A stretch of 61,047 bases of DNA from Phormidesmis sp. RL_2_1. GTDB taxonomy: Bacteria > Cyanobacteriota > Cyanobacteriia > Phormidesmidales > Phormidesmidaceae. Below the pieces are notes generated by a model. That model was not told the origin of the DNA. It was given only the letters and a program-made list of their open reading frames with translations, and did no database searches. The stretch spans positions 1-61,047 of the forward strand of contig JAAUPS010000006.1 of assembly GCA_012033015.1 (NCBI GenBank), in the 5' to 3' direction. Every line of letters begins with the position of its first letter. Position 1 is the first letter of the stretch. This document shows positions 1 through 61,047 of this stretch, piece by piece. The position numbers and the translations under genes were made by a program.

Positions 1-9
1 AGACACCAT

Positions 10-95
10 AGCTCATGTATATCGCTTTGGTCGCTTGGCTGAGGTACAGCACGCTGGCTGAAGCCTCTACGTGACAACAGGCCAAGCGACGCGCT
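10..95 (+). repeat. Dispersed stem-loop repeat R2, copy 1
   Basis: An inverted repeat (GTCGCTTGGC at 30-39, GCCAAGCGAC at 81-90, perfect over 10 bp) encloses about 40 bp. Nearly the same 75-80 bp recurs in reverse orientation at 48591-48676, including the loop. The stretch just downstream (100-140, GGCGTAGCCTCGCC type) resembles other short intergenic palindromes of cyanobacteria. It could be a MITE or a structured RNA element; I see no coding capacity. Confidence 0.7.
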
Positions 96-171
96 TGTAC
101 CCGTTGGCGTAGCCTCGCCGTCGGCGTTATGCATCCGGCACACACTATATCTTCAATGTAGGGTTAGTTCC

Positions 172-480
172 ATGTCATCTAAACCATCTCAACAGCTTTC
201 TCAATCAGGTAGCGCTGGCAAAAACTTGACTCAGGTGGGCCGCGACTACATCAAATACATCTCATTCAATATCGGTGCAGGTAACTGGGGCGTTGTTGCA
301 CTCAACGCACTGGTGATAGCCTTCGTGCTACTTGGCATCGGTACAGCCGCCAAAGCGACCCATCGCATGACGATGAATATGCTTTCGAAAACGAGTTCTG
401 TCAGCAGCCTAGAAGGTAGCCTTTGCACACCCGAAATGGCGATGCTCAATCTTCAGATTGCCCGTCAAGTGCAAAAATGA
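172..480 (+). CDS. Small single-pass membrane protein upstream of collagen-like ORF
   Basis: A 102-aa protein of unrecognised family. The N-terminal 35 residues are polar, followed by a hydrophobic segment at about residues 40-63 ([20 protein letters not shown]), which is a likely transmembrane helix, then a basic and polar tail. Its TGA stop (478-480) overlaps the ATG (477-479) of the collagen-like ORF as ATGA, within a run of five A. The two are therefore either translationally coupled, or one protein split by a missing A. With one extra A they fuse into a 220-aa protein: anchor, stalk, collagen repeats. The start at 172 follows a GTTAGTTCC stretch without a clear Shine-Dalgarno. Confidence 0.6.
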
Positions 481-833
481 GTGACAATGGACAGCTCAAT
501 GCCTCAGTGATAAGTGACCTGCCAGAACTCAAGACGATACAAGGGCCACCTGGAGAACCTGGGGCAAAGGGTGAAAAAGGTGAACCTGGTGCCAAAGGTG
601 AACCTGGTGAAAAAGGTGAAAAAGGCGACCAAGGACTGCAGGGCGATCGCGGTGAGCCGGGTTTACCCGGTATTCCAGGCGAACCCGGCATAGCAGGACG
701 CGATGGCAGCCCAGGCGTTTCTGCAGATGACATCGCTGAAATAAACCGTACGCTCAAAAACACCCAAGCTGACATCAGTTATTTGAGATCGTTGCACAAT
801 GAAGGGGCTTCTCAGAACTCAGAAAACTTTTGA
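477..833 (+). CDS. Collagen-like (Gly-X-Y) repeat protein
   Basis: A 118-aa product with about 20 consecutive Gly-X-Y triplets (residues ~22-81), rich in GEP, GEK, GAK and GPP. This pattern forms collagen-like triple helices in bacterial surface proteins. The C-terminal ~35 residues are non-repetitive and look helical ([20 protein letters not shown]), a possible trimerisation segment. A longer frame opens at a TTG at 423, but I prefer the ATG at 477, which overlaps the upstream stop. No signal peptide is present in this frame alone; the upstream ORF would supply the membrane anchor if the two are fused. The ligand and role are unknown. Confidence 0.75.
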
Positions 834-942
834 ATTAAGTCTCTTAATCGCAGCAACTGATTGAACATAATCCCTCGGGCAAGAACTGCTATAGTTTCTC
901 CTAACCGTTTAGAATGGGTAGTCGCCCAGGGAAAGAAACCGT

Positions 943-2703
943 ATGCGTTCAGTAAACTCTACTCAGCTCCAGCCACTATTGAGACTGTTGATACTGTTCA
1001 CACTATCGCTGTTAGGAGCCCTACTACTAAACGCCTGTGGCCCCAAAGTTGAACCCCCTAACAATAGTGCTCCTGTCAGTTCAGAGGCGACTACTGACCC
1101 GGCTGCTCTCAAGCTCTTGTATTGGCAAGCACCGACCACACTAAACCCTCACCTTTCCAGTGGAACCAAAGACTTAGAAGCCGCCAGTATTGTGCTAGAA
1201 CCGCTCGCGGCCTATAACGAAGCCGAAGAACTCGAACCCATCCTCGCCGCCGAAATTCCTACTACAGACAATGGTGGCATCAGCGATGATCGCACCTCAG
1301 TCACTTGGAAGCTCAAATCAGGGGTGCTTTGGTCCGACGGGGAGCCCTTCAGTGCGGATGACGTTGTCTTCACCTATCGTTTTATCGCCGATCCCGCCAC
1401 AGGTGCAACCTCCGGCGAATTTTATGGTGAAGTGGAAAAGGTTGAAGCGATTGACGACTTAACGGTCAAGATTACTTTCAAGCAACCCACGCCTGCTGCA
1501 ATGTCACCTTTTGTGGGCGGGAGCGGTATGATTTTGCCTGAACATATTTTCCAAGACTACATTGGTGCTCAGGCTCGCTCAGCACCGGGCAACACCGCGC
1601 CGATTGGCACCAACGCCTTCCAAGTCCAAGCATTCAAACCGGGCGATACTATTGTTTATGAACCCAACCCAAACTTTCGCGGCGAAGCCCCCGCCTTTAG
1701 CACCCTTGAACTCAAAGGTGGAGGTGATACCGTATCTGCAGCTCGAGCTGTGCTGCAAACTGGTGAGGCTGACTACGCCTGGAATATTCAGGCTGAGCCC
1801 GCTGTCATTTCCAGCTTAGAAGCAGCGGGAAAAGGCGAAATGGCCTACGTTTTTAAGCCGCTCATGGAGCGCATATACATTAACTTTTCTGACCCTAATC
1901 AAGACGTTAATGGAGAGACCTCCCAAAAAGATACTCCCCACCCGTTCCTCTCAGAAAAGCCTGTGCGTGAAGCCATCAGTTTAGCAATAGATCGAGAAAC
2001 AATTACTCAACAGCTCTATGGTGAGGCAGGCTCCGTGGCCACTAACTTTATTGTCGCACCTGATAAGTATGTTTCTCCCAATACTCAATACGAGTTCAAC
2101 TTAGAGAAAGCTGAAACACTACTGGCCGAAGCCGGATGGCAAGATTCCAACAACGATGGTGTACGTGATAAAAATGGGGTAAAAATGGCCCTTCTTTTTA
2201 CCAGTTCTGTAAATCCTGTCCGGCAAAAGACTCAAGAGATTATCAAACAAAATCTTGAGGCAATAGGTATGTCTGTCGAGATTAAAAGCGTAGAACCGGG
2301 TGTGTATTTTGGAGATCCGGCTAACCCTGATTCAGTGAGTCGTTTCAACGCTGATCTACAGCTTTTTGCCTTCGACAGTGAAACCCCTGAACCTGACTCT
2401 TATATGGAGCTGTATGCCTGCGATCAAATCGCTCAAAAAGAGAATCAATGGTCAAAGGAAAACTCTTCTCGCTACTGCAATCCTGCCTACGATGCACTAC
2501 TCGCCCAACTCAAACAGGAGATGAATCTGGATAAACGCAAGGCGCTGTTTATAGAAATGAATGATTTGTTGATTGAAGATGTGGCTTTAATTCCTTTGGT
2601 CAGGCGGAGTGATGCCTATGCGATCGCAACTTCTCTCACCGACTTAGAATTTACCCCCTGGGCCGCTAGCACCTGGAAAATCAAAAGTTGGGGCCGTCAA
2701 TAA
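943..2703 (+). CDS. ABC transporter substrate-binding lipoprotein, family 5 (peptide/nickel type)
   Basis: A 586-aa extracytoplasmic solute-binding protein of the DppA/OppA/NikA family (SBP_bac_5). The N-terminus has a hydrophobic stretch and the lipobox LLNAC (Cys at about residue 32), so it should be a membrane-anchored lipoprotein. Family hallmarks include WKLKSGVLWSDGEPFSADDVVFTY, the PVREAISLAIDRETI region, and NLEKAETLLAEAGW. It delivers oligopeptides or a similar ligand to the inner-membrane permeases. The permease gene starts 83 bp after its stop, so the two probably form an operon. A GGGAAAGAAA stretch precedes the ATG. The ligand cannot be told from sequence. Confidence 0.92.
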   Translation: MRSVNSTQLQPLLRLLILFTLSLLGALLLNACGPKVEPPNNSAPVSSEATTDPAALKLLYWQAPTTLNPHLSSGTKDLEAASIVLEPLAAYNEAEELEPILAAEIPTTDNGGISDDRTSVTWKLKSGVLWSDGEPFSADDVVFTYRFIADPATGATSGEFYGEVEKVEAIDDLTVKITFKQPTPAAMSPFVGGSGMILPEHIFQDYIGAQARSAPGNTAPIGTNAFQVQAFKPGDTIVYEPNPNFRGEAPAFSTLELKGGGDTVSAARAVLQTGEADYAWNIQAEPAVISSLEAAGKGEMAYVFKPLMERIYINFSDPNQDVNGETSQKDTPHPFLSEKPVREAISLAIDRETITQQLYGEAGSVATNFIVAPDKYVSPNTQYEFNLEKAETLLAEAGWQDSNNDGVRDKNGVKMALLFTSSVNPVRQKTQEIIKQNLEAIGMSVEIKSVEPGVYFGDPANPDSVSRFNADLQLFAFDSETPEPDSYMELYACDQIAQKENQWSKENSSRYCNPAYDALLAQLKQEMNLDKRKALFIEMNDLLIEDVALIPLVRRSDAYAIATSLTDLEFTPWAASTWKIKSWGRQ

Positions 2704-2786
2704 AACCAACGCCAACCTCATTAATACCAACAGCCTCACTAGAGAGCCTCGTCCATCATTCAAAAGCCAACACCCTGCTGATATCT

Positions 2787-3761
2787 ATGGGAAAATATCT
2801 TCTCAAACGCCTCCTGATGGCAATTCCCACCCTCATTGCCATCAGTATGGTGATCTACCTCGTGCTGGCCTTGGCTCCTGGCGACCCCCTTGGCGAATTG
2901 GCCAATAGCCCCTCCATCACCGCCGAAGTTCGAGAAAATATTCGCCGTGCCCTTGGCCTCGATCAGCCCATTCACATCCGCTATGCCAAATGGGCCATTG
3001 CTTTTCTCACGGGCAATATGGGCTACTCCTTCGTCAGCCCTGTTTCCGTCAGTACACTCATTTGGCAGCGCTTACCGACCACGCTTTGGGTAGTTGGCTT
3101 AGCCTACTTTTTCTCACTGCTCATTGCCTTTCCCCTGGGCATTCTCTCCGCTCTCAAACGATACACTTGGCTCGATCAGCTCGTTACCACCTGCGCCTTC
3201 GCCGGATTCTCGATTCCACCTTTCTTCACCGGCTTAATCTTCATCATTGTTTTCAGTGTCAACCTAGGCTGGTTCCCCTTCATTTATGACAGCACCTTAG
3301 TTGTTAACGACATCAACAGCTTGATGGCTCAAGCCAAACAAGCCATGATGCCCATCGGTGTTTTAGTCTTGTTCCAAACTGCCGTCCTCATGCGCTACAT
3401 TCGCGCTGCTGTCATAGAACAGCTCAATTTGGACTATGTCCGCACTGCCTACGCCAAAGGTCTCAGCAGTAGACAGGTCATCATTCGCCATGTTTTGCGC
3501 AACGCACTCATTCCCGTCGTCACCCTAATCGCCCTTGATATTCCTACTGTTTTTACAGGTGCACTGGTTACCGAACAAGTCTTCCGTGTTCCTGGCATTG
3601 GCTCATTACTGATCGATGCCATCAACCGTAGTGATACTCCTGTAGTCATGTCGATTACCTTCATCTACGCCATTTTGATTGTAGTTTTTAATCTTATCGC
3701 CGATATCCTTTATGGTGTGCTCGATCCACGTATTCGCTTGACCTTAAATGGATTGAAATAG
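2787..3761 (+). CDS. ABC transporter permease, DppB type
   Basis: A 324-aa integral membrane protein (MGKYLLKRLLMAIPTLIAIS at the start) of the binding-protein-dependent transport family. About six membrane segments are visible. The EAA-loop signature follows LDYVRTAYAKGLSSRQVIIRHVLRNALIPV, and the C-terminus ends DPRIRLT as in DppB/OppB homologues. The frame stays open upstream to 2688, but the ATG at 2787 gives the canonical N-terminus. It would pair with the binding protein just upstream. The partner permease (DppC) and ATPases (DppD/F) are not in the window, so they must lie elsewhere, as is often seen for scattered ABC genes in cyanobacteria. Confidence 0.92.
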   Translation: MGKYLLKRLLMAIPTLIAISMVIYLVLALAPGDPLGELANSPSITAEVRENIRRALGLDQPIHIRYAKWAIAFLTGNMGYSFVSPVSVSTLIWQRLPTTLWVVGLAYFFSLLIAFPLGILSALKRYTWLDQLVTTCAFAGFSIPPFFTGLIFIIVFSVNLGWFPFIYDSTLVVNDINSLMAQAKQAMMPIGVLVLFQTAVLMRYIRAAVIEQLNLDYVRTAYAKGLSSRQVIIRHVLRNALIPVVTLIALDIPTVFTGALVTEQVFRVPGIGSLLIDAINRSDTPVVMSITFIYAILIVVFNLIADILYGVLDPRIRLTLNGLK

Positions 3762-3814
3762 CAGATCTGATAGTCTCCATATCCAGAGCCAAGCGTCAAT
3801 TTTGTCTGCATTCA

Positions 3815-5284
3815 TCATATCCAAGAGCTAAGCCACCAGCGCAGATGAAGACGCTCAGGTGTCAGGGGAGAGCCCAAGCTAAGGGGAAGCCAAAAGAAAA
3901 AGGCTAAGGCGATCGCACCCAGCATCACTAACCCCATCGCCCGTACCCGTGTCGATGAAGCATACAGCCACTCACTCAGCAGCCAAGCCAGCGTCATAAA
4001 GCTAAATACAACAGCAGGCATATAGAGATAAATAAAGGTGCAGCGACCGACTAATATCCACGGCAGCCAGTTAGCCAAGTAGCCAATCAGTAGATAGGCG
4101 CTAACAGAGTCGGCAGCAGAGTCGGCAGCAGTCCATGAAACGTTTTCTGGCTTGGCTGCTGGCTTAGCCGCTGGTTTGGCCATTGGCTCGACATCAGACT
4201 TTCTCTTGAGTTTGTTCTCGAGCTTATTTTTTAAGCGGATCATCTGCTCTAGCCCCAGCATCATCATGCCACTGCTTGAGAGCCACCACAAGATAGGATT
4301 ACCCATATTATTAACGGTGTAGGCTTGTGATCCGACTTCTTCATACCAGTAGGCAATAGGTTTAATGAGTAGCGGCCAACTATACCATGCAGAGCAGGCT
4401 GCGTGGCTACTCGTTAGCTGTTGATGAAACCTAAAAAGGGAAACATGTAGCGAGGCTAAAGCGCCTCCTGTTAGGTGCAAATGGGTAAGCCGCAAATGAG
4501 GCCACCAAATGAGGCTGTAGGTTATCGCAGGAATCGCTACACCGTATATAAGGCAGCATACAAGGCCGCTGACGAGTTTTCTTTTCAACAACGCTTGATG
4601 GTGTATTTTGCTGATCTGCCATGCTTCCCAAATGAACAAACTCAATAAGTAGCCCAAGCCATTCCACTTAGTTGCGATCGCACCCCCCAAAGCCACCGCC
4701 GCACAAAACCGATAAACAATCTTTTTGAAAACTGGAACAGTCTGGGAATCCAAACTCACCTGCAGCCATAGCCAATGACCCAGCAAGCCTAAAAACACCA
4801 TATAAATATTTATCAACGCATATCGAGACTCTGTCACAAATAGTCCATCAATTGCGACAAAGCCACCCGCTAGCAGTGCAAATGTCCAACGTTGATGAAT
4901 ACTGCCCCACCTCAGTCCATGGGCAATGCCAGCCACCAACAAAGGAATGCAACTACCTACCCAAGCATTCATCCAGCGATAGCTAAAAGGTGTTAAACCA
5001 ATCTCAGGCGTCAGCATCCCGCCCTCAAAAGCGCTCAAAAAAGGACTGTGCTGACTAAGCCAAATACCAGCAGCAATAAAATATTTTCCCAAGGGGGGAT
5101 GGGCATCAAACAAAGGTTCGCCAGCCAAATACGCTTGGGCAAACTTAGCAAAATAAACCTCATCAAAAACCAGAGCCTTAAACCGCTCAATCTGCCAAAA
5201 GCGCAGCCCTATCCCCACAAGCACAACGACGAGCAGCCCAAGATGCCATCTGCGATAACCTTGGCGAAAATCAGTATCAGACAT
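3815..5284 (-). CDS. PMT-family (GT39) membrane glycosyltransferase
   Basis: A 489-aa polytopic membrane protein related to dolichyl-phosphate-mannose-protein mannosyltransferases. The acidic catalytic motif of the first external loop is visible (VFDEVYF, residues ~37-43), followed by DAHPPLGKYFI, which is diagnostic for the family. Roughly ten hydrophobic helices follow. The family moves a sugar from a polyprenyl-phosphate donor onto proteins or lipids on the outer face of the membrane; the acceptor here is unknown. A small insertion with repeated AKPA units sits near residue 375 in a cytoplasmic-looking loop. It is convergent with the permease gene and has no operon partner. Confidence 0.88.
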   Translation of the reverse strand: MSDTDFRQGYRRWHLGLLVVVLVGIGLRFWQIERFKALVFDEVYFAKFAQAYLAGEPLFDAHPPLGKYFIAAGIWLSQHSPFLSAFEGGMLTPEIGLTPFSYRWMNAWVGSCIPLLVAGIAHGLRWGSIHQRWTFALLAGGFVAIDGLFVTESRYALINIYMVFLGLLGHWLWLQVSLDSQTVPVFKKIVYRFCAAVALGGAIATKWNGLGYLLSLFIWEAWQISKIHHQALLKRKLVSGLVCCLIYGVAIPAITYSLIWWPHLRLTHLHLTGGALASLHVSLFRFHQQLTSSHAACSAWYSWPLLIKPIAYWYEEVGSQAYTVNNMGNPILWWLSSSGMMMLGLEQMIRLKNKLENKLKRKSDVEPMAKPAAKPAAKPENVSWTAADSAADSVSAYLLIGYLANWLPWILVGRCTFIYLYMPAVVFSFMTLAWLLSEWLYASSTRVRAMGLVMLGAIALAFFFWLPLSLGSPLTPERLHLRWWLSSWI

Positions 5285-5343
5285 ACAAAAACGTCTTAGC
5301 GCCTCGTGAGTCGCCCTCGTTTCTCATAGCCCCAATGTTATAA

Positions 5344-5396
5344 GCCTAGTTACAAGCCTAGTATTACAGCTCAATATTACAGCTCAATATTACAGC
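5344..5396. repeat. Short tandem repeat, CTCAATATTACAG unit
   Basis: Two exact copies of a 13-bp unit, preceded by a related unit (CCTAGTATTACAG) and a CCTAGTTACAAG variant. It lies between the starts/ends of the glycosyltransferase and cas6 genes. It is one of many such 12-19 bp tandem arrays in this window. Confidence 0.7.
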
Positions 5397-5403
5397 CCAC
5401 CGC

Positions 5404-6357
5404 TCAGAATTGACGCTGCACCACATGGCTGTGATTATCATGGCTTACTCGACGAATAATGCCCATGCCGGAGCAAATATTGTGACCAATACTACAGTAC
5501 CGAGAAAAGTCAGCCAAAATATTCAACCGTTTAATAATCAGTGGGTCATGATCGCCCATGATACGGAAGCTAATGTGTCCTATGCAGCCGACAATAGCGT
5601 CATAAGAATGGCGTTGTGAGCTGTGAACAACCTCTGTTTGAATATCAAAGTGGGTTGGCACAATGTTGTTAATCAGGTTGGGTGCAAAAGCCAAACCGCT
5701 ATAGCGATTCCAACACCGTCTCAAAGGGTGGAAAACGCTGTCAGCACTAGGTAGGGGAGTGGTGTGATCGCCCTTTTCAAAAGCCGTAGGGGTAAAAAAC
5801 TGGAAATGAATATTGCGCTCATGGGCAGAAGCGTGCTCATAAATATCTTGATAGCTACAGCTAGAAGCCCAGTCAACACCGGGTATTTCAGCCGCTACCT
5901 GACCTATCTTTACCCTGCCATCGCCCAGTTGAAAAACCTCATTCTCTAGCTGGCTCAACAGAAACACCAAAGGCTCAAAAAGAACATCGTCCAAAAGAGA
6001 AATGCGCCACCAGCAAGGCGATTGAGGCGCGATCGCTTGACTATGTTCATATTGCAGTTCAATCACCTGCGCTTTTGCAATCAGCAAACGAACATTGCTC
6101 TTGGGCAAAGGCTGATGGATAGTGGTGCTACTATCAGCAGAACGACCAGTTAGCGAATCAACCGGCGTCAATGATTTCACCTGCAAAGCACTCAAGCTAT
6201 AGGAAGAATTTCTCTGATCCCGGCGTAAAGCACGACCTAGCTCCGGATCGACAGTTTCTAGTAAATCAAGAAACAGTTTCTGGAGGGAATATCCCCGCAA
6301 ATGCTGACAAGAAATATTAGATTGGGCGACTAAGCTGAGAACTATACTTTGAGGCAT
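5404..6357 (-). CDS. cas6: CRISPR-associated endoribonuclease Cas6 (orphan)
   Basis: A 317-aa RAMP protein. Cas6 cuts pre-crRNA within repeats. Supporting features are the C-terminal half with HFQFFTPTAFEKG, FHPLRRCWNRYSGL, a GHISFRI strand, and the Gly-rich loop region GHNICSGMGIIRR near residues 290-302. The N-terminal half carries a His near residue 19 (CQHLRGYSLQKLF), a position compatible with the variable catalytic His of this family. There is no CRISPR array, cas1/cas2 or effector gene within the window on either side, so it must serve arrays in trans or be a relic. The frame is intact and length is normal, which argues against decay. Confidence 0.85.
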   Translation of the reverse strand: MPQSIVLSLVAQSNISCQHLRGYSLQKLFLDLLETVDPELGRALRRDQRNSSYSLSALQVKSLTPVDSLTGRSADSSTTIHQPLPKSNVRLLIAKAQVIELQYEHSQAIAPQSPCWWRISLLDDVLFEPLVFLLSQLENEVFQLGDGRVKIGQVAAEIPGVDWASSCSYQDIYEHASAHERNIHFQFFTPTAFEKGDHTTPLPSADSVFHPLRRCWNRYSGLAFAPNLINNIVPTHFDIQTEVVHSSQRHSYDAIVGCIGHISFRIMGDHDPLIIKRLNILADFSRYCSIGHNICSGMGIIRRVSHDNHSHVVQRQF

Positions 6358-6676
6358 ATGAATTTGACCAGTGATCGCAAAGGCATACGTACAGCAAAAA
6401 TGAATGGGTCAAGCCAAGTCAAAATTAACGCCTTGATGTACACATCCAGAGATATCTCTAGAGATACGTCATTTGAGCGTTGCTATTTTGGGCGTTGCTA
6501 TAACCCTACGAAATTGCGAATTCAGGAAAACTCCGATCAACCTACAAGACACGAAGAGCAGAAAAAAGTGTTGGAAAAATCGTTAATTTATCAAATCTTT
6601 AAACTTAAGCAATCTACCTGAGCAATCTAATCTACCTGAGCAATCTACCTGAGCAATCTAAAGGCGCGTTGGGGTC
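6358..6676. other. Gene-free spacer with overlapping palindromes and a tandem repeat
   Basis: This 319-bp spacer separates cas6 and the hydrolase, which are divergent. It holds two overlapping perfect palindromes, AGAGATATCTCT (6448-6459) and TATCTCTAGAGATA (6453-6466). It also holds a tandem array of CAATCTACCTGAG-like units at about 6609-6661, just before the hydrolase start. A 90-codon frame on the plus strand (6349-6621) has no recognisable content, and I do not call it a gene. Confidence 0.6.
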
Positions 6677-7878
6677 ATGGGACACATCAGTATTTGGCTA
6701 CTAGCCGGACTGACATTTTTTTTAAGTCTATGGATTGTGGTGCCAGGGCCTACCTTATTTTGGCTACCACTAGCCGTCGGGGCACCAGAAATTAGCCCAT
6801 TATTAGGGTTGATCAGCGTGCTGTTACTCGTCATTGTGCTCTGGAATCGTTTTCACACCTTGCTGATGGCCTTGCTGCTCGCCACACTGACCTTAAGCAG
6901 TTTGCCGTTGCTGCAGCAACCCCGAGCCGTTGCCCAAGCAGAGCAGTCGATGGCCATCGCTTTTGCAGCACCGAGTCGAGCTGCTTCCTACGCGCCCTTC
7001 AACTGGCTCAATTTTTTCAAAGGCATCCCTACCGGTCAATTTCGTTTGCAAACCAATATTCCCTTTGCAAATCCCGATGGCACTGCGCTGGCTTTAGATC
7101 TATACCAACCGCCATTGCCAAAAAGGCGGTATCCGACGGTCGTCACGATTTATGGCGGCGGCTGGCGTGACGGTAGCCCTGCGGCAAGTGCAGCGATGGG
7201 TCGTTTCTTGGCAGCACGGGGATATGTCGTCGTCGCAATTGATTACCGCCATGCTCCAGCATACCGATTTCCCGCCCAACTAGAAGATGTGCAAGCGGCA
7301 TTGGCTTTTGTCAGCGATCGCGCCGATGAATACCAAATCAATAGAGATGCGATCGCACTTTTAGGCTGGTCCGCAGGGGCTCACCTAGCCATGCTAGCCG
7401 GTTTTCAGCCCAATAGCTCAACAGATATATCATCAACAGATATATCAACAGCGAGCCCACCAACCCCAAAAATCCGCAGCATCATTAACTACTACGGCCC
7501 CATTGATTTAGCTGCAGGCTATCGCGAGCCCCCCAGCCTGATCCCATCGACGTCAAGCAACTACTCGCGGCCTTCATCGGTGGGACACCTAGTGAACTGC
7601 CCGCTGCCTATGCCCAAGCATCACCCATTACCTACGTTCATTCAGCCACCGCCGACAGCCTCCCGCCTACCCTGCTCATTTACGGCGGCCGCGATCATAT
7701 CGTAGAACCTCGGTTTGGCAAGCAGCTCTACGATGCACTCATCAACAGCAACAACACCGCCGTTTGGATCAACATCCCTTGGGCCGAACATGCATTCGAC
7801 AAAGTATTTAGCGGTGTCAGCAATCAAATGGCACTACATTTCATCGAGCGCTTCCTAGAACAAACGTTACGGCAATAA
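6677..7878 (+). CDS. Membrane-anchored alpha/beta hydrolase (BD-FAE type), frameshifted at ~7530
   Basis: The first ~80 residues form three or four membrane helices. A lipase/esterase domain follows, with the oxyanion YGGGW motif (TIYGGGWRDGSPA), the nucleophile elbow GWSAG (LLGWSAGAHLAML) and SIINYYGPIDL. In the run of six C at 7529-7534 the frame breaks. One added base restores DVKQLLAAFIGGTPSEL, then LLIYGGRDHIVEP (catalytic Asp), and AEHAFDK (catalytic His), ending at TAA 7876-7878. The whole domain is otherwise intact, so a sequencing deletion is more likely than a true pseudogene. Without repair, the product ends at 7705 and lacks Asp and His of the triad. The substrate is unknown. Confidence 0.85.
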
Positions 7879-8240
7879 ACCATCGCCAACCATACGCACC
7901 CAGATGGGCTAACCAGCTTGGCCTCGCCGGTCCGGACTCGCCAGTCTGGACTCGCCGGTTAACCCGCAGAATATCCGCCTACTTACCAGGCTCAGAAACT
8001 TTTTATACCCAATTTTTTCAAAAAACTTCCAAGCATGAATCAAAGCAGATTGTTGTCTTAATTCAATCCTTAAAAAGACAAAGAACCCTTAAAGCTTAGT
8101 TACAAACAAAGCCACCTAAGTGCATATACCAGTATCACTTTATACTCTGAATTGCTATCTTCCAGAAAGTTCCCCTGTGCTCTTTTCGGACAGTAAGACA
8201 ATTCGTCAGCTCAGGTTTTGTCACAAAGCTCTGCAAAATA
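7879..8240. other. Spacer upstream of the first giant RTX gene
   Basis: A 362-bp gap with no credible ORF. A 14-bp tandem motif (CTCGCCGGTCCGGA / CTCGCCAGTCTGGA / CTCGCCGGTT) lies at about 7922-7960. The remainder is AT-rich and presumably holds the promoter of the RTX gene. The final part (8100-8170) resembles the sequence at 14020-14095 before the paralogue (GCATATACCAGTATC versus GCACTAGTATCG; both CTATCTTCCAG / CTAGGTTCTAG), suggesting that upstream DNA was duplicated together with the gene. Confidence 0.5.
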
Positions 8241-13394
<5,154 letters not shown>

Positions 13395-13427
13395 CGTCAG
13401 TTCGGGTTAAGCCGCAGCAGGAAATTC

Positions 13428-13662
13428 TCATTCCATATAGAGCGTAGGCTTTTTCGGCTGATGGCAGTAAGCAATCAGACCACAGATGATGTTGACCCAA
13501 CAATTCACAGGAGAGCGATGCCGTGAGTGCTCAATTTGTGAGAGATTCTTGAACTGGTCAATAACTGTCTCAACGATTGAACGTTTGCGAGCCAGCAACT
13601 TGTCACTCAGCCGCATCAGCTTATTCTTCATGTTGCGCTTCGGCTTAGAACTGACGCCACAC
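13428..13662 (-). mobile_element. IS982-family transposase C-terminal remnant
   Basis: On the minus strand this encodes [20 protein letters not shown], then [20 protein letters not shown] and HRSPVN...[15 protein letters not shown], the typical C-terminal end of IS982-type DDE transposases. The N-terminal two thirds, including the first catalytic acids, are absent. It joins directly, near 13663, to a piece of a different transposase family, so this is a mosaic scar rather than a functional IS. Confidence 0.8.
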
Positions 13663-13917
13663 TCAGTCAATCGCAAACAAGTGTTGCTTATCAAGCACAT
13701 TATCGTCGAACAACACATAACCGTAAGTATCTGCATCGACTTGAGATTGAACATTCTCCTAAATCAGTCGAGGCGTAATTCGTTCTTGTTTTAGGTGCCG
13801 ATTAACTTGGTCATGACTCCACTGCTCACTATGGTCAGGAAAGTAGGGCAGCGTGTAGTTGATCTGGCTCACCAGCAAGTATTGGCGGTAGTCGAGTCGG
13901 TTGATAGGCTTACCCAT
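13663..13917 (-). mobile_element. IS701/IS4-superfamily transposase N-terminal remnant with nonsense codon
   Basis: Starting at ATG 13917 the minus strand reads MGKPINRLDYRQYLLVSQIN, then YTLPYFPDHSEQWSHDQVNR and [16 protein letters not shown] follows (13761-13759) where Trp is expected. Beyond it the same frame continues [25 protein letters not shown] to a TGA at 13665-13663. This is the N-terminal part of the IS701-like transposases common in cyanobacteria, including the VLFDD motif with the first catalytic Asp. It is truncated by the IS982 fragment. No complete terminal inverted repeats are recognisable. Confidence 0.75.
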
Positions 13918-14190
13918 AATTAACATTTTAGCGATCGCTTACGATATCGCTGCCTGAGTGCAATCATAGTGCCTGCGTAAGTCCTATTCATAAAATATTT
14001 ACACAGATAAACTATCACCAAAGCTTTGTGTAAAACAAGGTGGCCTATGTACATGCACTAGTATCGATTTTTACACCCAGTTGCTAGGTTCTAGGGGATG
14101 TTCTCAGCCCTCTGAAAATTTGAGAGCTTGAGGCGATATCTCAAAGTCTTAATTCTCTTTACAAGAATCCCTAGATCTCTGGCAAAAGAA

Positions 14191-17100
14191 ATGGTTCAGT
14201 TCAATCTCTCCTACGACCCTACTATCACCCTCGAACAGCGTGTCGTCTACGAAGTTGCTGCCAATATCTTGAAGAGTTTCTTGACTGACGACACGACAGT
14301 AGACATCCACTTTGTGGGCACCAGTGGCCTCAACGGCGGTAATGCGGTCGGCGGCGCTGTACCTATCTTCCACCGAGTCAGCTACGGCATCTTGACTGGC
14401 TACCTAGCTCAAGATGCTAACAGCCACCTCGATGAACAAGGCGTTCTGCATCTGCAAGATGGCAACACCGTAGACCTGAGTGCCTACGGCGAAGTGATCG
14501 ACGGCAATACTGAGATTCTGCTGACTACCGCCCAGGCCGAAGCGCTAGGGATGGACCAGGCGCTGCTGCTAGAGAGCGGCCACACTTGGGATAGAGACGT
14601 CGTCGATACCGCCGGACTAGACGGCTACATTCTCGTCAACCAAGACTTTGAATGGAACAACGATGTCCTGCGCACAGGCGACGCACCCGAAGGTACGCTC
14701 GACTCGCTCAGCATGGCGCTGCACGAGATGCTACACGTGATGGGCTTCGTCAGCGGCATTGATGGCACTATCGAGTTCAATCAGCTTTTCTCTGGCCAGA
14801 CCGAAGTCACTGGCACTACGCTCCTAGACCTGTTTCGCTACAGCACCGAGAGCAGCACCATCGAGAACCCCGATGGCAGCGTCAGCACTATCACCGAAGG
14901 TGAAGCCGCCTACCTATCGGCAGACGGAGGCCTGACTAATCTAGGAGACTTTGCCACCGGACAAGGCGGCGACGGCTATCAGGCTAGCCACTGGCAGCGG
15001 ATGCAAGTAGCCCTAGGCATCATGGACCCAACGCTAGCCTATCGGGAAAGACTCTCTCTCTCAGAGCGAGACTTGCAGGCGCTAGACCTACTGGGTTGGG
15101 ATGTGGACTATAGCGTCCTAGCCAACGGGTTGAACATGGAAGCGCTGCTGCTACAGGCAGAGCAGACGGTTGCTGTCAGTCTTGGACTAGATAGCGCTGT
15201 GCTGACTGAGCACAGAGCCGCGGGCGATGCCTACACGATGGGCTTTAGTGAGTGGTGGGCACTGTTCGAAGACCAGATTATCGAGATGGGCTTTAGTGAG
15301 TGGTGGCAGGTACTCGAAGTTGGCTATGACAAGTGGGTGACCCAGCAGGAAGACCCAAATGCGTTGCTTCAGATGGGCTTTAGTGAATGGTGGCAATCCT
15401 TTGAAGCAACCATCATTGAGATGGGTTTCAGTGAGTGGTGGCAAACGTTTGAGTCCAACATGCTGAACATGGGTTTCAGCGAATGGTGGCAAGTTCTAGA
15501 AATGGGCTTTAGCGAATGGTGGCAGCAGCTTGAGACCTACTTCTCTGTACTGGAAAAGACTGAGGGTGCGGGTCTAGAGAACCGGTTGATAGCGGATGGC
15601 GGCGTCGGTGGTCAGCGAGCCAAGATCTTCTATGGCGGTGAGAACGATGACATCATTGCGGGCGACGAAAAGCAAGACCGGATTAAGGCAGGCGATGGCG
15701 ATGACCTCGTTGATGGGAAAGAGGGCCATGATGTTATCTGGGGCGAGGCGGGCCGTGACATGCTCTACGGCCAAGACGGCAACGACTTACTCTACGGCGG
15801 CGATGATGACGACCTGCTACTAGGCGAGGCAGGTGATGATGAACTGCATGGCGAAGATGGCCATGACATTGTCAGCGGTGGCAGCGGCGACGACATTATC
15901 ACTGGCGGCGAGGGTCGAGATGACCTCAAGGGTGGCTGGGGCCGTGATGTGATTGATGGCGGAAAAGGGAATGACCTGCTAAGAGGTGAGGCAGACAGCG
16001 ATGTGCTGATTGGTGGTGAGGGCCGCGACCAAGTGCATGGCGGCGGTGGTAATGATATTATCTACGGCGATAGCTACCAGGGTGCAAAAAGCCTCAGGCA
16101 ACTTAGCAAGCAACTAAAGGAACAAACAGAAGCTGATAACAACAATACTTCAGAGACGGCTTCAGTTGAGACAGCTACTTTCAACCCTATCCGGGTAGAA
16201 GCAGAAAGCATGACTCTGAGTGGAGGTGCCTATGTTCATACCACTTGGAACAATGACTCTGGTGATAGTGTCAAGACCTCCGGTTCGTCAACCTCAACAA
16301 CCACTTTCTCCGGCCAATCGGGCAGCTATATGGTGGTAGTGCGCTACTTTGATGAGATTGGTGGCACTGGCAAGCTAGATTTCGGTCTGAATGGGACTTC
16401 TCTGAACAGCTTTGACTTAAACCTAGAGACAGACCGCTATTACACCCGCACCGTTGCGCACAATCTAACCTTGAGTGCAGGAGATGAATTTAGCGTTACA
16501 GCTACTGGTGACGGCGCAGATCGTGCAGCTTTTGACTATGTAGAGTTTATCCCTCTCGACAACTTAATTGAGACCCCACTGGAACAGACGTCAAGCAGCA
16601 GTGGTTCCGTTTTGTCATCGTCGTCGTCAGGCGGAACAGTGAGCGCCTCGACAACGACCACAACAGCGCAAACGTTTCGTGTCGAAGCGGAGTCTATGAC
16701 GCTCGTAGGTGACTACTATACGGAAGCAAATTCTAGTGCCTCTGGAGGAACAGTAATTGCGGTAAGCAATCAGGGGCAGGGAAAGGCGCTAAAAGGGTTT
16801 GCTGGTGAAGCTGGCTACTACAATATCGTGGTTGGCTACTACGACGAAAGTGATGAAGGCATCGGGCAAATTTCTGCGGCCCTTAATGGAAAAGAATTGG
16901 ATTCATGGGCGCTCGATCAGTCTTTAGGAAGTCTGTCAGCTAATGCGCAAACCTTCACCACACGAACGGTTGCTAGCACTGTTTTTCTCCGAGATGGAGA
17001 CATCTTTGAGCTGACTGGCCTTAGAGGAGAAGGCAGCAGCAGCGATGAGCTGGCTCGCATTGACTATGTTGATTTTGTGAAAGTCAATTTCTCAGAATCT

Positions 17101-19494
17101 ACTCAAACGATTGAACCCACTACAGTAAACAACACCACACTAGAAGAGGGCTTGGTTGCTCATTGGGCATTTGATGAAACGGCTGGCATTGTTGCGGGTG
17201 ATGCTACAACCGTTCACAATGCCACAGTCACTAACTCTTTAGCAGGCAACAACCTGTGGAGACAAGGCAAGCTAGGCGGAGCTATCAACCTTGATGGTGT
17301 TAATGACTATGTTGCTGTCGCTGACAGTAATGCCATCAATGTGGGAACCCATGCTCAGCGGACGGTAAGCCTTTGGTTCAAAGCTGATGATACAAGCACT
17401 GCGGAGCGCAAGCAGGTTCTTTACGAAGAAGGCGGTAACACTCGCGGCTTGAACATTTACCTCCATGGCGGACATCTGTACGTAGGAGGGTGGAATCGTG
17501 ATAGCACTCAAAGCAACTGGAGGGGCACTTATTTACAAACTGATGCCGTTGAGTCAGGGAAATGGCACCATGTCGCGCTAGTGCTGAACGGTAATGAGCA
17601 GGTTCGCGCTGGTGCATTTACAGCCTATCTAGATGGGGTACAGTTTGCGAGCGGAGAAGGCTCTCAGCTCTGGAGCCGCACTGCCGATGTCGGCTTTGGC
17701 GCTGTCAATGGTGATACGCGATTCCATGACGGCACGGGCGGCAGTACCGGTAGCAATGCCTTCGCAGGCAGCTTAGATGATGCCCGCATTTATAACCGAG
17801 CTTTAGAGAATGCTGAAATCGCCTCGCTGGTAGGCCGCGATGATGACTTCCTTCAAGGTGGGAAAGGCGACGATACTATTTACGGCGGGCAAGGCAACGA
17901 CATTCTCTATGGTGAATCGGCAGGTGATAGCACTAGTAGCCTTCTGAAAGGGGCACAGACTTACAACGGTCATACTTACTTGCTCAGTGAGCTAGGCAAA
18001 TGGTCTGAAGCTCAAGCTGAAGCTAAACGCTTAGGTGGAAACTTAGTCACAATTAACGATGCGGCCGAAGAAGCCTGGATACGTAGTACTTTCAGCTCAT
18101 CTGAGCAGATGTGGACAGGGCTAAACGATGTCGCTGTAGAAGGTCAATTTGAATGGGTGAGTGGTGAGGCCGTCACTTATACCAACTGGTCACCTGGGCA
18201 ACCGGATAACGGTGGTGGCACTGAGCACTACGGTGTCATCAACTACTTTAACCAGTGGAATGATGCGGGTAACAACGGTGCCTGGAAATGGAATGGTCTA
18301 TCCTGGCAATGGCAGGCTGGATTGCGAGGCATCATTGAAATTAAGGCTACTGATAATGATGTTCTATTGGGTGGTGAGGGAGACGATAGGCTCTATGGAA
18401 ATGGCGGTGATGATTCTCTCTACGGAGATAGTGCAAGCCATTCACTCAGCAATGGGCTGGTCGCTCACTGGAACTTTGATGAAACTAGCGGCACCCAAGC
18501 TGAAGATTCTAAGGGAGAAAATACAGGTACGCTGACCAATATGACCAATAGGCAGTGGACAACAGGCGTTGTGGGTGGAGCCTTAGCCTTTGATGGTGTT
18601 GACGATTACGTCGAAATTGCTGATTCAAGCGCCCTGGATATTACAGAAACCATGACCCTCGCGACCTGGATAAAAGCGGATTCTTTTGGTGACGGATGGA
18701 CAGGTCTCATCGTTAAGGGCCAAAGTGGTGACGCGACTACCTACGGCCTGGATTTGGCTTGGAGCGGTCAATTGATTTTCCACGCAAACGGTGGCAGGAG
18801 TCAGGGACTTTCCTCACACCTCACACTGGGGCAATGGCATCATGTCGCGGTTACCTACAATGGCAGCGAAGTCCAGTTCTATATTGATGGTCAGCTAGAT
18901 GCAAGTCATCAAAGAAATATTACTTTTGGGACGAATAACGAAGCACTTTTGTTAGGCGCTAAGTTGAACACAGGCTCAGTCTCATTAGATGCTCAATTCT
19001 TGGATGGCGAAATGGATGATGTCAGAGTGTACAACCGGGCTTTAAGTGCCGATGAAATAGGGCAACTAGCGGATGCTAACCTCATTTCTCAACTGCTAGG
19101 TGAGAGCGGTGACGATTTCCTTGAAGGTGGCATTGGTAGCGATACGCTTGAAGGTGGTGCTGGCAATGATGTTCTCGATGGGACGGATGCGATCGCTGCG
19201 GGCTACTTTGAAAAAGATATCCTAGGCGGTGGCTTAGGCGCCGATACCTTTGTGTTGGGTAATGCTAACCAAGCTTATTATCTTGGTGGTGGCGATCGAG
19301 ACTACGCCGTGATTAAAGACTTCAATGCGGCTGAAGATATTGTTCAACTGCATGGTTCAGCAAGCAACTATACCCAACAACGACAAGGCAATGATACCTA
19401 CCTTTCTTATCAAGGTAGCAATACCTCAGAGCTAGTGGCAATCTTTAAGAACGTCAGCAGTGTGAACTTGAACGTTGGTTTTTCTTTTGTATAG
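14191..19494 (+). CDS. Giant RTX metalloprotease/adhesin 2 with MGFSEWW repeats
   Basis: A 1767-aa paralogue of the gene at 8241. The frame opens at 14128, but the ATG at 14191 aligns with the paralogue start (MVQFNLSYD versus MVKFNLTYD). The head carries HEMLHVMGF (His178, Glu179, His182) and the same QASHW, MDPTLAY and LDLLGWDVD blocks. Next come six MGFSEWW heptads with a degenerate VGYDKWV (DNA 15238-15530), RTX (15622-16080), two CBM-like domains (16189-17090), a LamG domain (17140-17830) where the paralogue has a third CBM, short RTX, C-type lectin (17950-18345), RTX, a second LamG (18430-19070), RTX and the shared C-terminal domain. The last ~306 nt are almost identical to the paralogue. 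The stop codon TAG lies inside a dispersed repeat. Confidence 0.9.
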   Translation: MVQFNLSYDPTITLEQRVVYEVAANILKSFLTDDTTVDIHFVGTSGLNGGNAVGGAVPIFHRVSYGILTGYLAQDANSHLDEQGVLHLQDGNTVDLSAYGEVIDGNTEILLTTAQAEALGMDQALLLESGHTWDRDVVDTAGLDGYILVNQDFEWNNDVLRTGDAPEGTLDSLSMALHEMLHVMGFVSGIDGTIEFNQLFSGQTEVTGTTLLDLFRYSTESSTIENPDGSVSTITEGEAAYLSADGGLTNLGDFATGQGGDGYQASHWQRMQVALGIMDPTLAYRERLSLSERDLQALDLLGWDVDYSVLANGLNMEALLLQAEQTVAVSLGLDSAVLTEHRAAGDAYTMGFSEWWALFEDQIIEMGFSEWWQVLEVGYDKWVTQQEDPNALLQMGFSEWWQSFEATIIEMGFSEWWQTFESNMLNMGFSEWWQVLEMGFSEWWQQLETYFSVLEKTEGAGLENRLIADGGVGGQRAKIFYGGENDDIIAGDEKQDRIKAGDGDDLVDGKEGHDVIWGEAGRDMLYGQDGNDLLYGGDDDDLLLGEAGDDELHGEDGHDIVSGGSGDDIITGGEGRDDLKGGWGRDVIDGGKGNDLLRGEADSDVLIGGEGRDQVHGGGGNDIIYGDSYQGAKSLRQLSKQLKEQTEADNNNTSETASVETATFNPIRVEAESMTLSGGAYVHTTWNNDSGDSVKTSGSSTSTTTFSGQSGSYMVVVRYFDEIGGTGKLDFGLNGTSLNSFDLNLETDRYYTRTVAHNLTLSAGDEFSVTATGDGADRAAFDYVEFIPLDNLIETPLEQTSSSSGSVLSSSSSGGTVSASTTTTTAQTFRVEAESMTLVGDYYTEANSSASGGTVIAVSNQGQGKALKGFAGEAGYYNIVVGYYDESDEGIGQISAALNGKELDSWALDQSLGSLSANAQTFTTRTVASTVFLRDGDIFELTGLRGEGSSSDELARIDYVDFVKVNFSESTQTIEPTTVNNTTLEEGLVAHWAFDETAGIVAGDATTVHNATVTNSLAGNNLWRQGKLGGAINLDGVNDYVAVADSNAINVGTHAQRTVSLWFKADDTSTAERKQVLYEEGGNTRGLNIYLHGGHLYVGGWNRDSTQSNWRGTYLQTDAVESGKWHHVALVLNGNEQVRAGAFTAYLDGVQFASGEGSQLWSRTADVGFGAVNGDTRFHDGTGGSTGSNAFAGSLDDARIYNRALENAEIASLVGRDDDFLQGGKGDDTIYGGQGNDILYGESAGDSTSSLLKGAQTYNGHTYLLSELGKWSEAQAEAKRLGGNLVTINDAAEEAWIRSTFSSSEQMWTGLNDVAVEGQFEWVSGEAVTYTNWSPGQPDNGGGTEHYGVINYFNQWNDAGNNGAWKWNGLSWQWQAGLRGIIEIKATDNDVLLGGEGDDRLYGNGGDDSLYGDSASHSLSNGLVAHWNFDETSGTQAEDSKGENTGTLTNMTNRQWTTGVVGGALAFDGVDDYVEIADSSALDITETMTLATWIKADSFGDGWTGLIVKGQSGDATTYGLDLAWSGQLIFHANGGRSQGLSSHLTLGQWHHVAVTYNGSEVQFYIDGQLDASHQRNITFGTNNEALLLGAKLNTGSVSLDAQFLDGEMDDVRVYNRALSADEIGQLADANLISQLLGESGDDFLEGGIGSDTLEGGAGNDVLDGTDAIAAGYFEKDILGGGLGADTFVLGNANQAYYLGGGDRDYAVIKDFNAAEDIVQLHGSASNYTQQRQGNDTYLSYQGSNTSELVAIFKNVSSVNLNVGFSFV

Positions 19495-19594
19495 CAAAGT
19501 AGGGATGCTCTTACTTTGCGAGTCGAGTTAGCTGCTGCTAGTCAAGGTTTCCAGCGAGCATATTGTCCTAACTAACTCGACAGAAGCTATATAG
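19490..19594 (+). repeat. Dispersed MITE-like repeat R1, short copy overlapping a stop codon
   Basis: It begins TATAGCAAAGTAGGG, contains the left hairpin (CAAAGTA...TTACTTTG), the block GAGTCGAGTTAGC...GTCAAGG and the right end ATTGTCCTAACTAACTCGAC followed by AGAAGCTATATAG. The same modules occur at 37869-38013 and 48311-48520. This copy lacks the central GTGAGCATTCC/GCCGTACGACG part. Its first bases form the TAG stop of the second giant RTX gene, where the paralogue has TAA. Confidence 0.7.
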
Positions 19595-19692
19595 TGTTTG
19601 TTTGGGATGTTGTATAGAGCATTTAGCGCTGTATGTAGCGCTAAATGCTTGCTGCCAAGATGTAAGACTATGTTGTTGGCTATACAGACTGA

Positions 19693-20061
19693 CTAAAAGC
19701 CATCTAGCTCAAAAGCACGGGTATTGCCGCTTTCTAAATCAGCTAAATTTTTCTTGAGCTGTGCCCATACGAGCCCTGCGCTGAGCAACACCAAGGGCAA
19801 CGCCATGCCATAAGCAATCAAAGGGGTAAAGCCAAAAATACCCATGCCAGAGGCTAAAAATATGCAGCTTCCTAGACAAATACCGATGAAGGGAAGCTGT
19901 ATCTCAAATCCCTGTAGCTTGGAGATGGAACGGGTAGAGCGCTTTTTGTACCAGTCGCTGACCGCTTCTTTGAGAACGGCAGAAAAAGCAAGGCCAGAGG
20001 CGACGGCCATCAATAAACCCACCACTAAGAGAAAGTAAGGAGGTGTTTGAGGATAATACAT
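19693..20061 (-). CDS. Small conserved-type membrane protein
   Basis: I do not recognise a named family. From the ATG at 20061 the product is 122 aa with three or four hydrophobic segments: LLVVGLLMAVASGLAFSAVL near the start, then IQLPFIGICLGSCIFLASGM and LIAYGMALPLVLLSAGLVWA, with a basic loop (WYKKRSTRSISK) between and an acidic tail (FELDGF). The frame extends to a TTG at 20160 (155 aa), which would add another helix; the ATG start seems likelier but neither has a clear ribosome-binding site. It lies downstream of, and co-oriented with, the ABC1 kinase gene, separated by a tandem repeat. Confidence 0.65.
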   Translation of the reverse strand: MYYPQTPPYFLLVVGLLMAVASGLAFSAVLKEAVSDWYKKRSTRSISKLQGFEIQLPFIGICLGSCIFLASGMGIFGFTPLIAYGMALPLVLLSAGLVWAQLKKNLADLESGNTRAFELDGF

Positions 20062-20162
20062 AAGGGCGGGTGCTTCGATAATGGATCTAGGGTGATGGAG
20101 TTCAGTTAATGGGGCTAAGGTTATTAAGCCGATTAAGCTAGTTGTGAAAACGCTAAACAAAT

Positions 20163-20214
20163 ATTGCTTTCAAATATTGTTTTCAAATATCGCTTTCAAA
20201 TATTGTTTTCAAAG
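20163..20214. repeat. 13-bp tandem repeat, about four copies
   Basis: Units TATTGCTTTCAAA, TATTGTTTTCAAA, TATCGCTTTCAAA and TATTGTTTTCAAA follow each other in the gap between the ABC1 kinase stop and the next minus-strand gene. Units differ by C/T transitions. No hairpin with a T tract is evident. Confidence 0.8.
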
Positions 20215-20220
20215 TTTACC

Positions 20221-22020
20221 TTAGCGAGTTGTTTGCTGAAAAGCCCCGAAAAGCTCAGCAGGGACGAGTGAAACAGCCCGTTCTTTAGAGAAATCTGCCA
20301 GGGCATCCCAAGCTGCACTGAGAAGCTTATTGGGCTGTAAGTCATCTTTGACTAATCGCCATAGACGCTGTACCTCGTCCGTGTGAAGGCGGTTATCTTC
20401 AGTGAGGGCAAGCAATATTTGCCGCCGCAGATACTGACCTTCCTCAGACAATAAAAACTGAAGGCCCATGCCTGCTGTCGGAATAATATCGAAGTTTTGG
20501 TCGGAGCGGGCAATCATCAGCAGATTCTCTAAGCGCTCCCACTGCAACCGTCCATCTTTGAAGAGCACATCAATTAAACGACGCCGTAAAGAGGCAGTTT
20601 CTGCAGTTAGTAGGCGACGGGCAACGTAAGGGTAGGCAATTTCAATAATCTTAAAGTTGGCATCTAAGCTCAAAGCAAGCCCCTCTTGAGTGACTAGAGA
20701 GCGAATAATCAGCGCGAACTTTGCTGGCACTCGGAAAGGATATTCATACATCACTTCCGAAAAATGATCAGTGATAGATTTGAAATTAAAGTCACCAACA
20801 CTTGCGCCGATAGCTTCAGAAAAAACAGCTTCTAAGGCTGGAACAATCGGCTTAACATCTACATCGGGCGTTAAAAAGCCTAGCTTGACAAAGTCATTGG
20901 CCAAGTCAGTATAGTCTTTGTTAATGAGATGTACGACAGAATCTACTAAGGTCTCTTTGGTTGATTGATCGAGCTGATCGGTCATGCCAAAGTCGATGTA
21001 AGCCATCCGGCCATCGGGCATGGCGAATAGGTTGCCAGGGTGAGGATCGGCATGGAAAAAGCCAAACTCAAGAAGCTGACGAAGCCCAGAAGAAACACCA
21101 ATTTCTACCAGATCTTTAGTGGCTAAACCGGCTTGCTTAACGCGCTCGGTGTCGGTGAGCTTAAAGCCGTCGATCCACTCCATGGTGAGCACGTTCGCAC
21201 TGGTGTAGCGCCAGTAAATAGTGGGGACTTTGACAAGGGGTTCGTCTTGAAAGTTGGCAGCGAATTTTTCGGCGTTGCGACCTTCGTTGAGATAGTCCAC
21301 TTCTTCAAAAAGTTTGCTACCAAATTCATCGACAATTAGGGTCAAATCATGGCCCAAGTTGAGCGGCAACCAAGGCGCAATCCAGCCAGCAGCCCATCGC
21401 ATGATATAAAGATCACGGCAAATAATGGGCATGAGATTGGGTCTTTGCACCTTGACTGCGACCGCTTCACCACTAAATAAGCGTGCTTTGTACACCTGGC
21501 CTAAGCTAGCGGCGGCAATTGGCTCAACTGAGAAATGGCTGTAAATTTCCTCTGGCGTACGCTCCAAATCGCGGTAAATGATTTGACGGGCAATCTCGTT
21601 AGGAAAAGGGGGAAGCTGATCTTGAAGCTTGATCAGTTCTTCTAAAAAGCTTGGTTTGATTAGGTCAGGGCGGGTGGAGAGAGCTTGGCCTACTTTAATA
21701 AAAGTAGGCCCTAGCTGCGTTAGGATTTCTCTCAGGCGAATAGCCCGCTTACTTTGGTTGACAACGGCTTTGCCAAAGGCGCGATCCAACAGCAGCTTGA
21801 GGGCGAAAGTGCCGAGCATCCAGAAGACGGCTAGGGTGCGCCAGATAATGATCAAGGGTTGCCAGCGATAGTACTTAGCAATGGCCTGCCAGTCGTAGCG
21901 TCGCATGTAGTGGGGATGATTGCCGTGACTGAGGGGAACGGCTTCTGGATAACCGTTTTCTGAGGTGTTTTCTGAAGCGGTGAAGCCTGTCATAGTGGCG
22001 AAGTCACCTGTGAGGGTCAA
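20221..22020 (-). CDS. ABC1 (AarF/UbiB/ADCK) family atypical kinase
   Basis: A 599-aa member of the ABC1 kinase family. Visible motifs are the KxGQ signature (FIKVGQALSTRPDL, ~residues 91-104), the Ala-rich nucleotide loop AAASLGQVYKA, the conserved Lys in VAVKVQRP, the catalytic-loop HADPHPGN, and the IDFG metal-binding motif (AYIDFGMTD). Two hydrophobic segments occur near residue 60 and near the end. Cyanobacteria carry several such proteins; relatives act in quinone and tocopherol metabolism or plastoglobule-like lipid homeostasis. Which one this is cannot be decided here. It is divergent from the FetB-like permease, with only a 100-bp gap. Confidence 0.92.
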   Translation of the reverse strand: MTLTGDFATMTGFTASENTSENGYPEAVPLSHGNHPHYMRRYDWQAIAKYYRWQPLIIIWRTLAVFWMLGTFALKLLLDRAFGKAVVNQSKRAIRLREILTQLGPTFIKVGQALSTRPDLIKPSFLEELIKLQDQLPPFPNEIARQIIYRDLERTPEEIYSHFSVEPIAAASLGQVYKARLFSGEAVAVKVQRPNLMPIICRDLYIMRWAAGWIAPWLPLNLGHDLTLIVDEFGSKLFEEVDYLNEGRNAEKFAANFQDEPLVKVPTIYWRYTSANVLTMEWIDGFKLTDTERVKQAGLATKDLVEIGVSSGLRQLLEFGFFHADPHPGNLFAMPDGRMAYIDFGMTDQLDQSTKETLVDSVVHLINKDYTDLANDFVKLGFLTPDVDVKPIVPALEAVFSEAIGASVGDFNFKSITDHFSEVMYEYPFRVPAKFALIIRSLVTQEGLALSLDANFKIIEIAYPYVARRLLTAETASLRRRLIDVLFKDGRLQWERLENLLMIARSDQNFDIIPTAGMGLQFLLSEEGQYLRRQILLALTEDNRLHTDEVQRLWRLVKDDLQPNKLLSAAWDALADFSKERAVSLVPAELFGAFQQTTR

Positions 22021-22120
22021 CCGTAAACTTTATTAATTGTAGTATACAAAAATACAAAAAACTTTTTCCATACAGTGAGTTTAGGTTATCAGCCATGATT
22101 TGGCAGTGGGAGGTGGGGAA

Positions 22121-22900
22121 ATGATTGAGCCAAGCTTGATAGGGATGGTAATGGCGGTTGGGATGATGGCGATCGCCATTGGTCTTTCTAGCTGGCAAAG
22201 GTTAGGGCTGTCAAAAATGTTGGCGATCGCAACTGTTCGTACCCTGGTGCAGCTCATGGGAGTGGGACTGTTTTTGGCCTTTATTTTTGCGACCCGCAAT
22301 CCAGTGGCCGTTTTGGCGGTGCTGCTGGGCATGGTCACTATTGCCGCTACAGTGGCACGCAGCCGGATTGATCGCGATCTGCCTCGATTATTACAGTGGG
22401 TGTGGCTGGCAATTTTTGTCAGTGGGCTAGTGACGATGAGCTATGTAAGCCTATTGGTTATTCGCCTAGAGCCTTGGTATGACCCCCGCTATTTGATTCC
22501 GCTTACGGGTATTGTGCTGGGTAACGCAATGACAGCAGCTTCTATTGCAGGTGAGCGGTTGGTCAGTGCTCTGCGTAACAACCGTACTGAAATTGAAACC
22601 CATTTGAGCTTGGGTGCTACGCCTGTGCAGGCGGTGATGACCTATCGCCAAGCGGCGATTAAGGCCGGACTGATTCCGACGATTAACGCCATGATGGTGG
22701 TGGGCCTAGTGACTTTACCAGGGACGATTACGGGTCAACTGTTAGCTGGAGCCGATCCGCTGATGGCCGCTATCTACCAAATTTTGATTATGTTTATGCT
22801 GGCGCTGGCGACGTTGATTGCGTCGTTAGTTGTAACCTATGGCATTATGCAGCAGTTTTTTACCTCAGCGATGCAGTTAGTCGATCCGGCGGTGGGTTGA
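22121..22900 (+). CDS. FetB/YbbM-family ABC permease (UPF0014)
   Basis: A 259-aa protein with about seven membrane helices of the UPF0014 family, to which the E. coli iron exporter permease FetB belongs. Diagnostic segments are ATVRTLVQLMGVGLFL, LIPLTGIVLGNAMTAASIAG, the EIETHLSLGATPVQA loop and GLVTLPGTITGQLLAGADPL. The frame is open from a TTG at 22100, but the ATG at 22121 has a strong Shine-Dalgarno (GGGAGGTGGGG, 22108-22118). The matching ATPase (FetA) is not adjacent. Substrate assignment as a metal exporter is from the family only. Confidence 0.88.
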   Translation: MIEPSLIGMVMAVGMMAIAIGLSSWQRLGLSKMLAIATVRTLVQLMGVGLFLAFIFATRNPVAVLAVLLGMVTIAATVARSRIDRDLPRLLQWVWLAIFVSGLVTMSYVSLLVIRLEPWYDPRYLIPLTGIVLGNAMTAASIAGERLVSALRNNRTEIETHLSLGATPVQAVMTYRQAAIKAGLIPTINAMMVVGLVTLPGTITGQLLAGADPLMAAIYQILIMFMLALATLIASLVVTYGIMQQFFTSAMQLVDPAVG

Positions 22901-22915
22901 TGATTTCACCTTGGT

Positions 22916-25900
22916 TTACCTAACGAACCCATCTAAATCGGGCCGATAGCGGGCGAGAAAAGCGCCCTGCGCGTCGTATAGCTCTACTGGTATTTGGATT
23001 TCGGTGCTCAGTAGGGTGATGTCTTGCAGAAGCTGGTTGGACTGACTGACGAGCTGGGCCGCTGGCATGGTGCCGTTGCGTTGGTCGGGTGGCGTGATCG
23101 ACTGATCGATAATATTGTCGTAGCCCTGTAAAAGGTTGAGCCGGACGGTGCCACTGCGGACAGAATAGGTGCATTTTTGCTGGCTTGCACTGCCGCAAGC
23201 CAGGAAGAATTTGGGTTCGTAGGGTTGGAAGCGCAGGGCGGCTTGCAGATTGCTTTCGGCTTTGGTCAATGAGCTGGTGTATAGCCCACTTAAGGGCTGG
23301 GCTTCGGCCTGGGCTAAGGTGCCTTGGGGAACGATTGCTAGCTGGCTGAGTGCGTTTTCCAGCTTTCGGCGGAGATGGTCCACTGGTCTTCGCGGGCGGC
23401 TTGCTCAGCATTGGCGGCGAGCTGTTTGGCTTTTGAAAGTTCTTGGCTGGCACTGCGCTCTTGTTGAGTGCGATCGCGCACTTCCTCTAACCGCTTCAGA
23501 TAATCTGGCAAATTTTCTTGGGCCTCACTGTGAGCGTTAGTGCCCTGTGGAATTTGGCTGAGGCCATCCACTGCGGCCTCCCAAGATGCCAGGGCATTTT
23601 CCCAATCGGCTAAAGACTGAGCAGCTTCTGCTTGCTTATTGCCCAGAGTAGCCGCCTGTTGAGCCTGACGCAGGCTCATTTCAGCTTTGGCTTCGGCCTC
23701 GATGCGAACCAAAATGGTAGCTCGATTAGTCCGATATTCCACCAGCTTGCGATCGGCAAATTCACGCACTGGGCTATCGGCAGGAACATTGCTCAAGGCG
23801 TTGGCCGCAGCGCGCCATTTTTCGGCAATATCCTGCCAGGTGGACACAGCGTGCGGTGGGTTCTGAGAATCTAAAGCCGCTTGGTAGGCCAGCGCCTGGG
23901 CTTCAGTGATTTGATCGAGCGCCGAGATCTGATTTTCGTATGCGGGCAAAATTTCCTGGGCTTGGGCGTGGTAGGGCGACCATACTGGAATCGGCTTTAG
24001 CAACTGGATAGAACGGTTGAGTTGCGCCTGGGACGCCTGCACAGCAGCTAAGGATGTGTCGAGGCGAAGGTTTTCGAGGGCTTCATCGCCTTGAATTTGA
24101 GCGGTTTGAATGCGATCGCACTGCCCAAACGTACAGGGCGACTCAAACCAAAGCCAATCACCCCGATAACCAGAAATCCTAAAGCACCGACAAAAATCCA
24201 GGGACTACCTTGAGATTGTTGCTGCCACTGTTCACGCTGACGCTGTACCTCCTGCTCATCGATTGCGGCAACTTCTTGAAACAGCTCATAATCATCGTCC
24301 TCCTCACTTTCTAGGGAGTAGTCAGGGTGCTCTTCTGCGATTTCTTCGGCTGCTTCGATCTCTAGATATGTTGGGTTGAGATCTTCTTCACTTTCATATT
24401 GCTCATGGTTTCCTGCGCAGCTCTCTGGGTCGTATTCGTCAACCCCTTCAGAGGTATCTAAGCGGTCATAGTCAGCCACAATGGCTGCTTCTGAGGTCTC
24501 ATCAAATGCTGTTTGTTCGGCAGGTTCATCGCTGTTAGCTTCGTCGTTGCCAGTGTCGCCATCCACTGAATCGCGATCTAAGTCAAGGCCCAAGTCAAGG
24601 CTCAAGTCAAGATCCAAGTCAAGGCTTAAATCAAGATCGTCTGCCAATTCAGCATTACCGACTGCCTCTGCCGCTTCGTCTTCAAGCTCAAGCGTTTCTT
24701 CGTCTTCAAGCTCAAGCGTTTCTTCGTCTTCAAGCTCAAGTTGCTCTGCTGCATCTGTAGGCAGCACTTCTTCTACAGAAGCTGTGGTGGTTGATTCTTC
24801 GAACGCCAATGCTTCAAGCCCGTTCTCATCACTGCCTTTCTCATCACTGCCTTTCTCATCACTGCCTTTCTCATCATTCCCGGTCTGCTTGAATTCAGGC
24901 TCTTCTAAAGGCTCCTCCTCTAAAGGCTCTTCCTCTGCAAATTCCTCTAAACCAGGCTGCTCGAATACAAGAGCAGTTTCCTCATGGGCCAGCGTTGCCA
25001 TCTCAGATTGTTCAAATGCAGCAGTTGCCATTTCTTCTGGGACTGAATCATGAAGAAAAGGGGCATCGACGACAGATACATCATCTGCCATATCAAAAAG
25101 AGATGGATGGTCTGCTGCATCAAACAGGGACATATTGTCAGTGTGGCCATTCGCATCGTTAAAAAGAGCTGCTTCTAAATCAGTGCGATCGCGTTCTGTT
25201 TGATAAAAGTCGGTAGGCTCATCCTCGCTTAAGTTAAAGAAATCTGAGGAATGAGATGAATCAGCAGCCATCGACCTTGACATGCCCGGTAGCTCGACCG
25301 TGGGCAAATTAAACTCCGATGACTCGACCCTAGGCGCTTCACCTGGCAAATCTAGATCTAGCGATTGATCGAGAAACTCAGATATGTCTGAAGTGCTTTC
25401 TGAGGCATTCTCTGAAACAATGCCCATAGCCAAATCAGCCGCTAGTGCGGCTTCACTGTCTTCAAAATCAATACTGTCTTCAAAATCAGCACTGTCTTCA
25501 AAATCAATACTGTCTTCAAAATCAATACTGGATTTGATTTCAGGAAAAACTCCAGCCGTCTCTAGCTCAAAATCCAAAGCCGAATCCGGCTCTAAGTTGA
25601 GCTGTAAATGTTCTTCTGTTAGTTCTGCAGGAATGGGTTCATCTTCGATGGTGGCCTGTAGGTCGGGCAAGAGATGTTCTAGGTCAGCCACTGCGGTGGT
25701 AGCACTAAAAGGAAAAACTATTTTTGTATCTGAAGCATGGAGAAATATGGGTGTTTGGCTTTCTTGAGGGGGCTGTTGATGGATTTTTTCATTGCCTTGA
25801 TGATGGGCCATTGGCTGGCCAAAAAGCTCGTCAAAGCTATCCTCTACCTTCCAGATAAACGAGCGCATCGTGAAGGGTTTGTCTTCACTTACATGCTTCA

Positions 25901-26195
25901 TGAATAGCTGTACGGCGACCTGCTCTCCAGCATTCGATAAATCAGCGGCTTCCTCTGGCAGGCCCGTTGTATCAAAATGCTGCCGTAAATACTGCTCCAA
26001 CCAATCTAGGGTCCGACTGGGCAATGACCCTGTTTTAATACTTTCCTTGGCACTCTCTAACGAATACTCAATAAGCACCATCACCTTGTCTCGGCCCAAC
26101 GTACAGCGGACGTTGGTGCCCGGCGGCGTATTGCTTTGCTTCGCCAAAGCTTGAGTAACTTCTGTAGATAAGGTCTCAAAGGTAAGTGAAGACAT
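22916..26195 (-). CDS. Large acidic single-pass membrane protein, two frameshifts
   Basis: Three consecutive frames make one protein of about 1090 aa. Part 1 (26195-24048) starts MSSLTFETLSTEVTQAL, has a ~130-residue folded head, then ~450 residues of Glu/Asp/Ser-rich low complexity with tandem units (DFEDSI, LELEDEET, GSDEK, LDLDLSLDL), and a transmembrane helix (WIFVGALGFLVIGVIGFGL). At ~24137 one base is missing; repair gives CTFGQCDRIQTAQIQGDEAL and leads into part 2 (to ~23358), an Ala/Glu/Gln-rich coiled coil with repeated WENAL/WQDIA-like motifs. A second missing base at ~23358 leads into part 3, a Cys-containing domain (LACGSASQQKC) ending at 22916. The frame is also open upstream to 26396. 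Function unknown; divergent from the two-component genes. Confidence 0.75.
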
Positions 26196-26398
26196 AAAGA
26201 GGGAGCATTCGTTCAGAACGCCGGATATTTCCAAAAAAGTAAAAGCGGGCAGTTGATGATGACCATTGACAAGGAATACACTACCTCCTAGAAGCAGTTT
26301 AGGCAGCAAAGGCCACAATAGAGAGGGTAGGTCACAGCCTTGGTGAATAGCAACTGAAGTAAGTGCAGTACATGAATAAAGGGAGCCTAAAGTCAACC

Positions 26399-27181
26399 AT
26401 GAATATTTTAATTGTGGAAGATGAGGCTGAAATTGCCGAACTGATTAAGCTGTATCTGTCGAAAGAAGGATTTAACTGTCATATTTGCCGGGATGGTAGC
26501 ACTGCACTTGAGCAATTTGAAGTGGTTCAACCAGATTTGATGATTTTGGACTTGATGTTGCCCGGTCTTGATGGCTTAGAGGTTTGTACAAGAATTCGCC
26601 AACAGCAGGCCCTTAAAGATCCCTACATCATGATGCTGACGGCCAAGGGGGAGGAAATAGACCGCATCATTGGCCTTTCGACCGGAGCCGATGACTATAT
26701 GGTGAAGCCCTTTAGCCCGCGTGAGCTGGTTGCTAGGGTACGGGCTGTGTTAAGACGAAGCCTTAGGCAGGGCGGGCCTTCTCAGCCTCAATCTCAAGGT
26801 CACATCTATCAAACGGCCCATTTTATGGTCGATGTCGATCGGCGGCTGGCGTTCCGTTTGGTCGATCAAACGGTATCCAAGCCAATCATAATGCCCAGAG
26901 CTGGGGCAGAGGGTTCCCAAAATCATAGAAATACCATCACTTTAGAGCTAACACCTCTAGAATTTGACCTGCTGACGACTTTTATGAGCTATCCGGGGCG
27001 TGTGTGGAACCGTACTCAACTGATTGAAAAACTCTGGGGAAGTGACTTTTTTGGCGATGAGCGGGTGGTGGATGCCCATATCGCTCGTTTGCGCAAAAAA
27101 GTAGAGCCTAATTCTTCTGCGCCCTCCTTTATTAAGACAGTGGTGGGGGTTGGCTATCGTTTTGAAGATGACCCCTTCTAG
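26399..27181 (+). CDS. OmpR-family response regulator
   Basis: A 260-aa protein. The receiver domain starts MNILIVEDEAE (acidic pocket Glu7/Asp8), with phospho-acceptor Asp51 (LMILDLMLPG), a Thr switch (MLTAKG) and Lys in MVKPFSPRELVARV. The C-terminal winged helix follows (LTPLEFDLLTTFMSYPGRVW...RVVDAHIARLRKKVE...VVGVGYRFE). An unusually long linker (~residues 125-185) separates the domains. The start at 26399 was preferred over 26363 because it matches the canonical receiver N-terminus; GGGAG lies 13 bp upstream. The sensor kinase gene follows 145 bp downstream, so the pair very likely works together. The signal is unknown. Confidence 0.93.
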   Translation: MNILIVEDEAEIAELIKLYLSKEGFNCHICRDGSTALEQFEVVQPDLMILDLMLPGLDGLEVCTRIRQQQALKDPYIMMLTAKGEEIDRIIGLSTGADDYMVKPFSPRELVARVRAVLRRSLRQGGPSQPQSQGHIYQTAHFMVDVDRRLAFRLVDQTVSKPIIMPRAGAEGSQNHRNTITLELTPLEFDLLTTFMSYPGRVWNRTQLIEKLWGSDFFGDERVVDAHIARLRKKVEPNSSAPSFIKTVVGVGYRFEDDPF

Positions 27182-27230
27182 GGCAATCAGCAGCTAGCAC
27201 AGCAGCGCCGAAACAGTCCTAGAGCGACGC

Positions 27231-27277
27231 CAAAGGCACCTCTAAAGGCACCTCTAAAGGCATCTCTAAAGGCACTT
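27231..27277. repeat. 12-bp tandem repeat between regulator and kinase genes
   Basis: Four consecutive units of TCTAAAGGCACC type, with C/T variants, lie in the gap between response regulator and histidine kinase. No hairpin is obvious. Confidence 0.75.
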
Positions 27278-27326
27278 AAGTGCGGCCTTGTAGCTCATTG
27301 TATTTTTTCCAGGTCAAACCGTATTT

Positions 27327-28516
27327 ATGGTCAAACCAAATGTTTCCAATCAATCAGTTCCCAATCAATCAATAGATAGCTCTCATCACAACCCCATAAA
27401 TAGGCCAAGAGCTAACTTACGGAGTCGCCTTTTAATTTCGCAGCTCATTGTCATGGCAGTAACCGTAATGGCACTTGCTGCGGTGAGTCGCCTTTATACC
27501 CCTCGTTATTTTGTGATTACGCTGGAGCGGATGGAGCGCCGGGGCTTTATTCGACAACAGGTGAAAGGGCAACTGATGGAGGGTTTTGCGGAGACTTGGA
27601 TACAAGGGATGGTGTGGTCGATTATACTGGGTGGCTCTACAGCAGGGGGGGTGAGCTACTGGCTCTCCCAGCGAATTACTCAGCCTTTGCTCCGAATGGA
27701 GTCGGTGACGCAGCAGTTTGCTGCGGGTGATTTGTCTTCGAGGGTACCGCCGTTAGAAATTCCTGAGTTTGACCGATTGGGCCATAGTTTTAATCGGATG
27801 GCGGATGATTTAGAAGATGTGGAGCAACGGCGCAGGGAACTCGTGGGGGATTTGTCCCATGAGCTGCGAACACCGCTGACGATTGTGCGGGGGTATTTGG
27901 AGGGATTGGCCGATGGTGCCATAGAACCCTCAGCTCAGACCTATAGCAAGCTTGTACGAGAGACTGAGCGGTTGCAGCGACTAGTCATGATTTGCAGGAG
28001 CTTTCTAAGCTAGAGGCGGGATATTTACCCATTGAAGCGCGGGAGATGGCTTTATCACCTGTGATTAACCGAGTCGGCGATCGCTTTGCCGACCAGCTTT
28101 TAGCGTCTGATCAACTGACGCTTAAGATTGATATTGCGGAAGATTTACCGCCTGTGTGGGGTGATCCAGCCCGGATTGAGCAGGTGCTGGTGAATTTGCT
28201 GAGTAATGCTCTGCGCCATACGCCAGCGGGGACGGTGACGGTGCGGGCCTATCAAAAGGAGAGATCAGCTCAAGATTTTGTGTGGGTAGATGTGGTAGAT
28301 ACTGGTATCGGTATTGCTGAGCAAGATTTACCCCATGTGTTTGAGCGGTTTTGGCGGGCGGATAGATCGCGCGATCGCACGTCAGGAGGATCGGGCATTG
28401 GGCTTGCCATCTGCCGTCGCCTAGTGGCATTGCAAGGCGGGCAGATTTTTGCAGACAGCCAACTCACCATCGGCAGTACCTTCAGCTTTTCCTTACCGAT
28501 TCACCCAATTATGTAA
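27327..28516 (+). CDS. Membrane sensor histidine kinase, frameshifted at ~27985
   Basis: Together the two frames give a ~396-aa kinase: two membrane helices (SRLLISQLIVMAVTVMALAA, ~residues 33-52, and WIQGMVWSIILGGSTAGGVS), a HAMP domain (SQRITQPLLRMESV...DLSSRVP...FDRLGHSFNRMADDL), HisKA with the phospho-acceptor His in SHELRTPLTIVRGYLEGL, then HATPase with the N box (NLLSNALRHTP), DTGIGI, FERFWRADRSR and GSGIGLAICRRLV. After RLQRLV the frame breaks; one added base continues DLQELSKLEAGYLPI in the second frame. All catalytic blocks are intact across the break, so a base-calling deletion is likely. The short external loop suggests sensing in or near the membrane. It partners the regulator upstream. 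Confidence 0.88.
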
Positions 28517-28605
28517 AGACTAAGAGAATGCGGTAGGCACTTAAGTAATAACGCGGTCATCATCTGAGTAAGAGTCAGATTTTATACGCGGTTGCACTGA
28601 AAGCC

Positions 28606-29796
28606 ATGAATTCGTCACGTCTTACATTGTCAGATAATTTTCTATTGGATAGCTTACCGGATAGCTTGACGGATAGCTTGACGGAGACTACCACCATCAC
28701 AGACGAGAGCACCTCTTTTCAGGATGCTTCAGGCAATGTCAAGCCAATTAAGCGTCTCTTCAAAAATCGCTTTAAAATTATTCGCAGATTAGGACGAGGC
28801 GGCTTTAGCACCGCTTATCTCGCTCAAGATATTACAGCTTCGAATCCTGTAGCCTGTGTCATTAAGCATCTAAAATATCCATTCAAAGCTGACACATCAC
28901 ACCATAGCCAAGCAAATCACAAGCTAACCCATCACCGGATCTCAAAAGCACTTGGCCAAGAGAGGCTCAATTGCCGTTTTCAACGAGAGGCTCGGATGAT
29001 GGCTCGCCTTGCTCGCCATCCCCAACTGCCTCGCTTGCTCGATCATTTTACCGATGGCGATCAGTTTTACTTGGTGCAAGAGCACATACCAGGTCCAATA
29101 CTGAGTCAGGAGTTTAGCCGTAAGGGGCCTCAAAGTGAAGCCGATGTGAAAGCGTTTTTGCAAGAGATGCTGCCCATCATTCGCCATATGCACCGCCACC
29201 AACTGCTGCATCTCGACATCAAGCCTTCTAATATCATTCGTCGCAGCAGTGATCAAAAGCTTGTTCTGATAGATTTTGGTGCGGTTCGTCGGTATCCCAA
29301 TGAAGGGGCTTTGAGCACCTCTGAAAAATGCGCGGGTACCGTTGGCTTTGCCCCAGCAGAGCAACTCGCAGGAAACCCCACATTTGCCAGTGATATCTAT
29401 GCTTTGGGCGTAACGGCGCTTTATATGCTGACGATGACTTCCCCGTTGGATTTTGCCACATCACCGAGAGGTCAGCATCTACGCTGGCAAGAGTCGGTGA
29501 CGGTGAGCCGATATTTTAAGCAAATTCTGAGCAGAATGCTTCACCCCGATGCCGAGCGGCGTTTTCAGACGATTGATGAGTTAGCGCGTGCCTTGAGCTT
29601 GGAGCCTCACTACGACACTCTGAAAACCTGTATGACTAGCCAGCCCTGGGTTGGAGAGCGGTTTGAAAGGCCAGAAGCCTGCCGGTTAGAAGATTATGCT
29701 GCTCATAGCGGTCTCAGTCAGACTCGGCGTCAGGCCGCATCTATCCGTCGCTGGCAGCAGCGCCGCCGTCAGTTTGCAACTTTTACGCCTAAATAG
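28606..29796 (+). CDS. Eukaryotic-type Ser/Thr protein kinase
   Basis: A 396-aa soluble kinase. Residues ~48-340 form the kinase domain: GRGGFSTAY glycine loop, catalytic Lys in VIKHLK, HLDIKPSNII catalytic loop, IDFGAVR metal motif, and the GFAPAEQL stretch that replaces APE in this cyanobacterial group. The C-terminal ~80 residues are basic and unrecognised; they lack the TPR, WD40 or pentapeptide modules often found in relatives. A 12-bp repeat near the start encodes DSLPDSLTDSLTE. It follows the two-component genes on the same strand but with its own 90-bp gap. The phosphorylation target is unknown. Confidence 0.9.
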   Translation: MNSSRLTLSDNFLLDSLPDSLTDSLTETTTITDESTSFQDASGNVKPIKRLFKNRFKIIRRLGRGGFSTAYLAQDITASNPVACVIKHLKYPFKADTSHHSQANHKLTHHRISKALGQERLNCRFQREARMMARLARHPQLPRLLDHFTDGDQFYLVQEHIPGPILSQEFSRKGPQSEADVKAFLQEMLPIIRHMHRHQLLHLDIKPSNIIRRSSDQKLVLIDFGAVRRYPNEGALSTSEKCAGTVGFAPAEQLAGNPTFASDIYALGVTALYMLTMTSPLDFATSPRGQHLRWQESVTVSRYFKQILSRMLHPDAERRFQTIDELARALSLEPHYDTLKTCMTSQPWVGERFERPEACRLEDYAAHSGLSQTRRQAASIRRWQQRRRQFATFTPK

Positions 29797-29824
29797 GTTT
29801 AGGCATTTGCAGCCTCATCAGCTA

Positions 29825-30865
29825 CTACGAATTGGTCAACCATTGAGCGACCAAATCATGGAGATCGGCGGCACTTTCGTCGTAAAAAAAGTGCCCTGCA
29901 TTCTCCACTTGTACAAATGTGATTTGAGTATTGAGGGTGTGAATGTATTGGCCCCAGGCAATTGGGATGACGCGATCGCACTTTCCCCAAATCAACAGCG
30001 TCGGCACTTTCACCAACGGGATTAAATCCTGTGTCATGGGACTAAATTGTGTCGAAGTGCGGGACTTGACTAAATAGCAAAACATTCGCGCAGCCCCTGG
30101 CTCTAGAGTGGGTCGCACAAATCCGTCAATCAATGCGGCATCTACCCGGTCGGGGTTTTGGTGCAGCTTACGCAGTACTGAGCGGATAAACCCTGGTCGT
30201 CGAGCCAGCCTAAACAACGGCCGCAGTAATACAGGAGAAGCAAACCAGCCTTCGACCACTGCACCGACCTTGGCGGCTGCATTGCCAATTTCTTGTCTAT
30301 CGGGGGGTAAGGTTAACATCACCAGCCGAGCAACTTGTTCAGGGTGTTCAGCCGTTACCTGTAAGGCCACCGCAGCCCCCAAGGAATGGCCCAATAGCAG
30401 CATCGGCCTGCGTAAAAAGCTGTGCCAAAAGTCGGCGACTTGTGCCACCCATAGATCGGTGCTTAGGGCCGTAGCAACCTTTTGCGAACCACCAAATCCG
30501 AGCAAATCGAGGGCATAGACCGGTCGCTCTTGGGCAAATACACTCAAATTTTCACGCCACTGTTCTAAACTCGACCCGGCACCATGCAACAGTAGCAGGG
30601 GAGGTTGATGGTAGTAGTCAGGTGTGGTAGCTAGAGCGCTGGTTAAGCAGGTGTAGCGAATGCGCCAGCCACGCCAGTACCAAAACCGCTGCTCACCTAA
30701 GTGAGCGCCTAATTGAACCCCCAAGTGAGCCCCCAAGTGAGCGCCTAACTGCCCGTCTAACTGCCCATCTAACTGCCCATCTAACTGTCGCCCTAAATGG
30801 AGTGTAGGCGGCAATATCGGCGGCAACGGCGGATGATCGATTGAGAGACTTTGGTTGTGTGGCAT
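29825..30865 (-). CDS. Alpha/beta hydrolase with N-terminal repeat expansion
   Basis: A 346-aa alpha/beta-hydrolase-fold protein. Motifs: LLLHGAGSSLEQW (oxyanion HG), nucleophile elbow GHSLGAAVAL, WGKCDRVIP (acid) and NAGHFFYDE (catalytic His). Ahead of the domain, residues ~29-60 are a tetrapeptide tandem series (QLDG x3, then QLGAHLGAHLGVQLGAHLGE) coded by a 12-bp DNA repeat at about 30692-30792. Such a repeat is not part of the family and is probably a recent microsatellite growth. It is convergent with the Ser/Thr kinase gene (28-bp gap) and divergent from rpiA. The substrate is unknown. Confidence 0.88.
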   Translation of the reverse strand: MPHNQSLSIDHPPLPPILPPTLHLGRQLDGQLDGQLDGQLGAHLGAHLGVQLGAHLGEQRFWYWRGWRIRYTCLTSALATTPDYYHQPPLLLLHGAGSSLEQWRENLSVFAQERPVYALDLLGFGGSQKVATALSTDLWVAQVADFWHSFLRRPMLLLGHSLGAAVALQVTAEHPEQVARLVMLTLPPDRQEIGNAAAKVGAVVEGWFASPVLLRPLFRLARRPGFIRSVLRKLHQNPDRVDAALIDGFVRPTLEPGAARMFCYLVKSRTSTQFSPMTQDLIPLVKVPTLLIWGKCDRVIPIAWGQYIHTLNTQITFVQVENAGHFFYDESAADLHDLVAQWLTNS

Positions 30866-30934
30866 GTCTTTACTTTACTCGCTACCCGCTTTCCCTCATG
30901 CTAATAAGCAAGCGCATTTTAGGAGAGAGCATCC

Positions 30935-31633
30935 ATGGATCCTGTCAAACTGATGAAACAAGAAGTTGGTCGTGCGGCGGCGGCCCAAGTGAAGTCTGGT
31001 ACGGTTGTCGGCCTAGGTACCGGTTCAACGACAGCCTATGCCATTCAGTTTATTGGTGAGCGAATTGCCGCTGGCGAACTGACGGATGTTGTCGGTATTC
31101 CCACGTCTTTTCAGGCATCGGTATTGGCTAAGCAGCATGGTATTCCTTTGAGCACACTGGACGATGTAGATCATATTGATATTGCGATTGATGGTGCCGA
31201 TGAAGTCGATCCGCAGATGAATTTGATCAAAGGTGGGGGCGCTGCCCATACCCGTGAAAAGGTGGTGGATGGTTTGGCTGAGCGCTTTGTGGTGGTGGTG
31301 GATAGCTCTAAGCTGAGTGACAAAATTGGCACGATTTTTGCGCTGCCGGTAGAAGTTTTGCCGATGGCGATCGCACCTGTGACGCGCGCTTTGGAAAAAC
31401 TAGGCGGCCAGGTAGAGCTGCGTATGGGCATTCAAAAAGATGGCCCGGTCATTACCGATCAAGGCAATATGGTGCTGGATGTGACGTTTAATGGCATTGA
31501 TAACCCGGCTGAAATGGAAAGCACCATTAACAATATTCCGGGCGTGCTGGAGAATGGCCTCTTTGTAGGACTAGCAAGTGAAGTGCTAATTGGTGAAGTC
31601 AAAGACGGCAAAGCGACAGTGCGCAGTATGTAG
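30935..31633 (+). CDS. rpiA: Ribose-5-phosphate isomerase A
   Basis: A 232-aa enzyme that interconverts ribose-5-phosphate and ribulose-5-phosphate in the Calvin and pentose-phosphate cycles. Visible are the phosphate loop [12 protein letters not shown], the [17 protein letters not shown] active-site segment, and the [16 protein letters not shown] loop with the catalytic Glu. Length is typical of RpiA. A strong Shine-Dalgarno (AGGAGAG) lies about 8 bp before the ATG. It is monocistronic in appearance, divergent from the hydrolase. Confidence 0.97.
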
Positions 31634-31719
31634 GCTTACGGTATGTAGACTCGTCATAGATGTATGGGAGATGTATTAGGAGGATATATGGTCTAAAAGA
31701 TATGGCCTAGGATATATGG

Positions 31720-32516
31720 TCATAAAGGCGGCTGTTGAGGCGCTAGAGAGTCATCTGCGACTTGGCAACAGTCTAAAACTGGGGCCGTGACCAAATCGGC
31801 CAAATCCAAAAGGCCAAGGACGTTGCTCCAGTCTTGGGCGATCGCATCATTGTCGGGTTGGGTGAGACGAAGGGCCGCTAACTCACTGAGCATATCCTGC
31901 AAAAACCGTAGCTTGCGTAGAGGGCCGCGCGGTTGCGGGGATTGGTTTCATTGAACGTGCGGGTCAAAGCAGGGGCATTGGCGCGGCGCTCTATCCAGCC
32001 ATCTACGGCGGTGCTGCCATCTGTGCAGTTGAGCGTGAGTGCCCAATAGTACGGTGTATTGAGTGCCAAATCTACCGTAATTGGCACGCTAACGACGCCG
32101 CTGTGCTCGGTTTGGCCCATAAGCTGCCCTTGAAACAGAAGCTGACGGTGCTGATCTTGAACGATAAGTTCTGTGGTGGTGTTTTCGCTGAGAGGCTGCG
32201 GCAGGTAAAACAACAATGTTGGCTGAGCTTTCGTGGTGAGGGTGCCCACCGTTTCTTCAATGCGAGTAACACCCAATTCTTCGACGGTGCGACTATCGGC
32301 GTAGCTAATCGCTGTCAGGGGGATCTCGGCTTGACAGCCGCCGCGTGAGCCGCCGCCGCGACGGCGATTTCCAGGCCGCCCAGGGTTAATGAGATTGTCT
32401 GGATTGAACTGAATAGGGAGCGAGGGTAAGGATTGAGCTGTTGCAGGTGGGATGGTTAAAAGCAGTAAAAGAACGCTCCAGAGGGCGGCGGACTGGGGAA
32501 AGGCTAGAAAATTCAT
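31720..32516 (-). CDS. DUF928 secreted protein, frameshifted at ~31903
   Basis: About 265 aa in two frames. It has an N-terminal signal peptide (SAALWSVLLLLLTIPPATAQ), a Gly/Arg-rich stretch (GRPGNRRRGGGSRGGC), then the DUF928 core: LTAISY, PTLLFYLPQPLSENTTTELIV, VPITVDLALNTPYYWALTLNC and DGWIERR. In a run of five T (minus strand; 31901-31905) one base appears lost. With it restored, NRAALYASYGFLQDMLSELAALRLTQPDN continues to 31720, matching the usual DUF928 ending. Its ATG overlaps the stop of the CHAT-CHASE2 gene as ATGA, so the two are translationally coupled. The family is essentially cyanobacterial and of unknown function. Confidence 0.85.
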
Positions 32517-35047
32517 GCGTTTTTCGCCACGGTTGTTTTTTGCAGTTGGTTTTTACGGCTGGTGAGCAGGACAGTTTGGCTTGTAATCGCACTTGTTGGC
32601 AATGCCAATGCACTCGGTATCCAAGGCACCCAAATACCTGCGTGCACCAACCATAGCCAGCAGGCCAATAACAAGATACCTTCTGCCGTTAGCAGCTTGA
32701 GCCAAAACCGCCAACCCCAAGCACTAGCGTAGGCTCCTATCAGCCCGCCAAGTAGTGACCAACTGATGATCCAAATAATTTCTGTGCGTTCTGGCCAACT
32801 TGTCAATAGCAGACGGCCATTTAAAACAGCGCTGATAAATTGGCTGATCATTTGTGCCTGCAAAAATACACCGGGTGTTTGACCTTCTAGGGCAGGGTTT
32901 GTGGTGAAAGGGGTGAGCCAGCGATCGCCAAATTCTAGAGCCGTCGTGCCAATGAGTACTATGCGGCCCTCAACCGCATTTTGTAGGTGTTGTGGCGAGG
33001 CTGAAAGCACTTCCGATACGCTCATACAGTCTGCAGGGGTCTCGATAAAACCTCCACAGTTGGTTTGGTTTGGATTGTTGAGCTTGCGGTAGTTCAACAG
33101 CATTTGCACGCCATCTGTATCGAGATTGTGGTACCCGCCTAGGGCGGGCGTGATGTTAGTCGGAAGATTAACTGAGCCAATTGTCAGGCCATCGGTGTGA
33201 TCGTTATCGTCGCTCAGGGGAATGCCTTGTGCCTGTAGGTAGTGGAGCGCGATCGCAGTGCTAATGGTAGCCCGAGCAGCGCAGTTGGAGTTGGGCGGCG
33301 GATCTATCACCAGTAGGTGGCGGCGCAGCACTTCTCCCGTATTGCTATTGTTAGCAAAATCACTGCTGCCCACTTGCTGAGCCCTGATTTCAGGTGGCGG
33401 ATCGATGCTAGGTGTATCAGTTGTATTGTCTGCCACTTGGCAAATGACGAAAAGACGAGTGTTGTTTTGAAGCTGTTGGGACAAGGCAGGCAGGCTTGCC
33501 GGATAGTCGCGATAAACGTCTAAACCGATGGTCTGTGGGTTGAGTGGTGTCAATTTGGTCAGCAGGGCCAGTAGCGTTGTATCGGCCAAAGAACTGTTGA
33601 AAGAGCCGTTAACAGGGAGGGTGCGATTGGCAAGGCGATTTTGGGCTTGAGTTTGCGCTCTGATATCGCTATCCGTATTGGTGATAATCAACAGCCGACT
33701 ATCGACCGGTTCGGTAGGGCGACTGACCAGCAGACGGTCGTATGCTTTTAATTCAAGCGGTTCTAGCCATCCCACATGGCGTGTGGCCAATAAGGCCGTG
33801 GCGATGATGAAGCTGGTACCAATACCCACTTTCCAGCGATGCCTAGGCAATGGTTTCAACCGAGGCAATGGCTTTAACCTCGAACCAGCGGGCGAAAAAG
33901 CAGACTTTCGACGCTCAATCGATTTGCCCTGTAAAGATTGCCAAGTAGGAGGGGTCTCGGCCAAATTTTGCACAATCACAGGCAGCCAAGTCGCGCAGGG
34001 GAAGCGGGCTTCGAGCCCCTGAAGCTGTTCTCTCGCTTCGCGAACGGCGGTGTAAAAAGGGATATCAGCAGCAAAAGCCGTTAAGAAGCCTTTTAAGAAA
34101 GTATGGGCCACTTGATCGGGAACAGGTTCTCGCATGACCAAGACCTGCGGAATTTGCAGATCGGCTAGGTCTGCAGCTAGCCCTAAGCCATCACAAGAAT
34201 TGAAAATAGCTGTGTTGAGTCCTCGCTCAATCGCTTTTTTAAGAGCGTGTTTCAGTTGGGGAATGGTGAGTTTATCGGTGGCATTGAGATGGATCTCGCC
34301 ACTGCCTTCCCCCTGAAGATGCTGATGGTCTGGATCACACTTGAGGCGTTGACCACTGCGGCTGTGACCGGCAAAAAACAGAATGTCCCAGCCTTTGGCA
34401 TCCCAAAGAGATTGGTTAAAGGTCTCCCGGCTAGGCTGTTGCAAAAAGTGAATATCGGCATCGGGCAACTCGCGTAAAAGGGTCTGATCGGTTTGGGTGT
34501 CTAATCCAACAACATTGCCTAATACGGCTAAAATTCTGACTTTGCTAGAGCGAGTACCAGGATAATTCACCTGCTGATATTCTGGGGCGCAAATGCCGAC
34601 TTCTGCTTGGCGATAGCGCTGGAAAAAGTCTAGATCGTACCAAGGCAGCCTTTGCAAAAGCGGATCTTGGGTCTGCAGTAAGATGCGGGCACTGTCTTGG
34701 GGCGTGAGCTGCTCTAGTAGCTTTTCGCGAATGGGCTGAAATTCTCTGCTGTTGAGCCAGTGGTGAACGCGATCGCGCAATTGGCGGCTCAACACCCGAC
34801 AGGTTTCTAGATCCCCAACATCGGACACATTGGTGATACCGTCGTGAGCTTCTAGTCGATAAGGGGCACCGAGCTGCCAGTAGGCTTGCTGCCAACGCTG
34901 ATACAAGCTCGATAAATCAGGGGCCGGAGGCAATTGGGCCTGGACTTCAGCTTGAGGCGGCGCATCTTCTGGGCCAATTTGGACGGCGGCGCTATAGCCG
35001 GTTTCAATAGTGCCGGGGCCTACTTTAATCACGATTCGCTTATTCAC
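32513..35047 (-). CDS. CHAT-CHASE2 membrane protease/sensor
   Basis: An 844-aa protein starting at GTG. The N-terminal ~400 residues end in a CHAT (caspase-like) domain with the catalytic dyad His228 (FFAGHSRSG) and Cys285 (IFNSCDG). A membrane helix follows (TSFIIATALLATRHVGWL, ~415), then a CHASE2 extracytoplasmic sensor (ELKAYDRLL...LLIITNTDSDI...TIGLDVYRDYP...VLIGTTALEFGDRWLTP), and three C-terminal helices (~755-835). The topology places the protease in the cytoplasm and CHASE2 outside, so an envelope signal could control proteolysis. It lies between DUF1822 upstream and DUF928 downstream (4-nt overlap). Substrate and signal are unknown. Confidence 0.92.
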   Translation of the reverse strand: MNKRIVIKVGPGTIETGYSAAVQIGPEDAPPQAEVQAQLPPAPDLSSLYQRWQQAYWQLGAPYRLEAHDGITNVSDVGDLETCRVLSRQLRDRVHHWLNSREFQPIREKLLEQLTPQDSARILLQTQDPLLQRLPWYDLDFFQRYRQAEVGICAPEYQQVNYPGTRSSKVRILAVLGNVVGLDTQTDQTLLRELPDADIHFLQQPSRETFNQSLWDAKGWDILFFAGHSRSGQRLKCDPDHQHLQGEGSGEIHLNATDKLTIPQLKHALKKAIERGLNTAIFNSCDGLGLAADLADLQIPQVLVMREPVPDQVAHTFLKGFLTAFAADIPFYTAVREAREQLQGLEARFPCATWLPVIVQNLAETPPTWQSLQGKSIERRKSAFSPAGSRLKPLPRLKPLPRHRWKVGIGTSFIIATALLATRHVGWLEPLELKAYDRLLVSRPTEPVDSRLLIITNTDSDIRAQTQAQNRLANRTLPVNGSFNSSLADTTLLALLTKLTPLNPQTIGLDVYRDYPASLPALSQQLQNNTRLFVICQVADNTTDTPSIDPPPEIRAQQVGSSDFANNSNTGEVLRRHLLVIDPPPNSNCAARATISTAIALHYLQAQGIPLSDDNDHTDGLTIGSVNLPTNITPALGGYHNLDTDGVQMLLNYRKLNNPNQTNCGGFIETPADCMSVSEVLSASPQHLQNAVEGRIVLIGTTALEFGDRWLTPFTTNPALEGQTPGVFLQAQMISQFISAVLNGRLLLTSWPERTEIIWIISWSLLGGLIGAYASAWGWRFWLKLLTAEGILLLACWLWLVHAGIWVPWIPSALALPTSAITSQTVLLTSRKNQLQKTTVAKNA

Positions 35048-35210
35048 TCGCCTGTCACCCTAACGCTATTACTGCTGCTATTTTCCTAGCGTTGCTCACT
35101 GTTTCTGGTGCACTGTTTTTCAACTGATCATTTCTTGCTGAAGGTTTTTCATGGGCCGTTTCTTTGCTGGCCGTTGCTTCTAGATCACTTCTTAGAAGCG
35201 GGATACCGAC

Positions 35211-36245
35211 TTAAATCACAAACTGTTCTTCAAAGGTAGCGTCTTCCATGCTAACGCGCACCCCAAAAATCTCTTCCGATTGACCGCTAATCTGGATTTG
35301 AACATAGTTGTCGATATCTCTAGATGTGGCACTTCTAAAGTGATTGCCTTGATCGTCGAGAACCGTGAGCACGAGTCCTTCTGGCAGATAAGGAGAGTCA
35401 CCCAACGGGCGCACCTGCAAAAGAATATCAGTGTGGTTATTCTCCTGCTGCGTTAGATGCATCACTAAAGCTACGCGCAGCGCTTGACCTAACTGTAGGC
35501 CCAAATCCAGCAGCCGAGCGCGACTCACATTCGCCGCTGCAGCGCGTTCGTTTAGACCAGCGGCTGTGCGAAAAGCAAAACTCATATCAGCCGGATTGAG
35601 TAAAGCTTCTACAGCTTGCCAACCCCCTGCCCTAGCGATATTTTGGCGAGCCATGTTTGCTTGGGCAGCGGCGGCATCGATGCTGCTGGTCACCCAATCT
35701 TTGAGCTGGGTGTAAGTCGCCATGGCGTGATCGCTCGCCGATGCTGATGAGCATGAGAAGGTTGCTTGTACGCTATGCGCCTGGTCTAGCAGGGTTTCTA
35801 TAGCCATAAAGTTTTCAAGGGCAACGTGCGATCGCGCCCCAACCTCAGGGGTAAAGCCGACCAGGGTGGCTTCATTGGCTGCTTCATCGATAATCACAGC
35901 AACATAGCCAGCGCGATCATGCCAAGCCTCTGCCGGAATATAACAAGTGTCAGAGTCGGGCAGCAGCGGGCGACAGGCCAACACTCCCAAATTAGGGACA
36001 TTGAGGTCGGCAACGTTAGCCATCATTTGCATCATCGGGTTCCAGCTATCGCTTGCGGCCAAATCAGTCGGCACACTCATCAACTGCAAATAACTGTTGA
36101 CGGCGCAAACGGCTAAAGTGTTGTGTCGAATTTGCTCAGCCTTGCCCTGCAAGGGACACTGCTGAGCAAAGTGTTGAGCAATTTGCCAAAACTCCATGGT
36201 GATCGGAAGTGTAATGCCAAGATGCTGAGACTGTTGGGTAGCCAT
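35211..36245 (-). CDS. DUF1822 family protein
   Basis: A 344-aa soluble protein matching the DUF1822 pattern: the early NTLAVCAVNSYLQLM motif, then CYIPAEAWHDRAGYVAVIID and EATLVGFTPEV, and a C-terminal beta-rich region (EGLVLTVLDDQGNHF, SRDIDNYVQIQISGQSEEIF, GVRVSMEDATFEEQF). No signal peptide or membrane helix is visible. The family is restricted mainly to cyanobacteria and commonly neighbours sigma-like and CHAT genes, as here. It lies 163 bp upstream of the CHAT-CHASE2 gene and 204 bp downstream of the sigma-like gene, all co-oriented. Function unknown. Confidence 0.88.
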   Translation of the reverse strand: MATQQSQHLGITLPITMEFWQIAQHFAQQCPLQGKAEQIRHNTLAVCAVNSYLQLMSVPTDLAASDSWNPMMQMMANVADLNVPNLGVLACRPLLPDSDTCYIPAEAWHDRAGYVAVIIDEAANEATLVGFTPEVGARSHVALENFMAIETLLDQAHSVQATFSCSSASASDHAMATYTQLKDWVTSSIDAAAAQANMARQNIARAGGWQAVEALLNPADMSFAFRTAAGLNERAAAANVSRARLLDLGLQLGQALRVALVMHLTQQENNHTDILLQVRPLGDSPYLPEGLVLTVLDDQGNHFRSATSRDIDNYVQIQISGQSEEIFGVRVSMEDATFEEQFVI

Positions 36246-36329
36246 ACGTTTAATGCCGCTTAAATTCTGAGTGAGGGTCTATTTTATATTTTGAACAAAA
36301 GTAAGTCTTGAACAAGAAGTCTGTTTCTC

Positions 36330-36395
36330 TTTCTATAGGATCTCTTTCTATAGGTCTTTTTCTGTCGGTCTTTTTCTATAGGCTATAGATCTCTT
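36330..36395. repeat. Degenerate tandem repeat, TCTTTCTATAGG unit
   Basis: Four or five units of TCTTTTTCTATAGG / TCTCTTTCTATAGG type lie in the gap between the sigma-like gene and DUF1822. Variation between units is limited to single bases and small length changes. Confidence 0.7.
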
Positions 36396-36449
36396 TAGGT
36401 TAGAAAGGAAAGGAGAAGCTTGAGAGAAAAGGTTAGTGATACACTGCTG

Positions 36450-37172
36450 CTACAAATACCCTTGAGCGCGACCAAAGGTACGTAAACGCGTCAGGCATTG
36501 ACGCTGATAGAAGCTACTGAGCGTACCGACAGAAATACCGTACTCGGTTGAGAGTTCTTTCCAGGATGTCTCAGGGGGTAGTCGTTTCAAAATCAGCAAT
36601 TGGGCAGTGACCTCGGGGCGCTTGCTCACATGAGTAGCACAGAGGCTCCCGTCGGGATCGTTAGTGGCCCAGGCTCTGACTTGGTCTAACCAGGGTGGAA
36701 TATCGGGTGGGGCGGGCAGTCGGTCGATAGGATCTAAGAGGTTGTCTTCGCTGCCTTGAAAGTAACTGGGAGAAGCGGTGGTGGCCCGATGGCGGATTTC
36801 AGCGATTCTAAAGTCTTGCAGGCGGCGCTTGAGATAGGCATTGAGCCAAGTGACCGGGCTAGCCTGCTGGCTGTCATAGGCTCGCCCGGTGGTGGCTTCG
36901 CACAGGTTACGGCAAAAGTAAATCCAGGTTTGCTGTAACGCATCGGCGTAGTAGGCATCGGGCGTATGCCAAAGCTTTGGCGTTAGCAGGCGAATCAGTC
37001 GAGTGAGCTGTCGCTGCCGCTGTAGGCTACCAGGGGGGTGCTGGCAGGCTGCCTCGACAAGCTGTCGCAGCGAGGGGGGGTGATTTTGGTCATTTTGAGA
37101 GCTATCCATACTGTTGGTATCTTGAAGCATGGTGTCCTGGCGGGCAGCGTTTTGATAGATAGATGCGCCCAT
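36450..37172 (-). CDS. Sigma-70-like factor heading the DUF1822/CHAT cassette
   Basis: A 240-aa protein. An N-terminal sigma region-2-like helix set (YYADALQQTWIYFCRNLCEA...VTWLNAYLKRRLQDF) is followed by a linker and a C-terminal helix-turn-helix of region-4 type (SWKELSTEYGISVGTLSSFYQRQCLTRLRTFG). It is short and lacks regions 1 and 3, so ECF-like. Such proteins precede DUF1822 genes in many cyanobacteria. The ATG has a well-placed GGAGG 5-6 bp upstream. It is the first gene of a co-oriented cassette, so it may transcribe the cassette itself or the divergent TPR-CHAT gene. No anti-sigma factor is recognisable nearby. Confidence 0.82.
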   Translation of the reverse strand: MGASIYQNAARQDTMLQDTNSMDSSQNDQNHPPSLRQLVEAACQHPPGSLQRQRQLTRLIRLLTPKLWHTPDAYYADALQQTWIYFCRNLCEATTGRAYDSQQASPVTWLNAYLKRRLQDFRIAEIRHRATTASPSYFQGSEDNLLDPIDRLPAPPDIPPWLDQVRAWATNDPDGSLCATHVSKRPEVTAQLLILKRLPPETSWKELSTEYGISVGTLSSFYQRQCLTRLRTFGRAQGYL

Positions 37173-37629
37173 GCAACCTCCAATGAAACTTTACGCTTGA
37201 TGAGCTATCGGGCACAAATTCAAAAGTTCTGCAAAGCAGCTAGTTAATTTCGACAATATTTTGAAGAGGTGGGTGACAGATAGTGGTTTGCCATAGAGCT
37301 ATCTGCTTCATCTTACAAGTAGCACAAGTAGCATATGTATATGTATCTAGAGATATATCTCTAAAGCAGTACCTAGAAAATTGCGCTCGAAGTTTAGTGA
37401 AAAAGCAAGTGACACCTAGACTTCTGGACTGAGAAAGCCTGACTCCATGGGGTACCCGTTAGGGTGATGTTATCTGGGTTTGGCCTTTTTGAGCCAGAAC
37501 TTTTGGGAAATGCCCTGACAAATACTTAACAGGCGGAAAAGTTAATCGCTGACAAGTTGGTTGAATAAGTCACCAGCAGTCTGTTGATGACATTTTTGCT
37601 GTTTGCCCCCTTTCATTTGTATACCTGCT
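37173..37629. other. Divergent promoter region of the sigma/CHAT locus
   Basis: A 457-bp gap between the sigma-like gene and a small plus-strand ORF. It contains a perfect 16-bp palindrome TAGAGATATATCTCTA (37348-37363), a plausible operator, close to alternating purine-pyrimidine sequence (GCATATGTATATGTATC). No gene-like ORF is present. Promoters for both directions presumably lie here, but I cannot assign -35/-10 elements with confidence. Confidence 0.5.
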
Positions 37630-37803
37630 ATGAATATTCGTCGCTCTATCGATTCGTTAGTTGCCCAAAGTCAGCCGGTGGCTAAGAAACTGGCTGAAAG
37701 TAAGTCTATAGCGAGTAAAGCCTTTGCTAGGGCGACTTCTCCACTCAAAGGCAGCGAAAGCTCTAATCCTTGGTGGCAGCCTTTTCCCAGAAAAAAGAAA
37801 TAG
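37630..37803 (+). CDS. Small basic protein of unknown function
   Basis: A 57-aa product from the ATG at 37630 (the frame opens at 37603). It reads MNIRRSIDSLVAQSQPVAKK and ends in a strongly basic PFPRKKK tail; pI should be very high. No signal peptide, membrane helix or known domain. It lies between the sigma-like gene and the TPR-CHAT gene and could be a nucleic-acid or membrane-surface binding peptide, but that is speculation. It may also be spurious. Confidence 0.45.
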   Translation: MNIRRSIDSLVAQSQPVAKKLAESKSIASKAFARATSPLKGSESSNPWWQPFPRKKK

Positions 37804-37868
37804 AAAAATTTGGGCGATAATAGAGCTAGCTTAAAGGTCACATGATTAAGGCCGTATTATCTATAAGG

Positions 37869-38013
37869 CTATAGCAAAGTAAGGATGCATTCTTACTTTG
37901 TCTTGGTGAGCATTCCTTGTCTTGGTGAGCATTCCTTAGCGCCGTACGACGACGCAGGGTCTCACCGCTAGCGCCGCCAAGCGACGCAGCGGCTGACTCG
38001 ACAGAGGCAATAG
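37869..38013 (+). repeat. Dispersed MITE-like repeat R1, 145-bp copy
   Basis: Starts CTATAGCAAAGTAAGGATG with the hairpin CAAAGTAAG...CTTACTTTG, then a 19-bp unit (TCTTGGTGAGCATTCCTTG) present twice, then GCGCCGTACGACGACGCAGG and GTCTCACCGCTAGCG, ending GACTCGACAGAGGCAATAG. The same modules in the same order occur in reverse at 48311-48520. The copy sits just before the TPR-CHAT gene (start 38034), so its hairpins are likely in that gene's 5' leader. Confidence 0.75.
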
Positions 38014-38033
38014 ATCAACATCAGGTAAAAATA

Positions 38034-40721
38034 ATGTTTCCTGTATGGATGGCGGCTTTGGCGCTGTCTCCGCTAGCGGCTCTTCTGAGTACTACGTTAG
38101 TAGCCTCATCTCCAGTAGCTTCATCTCACTTACCTCTGCCTAACACGGCCTCTGATAGCCCTCAGGCTGTGACTTCAGCGGTAGATGGCGCGGAGGATGA
38201 CATTTCAGCACAATTGTCTGAGCTATTGGCGGTTGGCGATGAGCAGATGACGGCTGCAGACTACCAAGGCGCGATCGCAACCTATCAACAAGCTTTGGCT
38301 CTCATCGACTCACAAACACTGATATCTCCTGTGACTCAAGGTGAAGCCCTCAGTGGTTTGGGTACTGCCTATGCCAGAGCCGGTGAGTATGAGGCGGCTC
38401 TAGCACCTTTGCAAACCGCACAAGAGTTATTTGAATCGCTCTCCGTAGAAAGCAATCCAGGCTTTGATCCCGAGCGGCCTGCTGATGCTAGCGGTAATAG
38501 TTCTGATTATGCCGATATCTTGAACTATCTGCACGATACGCTAGGGACAGTGAACTATCAACTCGCTAACTACGGCACGGCGCTGACTGCCTATCGGCGC
38601 GCCCTAGTAGACGATGCTGCTGCTAGCACCTCGGCGCTTGCCCTGGCCAATCAGGTGCGTCGATTGCACAATATTGGCGGGGTAGAAACTGAAATTGGTC
38701 AATATGTCCAGGCAGAAGAGACCTTGCAGCGGGCATTTGAGCTGAGCCACGGGGTAGATGATCGGGCGCTAGCGGGCAGTATTGTGTTTAGTCTGGCGCG
38801 GGTGGAGGAGCTGCAGCACAAATATGACCAGGCGATCGCAACCTATCAGGCGGCCATTGACGACTTCCAGCGCGGCAATGCACCGAGTCGAGAAATTCGC
38901 GCCTTAAATAATTTGGGTTCGGTGTATCTCAAGCAGGGTAACCGGCAAGCAGCACAAACAGCTTTTGAGCGAGGCTTTGCGCTGTTGGCCGAGCAGGACG
39001 ATCCGCGGGAGCGAGCCCCGTTACTCGATAGTTTGGGATCTTTACATCGTGATAGGGGCGATGGGGAGCAGGCTTGGACGGCATATTTGCAGGCGCTGCA
39101 GCTCAGTCAGCAAAATGGCTACAAAACATCTGAAATTCAGGTGCTGCTGAACTTAGGCCAGCTCATGGAGGCCCAAAGTCAGCTTGATGTGGCTATTTTC
39201 TTTTATAAGCAGGCGATCGCTCAAATTGAAACCATTCGTCAAGATCTCCAGCAGCTTTCTTTAGCGGTGCAGCAGCAGCATACTCAAACGATTGAAGATT
39301 TTTACCGCAATACGGCAGATTTACTTCTGCAGCAAAATCGTCCTACCGAAGCTGTAGAAATCTTAGAGCTGCTGAGGCTCCAAGAGGTCAACACCTATCT
39401 GCACAAGGCCCAAAGTCGAGCGGCTATGGGTGTTCAGGGGCTGAATATGCCCAAAGAAACGGCGATCGCCAGTGTTTTACAAGGGCTGCTCAACCAGCCC
39501 TCTATCAATATTGCAGATAATATTGCAGACAATATCGCAGACAATATCGCAGATATCTCTGTAACTGAGTTTATCGAGTTGGTGAGAGCGACGACTGCCG
39601 CCACCGCTGCTAGTACAGCCACCACCGCCGCCGCCGCAGAACCGCTAGAGGGCTTGCCGATCGATGCAGATGTGATCACAACCCTGCAGGCTGCTTTGCG
39701 CGTTCAGCCCGTTAAAACGGCTGTTTTGTACCCATTGATTTTGCGCGATCGCCTAGAAATTATTTTAATTACCCCCACAGGGGAAATAGAACGCTTCACC
39801 AGTCCAGTTTCTCAAGCCACATTGACGGTCACCGTAGGTGATCTGCAAAAAAGCCTGCAAAGCCGAGTCAGTGACTCAAAACCTGCCGCGCAACAGCTCT
39901 ATCGCTGGCTGATTCAGCCACTCGATGACGTTTTGGCCACGCAGCAAGTTGAAAGTATTATTTATTTGCCAGATGAGGTTTTGCGCTACGTGCCGTTAGC
40001 CGCGCTACATGATGGTGAGCGCTGGCTAGCCCAAAAGTATCAGTCTTATAACATCACAGCCGCAACAGTAGATGACTTGGTAGGGCAAAATTCATCGGCT
40101 TTGAGCGTATTGGCTGGGGCCTTTATCGACGAAAAACTGACCTATCGAGTAGAGGTCGATGGGGATTCATTTGTGTACAAAGGACTGAATGCCGCCAAAC
40201 AAGAGATTGAAAATTTGCTGGCAACGATTCCTAATACCGTAGCGCTCTTAGATCGTGACTTTACCCCGGCAGAAACATTAGGGTCTTTGGGAAATCGCCA
40301 AATTATTCATTTGGCGACCCATGCAAAGTTTGTGCCCGGTCAGCCAGAAGCGTCTTTTATTTTATTTGGTGATGGCAGCACAGTGAATATGCGAGATATC
40401 CGGCAGTGGTCGCTGCCAGATGTGGAACTGGTGGTTTTTAGCGCCTGTGAGACGGCAACCAATATCGAAGGCGATGGCAAGGAGATTTTGGGGTTAGGGT
40501 TTCAGGTGCGGCAGACGGGGGCCAAAAGTGCGATCGCGGCCCTATGGACAGTTGACGATACCGCTACAGCGGCGCTGATGACCCAATTTTATGCTGAGCT
40601 AAACAAAGGCAAAACCAAGGCCGCAGCGCTACGGCAGGCACAGCTCAAAATGATTGATAGTGAAGGGTTCAGCCACCCCAATGACTGGGCGGCGTTTATC
40701 TTAATCGGCAACGGACTCTAA
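38034..40721 (+). CDS. TPR-CHAT caspase-like protease, exported or anchored
   Basis: An 895-aa protein. The N-terminus is a signal peptide or anchor (WMAALALSPLAALLSTTLVAS). Residues ~60-440 hold about eight TPRs (AAIATYQQALALID, AALAPLQTAQELF, TALTAYRRAL, QAIATYQAAIDDF and others). A CHAT domain occupies the C-terminal ~300 residues, with YLPDEVLRYVPLAALHDG, the catalytic His763 (IHLATHAKF) and Cys805 (FSACET), and the final PNDWAAFILIGNG. A 12-bp DNA repeat (39505-39555) encodes NIADNIADNIADNIAD, followed by an Ala/Thr-rich linker. TPRs would bind a partner that gates the protease. It is divergent from the sigma/DUF1822/CHAT-CHASE2/DUF928 cassette. Confidence 0.92.
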   Translation: MFPVWMAALALSPLAALLSTTLVASSPVASSHLPLPNTASDSPQAVTSAVDGAEDDISAQLSELLAVGDEQMTAADYQGAIATYQQALALIDSQTLISPVTQGEALSGLGTAYARAGEYEAALAPLQTAQELFESLSVESNPGFDPERPADASGNSSDYADILNYLHDTLGTVNYQLANYGTALTAYRRALVDDAAASTSALALANQVRRLHNIGGVETEIGQYVQAEETLQRAFELSHGVDDRALAGSIVFSLARVEELQHKYDQAIATYQAAIDDFQRGNAPSREIRALNNLGSVYLKQGNRQAAQTAFERGFALLAEQDDPRERAPLLDSLGSLHRDRGDGEQAWTAYLQALQLSQQNGYKTSEIQVLLNLGQLMEAQSQLDVAIFFYKQAIAQIETIRQDLQQLSLAVQQQHTQTIEDFYRNTADLLLQQNRPTEAVEILELLRLQEVNTYLHKAQSRAAMGVQGLNMPKETAIASVLQGLLNQPSINIADNIADNIADNIADISVTEFIELVRATTAATAASTATTAAAAEPLEGLPIDADVITTLQAALRVQPVKTAVLYPLILRDRLEIILITPTGEIERFTSPVSQATLTVTVGDLQKSLQSRVSDSKPAAQQLYRWLIQPLDDVLATQQVESIIYLPDEVLRYVPLAALHDGERWLAQKYQSYNITAATVDDLVGQNSSALSVLAGAFIDEKLTYRVEVDGDSFVYKGLNAAKQEIENLLATIPNTVALLDRDFTPAETLGSLGNRQIIHLATHAKFVPGQPEASFILFGDGSTVNMRDIRQWSLPDVELVVFSACETATNIEGDGKEILGLGFQVRQTGAKSAIAALWTVDDTATAALMTQFYAELNKGKTKAAALRQAQLKMIDSEGFSHPNDWAAFILIGNGL

Positions 40722-40903
40722 CCAATGGGCTAGGTCATCTGAGCCATTTGCCGCACCACATGCCGCAGATAGCAGCGCTAGCCGTCAGAGTCTTGATAGA
40801 ATCACAAAGGCATATCGGCATGGTTGACGAGCCGCCGATTACCGCTCAAATTACCCGTCAAGTTCTCAAATTACCCCTCAATTTTTAGGAGGAGATTCAT
40901 CCC

Positions 40904-41341
40904 ATGGCTATTGCAGCAGGCATTACTGCCCCAAATTTTACAGCCCAAGACGATACGGGTAATACCGTTTCTCTATCTGCGTTTGAAGGCCAAACGGTGG
41001 TTATTTACTTTTATCCTAAAGACGATACCCCAGGCTGCACCAAACAAGCCTGTAGCTTCCGCGATGCCTACAGCGAATACCAAGACAAAGATATCGTTGT
41101 TTTAGGCGTAAGTATGGATGATGAAACCTCTCATCAAGCCTTCAAAGACAAGTTTAATCTGCCCTTTCCTTTGATTGTCGATACCGATGGCACCATTGCT
41201 CGAGCCTATGAAGTAGAAGGGGGCGGCTATGCTAAGCGGGTCACTTTTGTGATTGATGGCAAGGGTGTGGTGACTAAGGTATACGAGAGCATCAATACAG
41301 AAACCCATGCCACAGATATTTTGTCAGATCTAGATCTGTAG
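40904..41341 (+). CDS. Peroxiredoxin Q / BCP
   Basis: A 145-aa thiol peroxidase that reduces hydrogen and organic peroxides. The PxxxT-Cys active site is DDTPGCTKQACSFRD, with the peroxidatic Cys46 and, five residues on, the resolving Cys51 typical of the PrxQ/BCP alpha2 type. SMDDETSHQAFKDKFNLPFPLI and the GGGYAKRVTFVID segment complete the fold. A strong Shine-Dalgarno AGGAGGAG (40887-40894) precedes the ATG. The 5' region has a 19-bp direct repeat (TCAAATTACCCGTCAAGTTC type). The saccharopine-dehydrogenase-like gene follows 31 bp downstream and may be cotranscribed. Confidence 0.95.
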   Translation: MAIAAGITAPNFTAQDDTGNTVSLSAFEGQTVVIYFYPKDDTPGCTKQACSFRDAYSEYQDKDIVVLGVSMDDETSHQAFKDKFNLPFPLIVDTDGTIARAYEVEGGGYAKRVTFVIDGKGVVTKVYESINTETHATDILSDLDL

Positions 41342-41372
41342 CGCTGATATTCTGTTTTTTTACCGTAAGCAT

Positions 41373-42533
41373 ATGACTCAAAGCGTGTTGGTTATCGGCG
41401 GCGGCGGGCGAATTGGTCGCCAGGTGGCGGCTGATATTCTGACCTACACCGCTGCAGAGGTGGTGATTACGGGCCGCCGTGCCGCCACGGTCGTAGCAGA
41501 GCTGCCTGATGACAAGTTGACCAATGACAAGTTGGCCGATGACAAGTTGGCCGATGACAAGTTGGCCGATGAGCGGTTGTCACGTCAGCGCTATCAGGTG
41601 CTCGCGCTCGAAGAAATGGCGGCGGTAGAGCGAGCTATCGCCCAGCATGATTTGATTGTTCATTGCGCAGGGCCTTTTCGCAGCCGTAATCACCATGTGC
41701 TTGCAAGCTGTATCGCCCAGGGCAAGCCTTATTTAGATGTGGCGGATAGCCCTGACTATGTGAATCAGGCTCTGACCTACCGTCAAGCCGCCCAAGCTGC
41801 AGGGGTGACGGCGGTGATTAGCACCGGCATTTTTCCGGGCATTTCAGGTAGCATGGTGCGTCAGGGTATTGAGCAGTTGGATACAGCAGAGTCTGTGCAT
41901 TTGAGCTATCTCGTTGCAGGTTCCGGTGGAGCAGGTGTGACGGTGATGCGCACGACGTTTATCGAACTGCAAACACCGTTTATGTCAAAAATTCAGGGTA
42001 AATGGCGGGCGATCGCACCCTATAGCCAGCGAGAGGTACTGACTTTTCCCCGTTACGGCAAAGGCGGCGTGTATTGGTTTAACACCGTCGAAGCACTGAC
42101 AGTGGCCGACACATTTCCTCAACTGCAGACCATTGTTACCAAGTTTGGTTCAGTGCCCGACTATTACAACCGACTCACTGGGCTGATGGCCAAAATGCCC
42201 AAAGCCATCCTCAAAAATCCAACAGTGATAGAAAAGCTATCGCAAATCAGCTATCGCATGACCCAAATAACCGATCCGCAAACGGGAGTAGGCATTGCCA
42301 TGCGAATCTTGATTGAGGGCCACAAAGGTGGAGAGCCCGCCCGTTATTTGGCCACCTTTGACCATGAAGATACGGCCTTTTGTGCAGGCTGTGGTACGGG
42401 TGCTTTAGCCCAGCTTTTGCTCTCCGGCAAACTCAAAAAGCCAGGCGTATGGCCTGTAGAGCAAATATTGCCGACTGAGCTATTCGAAGCGACTTTGGCA
42501 CAACGCAAACTAACCGTGGAGCTTGTTCAGTAA
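41373..42533 (+). CDS. Saccharopine-dehydrogenase-family NAD(P)-binding protein
   Basis: A 386-aa protein with an N-terminal Rossmann fold (VLVIGGGGRIGRQVAADI; EVVITGRR) and HDLIVHCAGPFRSRNHHVLASCIAQGKPYLDVAD, typical of saccharopine-dehydrogenase-like proteins. A five-residue tandem insertion (DDKLT/NDKLA/DDKLA/DDKLA/DERLS, ~residues 46-70) is encoded by a 15-bp DNA repeat at 41507-41577 and falls in a surface loop of the cofactor domain. C-terminal motifs include AGCGTGALAQLLLSGKL. The substrate is not evident; homologues are often annotated as trans-acting enoyl reductases or simply saccharopine dehydrogenases. It may be in one transcript with prxQ. Confidence 0.85.
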   Translation: MTQSVLVIGGGGRIGRQVAADILTYTAAEVVITGRRAATVVAELPDDKLTNDKLADDKLADDKLADERLSRQRYQVLALEEMAAVERAIAQHDLIVHCAGPFRSRNHHVLASCIAQGKPYLDVADSPDYVNQALTYRQAAQAAGVTAVISTGIFPGISGSMVRQGIEQLDTAESVHLSYLVAGSGGAGVTVMRTTFIELQTPFMSKIQGKWRAIAPYSQREVLTFPRYGKGGVYWFNTVEALTVADTFPQLQTIVTKFGSVPDYYNRLTGLMAKMPKAILKNPTVIEKLSQISYRMTQITDPQTGVGIAMRILIEGHKGGEPARYLATFDHEDTAFCAGCGTGALAQLLLSGKLKKPGVWPVEQILPTELFEATLAQRKLTVELVQ

Positions 42534-42587
42534 GATTTTTCTCAGCAAGACATGACATGTTGCATATCTTTTTGGGTTGCTGCACCT

Positions 42588-43694
42588 TCAGTCTGCTGAT
42601 GTATGCTTTGCCGTTAAATCTAGCGTGAGTTGGTGATAGGGTTGCGGACTCGTGAGATTGGAGAGCGTAATACCTAATAGCCTGACAGGGCGATTGGGCG
42701 TTAAGTGCTCTATGAGTAGTGCTTTAGCCATCTGTAAAATGTCACTTTTCGTGTGAATAGGACTCTCTAAAGTACGGCTACGGGTGATGGTGTCGTAGTT
42801 GTTGTATTTTATTTTCAAGGTGAGCGTATGGCCGTGTCTTTTGTTTTTTTTCAGACGCTGGTGAACGTCTTCTGCAATATTAATGAGAGCGGCTTCCATG
42901 TCCGTTAGCTGGCGAAGATCTTCAAAAAAACTACGCTCAGAACCTATCGATTTGCGAATGCGATTAGGGTTGACGGGGCGATTATCTTCGGCTCTAGCCA
43001 CGCGGTAGTAGTAGTCACCGACTTTACCAAATGTCGCGATGAGTTTCTCTCTTTTCCACTTTTTTAAGTCAGCGCCAGTTTCAATGCCGTGGGCTTTCAT
43101 TTTGCTACTAGTGGCGGGGCCAACGCCGTAAAATTTTTCGATAGGCAACTGTTCTACAAAGGCTTGAGCCTCATGTGGGGCGATTAAAAAAAGACCGTCG
43201 GGTTTGTCTATATCAGAGGCGATTTTAGCGAGAAATTTGTTGATCGAAATGCCTGCTGAAGCGGTGAGCCCAAGTTCGAGATGGATGCGCTGTTTGATTT
43301 GACGGGCGATCGCAACTGCCGAACCAATGTTCAGCTTATCCGTCGTGACATCTAAATAAGCCTCATCTAGGGAGAGCGGCTCTACAGAGTCCGTGTAGTC
43401 AAAAAAGATTTCTCTAATTTGCTCGGAAACCGCACGATATGCCTCGAAACGAGGCTTAAGAAAAATCAAATGGCTGCATTTTTGGATGGCCGTACGCGAA
43501 GGCATCGCAGCGTGAATACCGTAGCGCCGAGCCTCATAGCTAGCGGCTGCTATGGCCCCGCGCTGCTCTGGTCTACCACCTACCACTACGGGCTTACCTT
43601 GCAATTCAGGATGATCTCTTTGCTCCACCGAAGCATAAAAAGCATCCATATCAATATGGATGATCTTTCGATGGTTGTGTTCTGCGCTCTCCAT
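42588..43694 (-). CDS. dinB: DNA polymerase IV (Y family)
   Basis: A 368-aa translesion polymerase. The catalytic motifs are HIDMDAFYASVEQRD near the start and LSLDEAYLDVT (~residues 103-113, with the adjacent catalytic Asp/Glu). The helix-hairpin-helix region is IEKFYGVGPATSSKMKAHGI, and the little-finger domain follows to QPYHQLTLDL, close to a beta-clamp-binding QLTLDL peptide. Length matches DinB. It is convergent with the saccharopine-dehydrogenase-like gene and stands alone. No LexA-like operator was recognised upstream. Confidence 0.95.
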   Translation of the reverse strand: MESAEHNHRKIIHIDMDAFYASVEQRDHPELQGKPVVVGGRPEQRGAIAAASYEARRYGIHAAMPSRTAIQKCSHLIFLKPRFEAYRAVSEQIREIFFDYTDSVEPLSLDEAYLDVTTDKLNIGSAVAIARQIKQRIHLELGLTASAGISINKFLAKIASDIDKPDGLFLIAPHEAQAFVEQLPIEKFYGVGPATSSKMKAHGIETGADLKKWKREKLIATFGKVGDYYYRVARAEDNRPVNPNRIRKSIGSERSFFEDLRQLTDMEAALINIAEDVHQRLKKNKRHGHTLTLKIKYNNYDTITRSRTLESPIHTKSDILQMAKALLIEHLTPNRPVRLLGITLSNLTSPQPYHQLTLDLTAKHTSAD

Positions 43695-43775
43695 GCTTAA
43701 ACGCTTGACAGCGTGATATCAAAGTGACTTGTACTGAAGCTTGGCATGGCCCTAGATCTGGCTTAGTTTACTGGC

Positions 43776-44717
43776 TTAGTTTTCTGGCTGAGGTTTTTGC
43801 GTCAGGTAAATTGCTAATGCACCGCCAAGGGTGATCAGTACCATTCCTACCGCAGCTATCCAGTTGGGAATTTCGTTAAAAAACAGCCAGCCGATGATGG
43901 CCGAAAAAATTACGCTGCTGTATTGGAAGACACCTATTTGATGAGGCTCAGCGTAGCGATAGGCTTGTACCAGTAACAGTTGGAAGGTGAGAAATGAAGC
44001 CGCCGCACCAGCGGTAAATTTTAGCGTATGGGCATCGAGTGGTTGCCATTGCCAGAGGGCAATCGGGGCCATAAGGATAGAGCCAATCAGCAGGTAGTAG
44101 AGGGTCTGGCTCAGGGGGGATTGGGTTTGGTTGAGCGATCGCACCGTCAAAAACTCGATCGCAGCGGCTAAACCCGACCCTAAGCCAATCAGATTTGCTG
44201 GATTGCTCAGCAAGTCGGCGTTGGGCTGCACCACCAGCAGTAGGCCGACAAAGCCAAGGGCGATCGCACCCCAAAGCCTGAGCGAAATTTGTTTGCCCAA
44301 GACCACCGCCCCAATCACAGGAATAAAAATTGGCGTGGTATTAAGCAATACATTGGCACTGACTAAACTGCCAAGCCCCGCCGCCCAAATAAAAAAATAA
44401 AACCCGCAAAGGCCAAATACGGCTCGCAACACATAGTAAGGCAGCACCTTTTGATCGAAGCCATGTTGTAAATCGCGCCCACGCCGCCCAATTTCGACCG
44501 GTAGCAAAGCGCCTAGCGCAAACAATAACAACAGCCACAAAAACTGTCCTGGGCCAATGGCAGATTGAGCCACCTTAGAGAGTGCGCCCTGCACCGTATT
44601 CGCTAAAAAGCCTACGGTGATCAGCCCTGCTCCAAGCCATAGGGCAGGCGATAGACTTGGCTCTAGCTGCGCTGACGATGATGCCGCCGTCGGTGTTCTT
44701 GATAATTCGCTCGTCAT
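43776..44717 (-). CDS. EamA/DMT-family transporter 1
   Basis: A 313-aa protein from ATG 44717 (frame open to 44798). About ten membrane helices in two EamA repeats: LWLGAGLITVGFLANTVQGA, LWLLLLFALGALLPVE, YVLRAVFGLCGFYFFIWAA, VLLNTTPIFIPVIGAVVLGK, LWGAIALGFVGLLLVV and, in the second half, YRYAEPHQIGVFQYSSVIFS and WIAAVGMVLITLGGALAIYL. The family exports or exchanges small metabolites; the substrate cannot be predicted. The upstream 100 bp are occupied by a 15-bp tandem repeat. Confidence 0.9.
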   Translation of the reverse strand: MTSELSRTPTAASSSAQLEPSLSPALWLGAGLITVGFLANTVQGALSKVAQSAIGPGQFLWLLLLFALGALLPVEIGRRGRDLQHGFDQKVLPYYVLRAVFGLCGFYFFIWAAGLGSLVSANVLLNTTPIFIPVIGAVVLGKQISLRLWGAIALGFVGLLLVVQPNADLLSNPANLIGLGSGLAAAIEFLTVRSLNQTQSPLSQTLYYLLIGSILMAPIALWQWQPLDAHTLKFTAGAAASFLTFQLLLVQAYRYAEPHQIGVFQYSSVIFSAIIGWLFFNEIPNWIAAVGMVLITLGGALAIYLTQKPQPEN

Positions 44718-44823
44718 TATTTTTTGACGTTTTGTCAATGTAGGATGTATTGATACCAACTGAAGCCTCAAGACTCCACCCGTCTGAAAGCTTGACATCG
44801 CTCTGAAAGCTCTACATCAAAAA

Positions 44824-44907
44824 GTGTATCTAAAAGAGGCGTATCCAAAAGAGGTGTATCCAAAAGAGGCGTATCCAAAAGAGGCGTATCCAAAAGAGGT
44901 GTATCCA
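44824..44907. repeat. 15-bp tandem repeat, about six copies
   Basis: Units of GTATCCAAAAGAGGC with a C/T alternation at the last base (GAGGC or GAGGT), essentially perfect. On the minus strand the array is open and would read repeated LLDTP, but no convincing gene surrounds it. It lies between two divergent genes and may vary in copy number among strains. Confidence 0.9.
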
Positions 44908-45021
44908 AGCAGCATAAAAACGGTTGAAAACCGGATATGTAACCCCAATTTTGCCTGTTGACGCTGAACATTTTTAAATCGTTAGGCTCTTTTGAGCTTA
45001 GAAGCAGGAGAGAATCGAAAA

Positions 45022-45663
45022 GTGGCTAAAGACTCAGAGAAATGGTGGCAAACGTTGCCCGTTATGATAACGGCGATTGCAGGGACGATAACGGCAATTG
45101 CAGGTTTAGTAGCCGCGCTCAATCAAGCTGGAATTTTTCCCACAAAAGCTGAGTCTAATAGCCAGTCTACTGCGCCATCTGTAGTCACCGAAACACCAAC
45201 ACCTAGCCCGCCGTCTCTTGCCCAACCTGCTGCCGAAACGCCTGCCGCTCAGTCCGGTGCTAATCATCAGCCTTCTGCCGTAAATCCAGCGGTGACGACC
45301 TTAACTAGTGGCATGGCAGCTAGTTTGCCCTTTGAAGGGGGCGGCAGCGTTACCTATACCATCCTCTCAGCACAGCTAGAACCCTTTAACCAGGAAACTC
45401 AATCGTTAAAACTCACGGTTCGCTGCACTAGCAATTATCCCTATGATCTCAATTTTTGGAGTCGTTCGTTCCGACTATTGGTAGAAGGGGTACCACAATC
45501 GCCCAACAACGATTTGAATGAATTAGTCAGTGCACAAAGCGCCAAAGAAGGGGAGATTACTTTCATAGTTCCGGCTTCTACTCGGCAGGCTATTCTTGAC
45601 ATCGGTGAACCGGGCAAAGAAACGACCCAAATCCCTCTCGATTTGACGGCTACATCACCCTAG
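45022..45663 (+). CDS. Membrane-anchored protein of unknown function
   Basis: A 213-aa protein. I choose the GTG at 45022, with Shine-Dalgarno AGGAGAG about 10 bp upstream, over the TTG at 44992. After a short cytoplasmic tail (KDSEKWWQTLP) there is one membrane helix (VMITAIAGTITAIAGLVAAL), a Pro/Ser/Thr/Ala-rich linker, then an ~120-residue beta-rich domain (GGSVTYTILSAQLEPFN, LKLTVRCTSNYPYDLNFWSR, FRLLVEGVPQSP, EGEITFIVPAS). The domain looks like an immunoglobulin-like or DUF4352-like fold, but I cannot name it confidently. It is likely periplasmic. Confidence 0.7.
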   Translation: MAKDSEKWWQTLPVMITAIAGTITAIAGLVAALNQAGIFPTKAESNSQSTAPSVVTETPTPSPPSLAQPAAETPAAQSGANHQPSAVNPAVTTLTSGMAASLPFEGGGSVTYTILSAQLEPFNQETQSLKLTVRCTSNYPYDLNFWSRSFRLLVEGVPQSPNNDLNELVSAQSAKEGEITFIVPASTRQAILDIGEPGKETTQIPLDLTATSP

Positions 45664-45705
45664 ATATGGCAGCGCCTTAGAAATTTAGGCAGCTATAGAT
45701 TTAGG

Positions 45706-45756
45706 CCGCTATATTCAAGCAGCCATATTCAAGCAGCCATATTCAAGCAGCCATAT
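45706..45756. repeat. 14-bp tandem repeat, three to four copies
   Basis: Units ATATTCAAGCAGCC are repeated three times, with a partial fourth, in the gap before the metallophosphoesterase gene. The rest of the 293-bp gap (45664-45956) has no gene-like ORF. Confidence 0.85.
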
Positions 45757-45956
45757 CGAACCGAAAACTATCGAAAAATATTTAGACGAAAACTATTTAG
45801 AGAATCTCTATTAGAAGCCCATGCTGATTAAAAAATATCACAGGGGGCGAAAGCGATAGATGCCGTGATGCAAGCAATGACACCCAAATTTTGCGTTAGG
45901 GTGCCATACTAAAAACGATTCTACATTTTTAGGTTCTCCAGCTAGGTTCTTTAGCT

Positions 45957-47162
45957 ATGCCGCTCAATCGTCGTCGCTTCATGCTCTTAAGTGGATTGGC
46001 CCTCGGCGCTGCCGGTACAAGTGCGATCGCCTGCACCAAATCCTCTTCCTTCGCGACCACCCAAGCCACCGCTCCATCAGCCCACACCCCAACGGCCAAC
46101 ACCTCATCTCCTGCGCCTCTTTCACCCGAACTAGCGTCAACGGCTAGTCATACCGGCACTCCCATTGGCCCTGCTAACCTTTTCGCCCCGCCCCGTGGTG
46201 ACATTCGCCTAGCTGTTATCAGTGATCTTAACAGCGCCTATGGTTCCACTGACTACCGCCGAGAAGTCATTGAAGGCATTGCACTGTTACCTGAGTGGCA
46301 GCCAGATATTGTAATCTGCGGTGGCGATATGGTCGCAGGCCAAAGCCTTAGCCTGTCTGAAAGCGAAGTGGCTGCCATGTGGGCTGCTTTCGACGAAAAA
46401 ATTCTCTCTCCTATCCGTTCTGCAGGACTGCCTTTTGCGATGACAATCGGCAACCACGATGCTTCTAACTACCAGCAAAATGGTGAGTTTATCTATGTGA
46501 TAGATCGTGAGGAAACAGCTAAATACTGGGAGGGCCACCAGTCTGACACCGATCTGACCTTTGTTGAAGCGGGTGGATTTCCCTTTTACTACAGCTTTAA
46601 GCAGAATGACATTTTTTATTTAACTTGGGATGCTTCTTCGGCCAACATTCCGGCTGAGCAAGTAGCTTGGGCTGATCGGGCGCTAGCTAGCCCACAAGCG
46701 CAAAGTGCCAAACTGCGCATAGTTATGGGTCATTTGCCGATGTATGCGGTTTCCCAAAGACGCGATCGCCCCGGTGAATATCTCAATCAAGCCGATGAAC
46801 TGCGCCAACTGCTCGAACGTCACAACGTCCACACTTACATCAGCGGTCACCATCACGCTTATTTCCCTGGCAAAGTAGGCAACCTGAACACGCTGAACTG
46901 CGGCGCACTTGGCAGCGGCCCCAAATCTCTCCTCGCTACGATCACCCCTGCCTTCCAAACCCTGACCATTCTGGATGTATTTTTAGACACCGCCAGCACT
47001 GTTTACACCACTTACAACATGAACACTATGGCGGTGGTCGATCAACAATCGTTGCCTCGCCAAATTGTTGGCCCCAACGGCCGTGAGCTGCGCCAAGACA
47101 TTAGCCTAAGTGATCTGACTCCGGCAGAAAAGACGCAGCCTTATGTGCCGAGCGAAACCTAA
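45957..47162 (+). CDS. Secreted calcineurin-like metallophosphoesterase (Tat substrate or lipoprotein)
   Basis: A 401-aa protein. The N-terminus has a twin-arginine motif (NRRRFMLLSG) and a lipobox-like SAIAC, suggesting Tat export and lipid anchoring. The di-metal motifs of the family are present: VISDLNSAYGS (with an unusual Asp-Leu-Asn in place of DxH), ICGGDMVAG, IGNHD, GHLPMYA and GHHHAYF. The first block lacks the usual His (DLN rather than DxH), so the metal site may be altered. Substrates in this family range from phosphomonoesters to nucleotides and glycerophospholipids; none can be assigned. It is convergent with the HEAT-repeat gene. Confidence 0.88.
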   Translation: MPLNRRRFMLLSGLALGAAGTSAIACTKSSSFATTQATAPSAHTPTANTSSPAPLSPELASTASHTGTPIGPANLFAPPRGDIRLAVISDLNSAYGSTDYRREVIEGIALLPEWQPDIVICGGDMVAGQSLSLSESEVAAMWAAFDEKILSPIRSAGLPFAMTIGNHDASNYQQNGEFIYVIDREETAKYWEGHQSDTDLTFVEAGGFPFYYSFKQNDIFYLTWDASSANIPAEQVAWADRALASPQAQSAKLRIVMGHLPMYAVSQRRDRPGEYLNQADELRQLLERHNVHTYISGHHHAYFPGKVGNLNTLNCGALGSGPKSLLATITPAFQTLTILDVFLDTASTVYTTYNMNTMAVVDQQSLPRQIVGPNGRELRQDISLSDLTPAEKTQPYVPSET

Positions 47163-47179
47163 AACGGTGATAACTGTAG

Positions 47180-47240
47180 GAATCACTTGGCCAGAATCAC
47201 TTGGCTAGAGTCATTTGGCCAGAATCACTTTGCCAGAGTT
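47180..47240. repeat. 14-bp tandem repeat between convergent genes
   Basis: Four to five units of AATCACTTGGCCAG type (variants GTCATTTGGCCAG, AATCACTTTGCCAG) fill nearly the whole gap between the metallophosphoesterase and HEAT genes. No rho-independent terminator hairpin is visible. Confidence 0.8.
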
Positions 47241-47250
47241 GCCGCTGCAA

Positions 47251-48273
47251 TTAACGTCGCCATAAACCTGTGATGGCCCTAATCACAGTAGGCACGATCC
47301 TTAACCGACGAGACTCTCTGACAACAATACCCAGTGCTGTTGACGCGGGGGTGCCGCTGGTGACCACGCTCAACGCATCTTGAGCGAGCTGACGTGTTCT
47401 TGAATCACTATTGCCGACCAATCGATTGAGCAAGGGCAATGCAGGCAGTGCTTGTTCGCCTAAATAGGCCAGCCCAGAAATTGCCAACTCACGAACTTGT
47501 AAGTTTTCAGAAGCTACCGCAGAGACTAACGTCGGCAATATTAAGTCGCGATCGCCTGTCAACGTCCACAGCGTATCTGCAGCGTATAGCTGGGTCAATG
47601 CATTGTCACTATCCAAAGCGGCGCTCAGCGCAGGCAACGATTCAGCGCTGATGCTGTGGACATTACCCATAGAGCTAAGCCTAGGGTCGGTTGCTTGAAT
47701 TGAATCTGTCGATATAGCAACAGATTCCAAAGTGCCCGACGTCAAAGTTTCTGCTGCTTCAAGGGCATTACCTTCAAGGGCATTACCTTCAGTACTATCA
47801 GCTTCAAGAGCATCAGCTTCAGGACTATCAGCTTCAAGGACACTAGCTTCAGTACTATCAGCTTCAGTACTATCAGCTTCAGTACTATCAGCCTCAAGGG
47901 CACTAGTTTCAGTACTATCAGCTTCAAAGCTATCAAACTCAAGAATTTCAACAGCAAGTTGATCCGCAGCTATTGCCTCAGCAAGTTCTAGCATCGCTAC
48001 ATTACGATCTTCTGCTGAAAGGGGCGTTGCTGAATTATCTATTACAGCGCTTTCAGTCGCTAAGTCGATTAAACCAACAGGTTGTTCTACAACATGGCTG
48101 ACAGCGCTATCAACCGCACTCTCTACAACCCAATCAACAGATTGCGCTGTAGCCATATCGCCCATTTCTTCAGCAAAAACGGGCAGTGTCATAGCAGCCC
48201 AACTCACCGTTAAAGAAACAGCACAAGTACTAGAAACAATTGCAACCTGACCCAAATTGCTCCGAGCAAACAT
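47251..48273 (-). CDS. Secreted HEAT-repeat protein with EADST tandem repeats
   Basis: A 340-aa protein with an N-terminal signal peptide (QVAIVSSTCAVSLTVSWAAM...FAEE). An acidic region at ~115-175 is made of 5-residue units (EADST, EASVL, EADAL, EGNAL) from a 15-bp DNA repeat at about 47752-47930. The C-terminal ~120 residues carry two to three HEAT-like repeats (ALDSDNALTQLYAADTLWTL, ILPTLVSAVASENLQVRELA, ALPLLNRLVGNSDSRTRQLA), suited to protein-protein binding. Function unknown; the acidic block may bind cations or serve as a spacer. An R1 repeat copy begins 38 bp upstream of the start. Confidence 0.75.
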   Translation of the reverse strand: MFARSNLGQVAIVSSTCAVSLTVSWAAMTLPVFAEEMGDMATAQSVDWVVESAVDSAVSHVVEQPVGLIDLATESAVIDNSATPLSAEDRNVAMLELAEAIAADQLAVEILEFDSFEADSTETSALEADSTEADSTEADSTEASVLEADSPEADALEADSTEGNALEGNALEAAETLTSGTLESVAISTDSIQATDPRLSSMGNVHSISAESLPALSAALDSDNALTQLYAADTLWTLTGDRDLILPTLVSAVASENLQVRELAISGLAYLGEQALPALPLLNRLVGNSDSRTRQLAQDALSVVTSGTPASTALGIVVRESRRLRIVPTVIRAITGLWRR

Positions 48274-48310
48274 AATGAAACCCTGACGCTAGTGAAAGTT
48301 TTTATAAGAC

Positions 48311-48520
48311 CTATCGCTTCTGTCGAGTGAGTTAGGACAATAGTGATTTTTAGAGACCTTGTTTCTAAAGACCTTGATCAACAGCGGCTAACTCGACTCT
48401 ATCAGCGGTGAGACCCTGCGTTCGTCGTACGGCAATAACGGTGAGAACCTGCGTTGTCGTACGGCGCCAAGGAATGCTCACCCAGACAAAGTAAGGATGT
48501 ATCCTTACTTTGCTCTATAG
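48311..48520 (-). repeat. Dispersed MITE-like repeat R1, longest copy (~210 bp)
   Basis: Read on the minus strand it runs CTATAGAGCAAAGTAAGGAT, hairpin, GGGTGAGCATTCCTTGGCGC, GCCGTACGAC (twice, within a ~26-bp direct repeat), GTCTCACCGCTGATAGAGTC, GAGTTAGCCGCTGTTGATCA, AGGTCTTTAGAAACAAGGTC, ATTGTCCTAACTCACTCGAC, AGAAGCGATAG. It contains all modules found separately in the copies at 19490, 37869 and 53171, so it is close to the full element. It lies upstream of the HEAT gene. Confidence 0.75.
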
Positions 48521-48590
48521 AATAGTGAATCTCAAGCCCTCAACGTGAAAAACGAGGGTCAGTTAATATTTTGGTCAGAACAATATTTAT

Positions 48591-48676
48591 AGCTTTGGTC
48601 ACTTGACCTGTTGTCACGTAGAGGCTTCAGCCAGCGTGCCGTACCTCAGCCAAGCGACCCAAGCTATATGAGCTGA
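48591..48676 (-). repeat. Dispersed stem-loop repeat R2, copy 2
   Basis: The reverse complement matches 10-95 closely, including GCACGCTGGCTGAAGCCTCT and ACGTGACAACAGG. The arms AGCTTTGGTCACTTGACC and AGCCAAGCGACCCAAGCT form an 18-bp imperfect inverted repeat. It sits between the R1 copy and the glgB stop codon, possibly acting as the 3' structure of glgB. Confidence 0.75.
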
Positions 48677-48704
48677 TTGCCATTATCGGCGAAATGTCTA
48701 CAGG

Positions 48705-51008
48705 CTAGCCTATTTCACTTGATTGTTCAGCCGCCTCGGTTTTCTGTACATCGAGCTTCATCATAATTACACTCAGCGGCGGCAGGGTGAGATCTAATGA
48801 ATAAGGGCGATTGTGGAAAGCCCAGTCATCTGACCATTTACCGCCAAGGTTGCCGATATTGGCACCGCCAAACTCGCGAGCGTCACTGTTGAAGATCTCT
48901 CGGTAGTAACCCCTAGTGGGTATGCCAACGCGGTAGTGGCTGTGGGGTTGGGGCGTAAAATTGCACACAGTGAGAATAAACTCGTCACTCTCTTTGTCAA
49001 AGCGAATAAACGCAACCACACTGTGGCGGTTGTCACTACAGTCCACCCACTCAAAGCCCTCTTGGGAAAAGTCTTGGGTGTAAAGAGCAGGCTCGCGGCG
49101 ATAGAGATAGTTGAGTCGCTCGATACAGTGCTTGAGGTTTTTGTGAGCATCAAACTGTAACAGATGCCATTCCAAATCACCCCAAACGTTCCATTCACTC
49201 CATTGACCAAACTCCATGCCCATGAACAGGGTCTTTTTGCCTGGATGGGCATACATATATGCAAACAGCGCCCGTAAATTTGCCATTTTTTGCCAGTCAT
49301 CGCCGGGCATTTTGCCAATCAGGTGGCTTTTGCCATGCACGACCTCATCATGGGAAAGCGCCAGCATGAAGTTTTCACTAAAGGCGTACCAAATGCTGAA
49401 AGTAATATTGTTTTGATGAAACTGACGAAACCAAGGATCCATCTCGAAATAGTCGAGCATGTCGTTCATCCAGCCCATGTTCCACTTGAGGTTGAAGCCT
49501 AAACCCCCGACGTAGGTCGGCCAAGAAACCATCGGCCAAGAGGTGGATTCTTCGGCAATCGAAAGGGCTCCGGGATAGTGACTAAAGAGAACGTGGTTAA
49601 CCTGTTTGAGACATTCTGCAGCCTCAATATTTTCTCTACCGCCGTACTCATTAGCGACCCACTCACCGGGCTTACGGTTGTAGTCCAAGTACAGCATAGA
49701 AGCAACTGCATCTACTCGAATTCCGTCAATGTGGTACTTGTCAAACCAAAACAGCACATTGGCGATTAAAAAGTTTCGTACTTCATGGCGACCATAGTTG
49801 AATACCAAGGTGCCCCATTCTTTATGTTCACCGCGCCGGGGGTCAGCGTGCTCGTAGAGATGGGTGCCATCGAAAAATGCTAGGCCATGGCCGTCTTTAG
49901 GAAAGTGCCCTGGGACCCAATCGACAATGATGCCAATGCCATTTTTGTGGCATTCATCGACAAAGTACATAAAGTCTTCGGGTGTGCCGTAGCGAGAGGT
50001 CGGGGCAAAGTAGCCGGTGACCTGATAGCCCCAAGATCCATCGAAAGGATGCTCCGCTACTGGCATTACTTCAATATGGGTAAAGCCCATTTCCTTGACA
50101 TAGGGAATCAGCTTAGCGGCTAGCTCTCGGTATGTCAGGAACCGTGCTCCTGGCTTAAGATCGGCTACGGTCACCACTGGCGCTAGACTGCCGTCAGGAT
50201 TTTTGGCCGGTTCTGCTGATGGGGCGTGTAGCCAAGAGCCCAAATGCACTTCATAAACCGCAATGGGTTGACTCATGGCATCGGTTTGGCGGCGATGCTC
50301 CATCCATTCGCCGTCGCCCCAGGTATATTCGTTTAGGTTGGCTACGACAGAAGCGGTCTTTGGCCTCACCTCCTGCTGGAAGCCGTAGGGGTCAGATTTT
50401 TCGTAAATGTGACCGTCTAAGTTTTTAATTTCATACTTGTATGAATCACCGGCTTTAAGCTGGGGAATAAACAAATCCCAAATGCCACCGCCACCTTTGC
50501 GCATTTGGTGTTGACGACCATCCCAATGGTTAAAATCACCCATTACCGATACATTGCGGGCGTTGGGTGCCCAGACGGCGAAATATACCCCTGAAATGCC
50601 GTTTTGAGTCATGGGGTGGGCACCCATTTTTTCGTAGATGCGCTGGTGGTTGCCCTCGGCAAATAGATGCACGTCAAAGTCAGTCATTACGGGTGACTTA
50701 AAGGCGTAAGGGTCGTAGCTGACATGCTCACAGGCCCCTTCTTTGTAGCGAATTTGGTAGTTGGCTAACTCTTCTACATCAATGATCGCTTCAAAAAACT
50801 GGGGATGCTGCTGATTGTGCATCTCGTATTCTTGACGGGCGTCGGGCAGCAGCACCCAAGCGGCATCGGCCTTGGGTAAGTAGCTGCGGACTACCCAGAT
50901 TTGTTTGCCGTCTTGCTCTATGGGATGTGGGCCTAGCACCTCGAAAGGGTTTTGGTGCTGATTCCATACAATCCGTTCAATCTGCTCAAGAGCAACCGTT
51001 GACGACAT
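48705..51008 (-). CDS. glgB: 1,4-alpha-glucan branching enzyme
   Basis: A 767-aa GH13 enzyme that makes alpha-1,6 branches in glycogen. N-terminal carbohydrate modules ([35 protein letters not shown]) precede the catalytic barrel: [50 protein letters not shown] (nucleophile Asp), [10 protein letters not shown] (acid Glu) and [10 protein letters not shown] (third carboxylate). The C-terminal all-beta domain ends VIMMKLD. Length matches the long cyanobacterial form. Its 5' side has a 490-bp gap without a gene, and the start [14 protein letters not shown] matches the usual N-terminus. No other glg gene lies in the window. Confidence 0.97.
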
Positions 51009-51498
51009 ATAAATTACCTAATCCGCGTAAGTTTGAGTTTGAAGTTGGTTTGAAAAGTGCTGCTCCATAGCTTATATGGAAAGCTCCTGTGGAAGCGTCT
51101 TAAGGAAAACGCCCCGGCTCCTTTTTGCCAAAGCCTAGTACTAAGGGGATGTGCCTTTTGACACTAGGCTAGTTGACACTAAGCCTTGGCCGGAAAGCTT
51201 GGGCCTAAAGCTTTGACATGCAGGTTCATGTTAAGCCTTATGGCTGATATCTGTTTTCTATAATTTCACTATCACTATGTTCTGAGCAACTGAGCTGTCT
51301 GATGGGCATTTGATATGTTTGTAAGCTTAACAAAACGTAGTGACTTTGAAACGATCTTGATAATGGAAACTGATGCGTTTTGATATCCGCATGGGGATAA
51401 ATACCTGGTGATAGATACAGAGTGATAAATACAGAATGATAAATACAGGGCGATAACCTCTTGGCGATACATGAATGACCAAGAGGTTGGCCGGGAAT
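51009..51498. other. Gene-free region between glgB and a small secreted-protein gene
   Basis: A 490-bp gap holding the glgB promoter. It contains a tandem series GATAAATACAG / GATAGATACAGAGT at about 51395-51445, and a perfect inverted repeat AACCTCTTGG (51456-51465) / CCAAGAGGTT (51480-51489) with a 14-nt loop just past the stop of the 51499-51915 gene. No T tract follows the hairpin, so it is not a classic terminator. Two ORFs of 65-81 codons on the minus strand consist mostly of the repeat and are not credible. Confidence 0.5.
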
Positions 51499-51915
51499 TT
51501 AAAAGAAGGGGACGATGGGTTGGATAGCGCGTCGAATTTGTAAGAGCAAGACGATATAACGAATATTTTCACTCACAGAAGCTTCAGTCGCCGGTTTTCT
51601 CTCAAGTTCGTCAAGGAGCTGGGCGTATTCTGCGGGGGTGAGAGGTTCTCCGGTAAGGGGCGATCGCGCCGCTGTGATAATTTCTGTGCGCAAGATTTCT
51701 TCCGGAATTTCACCATCCAGATCACTTTCAAATGCCCCTTCCATGACATCTGTAGCACTAGGCCCTACTGGCTCAATTTCTAAGGTTTCTGGTGGCATGT
51801 CAGAGGGGCGGTTTGATCCAATCTGAGACTGCGCGCTGCTGGCTATTGGCATACCCCCTATAGTCACTGCAATGGTTGCTGCGACTATAGAGCCTTTCAT
51901 TTTTATTTTAAACAT
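51499..51915 (-). CDS. Small exported protein of unknown function
   Basis: A 138-aa product with a signal peptide (MFKIKMKGSIVAATIAVTIG...ASSAQS). The mature part is acidic, with a PEEILRTEIITAARSPLTGEPLTPAEYAQL segment and a C-terminal hydrophobic helix (IRYIVLLLQIRRAIQPIVPFF). I do not recognise a named family, though the SPLTGEPLTPAEYAQL type of motif appears in uncharacterised cyanobacterial secreted proteins. The ATG at 51915 is preferred over a TTG at 51921. A 19-bp tandem repeat lies upstream. Confidence 0.7.
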   Translation of the reverse strand: MFKIKMKGSIVAATIAVTIGGMPIASSAQSQIGSNRPSDMPPETLEIEPVGPSATDVMEGAFESDLDGEIPEEILRTEIITAARSPLTGEPLTPAEYAQLLDELERKPATEASVSENIRYIVLLLQIRRAIQPIVPFF

Positions 51916-51947
51916 AGGCAAACAAAAGGGTCTCTCTCCCGGTCGGT

Positions 51948-52022
51948 ATGCTCAAGACAGTTACTCATGCTCAAGACAGTTACTTATGCTCAAGACAGTT
52001 ATTTATGCTCAAGACAGCTACT
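51948..52022. repeat. 19-bp tandem repeat, four copies
   Basis: Units ATGCTCAAGACAGTTACTC / TTATGCTCAAGACAGTTAT / GCTCAAGACAGCTAC are repeated four times in the divergent gap between two secreted-protein genes (51922-52107). Only a few T/C changes separate units. Confidence 0.9.
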
Positions 52023-52107
52023 ATAGTGTCCCACAAGTTATCAGTGCTTCTAGATAATAGGTCTAGACTTTTCAACACTACGAACGTGTACGACAAGGTT
52101 TTCTTCT

Positions 52108-52935
52108 ATGAAAGGTAAGACGAAAGGCAAGCTCTCTAAGGCAGCGGTCAAGGTTTCCCAAGGATTGCTAGCGGCGGCTATCCTGGTCGGGGTCGCTGGG
52201 ATTGCCCATCGGGCAGCTTGGGCGCAAGCACTGGTTCAGCAACAGGGCGTGCTGGCCCCCATGGAAGACACCTATGATTTTGAAGGCGAAATGGGACAGT
52301 CGATGACTATCGAGCTGCAAAGCGATGAGTTTGACACTGTGTTAGTGCTAAAAGGCCCTAATGGCGAAGTTTTGGCCTCTAATGATGACTATGGTGGTTC
52401 GCTGAATTCTACAGTTGTCATTGAGCTGCCGGAAAGTGGTACTTATAGTGCGATCGCCACTTCCTTTTCCAGTCAAGGCGGCAGCTACCAAATTGAAATT
52501 CGCCCTTCTAGTGAATACGAGCAAGTCTTTAGCCGTGCCTACAACCTAGCCATTTCAGAAGATTACGACGATTCAATTGAAGCCTACACGGCTGCTATTT
52601 CCCTTGACGATACTGACCCTAGCGCTTATTTAGGTCGGGCTGAATCGATTATTAACCGCGCCTATCTCAATGCCACGGTAGATTTTTCTAGCCCCAGCGA
52701 TTGGCCCCAAGATGTGATTGATGCGGTAGTCGCTGACTACACTAAAGCGGCCGACCTGTTGCAGCAGCAGGGCGATCCTGATTCTGCTGCCGCCTTACGT
52801 GAACAGCTTTTATACTTTACCGGCACGCCCACCCCACCCCCACCGGAACCGGGTATACAGCCCGACATGCCCGATGAACCCATACCCGTCGAGCCTGACG
52901 GGGGCATTGGCGATGGTGCGACACCGTTACCGTAA
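52108..52935 (+). CDS. Exported PPC-domain / TPR-like protein
   Basis: A 275-aa protein with a signal peptide (KAAVKVSQGLLAAAILVGVA...AAWAQ). Residues ~45-135 resemble a bacterial pre-peptidase C-terminal (PPC) beta domain: TYDFEGEMGQSMTIELQSDE, FDTVLVLKGPNGEVLASNDD, TYSAIATSFSSQGGSYQIEI. A TPR-like helix pair follows (YNLAISEDYDDSIEAYTAAI), and the last ~40 residues are Pro-rich and likely disordered (TPTPPPPEPG). PPC modules are usually found in secreted proteases and cell-surface proteins; here no protease domain is attached. It overlaps or nearly meets the zinc-ribbon ORF convergently. Confidence 0.78.
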   Translation: MKGKTKGKLSKAAVKVSQGLLAAAILVGVAGIAHRAAWAQALVQQQGVLAPMEDTYDFEGEMGQSMTIELQSDEFDTVLVLKGPNGEVLASNDDYGGSLNSTVVIELPESGTYSAIATSFSSQGGSYQIEIRPSSEYEQVFSRAYNLAISEDYDDSIEAYTAAISLDDTDPSAYLGRAESIINRAYLNATVDFSSPSDWPQDVIDAVVADYTKAADLLQQQGDPDSAAALREQLLYFTGTPTPPPPEPGIQPDMPDEPIPVEPDGGIGDGATPLP

Positions 52936-52974
52936 GCTATGGCCAGCGTCGTCGAATGCTTCAGGGCGTTGGCT

Positions 52975-53162
52975 CTATGACTTGTAAAAACGCCGCCTTG
53001 GTCGCTCAAATCGCTGATATTTGAGCGATGGCCGCACTTGGAGCACACCGTACTAGGGCTGACGGTGTGGGGATTGACGCTAGGCCCCAAAGCAGGCGTC
53101 TCCCAGTCGATATAAACGCGCTGGCACTGCGGGCACTTCACCATGATATTTTTGGGGGACAT
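52975..53162 (-). CDS. Small zinc-ribbon protein, probable frameshift near its end
   Basis: The start of this minus-strand frame reads MSPKNIMVKCPQCQRVYIDW and continues ETPALGPSVNPHTVSPSTVCSKCGHRSNISDL, a four-Cys ribbon (CPQC...CSKC). As given, the frame runs on to 52737, antisense to the PPC gene, with a low-quality tail. If one base is missing from the five-A run at 52986-52990 (plus strand), it ends GGVFYKS at TAG 52977-52975, giving a compact ~62-aa protein that does not overlap the PPC gene. Coordinates follow that repaired reading. Function unknown. Confidence 0.55.
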
Positions 53163-53170
53163 ATGCTCTG

Positions 53171-53250
53171 CTATAGCCTCTGACGATTTAGTTAGAACAA
53201 TAGTAATCGCTCAAAGCCTTGACGAGCAGCGGTAAGGCCCTGCGTCCAAG
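53171..53250 (-). repeat. Dispersed repeat R1, partial copy (right half)
   Basis: It begins CTATAGCCTCTGACGATTTA and continues GTTAGAACAATAGTAATCGC, CTTGACGAGCAGCGGTAAGG, CCCTGCG, matching the 48311 copy in order with scattered substitutions. The hairpin end (CAAAGTAAGG) is missing. More diverged than the other copies. Confidence 0.6.
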
Positions 53251-53296
53251 CTGGAAATCAAGACAGCCCAACGGCTATCGCTGATGTAATGAGGGT

Positions 53297-54190
53297 CTAC
53301 TTAAATAATCGCCCATCGATGACGGCTAGCCCTGTCAAAATTAGGCCCATGCCTAAGATGGCAGGTGGGTCTAGACGCTCATGTAGGATAAGTGCGCTGA
53401 GCACCAAGGCGCTTAGCGGCACCAGAAAGGATACTAACGATGTGTTGACAACACCCGCTTCGCTCAGCAATCGGTAGTAAATCAGATAGGCCATTGCCGT
53501 AGGAAATATTCCTAGTGCTAGCAGTGCCAAACCTGCCGACCATTGCCACTGCCCGGTGAGTAATGGATAGTTAAGCCACCCGGCTACGAGGGTGACGCCT
53601 ATCATAATCAATGCGCCCATCGTTACAGTCATGGTAGAAACAAGCTGGGCGGGAATGACATGGAATCGTCGCCCTACGAATCCCCCGATCGCATAGGAGA
53701 GCGCTGCTCCTAAAATCGCGATTTCACCAAGCCCTTGTAGATTGAAGCCGCGCAGCACTTCGGGGCCAATCAGGATAACCACGCCCCCAAATCCAATCAC
53801 AGCACCTATTGCGCGAGCCCATGTCAGTCGTTCGCGCAAGATAAAAACAGCCAGTACTACGGTAAACAAAGGCGCGGCGGCAATCAAAATAGAGGCTAAA
53901 CTAGCGCTGATATGCTGTTGGCCCCACACCACTAAGCCAAACGGCAGCAAGTTATTGAGTAGGCTCAGTCCACCGCATTTGAGCCAAGTAGAGATGGGCT
54001 GCGATCGCAACTTGTCGCGCAGGGCCGATTGGTTCTGTAGCGTTGCACTCAGGACAATAGCGGCAATGCCCATACGGCTCATGACAATCGCCACAGGCGA
54101 AAAAGTCGGCAGCGCCACCTCCATGAAAATAAAAGCACTGCCCCAAAAGGAAGACAGTAAGGCTAGCCATAGCCATTGGCGTAATGACAC
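53297..54190 (-). CDS. EamA/DMT-family transporter 2
   Basis: A 297-aa protein with ten predicted helices in two EamA halves: LWLALLSSFWGSAFIFMEVA at the start, FGLVVWGQQHISASLASILI, PLFTVVLAVFILRERLTWAR, AIGAVIGFGGVVILIGPEVL, and in the second half ALSYAIGGFVGRRF, IYYRLLSEAGVVNTSLVSFL, PLSALVLSALILHERLDPPA. The substrate is unknown. It begins 11 bp after the stop of the ogt-like gene on the same strand, so the two probably share an mRNA. Confidence 0.92.
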   Translation of the reverse strand: MSLRQWLWLALLSSFWGSAFIFMEVALPTFSPVAIVMSRMGIAAIVLSATLQNQSALRDKLRSQPISTWLKCGGLSLLNNLLPFGLVVWGQQHISASLASILIAAAPLFTVVLAVFILRERLTWARAIGAVIGFGGVVILIGPEVLRGFNLQGLGEIAILGAALSYAIGGFVGRRFHVIPAQLVSTMTVTMGALIMIGVTLVAGWLNYPLLTGQWQWSAGLALLALGIFPTAMAYLIYYRLLSEAGVVNTSLVSFLVPLSALVLSALILHERLDPPAILGMGLILTGLAVIDGRLFK

Positions 54191-54201
54191 AGTGTTAATC
54201 C

Positions 54202-54726
54202 TTATATGCTCTCATGGGCCAACAGCCAGCGTTTACGCTCTAGGCCGCCAGCATAGCCTGTGAGCTTACCGTTTGCCCCGACCACTCGATGACAGGGCAG
54301 GGCAATTGCGACTGGGTTAAGCGAATTGGCCATACCCACTGCCCGTACCGCTTTGGCGTTGCCAATCGTGCGCGCTAGCTCACCGTAGGTCATCACCTGC
54401 CCCGGCTCAATTTGCCGCAGCCCTTGCCACACCTGCTGCTGAAACGCAGTGCCACCCGTCAGCGTGGGAACTGCCGCTAGGGCTGTGACCTCTCCTGCAA
54501 AATAACGCTTGACCTGTGTGCTGATTCCGGCTGGATCACAGGTAGAGACCAGTTCTACCGGCTTAAACTGCCGCTGCAGCAGTTTCATCATGCGCGTGCG
54601 GCAATCTTCAAAATCTAGGGCGCACAGGTGATCGCCGCGCACAACGATCACAATTGTGCCAATGGGCGTTTCAATCGTATCGGTCTCTAGGTCTAAGAAT
54701 AAATCTGTTGCTAGGTTAGTGTTCAT
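54202..54726 (-). CDS. ogt: Methylated-DNA--protein-cysteine methyltransferase
   Basis: A 174-aa suicide enzyme that removes O6-alkyl groups from guanine in DNA. The C-terminal DNA-binding/active-site domain is clear: FQQQVWQGLRQIEPGQVMTY, helix-turn-helix with the arginine finger (AKAVRAVGMA), and the active-site IALPCHRVVG with the acceptor Cys, then LTGYAGGLERKRWLL. The N-terminal domain is the short Ogt form, without the Ada metal-binding segment. It is the first gene of a likely operon with the EamA transporter. Confidence 0.95.
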   Translation of the reverse strand: MNTNLATDLFLDLETDTIETPIGTIVIVVRGDHLCALDFEDCRTRMMKLLQRQFKPVELVSTCDPAGISTQVKRYFAGEVTALAAVPTLTGGTAFQQQVWQGLRQIEPGQVMTYGELARTIGNAKAVRAVGMANSLNPVAIALPCHRVVGANGKLTGYAGGLERKRWLLAHESI

Positions 54727-54790
54727 GTTGCTTTGGCTTGTTCATTTTTTTGGCGTGCTGCCCTACATGGCTAGGCCCATTCCAGGCAAT

Positions 54791-54955
54791 TCACACAGTG
54801 CTGTGACGGCCTGATTGAGCGTAGTGATCTGCCGGAATCCAGTGAGGATTGTCGATCACAATTTGGCAGAGGTAGGCGATCGCCTTCGCCCTTGCCTTTA
54901 CGGGCCCTAAAGCCGTCCAGTCTGCCTGTGATAACACCGCCAAATACCATTGCAT
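54791..54955 (-). CDS. Possible small protein (54 aa), unknown
   Basis: A short frame from ATG 54955 to TGA 54791 in an otherwise empty gap. It reads MQWYLAVLSQADWTALGPVK and continues ARAKAIAYLCQIVIDNPHWI, PADHYAQSGRHSTV, a composition that looks like real protein with amphipathic helices and no low complexity. No ribosome-binding site is obvious and I know no matching family, so it could also be the decayed end of a longer gene. The competing frame of 71 codons (54771-54986) has an unnatural basic composition and is not called. Confidence 0.35.
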   Translation of the reverse strand: MQWYLAVLSQADWTALGPVKARAKAIAYLCQIVIDNPHWIPADHYAQSGRHSTV

Positions 54956-55067
54956 GACTGTTGTGCAGAAGCTTTAACAGATGCATTTACTGGTTTAAGT
55001 CTTGGCCCCAGGTATTGGCCCAGTGATTGATCTAGCTATGGGCCAAATTTTTATGGGCCAAATTTAC

Positions 55068-55262
55068 TTACGCCACGTCATGACCTGTTGCAGTAATCGC
55101 TTGCCTAATGGAAGCTTCAGATAGGGCTGAATCGACTTCAACCGTTTTTTCGGTTATGTCAACCTTCACATCGGCGTTTTTATCGTGCACCTTAATCTCT
55201 TTGGTGATGGTATCGGCGCAGCCTTCACATTTAATCGAAGGAACTTTCAAAGTAGTACTCAT
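55068..55262 (-). CDS. Atx1-type copper metallochaperone (HMA domain)
   Basis: A 64-aa heavy-metal-associated domain. The metal site is KCEGCAD (CxxC, residues ~12-15). The sequence follows the Synechocystis Atx1 closely along its length (STTLKVPSIKCEGCADTITK; ITATGHDVA at the end), including the His in loop 5 (GHDVA) that in that protein tunes copper binding. It would deliver Cu(I) to CopA/PacS-type ATPases for thylakoid plastocyanin and cytochrome oxidase. No copper ATPase lies nearby. No copper-responsive operator was recognised upstream. Confidence 0.9.
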   Translation of the reverse strand: MSTTLKVPSIKCEGCADTITKEIKVHDKNADVKVDITEKTVEVDSALSEASIRQAITATGHDVA

Positions 55263-55399
55263 AAAATCAACAACTCCTGAGTTTCTTTTGCTTGATTTGC
55301 TTGAACAGTTTTTATCCTAGTTTGCTCTCGCTGATCTCTGCCACTGATATGCTGCTGACTCAAACGGCTGCTGACTTAAGCGGCTACGGACTTAAACGG

Positions 55400-56713
55400 C
55401 TACAGACCGCCCACAAATCGCCCCGGACTCAGTAGCCGCTGTGGATCAAACTTGCGTTTGATATCATCCATCACACCTAGGGCGTTGCCGCTATAGCCCC
55501 AAACGTCGATTTTTTGCTTGAGGGCTTTGGACGCTTGCAAAATGGTCAGAAAGCCAGCGTTGTTTTGGCAGTGCGATCGCAATTTTTCTAATGATTCAAC
55601 GATCTCATCTACCGATTTATCAGCCTGCTCAAACTGTATCCAGCCCAAGCCACTCGTGCCATATAGCCTTGCTTGCGCATTCAAATCGACAGCCTCGATC
55701 AGTTTTATCAGCCCAGGAATTCCGCTAGGTCGCAAACCCACCTTGCACAGCACCGTATAGGGCTTAATCTCATCAGCCACCTGTTGCCAAAACTGGCTAT
55801 CGGCTTCCCCATCCAACTGCTGACAGCTCAGGCTGTGGGTCGTTGCAATCTTTTTCAGTCGTGCTGTCTGCTCCGCTAGACCTGCTTCTATGCCTTGGAA
55901 ACGGGCAATCAGAGCAAGATGGCGCGCCTGCTGTTGGGCTGCTGCTGAGGTCTGCATCACCACATCTAATGCCACCGGCGTTAGCCCCGACAAACGCACT
56001 TGGGCCGTCGCCGCCTCAATCGCTTTAGCCTCTCCAGATAGCACCAATGTGCGTGAGCTGGCCTGGATGGGATACAGCCGAAAAGTCAGCTCACTCAAAA
56101 TACCCAGACTCCCATAGGCCCCGGTGAGCAGTTTCATCAGATCATAACCAGCGACATTTTTAACCACGCGTCCCCCGGCTCTGGCTTGCTCTCCGTCATA
56201 ACGAACAAACTGCACCCCAATGAGCATGTCACGCAGACCGCCATAGCGCTGGCGCAAAGAACCCGTGTCGGCAGTTGCCACCACACCGCCGATCGTCGCC
56301 CGCTCATCAAAAGCAGGATCAATCGCCAAAAATTGCCGTTGTTCAGCCAGAATGCGTCTCAGTTCAGCGACCTGAACCCCTGGCTCCACCGTCACGGTAA
56401 AATCACCTACGGCATGTTCAATGACTCGGTTGAGCCGCGCTGTGCTCACCACCAGATCTATGGCTTCTGCTGTTCCCCCCCAGCTCAGCTTGGTACCTTG
56501 GCCTGTGGGCAGCACGCGCCAGTGGTGGGTAGCCGCCAGCGCCATAACTTTACCAAGCGCCTCAACGGTTCCAGGCAAAGCCAGGCAGGCAGGCGGTGAC
56601 GCCGAACTCAGCGCCTCCATGACGGCCTGCTGCTGCTCAGCAGATACCGCGGCCCAAGTGACTATAGAGGAGTCATCCAGTACATCAGAGAGTCGAGCTG
56701 CGATATCACACAT
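55400..56713 (-). CDS. glcE: Glycolate dehydrogenase FAD-binding subunit GlcE
   Basis: A 437-aa flavoprotein subunit from ATG 56713 (the frame opens at 56743). The FAD-binding type 4 domain shows VLPTGQGTKLSWGG, LNRVIEHAVGDFTVTVEPGV, IDPAFDERATIGGVVATADT, GSLRQRYGGLRDMLIGVQFV and RVVKNVAGYDLMKLLTGAYG, all typical of GlcE. The C-terminus ends FDPQRLLSPGRFVGGL. With GlcD and GlcF it oxidises glycolate from photorespiration; those subunits are not in this window. Just downstream, at ~55340-55395, lies a degenerate repeat (CTGCTGACTYAAACGGCT type). Confidence 0.9.
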   Translation of the reverse strand: MCDIAARLSDVLDDSSIVTWAAVSAEQQQAVMEALSSASPPACLALPGTVEALGKVMALAATHHWRVLPTGQGTKLSWGGTAEAIDLVVSTARLNRVIEHAVGDFTVTVEPGVQVAELRRILAEQRQFLAIDPAFDERATIGGVVATADTGSLRQRYGGLRDMLIGVQFVRYDGEQARAGGRVVKNVAGYDLMKLLTGAYGSLGILSELTFRLYPIQASSRTLVLSGEAKAIEAATAQVRLSGLTPVALDVVMQTSAAAQQQARHLALIARFQGIEAGLAEQTARLKKIATTHSLSCQQLDGEADSQFWQQVADEIKPYTVLCKVGLRPSGIPGLIKLIEAVDLNAQARLYGTSGLGWIQFEQADKSVDEIVESLEKLRSHCQNNAGFLTILQASKALKQKIDVWGYSGNALGVMDDIKRKFDPQRLLSPGRFVGGL

Positions 56714-56807
56714 AAAAACACCCGCCACACACCGGCAACGCAAAGGTCATGCTCACATTCGTCATGCTCACACCCATGCTCACATTACTGGATAGCTGGG
56801 CAACCAC

Positions 56808-57620
56808 TCAATCAATTCCAATAGCAACTGGCCCTGTAGCTCCATCGGTCACCGGCGCACCGGCTGAGGGTCTGGTGCTACGCTGCTTGCGAAAATCACG
56901 ATATAGCTGCTCGCGCCATTGCCAAAACGTGCTAAAAGCCGGGTCATCCGCCAATCCAGGCACGCCTTTATCGCAAATGCCCATGGGTAAATCCACATAA
57001 ACTGCTGACGGAAATTTGAGATACATCGAAAGACCGGCCACGGCGAAATCGGCCAAGGTGGGCTGATCGCCGCAGAGATAGGGTTGGGTGCCTAAGATCA
57101 AGCACAGCGCTTCTAAATCTTGGCGCAAAATTTCGGTGGCTGACTTAACTGCATCTGAACCAAAGCCAACCCCTGTACCCAGTAAGTTCAGCACATCTCC
57201 TGGCACCGCGCCGATGACGCTTTTGACCAGCTCTGGGGTAGAAACGGGCAATAGAGCCGTCCGAAAGTTAGGGTGTTGGTTGAATGCGCCAATCATGGCT
57301 TTGCGGCCATTTAAACCAATGGATTCGTCCGCCCAGGCTTCCATCATCAGACATAGTCCCTTTTGTTTTGGCTCTGTGGGAATCAGGGGGCGCTCAGGAT
57401 ATTTTTTGTCTAGATAGCGTGCGATCGCAGTCGAATCTGGAATCACCACATCCCCATCTTTAAGCACCGGCACCTGCCGCTGCCCAGACAATCTATAGAG
57501 TTCTATCTGGCCTATCCCTGGGGAAACTTCAATGGTTTTGTAAGGCAGTTGCTTGTAATCCAAGACGAGGCGTACCTTTTCGCTGTAGTGAGACGCTTCA
57601 AACTGGTGTAGTTCTAACAT
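56808..57620 (-). CDS. Glutathione S-transferase family protein
   Basis: A 270-aa protein. The N-terminal thioredoxin-fold domain begins MLELHQFEASHYSEKVRLVL with the Ser catalytic position of the SHYSEKVRL type, followed by RQVPVLKDGDVVIPDSTAIA (cis-Pro and glutathione-binding Asp-Ser). The helical C-terminal domain contains LCGDQPTLADFAVAGLSMYL. The tail after ~235 is long and Pro-rich. GGAG lies before the ATG. Substrate unknown; the class is a bacterial beta/other type rather than a specific named GST. Confidence 0.9.
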   Translation of the reverse strand: MLELHQFEASHYSEKVRLVLDYKQLPYKTIEVSPGIGQIELYRLSGQRQVPVLKDGDVVIPDSTAIARYLDKKYPERPLIPTEPKQKGLCLMMEAWADESIGLNGRKAMIGAFNQHPNFRTALLPVSTPELVKSVIGAVPGDVLNLLGTGVGFGSDAVKSATEILRQDLEALCLILGTQPYLCGDQPTLADFAVAGLSMYLKFPSAVYVDLPMGICDKGVPGLADDPAFSTFWQWREQLYRDFRKQRSTRPSAGAPVTDGATGPVAIGID

Positions 57621-57993
57621 CCGAACATCTCCTTTATGAGTACAGTGCTCCGTGAAAATAGCGGTCGCTACAGCTCTTTTATAACCGGGCTTCAGCGCTG
57701 ATTACGGAGAAGTGCAGTTGGGCAATTTTCAGTGCCTATTCATCTTGACGTCTTTATTCCAAATAGACATCACCCCATTTATAAATACCTGTATTTGCAA
57801 ATTCTTCGATATGCTTTATAAACGCTTAATGAAGTTTGGTTAACACTTTACAAAGTTAAGCTGACAATCGTGACCCTGAAGACAGTTTGGATAGCCTGCT
57901 ATTCCGACCCCGTCGATTGCCCTTTGGCTACTTTGGCGAAGGGGTAATTCACTCAATCAAGACAGCTCATTTAGAGTTAAATCAAGAGGTTCT
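57621..57993. other. Divergent promoter region of the GST and fasciclin genes
   Basis: A 373-bp gap, AT-rich in the middle (57770-57870). I see no gene-like ORF, tandem array or dispersed repeat. Both flanking promoters must lie here; no operator can be assigned with confidence. Confidence 0.5.
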
Positions 57994-58887
57994 ATGCAAG
58001 TTAACAATAGCCCCCGATTCATCAAAAACGCTATGCTCGGCTTGATTGCCAGCGGTTTTGGTACCCTAGTGGCTCTCCCTAGCGTAGCCATGCCTGAAAC
58101 CACTGCCGACGTTCCCGCTGCAGACATTGTCTCCGAGGAGCCTGCTGCTGCAGAAACCCTGCCTGCACCCGGTGCTGCAGCCCTAGAAGCAGCGCCTGTC
58201 GCTGAGGAAGAGCTACTCGAAGCAGCGCCTATCGCTGAAGAAGACATGATGATGGAAGAGGAGCCCATCGCTGAAGAAGACATGACGATGGAAGAAGAGC
58301 CCATCGCTGACGAAGACATGATGATGGAAGAAGAGGAGCCCATCGCTGACGAAGACGTGCTAGAAGAGGCACCGGTCGTTGAAGAGTCTGTAGAAGGTGA
58401 TGATACTGAAGTTGCTGAAGAAGAAATCGATACCCGTGAGTTCACCATTGCTGAACTGACCGGTAACAGTGATGTCTTCAAAACCTTGGCTGCAGCCTTA
58501 GATGCTGCTGAACTGACTGAAATTTTGGGTGGTGAAGGCCCTTTTACAGTGTTTGCACCCACAGATGATGCCTTTGCCGAATTGCCTGAAGGCGCACTCG
58601 ATCAGTTACTGCTTCCTGAAAATAAGGAGGTTCTCATTCAAATACTGACCTACCATGTGGTTCCGGGTGCCATTTTGTCCGGCGATCTAGAAAGCGGTAG
58701 CGTCGCCACAGTAGAGGGCAGCGACCTCACGGTAGAAGTCGATGATACGGTTACGGTGAACAATGCAAATGTATTGGTTGCTGATGTAGAAGCAAGTAAC
58801 GGCGTTATCCACATCATTGACCGGGTAATTTTGCCTCCTGCACCTGCAGCCGCCGCCGATGCAGACAGTACAGAAGTCGATCAATAA
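57994..58887 (+). CDS. Exported fasciclin-domain protein with acidic repeat linker
   Basis: A 297-aa protein with a signal peptide (NAMLGLIASGFGTLVALPSV). Residues ~65-145 form an acidic tandem block (units IAEEDMMMEEEP, IAEEDMTMEEEP, IADEDMMMEEEEP), rich in Met and Glu. The fasciclin (FAS1) domain covers ~150-290: FKTLAAALDAAELTEILGGE, GPFTVFAPTDDAFAELPEG, ILTYHVVPGAILSGDL, VEASNGVIHIIDRVILPP. Secreted FAS1 proteins mediate adhesion. AGAGGTT precedes the ATG. A strong terminator follows at 58959-58996. The Glu/Met block may bind metal, but that is speculation. Confidence 0.9.
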   Translation: MQVNNSPRFIKNAMLGLIASGFGTLVALPSVAMPETTADVPAADIVSEEPAAAETLPAPGAAALEAAPVAEEELLEAAPIAEEDMMMEEEPIAEEDMTMEEEPIADEDMMMEEEEPIADEDVLEEAPVVEESVEGDDTEVAEEEIDTREFTIAELTGNSDVFKTLAAALDAAELTEILGGEGPFTVFAPTDDAFAELPEGALDQLLLPENKEVLIQILTYHVVPGAILSGDLESGSVATVEGSDLTVEVDDTVTVNNANVLVADVEASNGVIHIIDRVILPPAPAAAADADSTEVDQ

Positions 58888-58958
58888 ACAAACCTTTTGA
58901 GGTTTTAACAGTTAAAACGCTTGTGTAGCTTCAATCTCACGCATGTCTTGTGTGACTG

Positions 58959-58996
58959 CCCCTTTAACCAAAAAGGTTAAAGGGGTTTCTTTGTTT
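58959..58996 (+). terminator. Rho-independent terminator of the fasciclin gene
   Basis: Perfect 11-bp stem CCCCTTTAACC (58959-58969) / GGTTAAAGGGG (58975-58985) with an AAAAA loop, followed by TTTCTTTGTTT. It lies 72 bp after the stop codon. It is the clearest intrinsic terminator in the window. Confidence 0.92.
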
Positions 58997-58999
58997 AGA

Positions 59000-59066
59000 G
59001 ATAGCCAAGTCAGGCTGCATTCCTTCTCTAGGTGAGCATTCCTTATCTTGATGAGCTATCTTGACT
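59000..59066 (+). repeat. Degenerate copy of repeat R1 core
   Basis: Contains GGCTGCATTCCTTCTCTAGG, GTGAGCATTCCTTATCTTGA, TGAGC, resembling the TCTTGGTGAGCATTCCTTG module of R1 found twice at 37900-37937. The ends of the element are not recognisable, so the copy is old or partial. Confidence 0.45.
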
Positions 59067-59097
59067 GGCTGGGCTAACCGGCTACTTCGATGCACCG

Positions 59098-59865
59098 CTA
59101 TCCCAATGCCTGACAAGCTGTGGTAGCGCCGGGGGTGGTTTCGACGATAACTTCTTCAAATCCGGCACTTTTGAGCAACTGGCTGACGACCAGTTCAGCG
59201 CGATCATTGGCTTGACCTAAAATATCTTGCTCGCAGGCGGCTTGCTCAATTTCGACAAGGGCTTCCTGCTGGGCGGCCGATTGCAGCTCCGGGGCCCGAT
59301 CAGGCCCTAAATTCAAAAATCCTCGATTGTAGTCGTACACCCCTGATCGCTCAACATCGATTTTGGTATCTAATAGCTTGGGGGGCGGGAGGATGAGTTT
59401 TACCCGCTTGCCCTCTTCAAACGGAGTAATATCTGCCTCGCTCACATTTGCTAAATCTACGCCTGCGCGCACTTCGCCATAGGCGATATAGAGCAAGTTG
59501 GTTTTGCCAATGGTGTATTCGCCAATTTTGCGATTGCTCTGGGCCGGGACAACGGCTTCCATGGTAAAAATCGCTGTGGTCAGTTCACTGACGTCGCGGA
59601 CTTGCTCGACGACAACGGTACGCACATCGACCTTCTCTTCGGGTGGCTGAGGGGTGATGGCCATTTTTAACCCTTCTATGAACTGACTGCCGGAGCGCCA
59701 AAATGCTAGTCCAGCTAGACCCGCGACGATAATGGCACCGCCTGTTGCCGAAATCGCTAGAAGCTGTAGGGCGCGCAAAATAGGCGATCGCTTTGTGGGG
59801 TAGGTGCGATCGCGTCTCATTGGCCCAGGCTTTTGACGGTAAGGATTAGGGATTCGAGACTTCAT
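59098..59865 (-). CDS. DUF4230 membrane-anchored protein
   Basis: A 255-aa protein. A basic cytoplasmic N-terminus (RIPNPYRQKPGPMRRDRTYP) precedes one membrane helix (ALQLLAISATGGAIIVAGLA) and an external domain matching DUF4230: VRDVSELTTAIFTMEAVVPA, KTNLLYIAYGEVRAGVDLAN, KRVKLILPPPKLLDTKIDVE, RSGVYDYNRGFLNLGPD, and the C-terminal SQLLKSAGFEEVIVETTPG. The family is widespread and of unknown function, likely extracytoplasmic. It is convergent with the fasciclin gene and stands alone. Confidence 0.9.
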   Translation of the reverse strand: MKSRIPNPYRQKPGPMRRDRTYPTKRSPILRALQLLAISATGGAIIVAGLAGLAFWRSGSQFIEGLKMAITPQPPEEKVDVRTVVVEQVRDVSELTTAIFTMEAVVPAQSNRKIGEYTIGKTNLLYIAYGEVRAGVDLANVSEADITPFEEGKRVKLILPPPKLLDTKIDVERSGVYDYNRGFLNLGPDRAPELQSAAQQEALVEIEQAACEQDILGQANDRAELVVSQLLKSAGFEEVIVETTPGATTACQALG

Positions 59866-60188
59866 AGCAGAGCCAAATCAGACAGCAATTAAGTATTTGA
59901 AGTACATATATACCTCATCTTAAAGGAACCCATCCCAAAAGCAGCGCCTTGAAATCACATCCTTCAGGTTCGCTTTAGTCTGAGCTGATGGCTGAACTGA
60001 ATTGAGCTGAATCGAGCTGAGCTGAATCGAGCTGAGCTGAATCCAAATATTTTAGATAAAGTTCTTTAGATAAAGTTCTTTAGATTGAGTTCTATTGCTA
60101 TATCAGTATATGTACGGGATATACTACGGCCATGCATCTATCTGAAGCCAGTATTTTGTCCTGAAACGCTCAACTATTGCTTATTCCT
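59866..60188. other. Spacer with two tandem arrays before the M48 protease gene
   Basis: A 323-bp divergent gap. One array has GAGCTGAATC / GAGCTGAACTGAATT-like units (59988-60042), the second has 15-bp units TTTAGATAAAGTTCT at 60051-60092. Beyond them lies AT-rich DNA with a possible promoter (TATATCAGTATATG). No gene-like ORF. Confidence 0.65.
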
Positions 60189-61047
60189 ATGAAATTTTCA
60201 CCGAAATTCCTGTCTTTGCTAACGCTACTGGCGGTGCCGCTTATTTCTACGGCAACGCTGCCAAGCGCGGTAACAGCCAAGCCCCTATCTGTGCTGGAGC
60301 AGGCCGCCAATAAAAATGATGATGCCTTTTATCAAAATGCCCGCTCAGCGCTAGAGGGTTCTTTGGGCCAGCTTGGCCAAGATTACTATGTGGTTTACCG
60401 CATTGTTGAACGCATTGCTCGTGCCAATGGATTGGATGAGAGCCCTTGGCGAGTGCGCGTCACCGATGATCTCAATATCAATGCCTATGCTTCTGAAGTG
60501 AACATGCTCACCTTTGAAGCTGGCATTTTAGAACAGCTCGATGGTGATACAGCGGCTTTGGCCTGCGTGGTGGGGCACGAAATGGCCCACCATACTGAAA
60601 ATCACATTCCGGATATGGTTGCTGCTCGGGTCAGAATCGAAGGGCTGCAAGAAGAAGCTTTGGTGCAAGCCCGTGGAGAAGTAGAATCGGCCCAGCAGCA
60701 GGGCAGCATTTTAGGTTCCGTGCTGGGTGCAGTCACTGGTGGCATATTCAACTCGATAGGGGTGAGATCTTCGGTTGGCGGCATTTTGGCTGGAAATGTG
60801 GTGAATAGTGCTCTCCAAGGGCTAAATGCAGACCAAACTCAGCAGGCTACTGCCAGAGCTGAAGAACTCTACAAAGAGCGAGTTGCCGCACTAGATGCGG
60901 AATATTCAGCGCAAATGCGCAGCCAAGAAGCCGAAGCAGACGAGGTCGGTTATCAGTACATGGTTCGCGCTGGCTTTTCGCCGGATGGCTGTATTCGGGT
61001 CATGAATGTGCTTAATCGGATTGAAACCAGCCGCCTTCCTAGCCTCA
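60189..61047 (+). CDS. M48-family metalloprotease (partial, runs off window)
   Basis: An exported zinc protease; 286 codons are present without a stop. The N-terminus is a signal peptide (MKFSPKFLSLLTLLAVPLIS...VTAK). The zinc-binding motif HEMAHH (HExxH) lies near residues 130-135, preceded by LNINAYASEVNMLTFEAGIL, and the third ligand region SQEAEADEVGYQYMVRAGFS is present. A Gly-rich/hydrophobic loop (ILGSVLGAVTGGIFNSIG) sits between. This matches BepA/LoiP-type envelope proteases, which degrade misfolded envelope proteins. The C-terminus lies outside the window. Confidence 0.92.
   Translation, partial: MKFSPKFLSLLTLLAVPLISTATLPSAVTAKPLSVLEQAANKNDDAFYQNARSALEGSLGQLGQDYYVVYRIVERIARANGLDESPWRVRVTDDLNINAYASEVNMLTFEAGILEQLDGDTAALACVVGHEMAHHTENHIPDMVAARVRIEGLQEEALVQARGEVESAQQQGSILGSVLGAVTGGIFNSIGVRSSVGGILAGNVVNSALQGLNADQTQQATARAEELYKERVAALDAEYSAQMRSQEAEADEVGYQYMVRAGFSPDGCIRVMNVLNRIETSRLPSL

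Follow-up and report, generated by a model that had tools for sequence, protein, structure and literature searches.

We believe that the two reading frames at 172-480 and 477-833 of the window (the whole 61,047-nucleotide stretch of Phormidesmis sp. RL_2_1 DNA analysed here) are one gene for a membrane-anchored collagen-like protein, cut by a single missing base at about 466-480, most likely through an error in the sequencing or assembly consensus; we put the probability of this reading at roughly 85%. As a split gene, the locus has no biological importance. Its parts, all on the forward strand, are as follows.

172-480, plus strand: ORF1, the N-terminal part of the collagen-like protein (ATG at 172, TGA ending at 480, 102 amino acids), with a QVGRDYI motif, then a membrane helix, then the start of the conserved linker
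about 292-348, plus strand: the membrane helix, about residues 41-59 of ORF1
466-480, plus strand: the junction, CAAGTGCAAAAATGA, one base short relative to all fused orthologues
477-833, plus strand: ORF2, the C-terminal part of the same protein (ATG at 477, stop ending at 833, 118 amino acids), with the rest of the linker, then 20 Gly-X-Y triplets, then a C-terminal tail
543-722, plus strand: the collagen repeat, 20 uninterrupted Gly-X-Y triplets (Pfam PF01391, E 4e-12, and direct count)

The stop of ORF1 and the start of ORF2 overlap as ATGA, in frames one base apart, and the junction reads CAAAAATGA. A -1 shift or one added base fuses the two into 220 amino acids, so that the frames agree with the single 220-residue protein proposed by the first-pass annotation, all of whose coordinates and counts hold. 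The membrane helix that it placed in ORF1 coincides with the most hydrophobic 19-residue stretch of that frame (residues 41-59, mean Kyte-Doolittle value 2.42), and the 20 triplets that it reported in ORF2 were recovered by counting. ORF2 matches PF01391, a family defined by the repeat only, at 46.1 bits, above the gathering score of 27.2. No Pfam family matched ORF1, and no Pfam model covers the anchor or the linker.

The case for a single gene is carried by its relatives. Among 97 genomes the closest relative is found in Leptothoe kymatousa TAU-MAC 1615 (G039/L018; about 56% identity, 57% over ORF1), where the whole protein is encoded in one 293-residue frame (NZ_JADOER010000010.1). The Leptothoe gene has the same order of parts, namely a QVGRDYI motif, one membrane helix, a CTPEMAMLN linker, a Gly-X-Y repeat and a C-terminal tail, and likewise has a small QVGGDYT partner gene directly upstream; it differs in its one continuous frame, its longer Gly-X-Y region and the lack of an A run at the junction position, where it reads GCGTCGCTAGATG. 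With ORF1 and ORF2 joined end to end, the linker from its conserved Cys to the first Gly-X-Y triplets shows no gap against that of Leptothoe (identical at 29 of 44 residues, and at 16 of 26 past the junction), and the alignment across the window's junction is gapless for the two nearest orthologues. All three orthologues that keep the linker, in Leptothoe kymatousa, a Mastigocoleus metagenome-assembled genome (L019) and genome G181 (L132), are single-frame, as are seven of seven more distant loci that join an anchor to a collagen repeat (L011, L024, L015, L134, L023, L142 and L020). These are the fused orthologues that the first-pass annotation had suggested looking for; it had also held that orthologues consistently encoded as two separate genes would refute a single protein, and we found no split orthologue among the three linker orthologues and seven distant loci. 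Since all relatives are fused, the ancestral gene was fused and the window is one base short, and we reject two separate genes. The order that marks the anchor-collagen family of the Leptothoe type (QVGRDYI, helix, CTPE linker, collagen repeat) is present in the window across two frames, and what the window lacks is the single continuous frame, one base being absent from the assembly as given.

The relatives also bear on the identity of that base. All linker relatives carry Leu at the position of the ORF2 start Met. Loss of a T or of a C (YTG to TG) therefore fits as well as loss of an A, and there is no support for insisting on an A. The A run at the junction may be incidental. Automatic best single-base placement falls anywhere near 466-477, and within the A run the base is not placeable exactly.

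At the same time, the assembly itself offers a ready source for such a loss. We compared the whole window with the syntenic regions of same-genus genomes, about 38 kb being comparable, and on the same 61-kb contig found four other conserved genes that are each short of one base relative to those genomes.

7532: alpha/beta hydrolase, C6 where C7 is needed
23357: gene of unknown function, A4 where A5 is needed
27987: histidine kinase, one base short, broken between its HisKA and HATPase_c domains; three sister genomes have it whole
31903: DUF928 protein, T5 where T6 is needed

At 24153 lies a fifth candidate, with single support only, which may be a gene boundary. Beyond the contig, rpoB and rpoC2 are one base short each, as are two ribosomal-protein cluster genes (near A4 and G7) whose position and size are rpsC-like and secY-like, and psaA/psaB has two sites with one extra base (L122, G000:C406; L123, G000:C309; L124, G000:C146). 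The open frame of rpoB here is 770 amino acids long, as against 1130-1207 in two sisters, and psaA/psaB lies in four pieces in this assembly as against two in the comparison. When the matched loci of the sister genomes were themselves scored against several others, no frameshift was found, and the pairwise controls gave a few single-support calls, which fell close to short ORFs and to what are probably gene boundaries. We know of no living cyanobacterium that could tolerate frameshifts in rpoB, rpoC2, the ribosomal-cluster genes and psaA/psaB, which are a clear sign of genome-wide indel errors. The rate comes to about one indel in every 5-10 kb of coding sequence that could be compared, essential genes included, and this is enough to explain the split between ORF1 and ORF2. 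That essential genes carry single-base indels in this assembly strongly favours error, and we infer that the base was lost here through error and not by a true mutation. Fragmentation of genes by indel errors is well documented (e.g. PMC12007338). Any finding in the window that depends on split or overlapping ORFs should accordingly be regarded as suspect, and the assembly serves as a warning that split genes, overlapping starts and apparent pseudogenes in this genome should be taken for biology only once relatives have been checked.

The first-pass annotation had left the choice between coupling, slippage and error open; the indels in essential genes now speak for error, and the unconserved A run speaks against slippage. 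Consider, nonetheless, a real single-base deletion that left either a recent pseudogene or two cistrons coupled through ATGA. None of the six other genomes of the genus has the anchor, so the gene is patchy; being patchy and dispensable, it would tolerate a real frameshift. A decayed relative of the linker does exist, in genome G085 (L013; G085:C287:7945-8268, minus strand), where a partner-type start and a CNPELAMLNMQIAHQIQELSD linker are followed by a stop, without a collagen repeat. The ATGA overlap, for its part, would in principle permit stop-start reinitiation, but no Shine-Dalgarno sequence is evident ahead of the ATG at 477. Against a real deletion of either kind stand the indel rate of the assembly, which already suffices, the lack of any split orthologue, and ORF2 itself, in which no further decay is seen, and we consider such a deletion unlikely.

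Programmed -1 slippage, ribosomal or transcriptional within the A run, would yield the fusion with no change to the written sequence: by moving one base back on A5, the AAA that precedes the TGA could pair again, giving a product whose alignment with the orthologues has no gap. It would, however, carry Met where the relatives carry Leu, the run is of five A's only, with no X XXY YYZ heptamer, and Leptothoe does not conserve it. The 80 nucleotides downstream fold worse than 200 of 200 shuffles (z +2.1), and a Shine-Dalgarno-like stimulator is absent upstream. Programmed -1 frameshifting is recognised by a heptamer together with a structure or a Shine-Dalgarno stimulator, conserved in orthologues, and this combination is missing here; without downstream structure, stimulator or conserved A run we reject it, and regard slippage as highly improbable. 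We give very little credence, too, to the broader proposal that the sequence as written is right and that this strain derives anchor-only and anchor-plus-collagen forms from a single message, through slippage or through stop-start coupling at CAAAAATGA; recoding there, if true, would set the amount of collagen rod.

For the intact 220-residue protein a likely mode of working can be outlined by inference from its parts. The single helix, with no cleavable signal evident, would hold the protein in the plasma membrane; the Gly-X-Y stretch is predicted to build, as a trimer, a triple-helical rod to one side of that membrane; and the linker beside the repeat, in which a Cys is conserved, may aid trimer assembly. 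The collagen-like protein would be made together with the small one-helix partner encoded just upstream. The Gly-X-Y repeat is shared with the bacterial collagen-like adhesins Scl1, Scl2 and Lcl, whose NCBIfam models are matched far below their cut-offs (45.3 bits of 400, 33.7 of 325 and 35.3 of 500), whereas the window protein has no LPXTG anchor and no evident signal peptide.

The partner gene itself was recovered on another contig. At the contig end the window holds the following.

1-122, plus strand: contig end, identical to the end of contig C218 and including a dispersed repeat

Contig C218 encodes a 77-residue one-helix protein with a QVGGNYT motif and a GTG start after AAGGAG, and this protein shares 64% identity with the small protein whose gene immediately precedes the collagen-like gene in Leptothoe. 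The two genes therefore probably stand in the Leptothoe order, separated by an inserted dispersed repeat, and a repeat between the partner and ORF1 would explain why the contig ends here. The repeat at 1-122 also occurs at 48598-48669 on the minus strand; it is 50-120 bp long, and the genome holds at least 40 copies of it. Another dispersed repeat of high copy number, at about 37870-37998, has dozens of copies, often at contig ends, and occurs in sister genomes too.

With its missing base restored, the gene is quite ordinary and belongs to a cyanobacterial family of patchy occurrence. Collagen-like proteins had been described by the first-pass annotation as unusual in cyanobacteria, which is wrong: 38 of the 194 genomes sampled from the class contain PF01391 above its curated cut-off. 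A search of plasmid records returned no related DNA, and we found nothing specific in the literature on collagen-like proteins in cyanobacteria. In cyanobacteria an N-terminal module made up of Q[VI]G[GR]DY[IV] and one helix fronts varied C-terminal parts, among them collagen repeats and pentapeptide-like repeats, at L018, L021, L024, L025, L026, L027, L135 and L144, and such genes often have beside them one for a small one-helix protein with a QVGGDYT motif. This module may represent an undescribed cyanobacterial membrane-anchor family with varied C-terminal domains, of which the intact gene is a minor member.

Elsewhere in the window, 8241-13394 and 14128-19494 encode two large related proteins, of 1717 and 1788 amino acids, that carry RTX calcium-binding repeats and C-type lectin and laminin-G-like domains in tandem.
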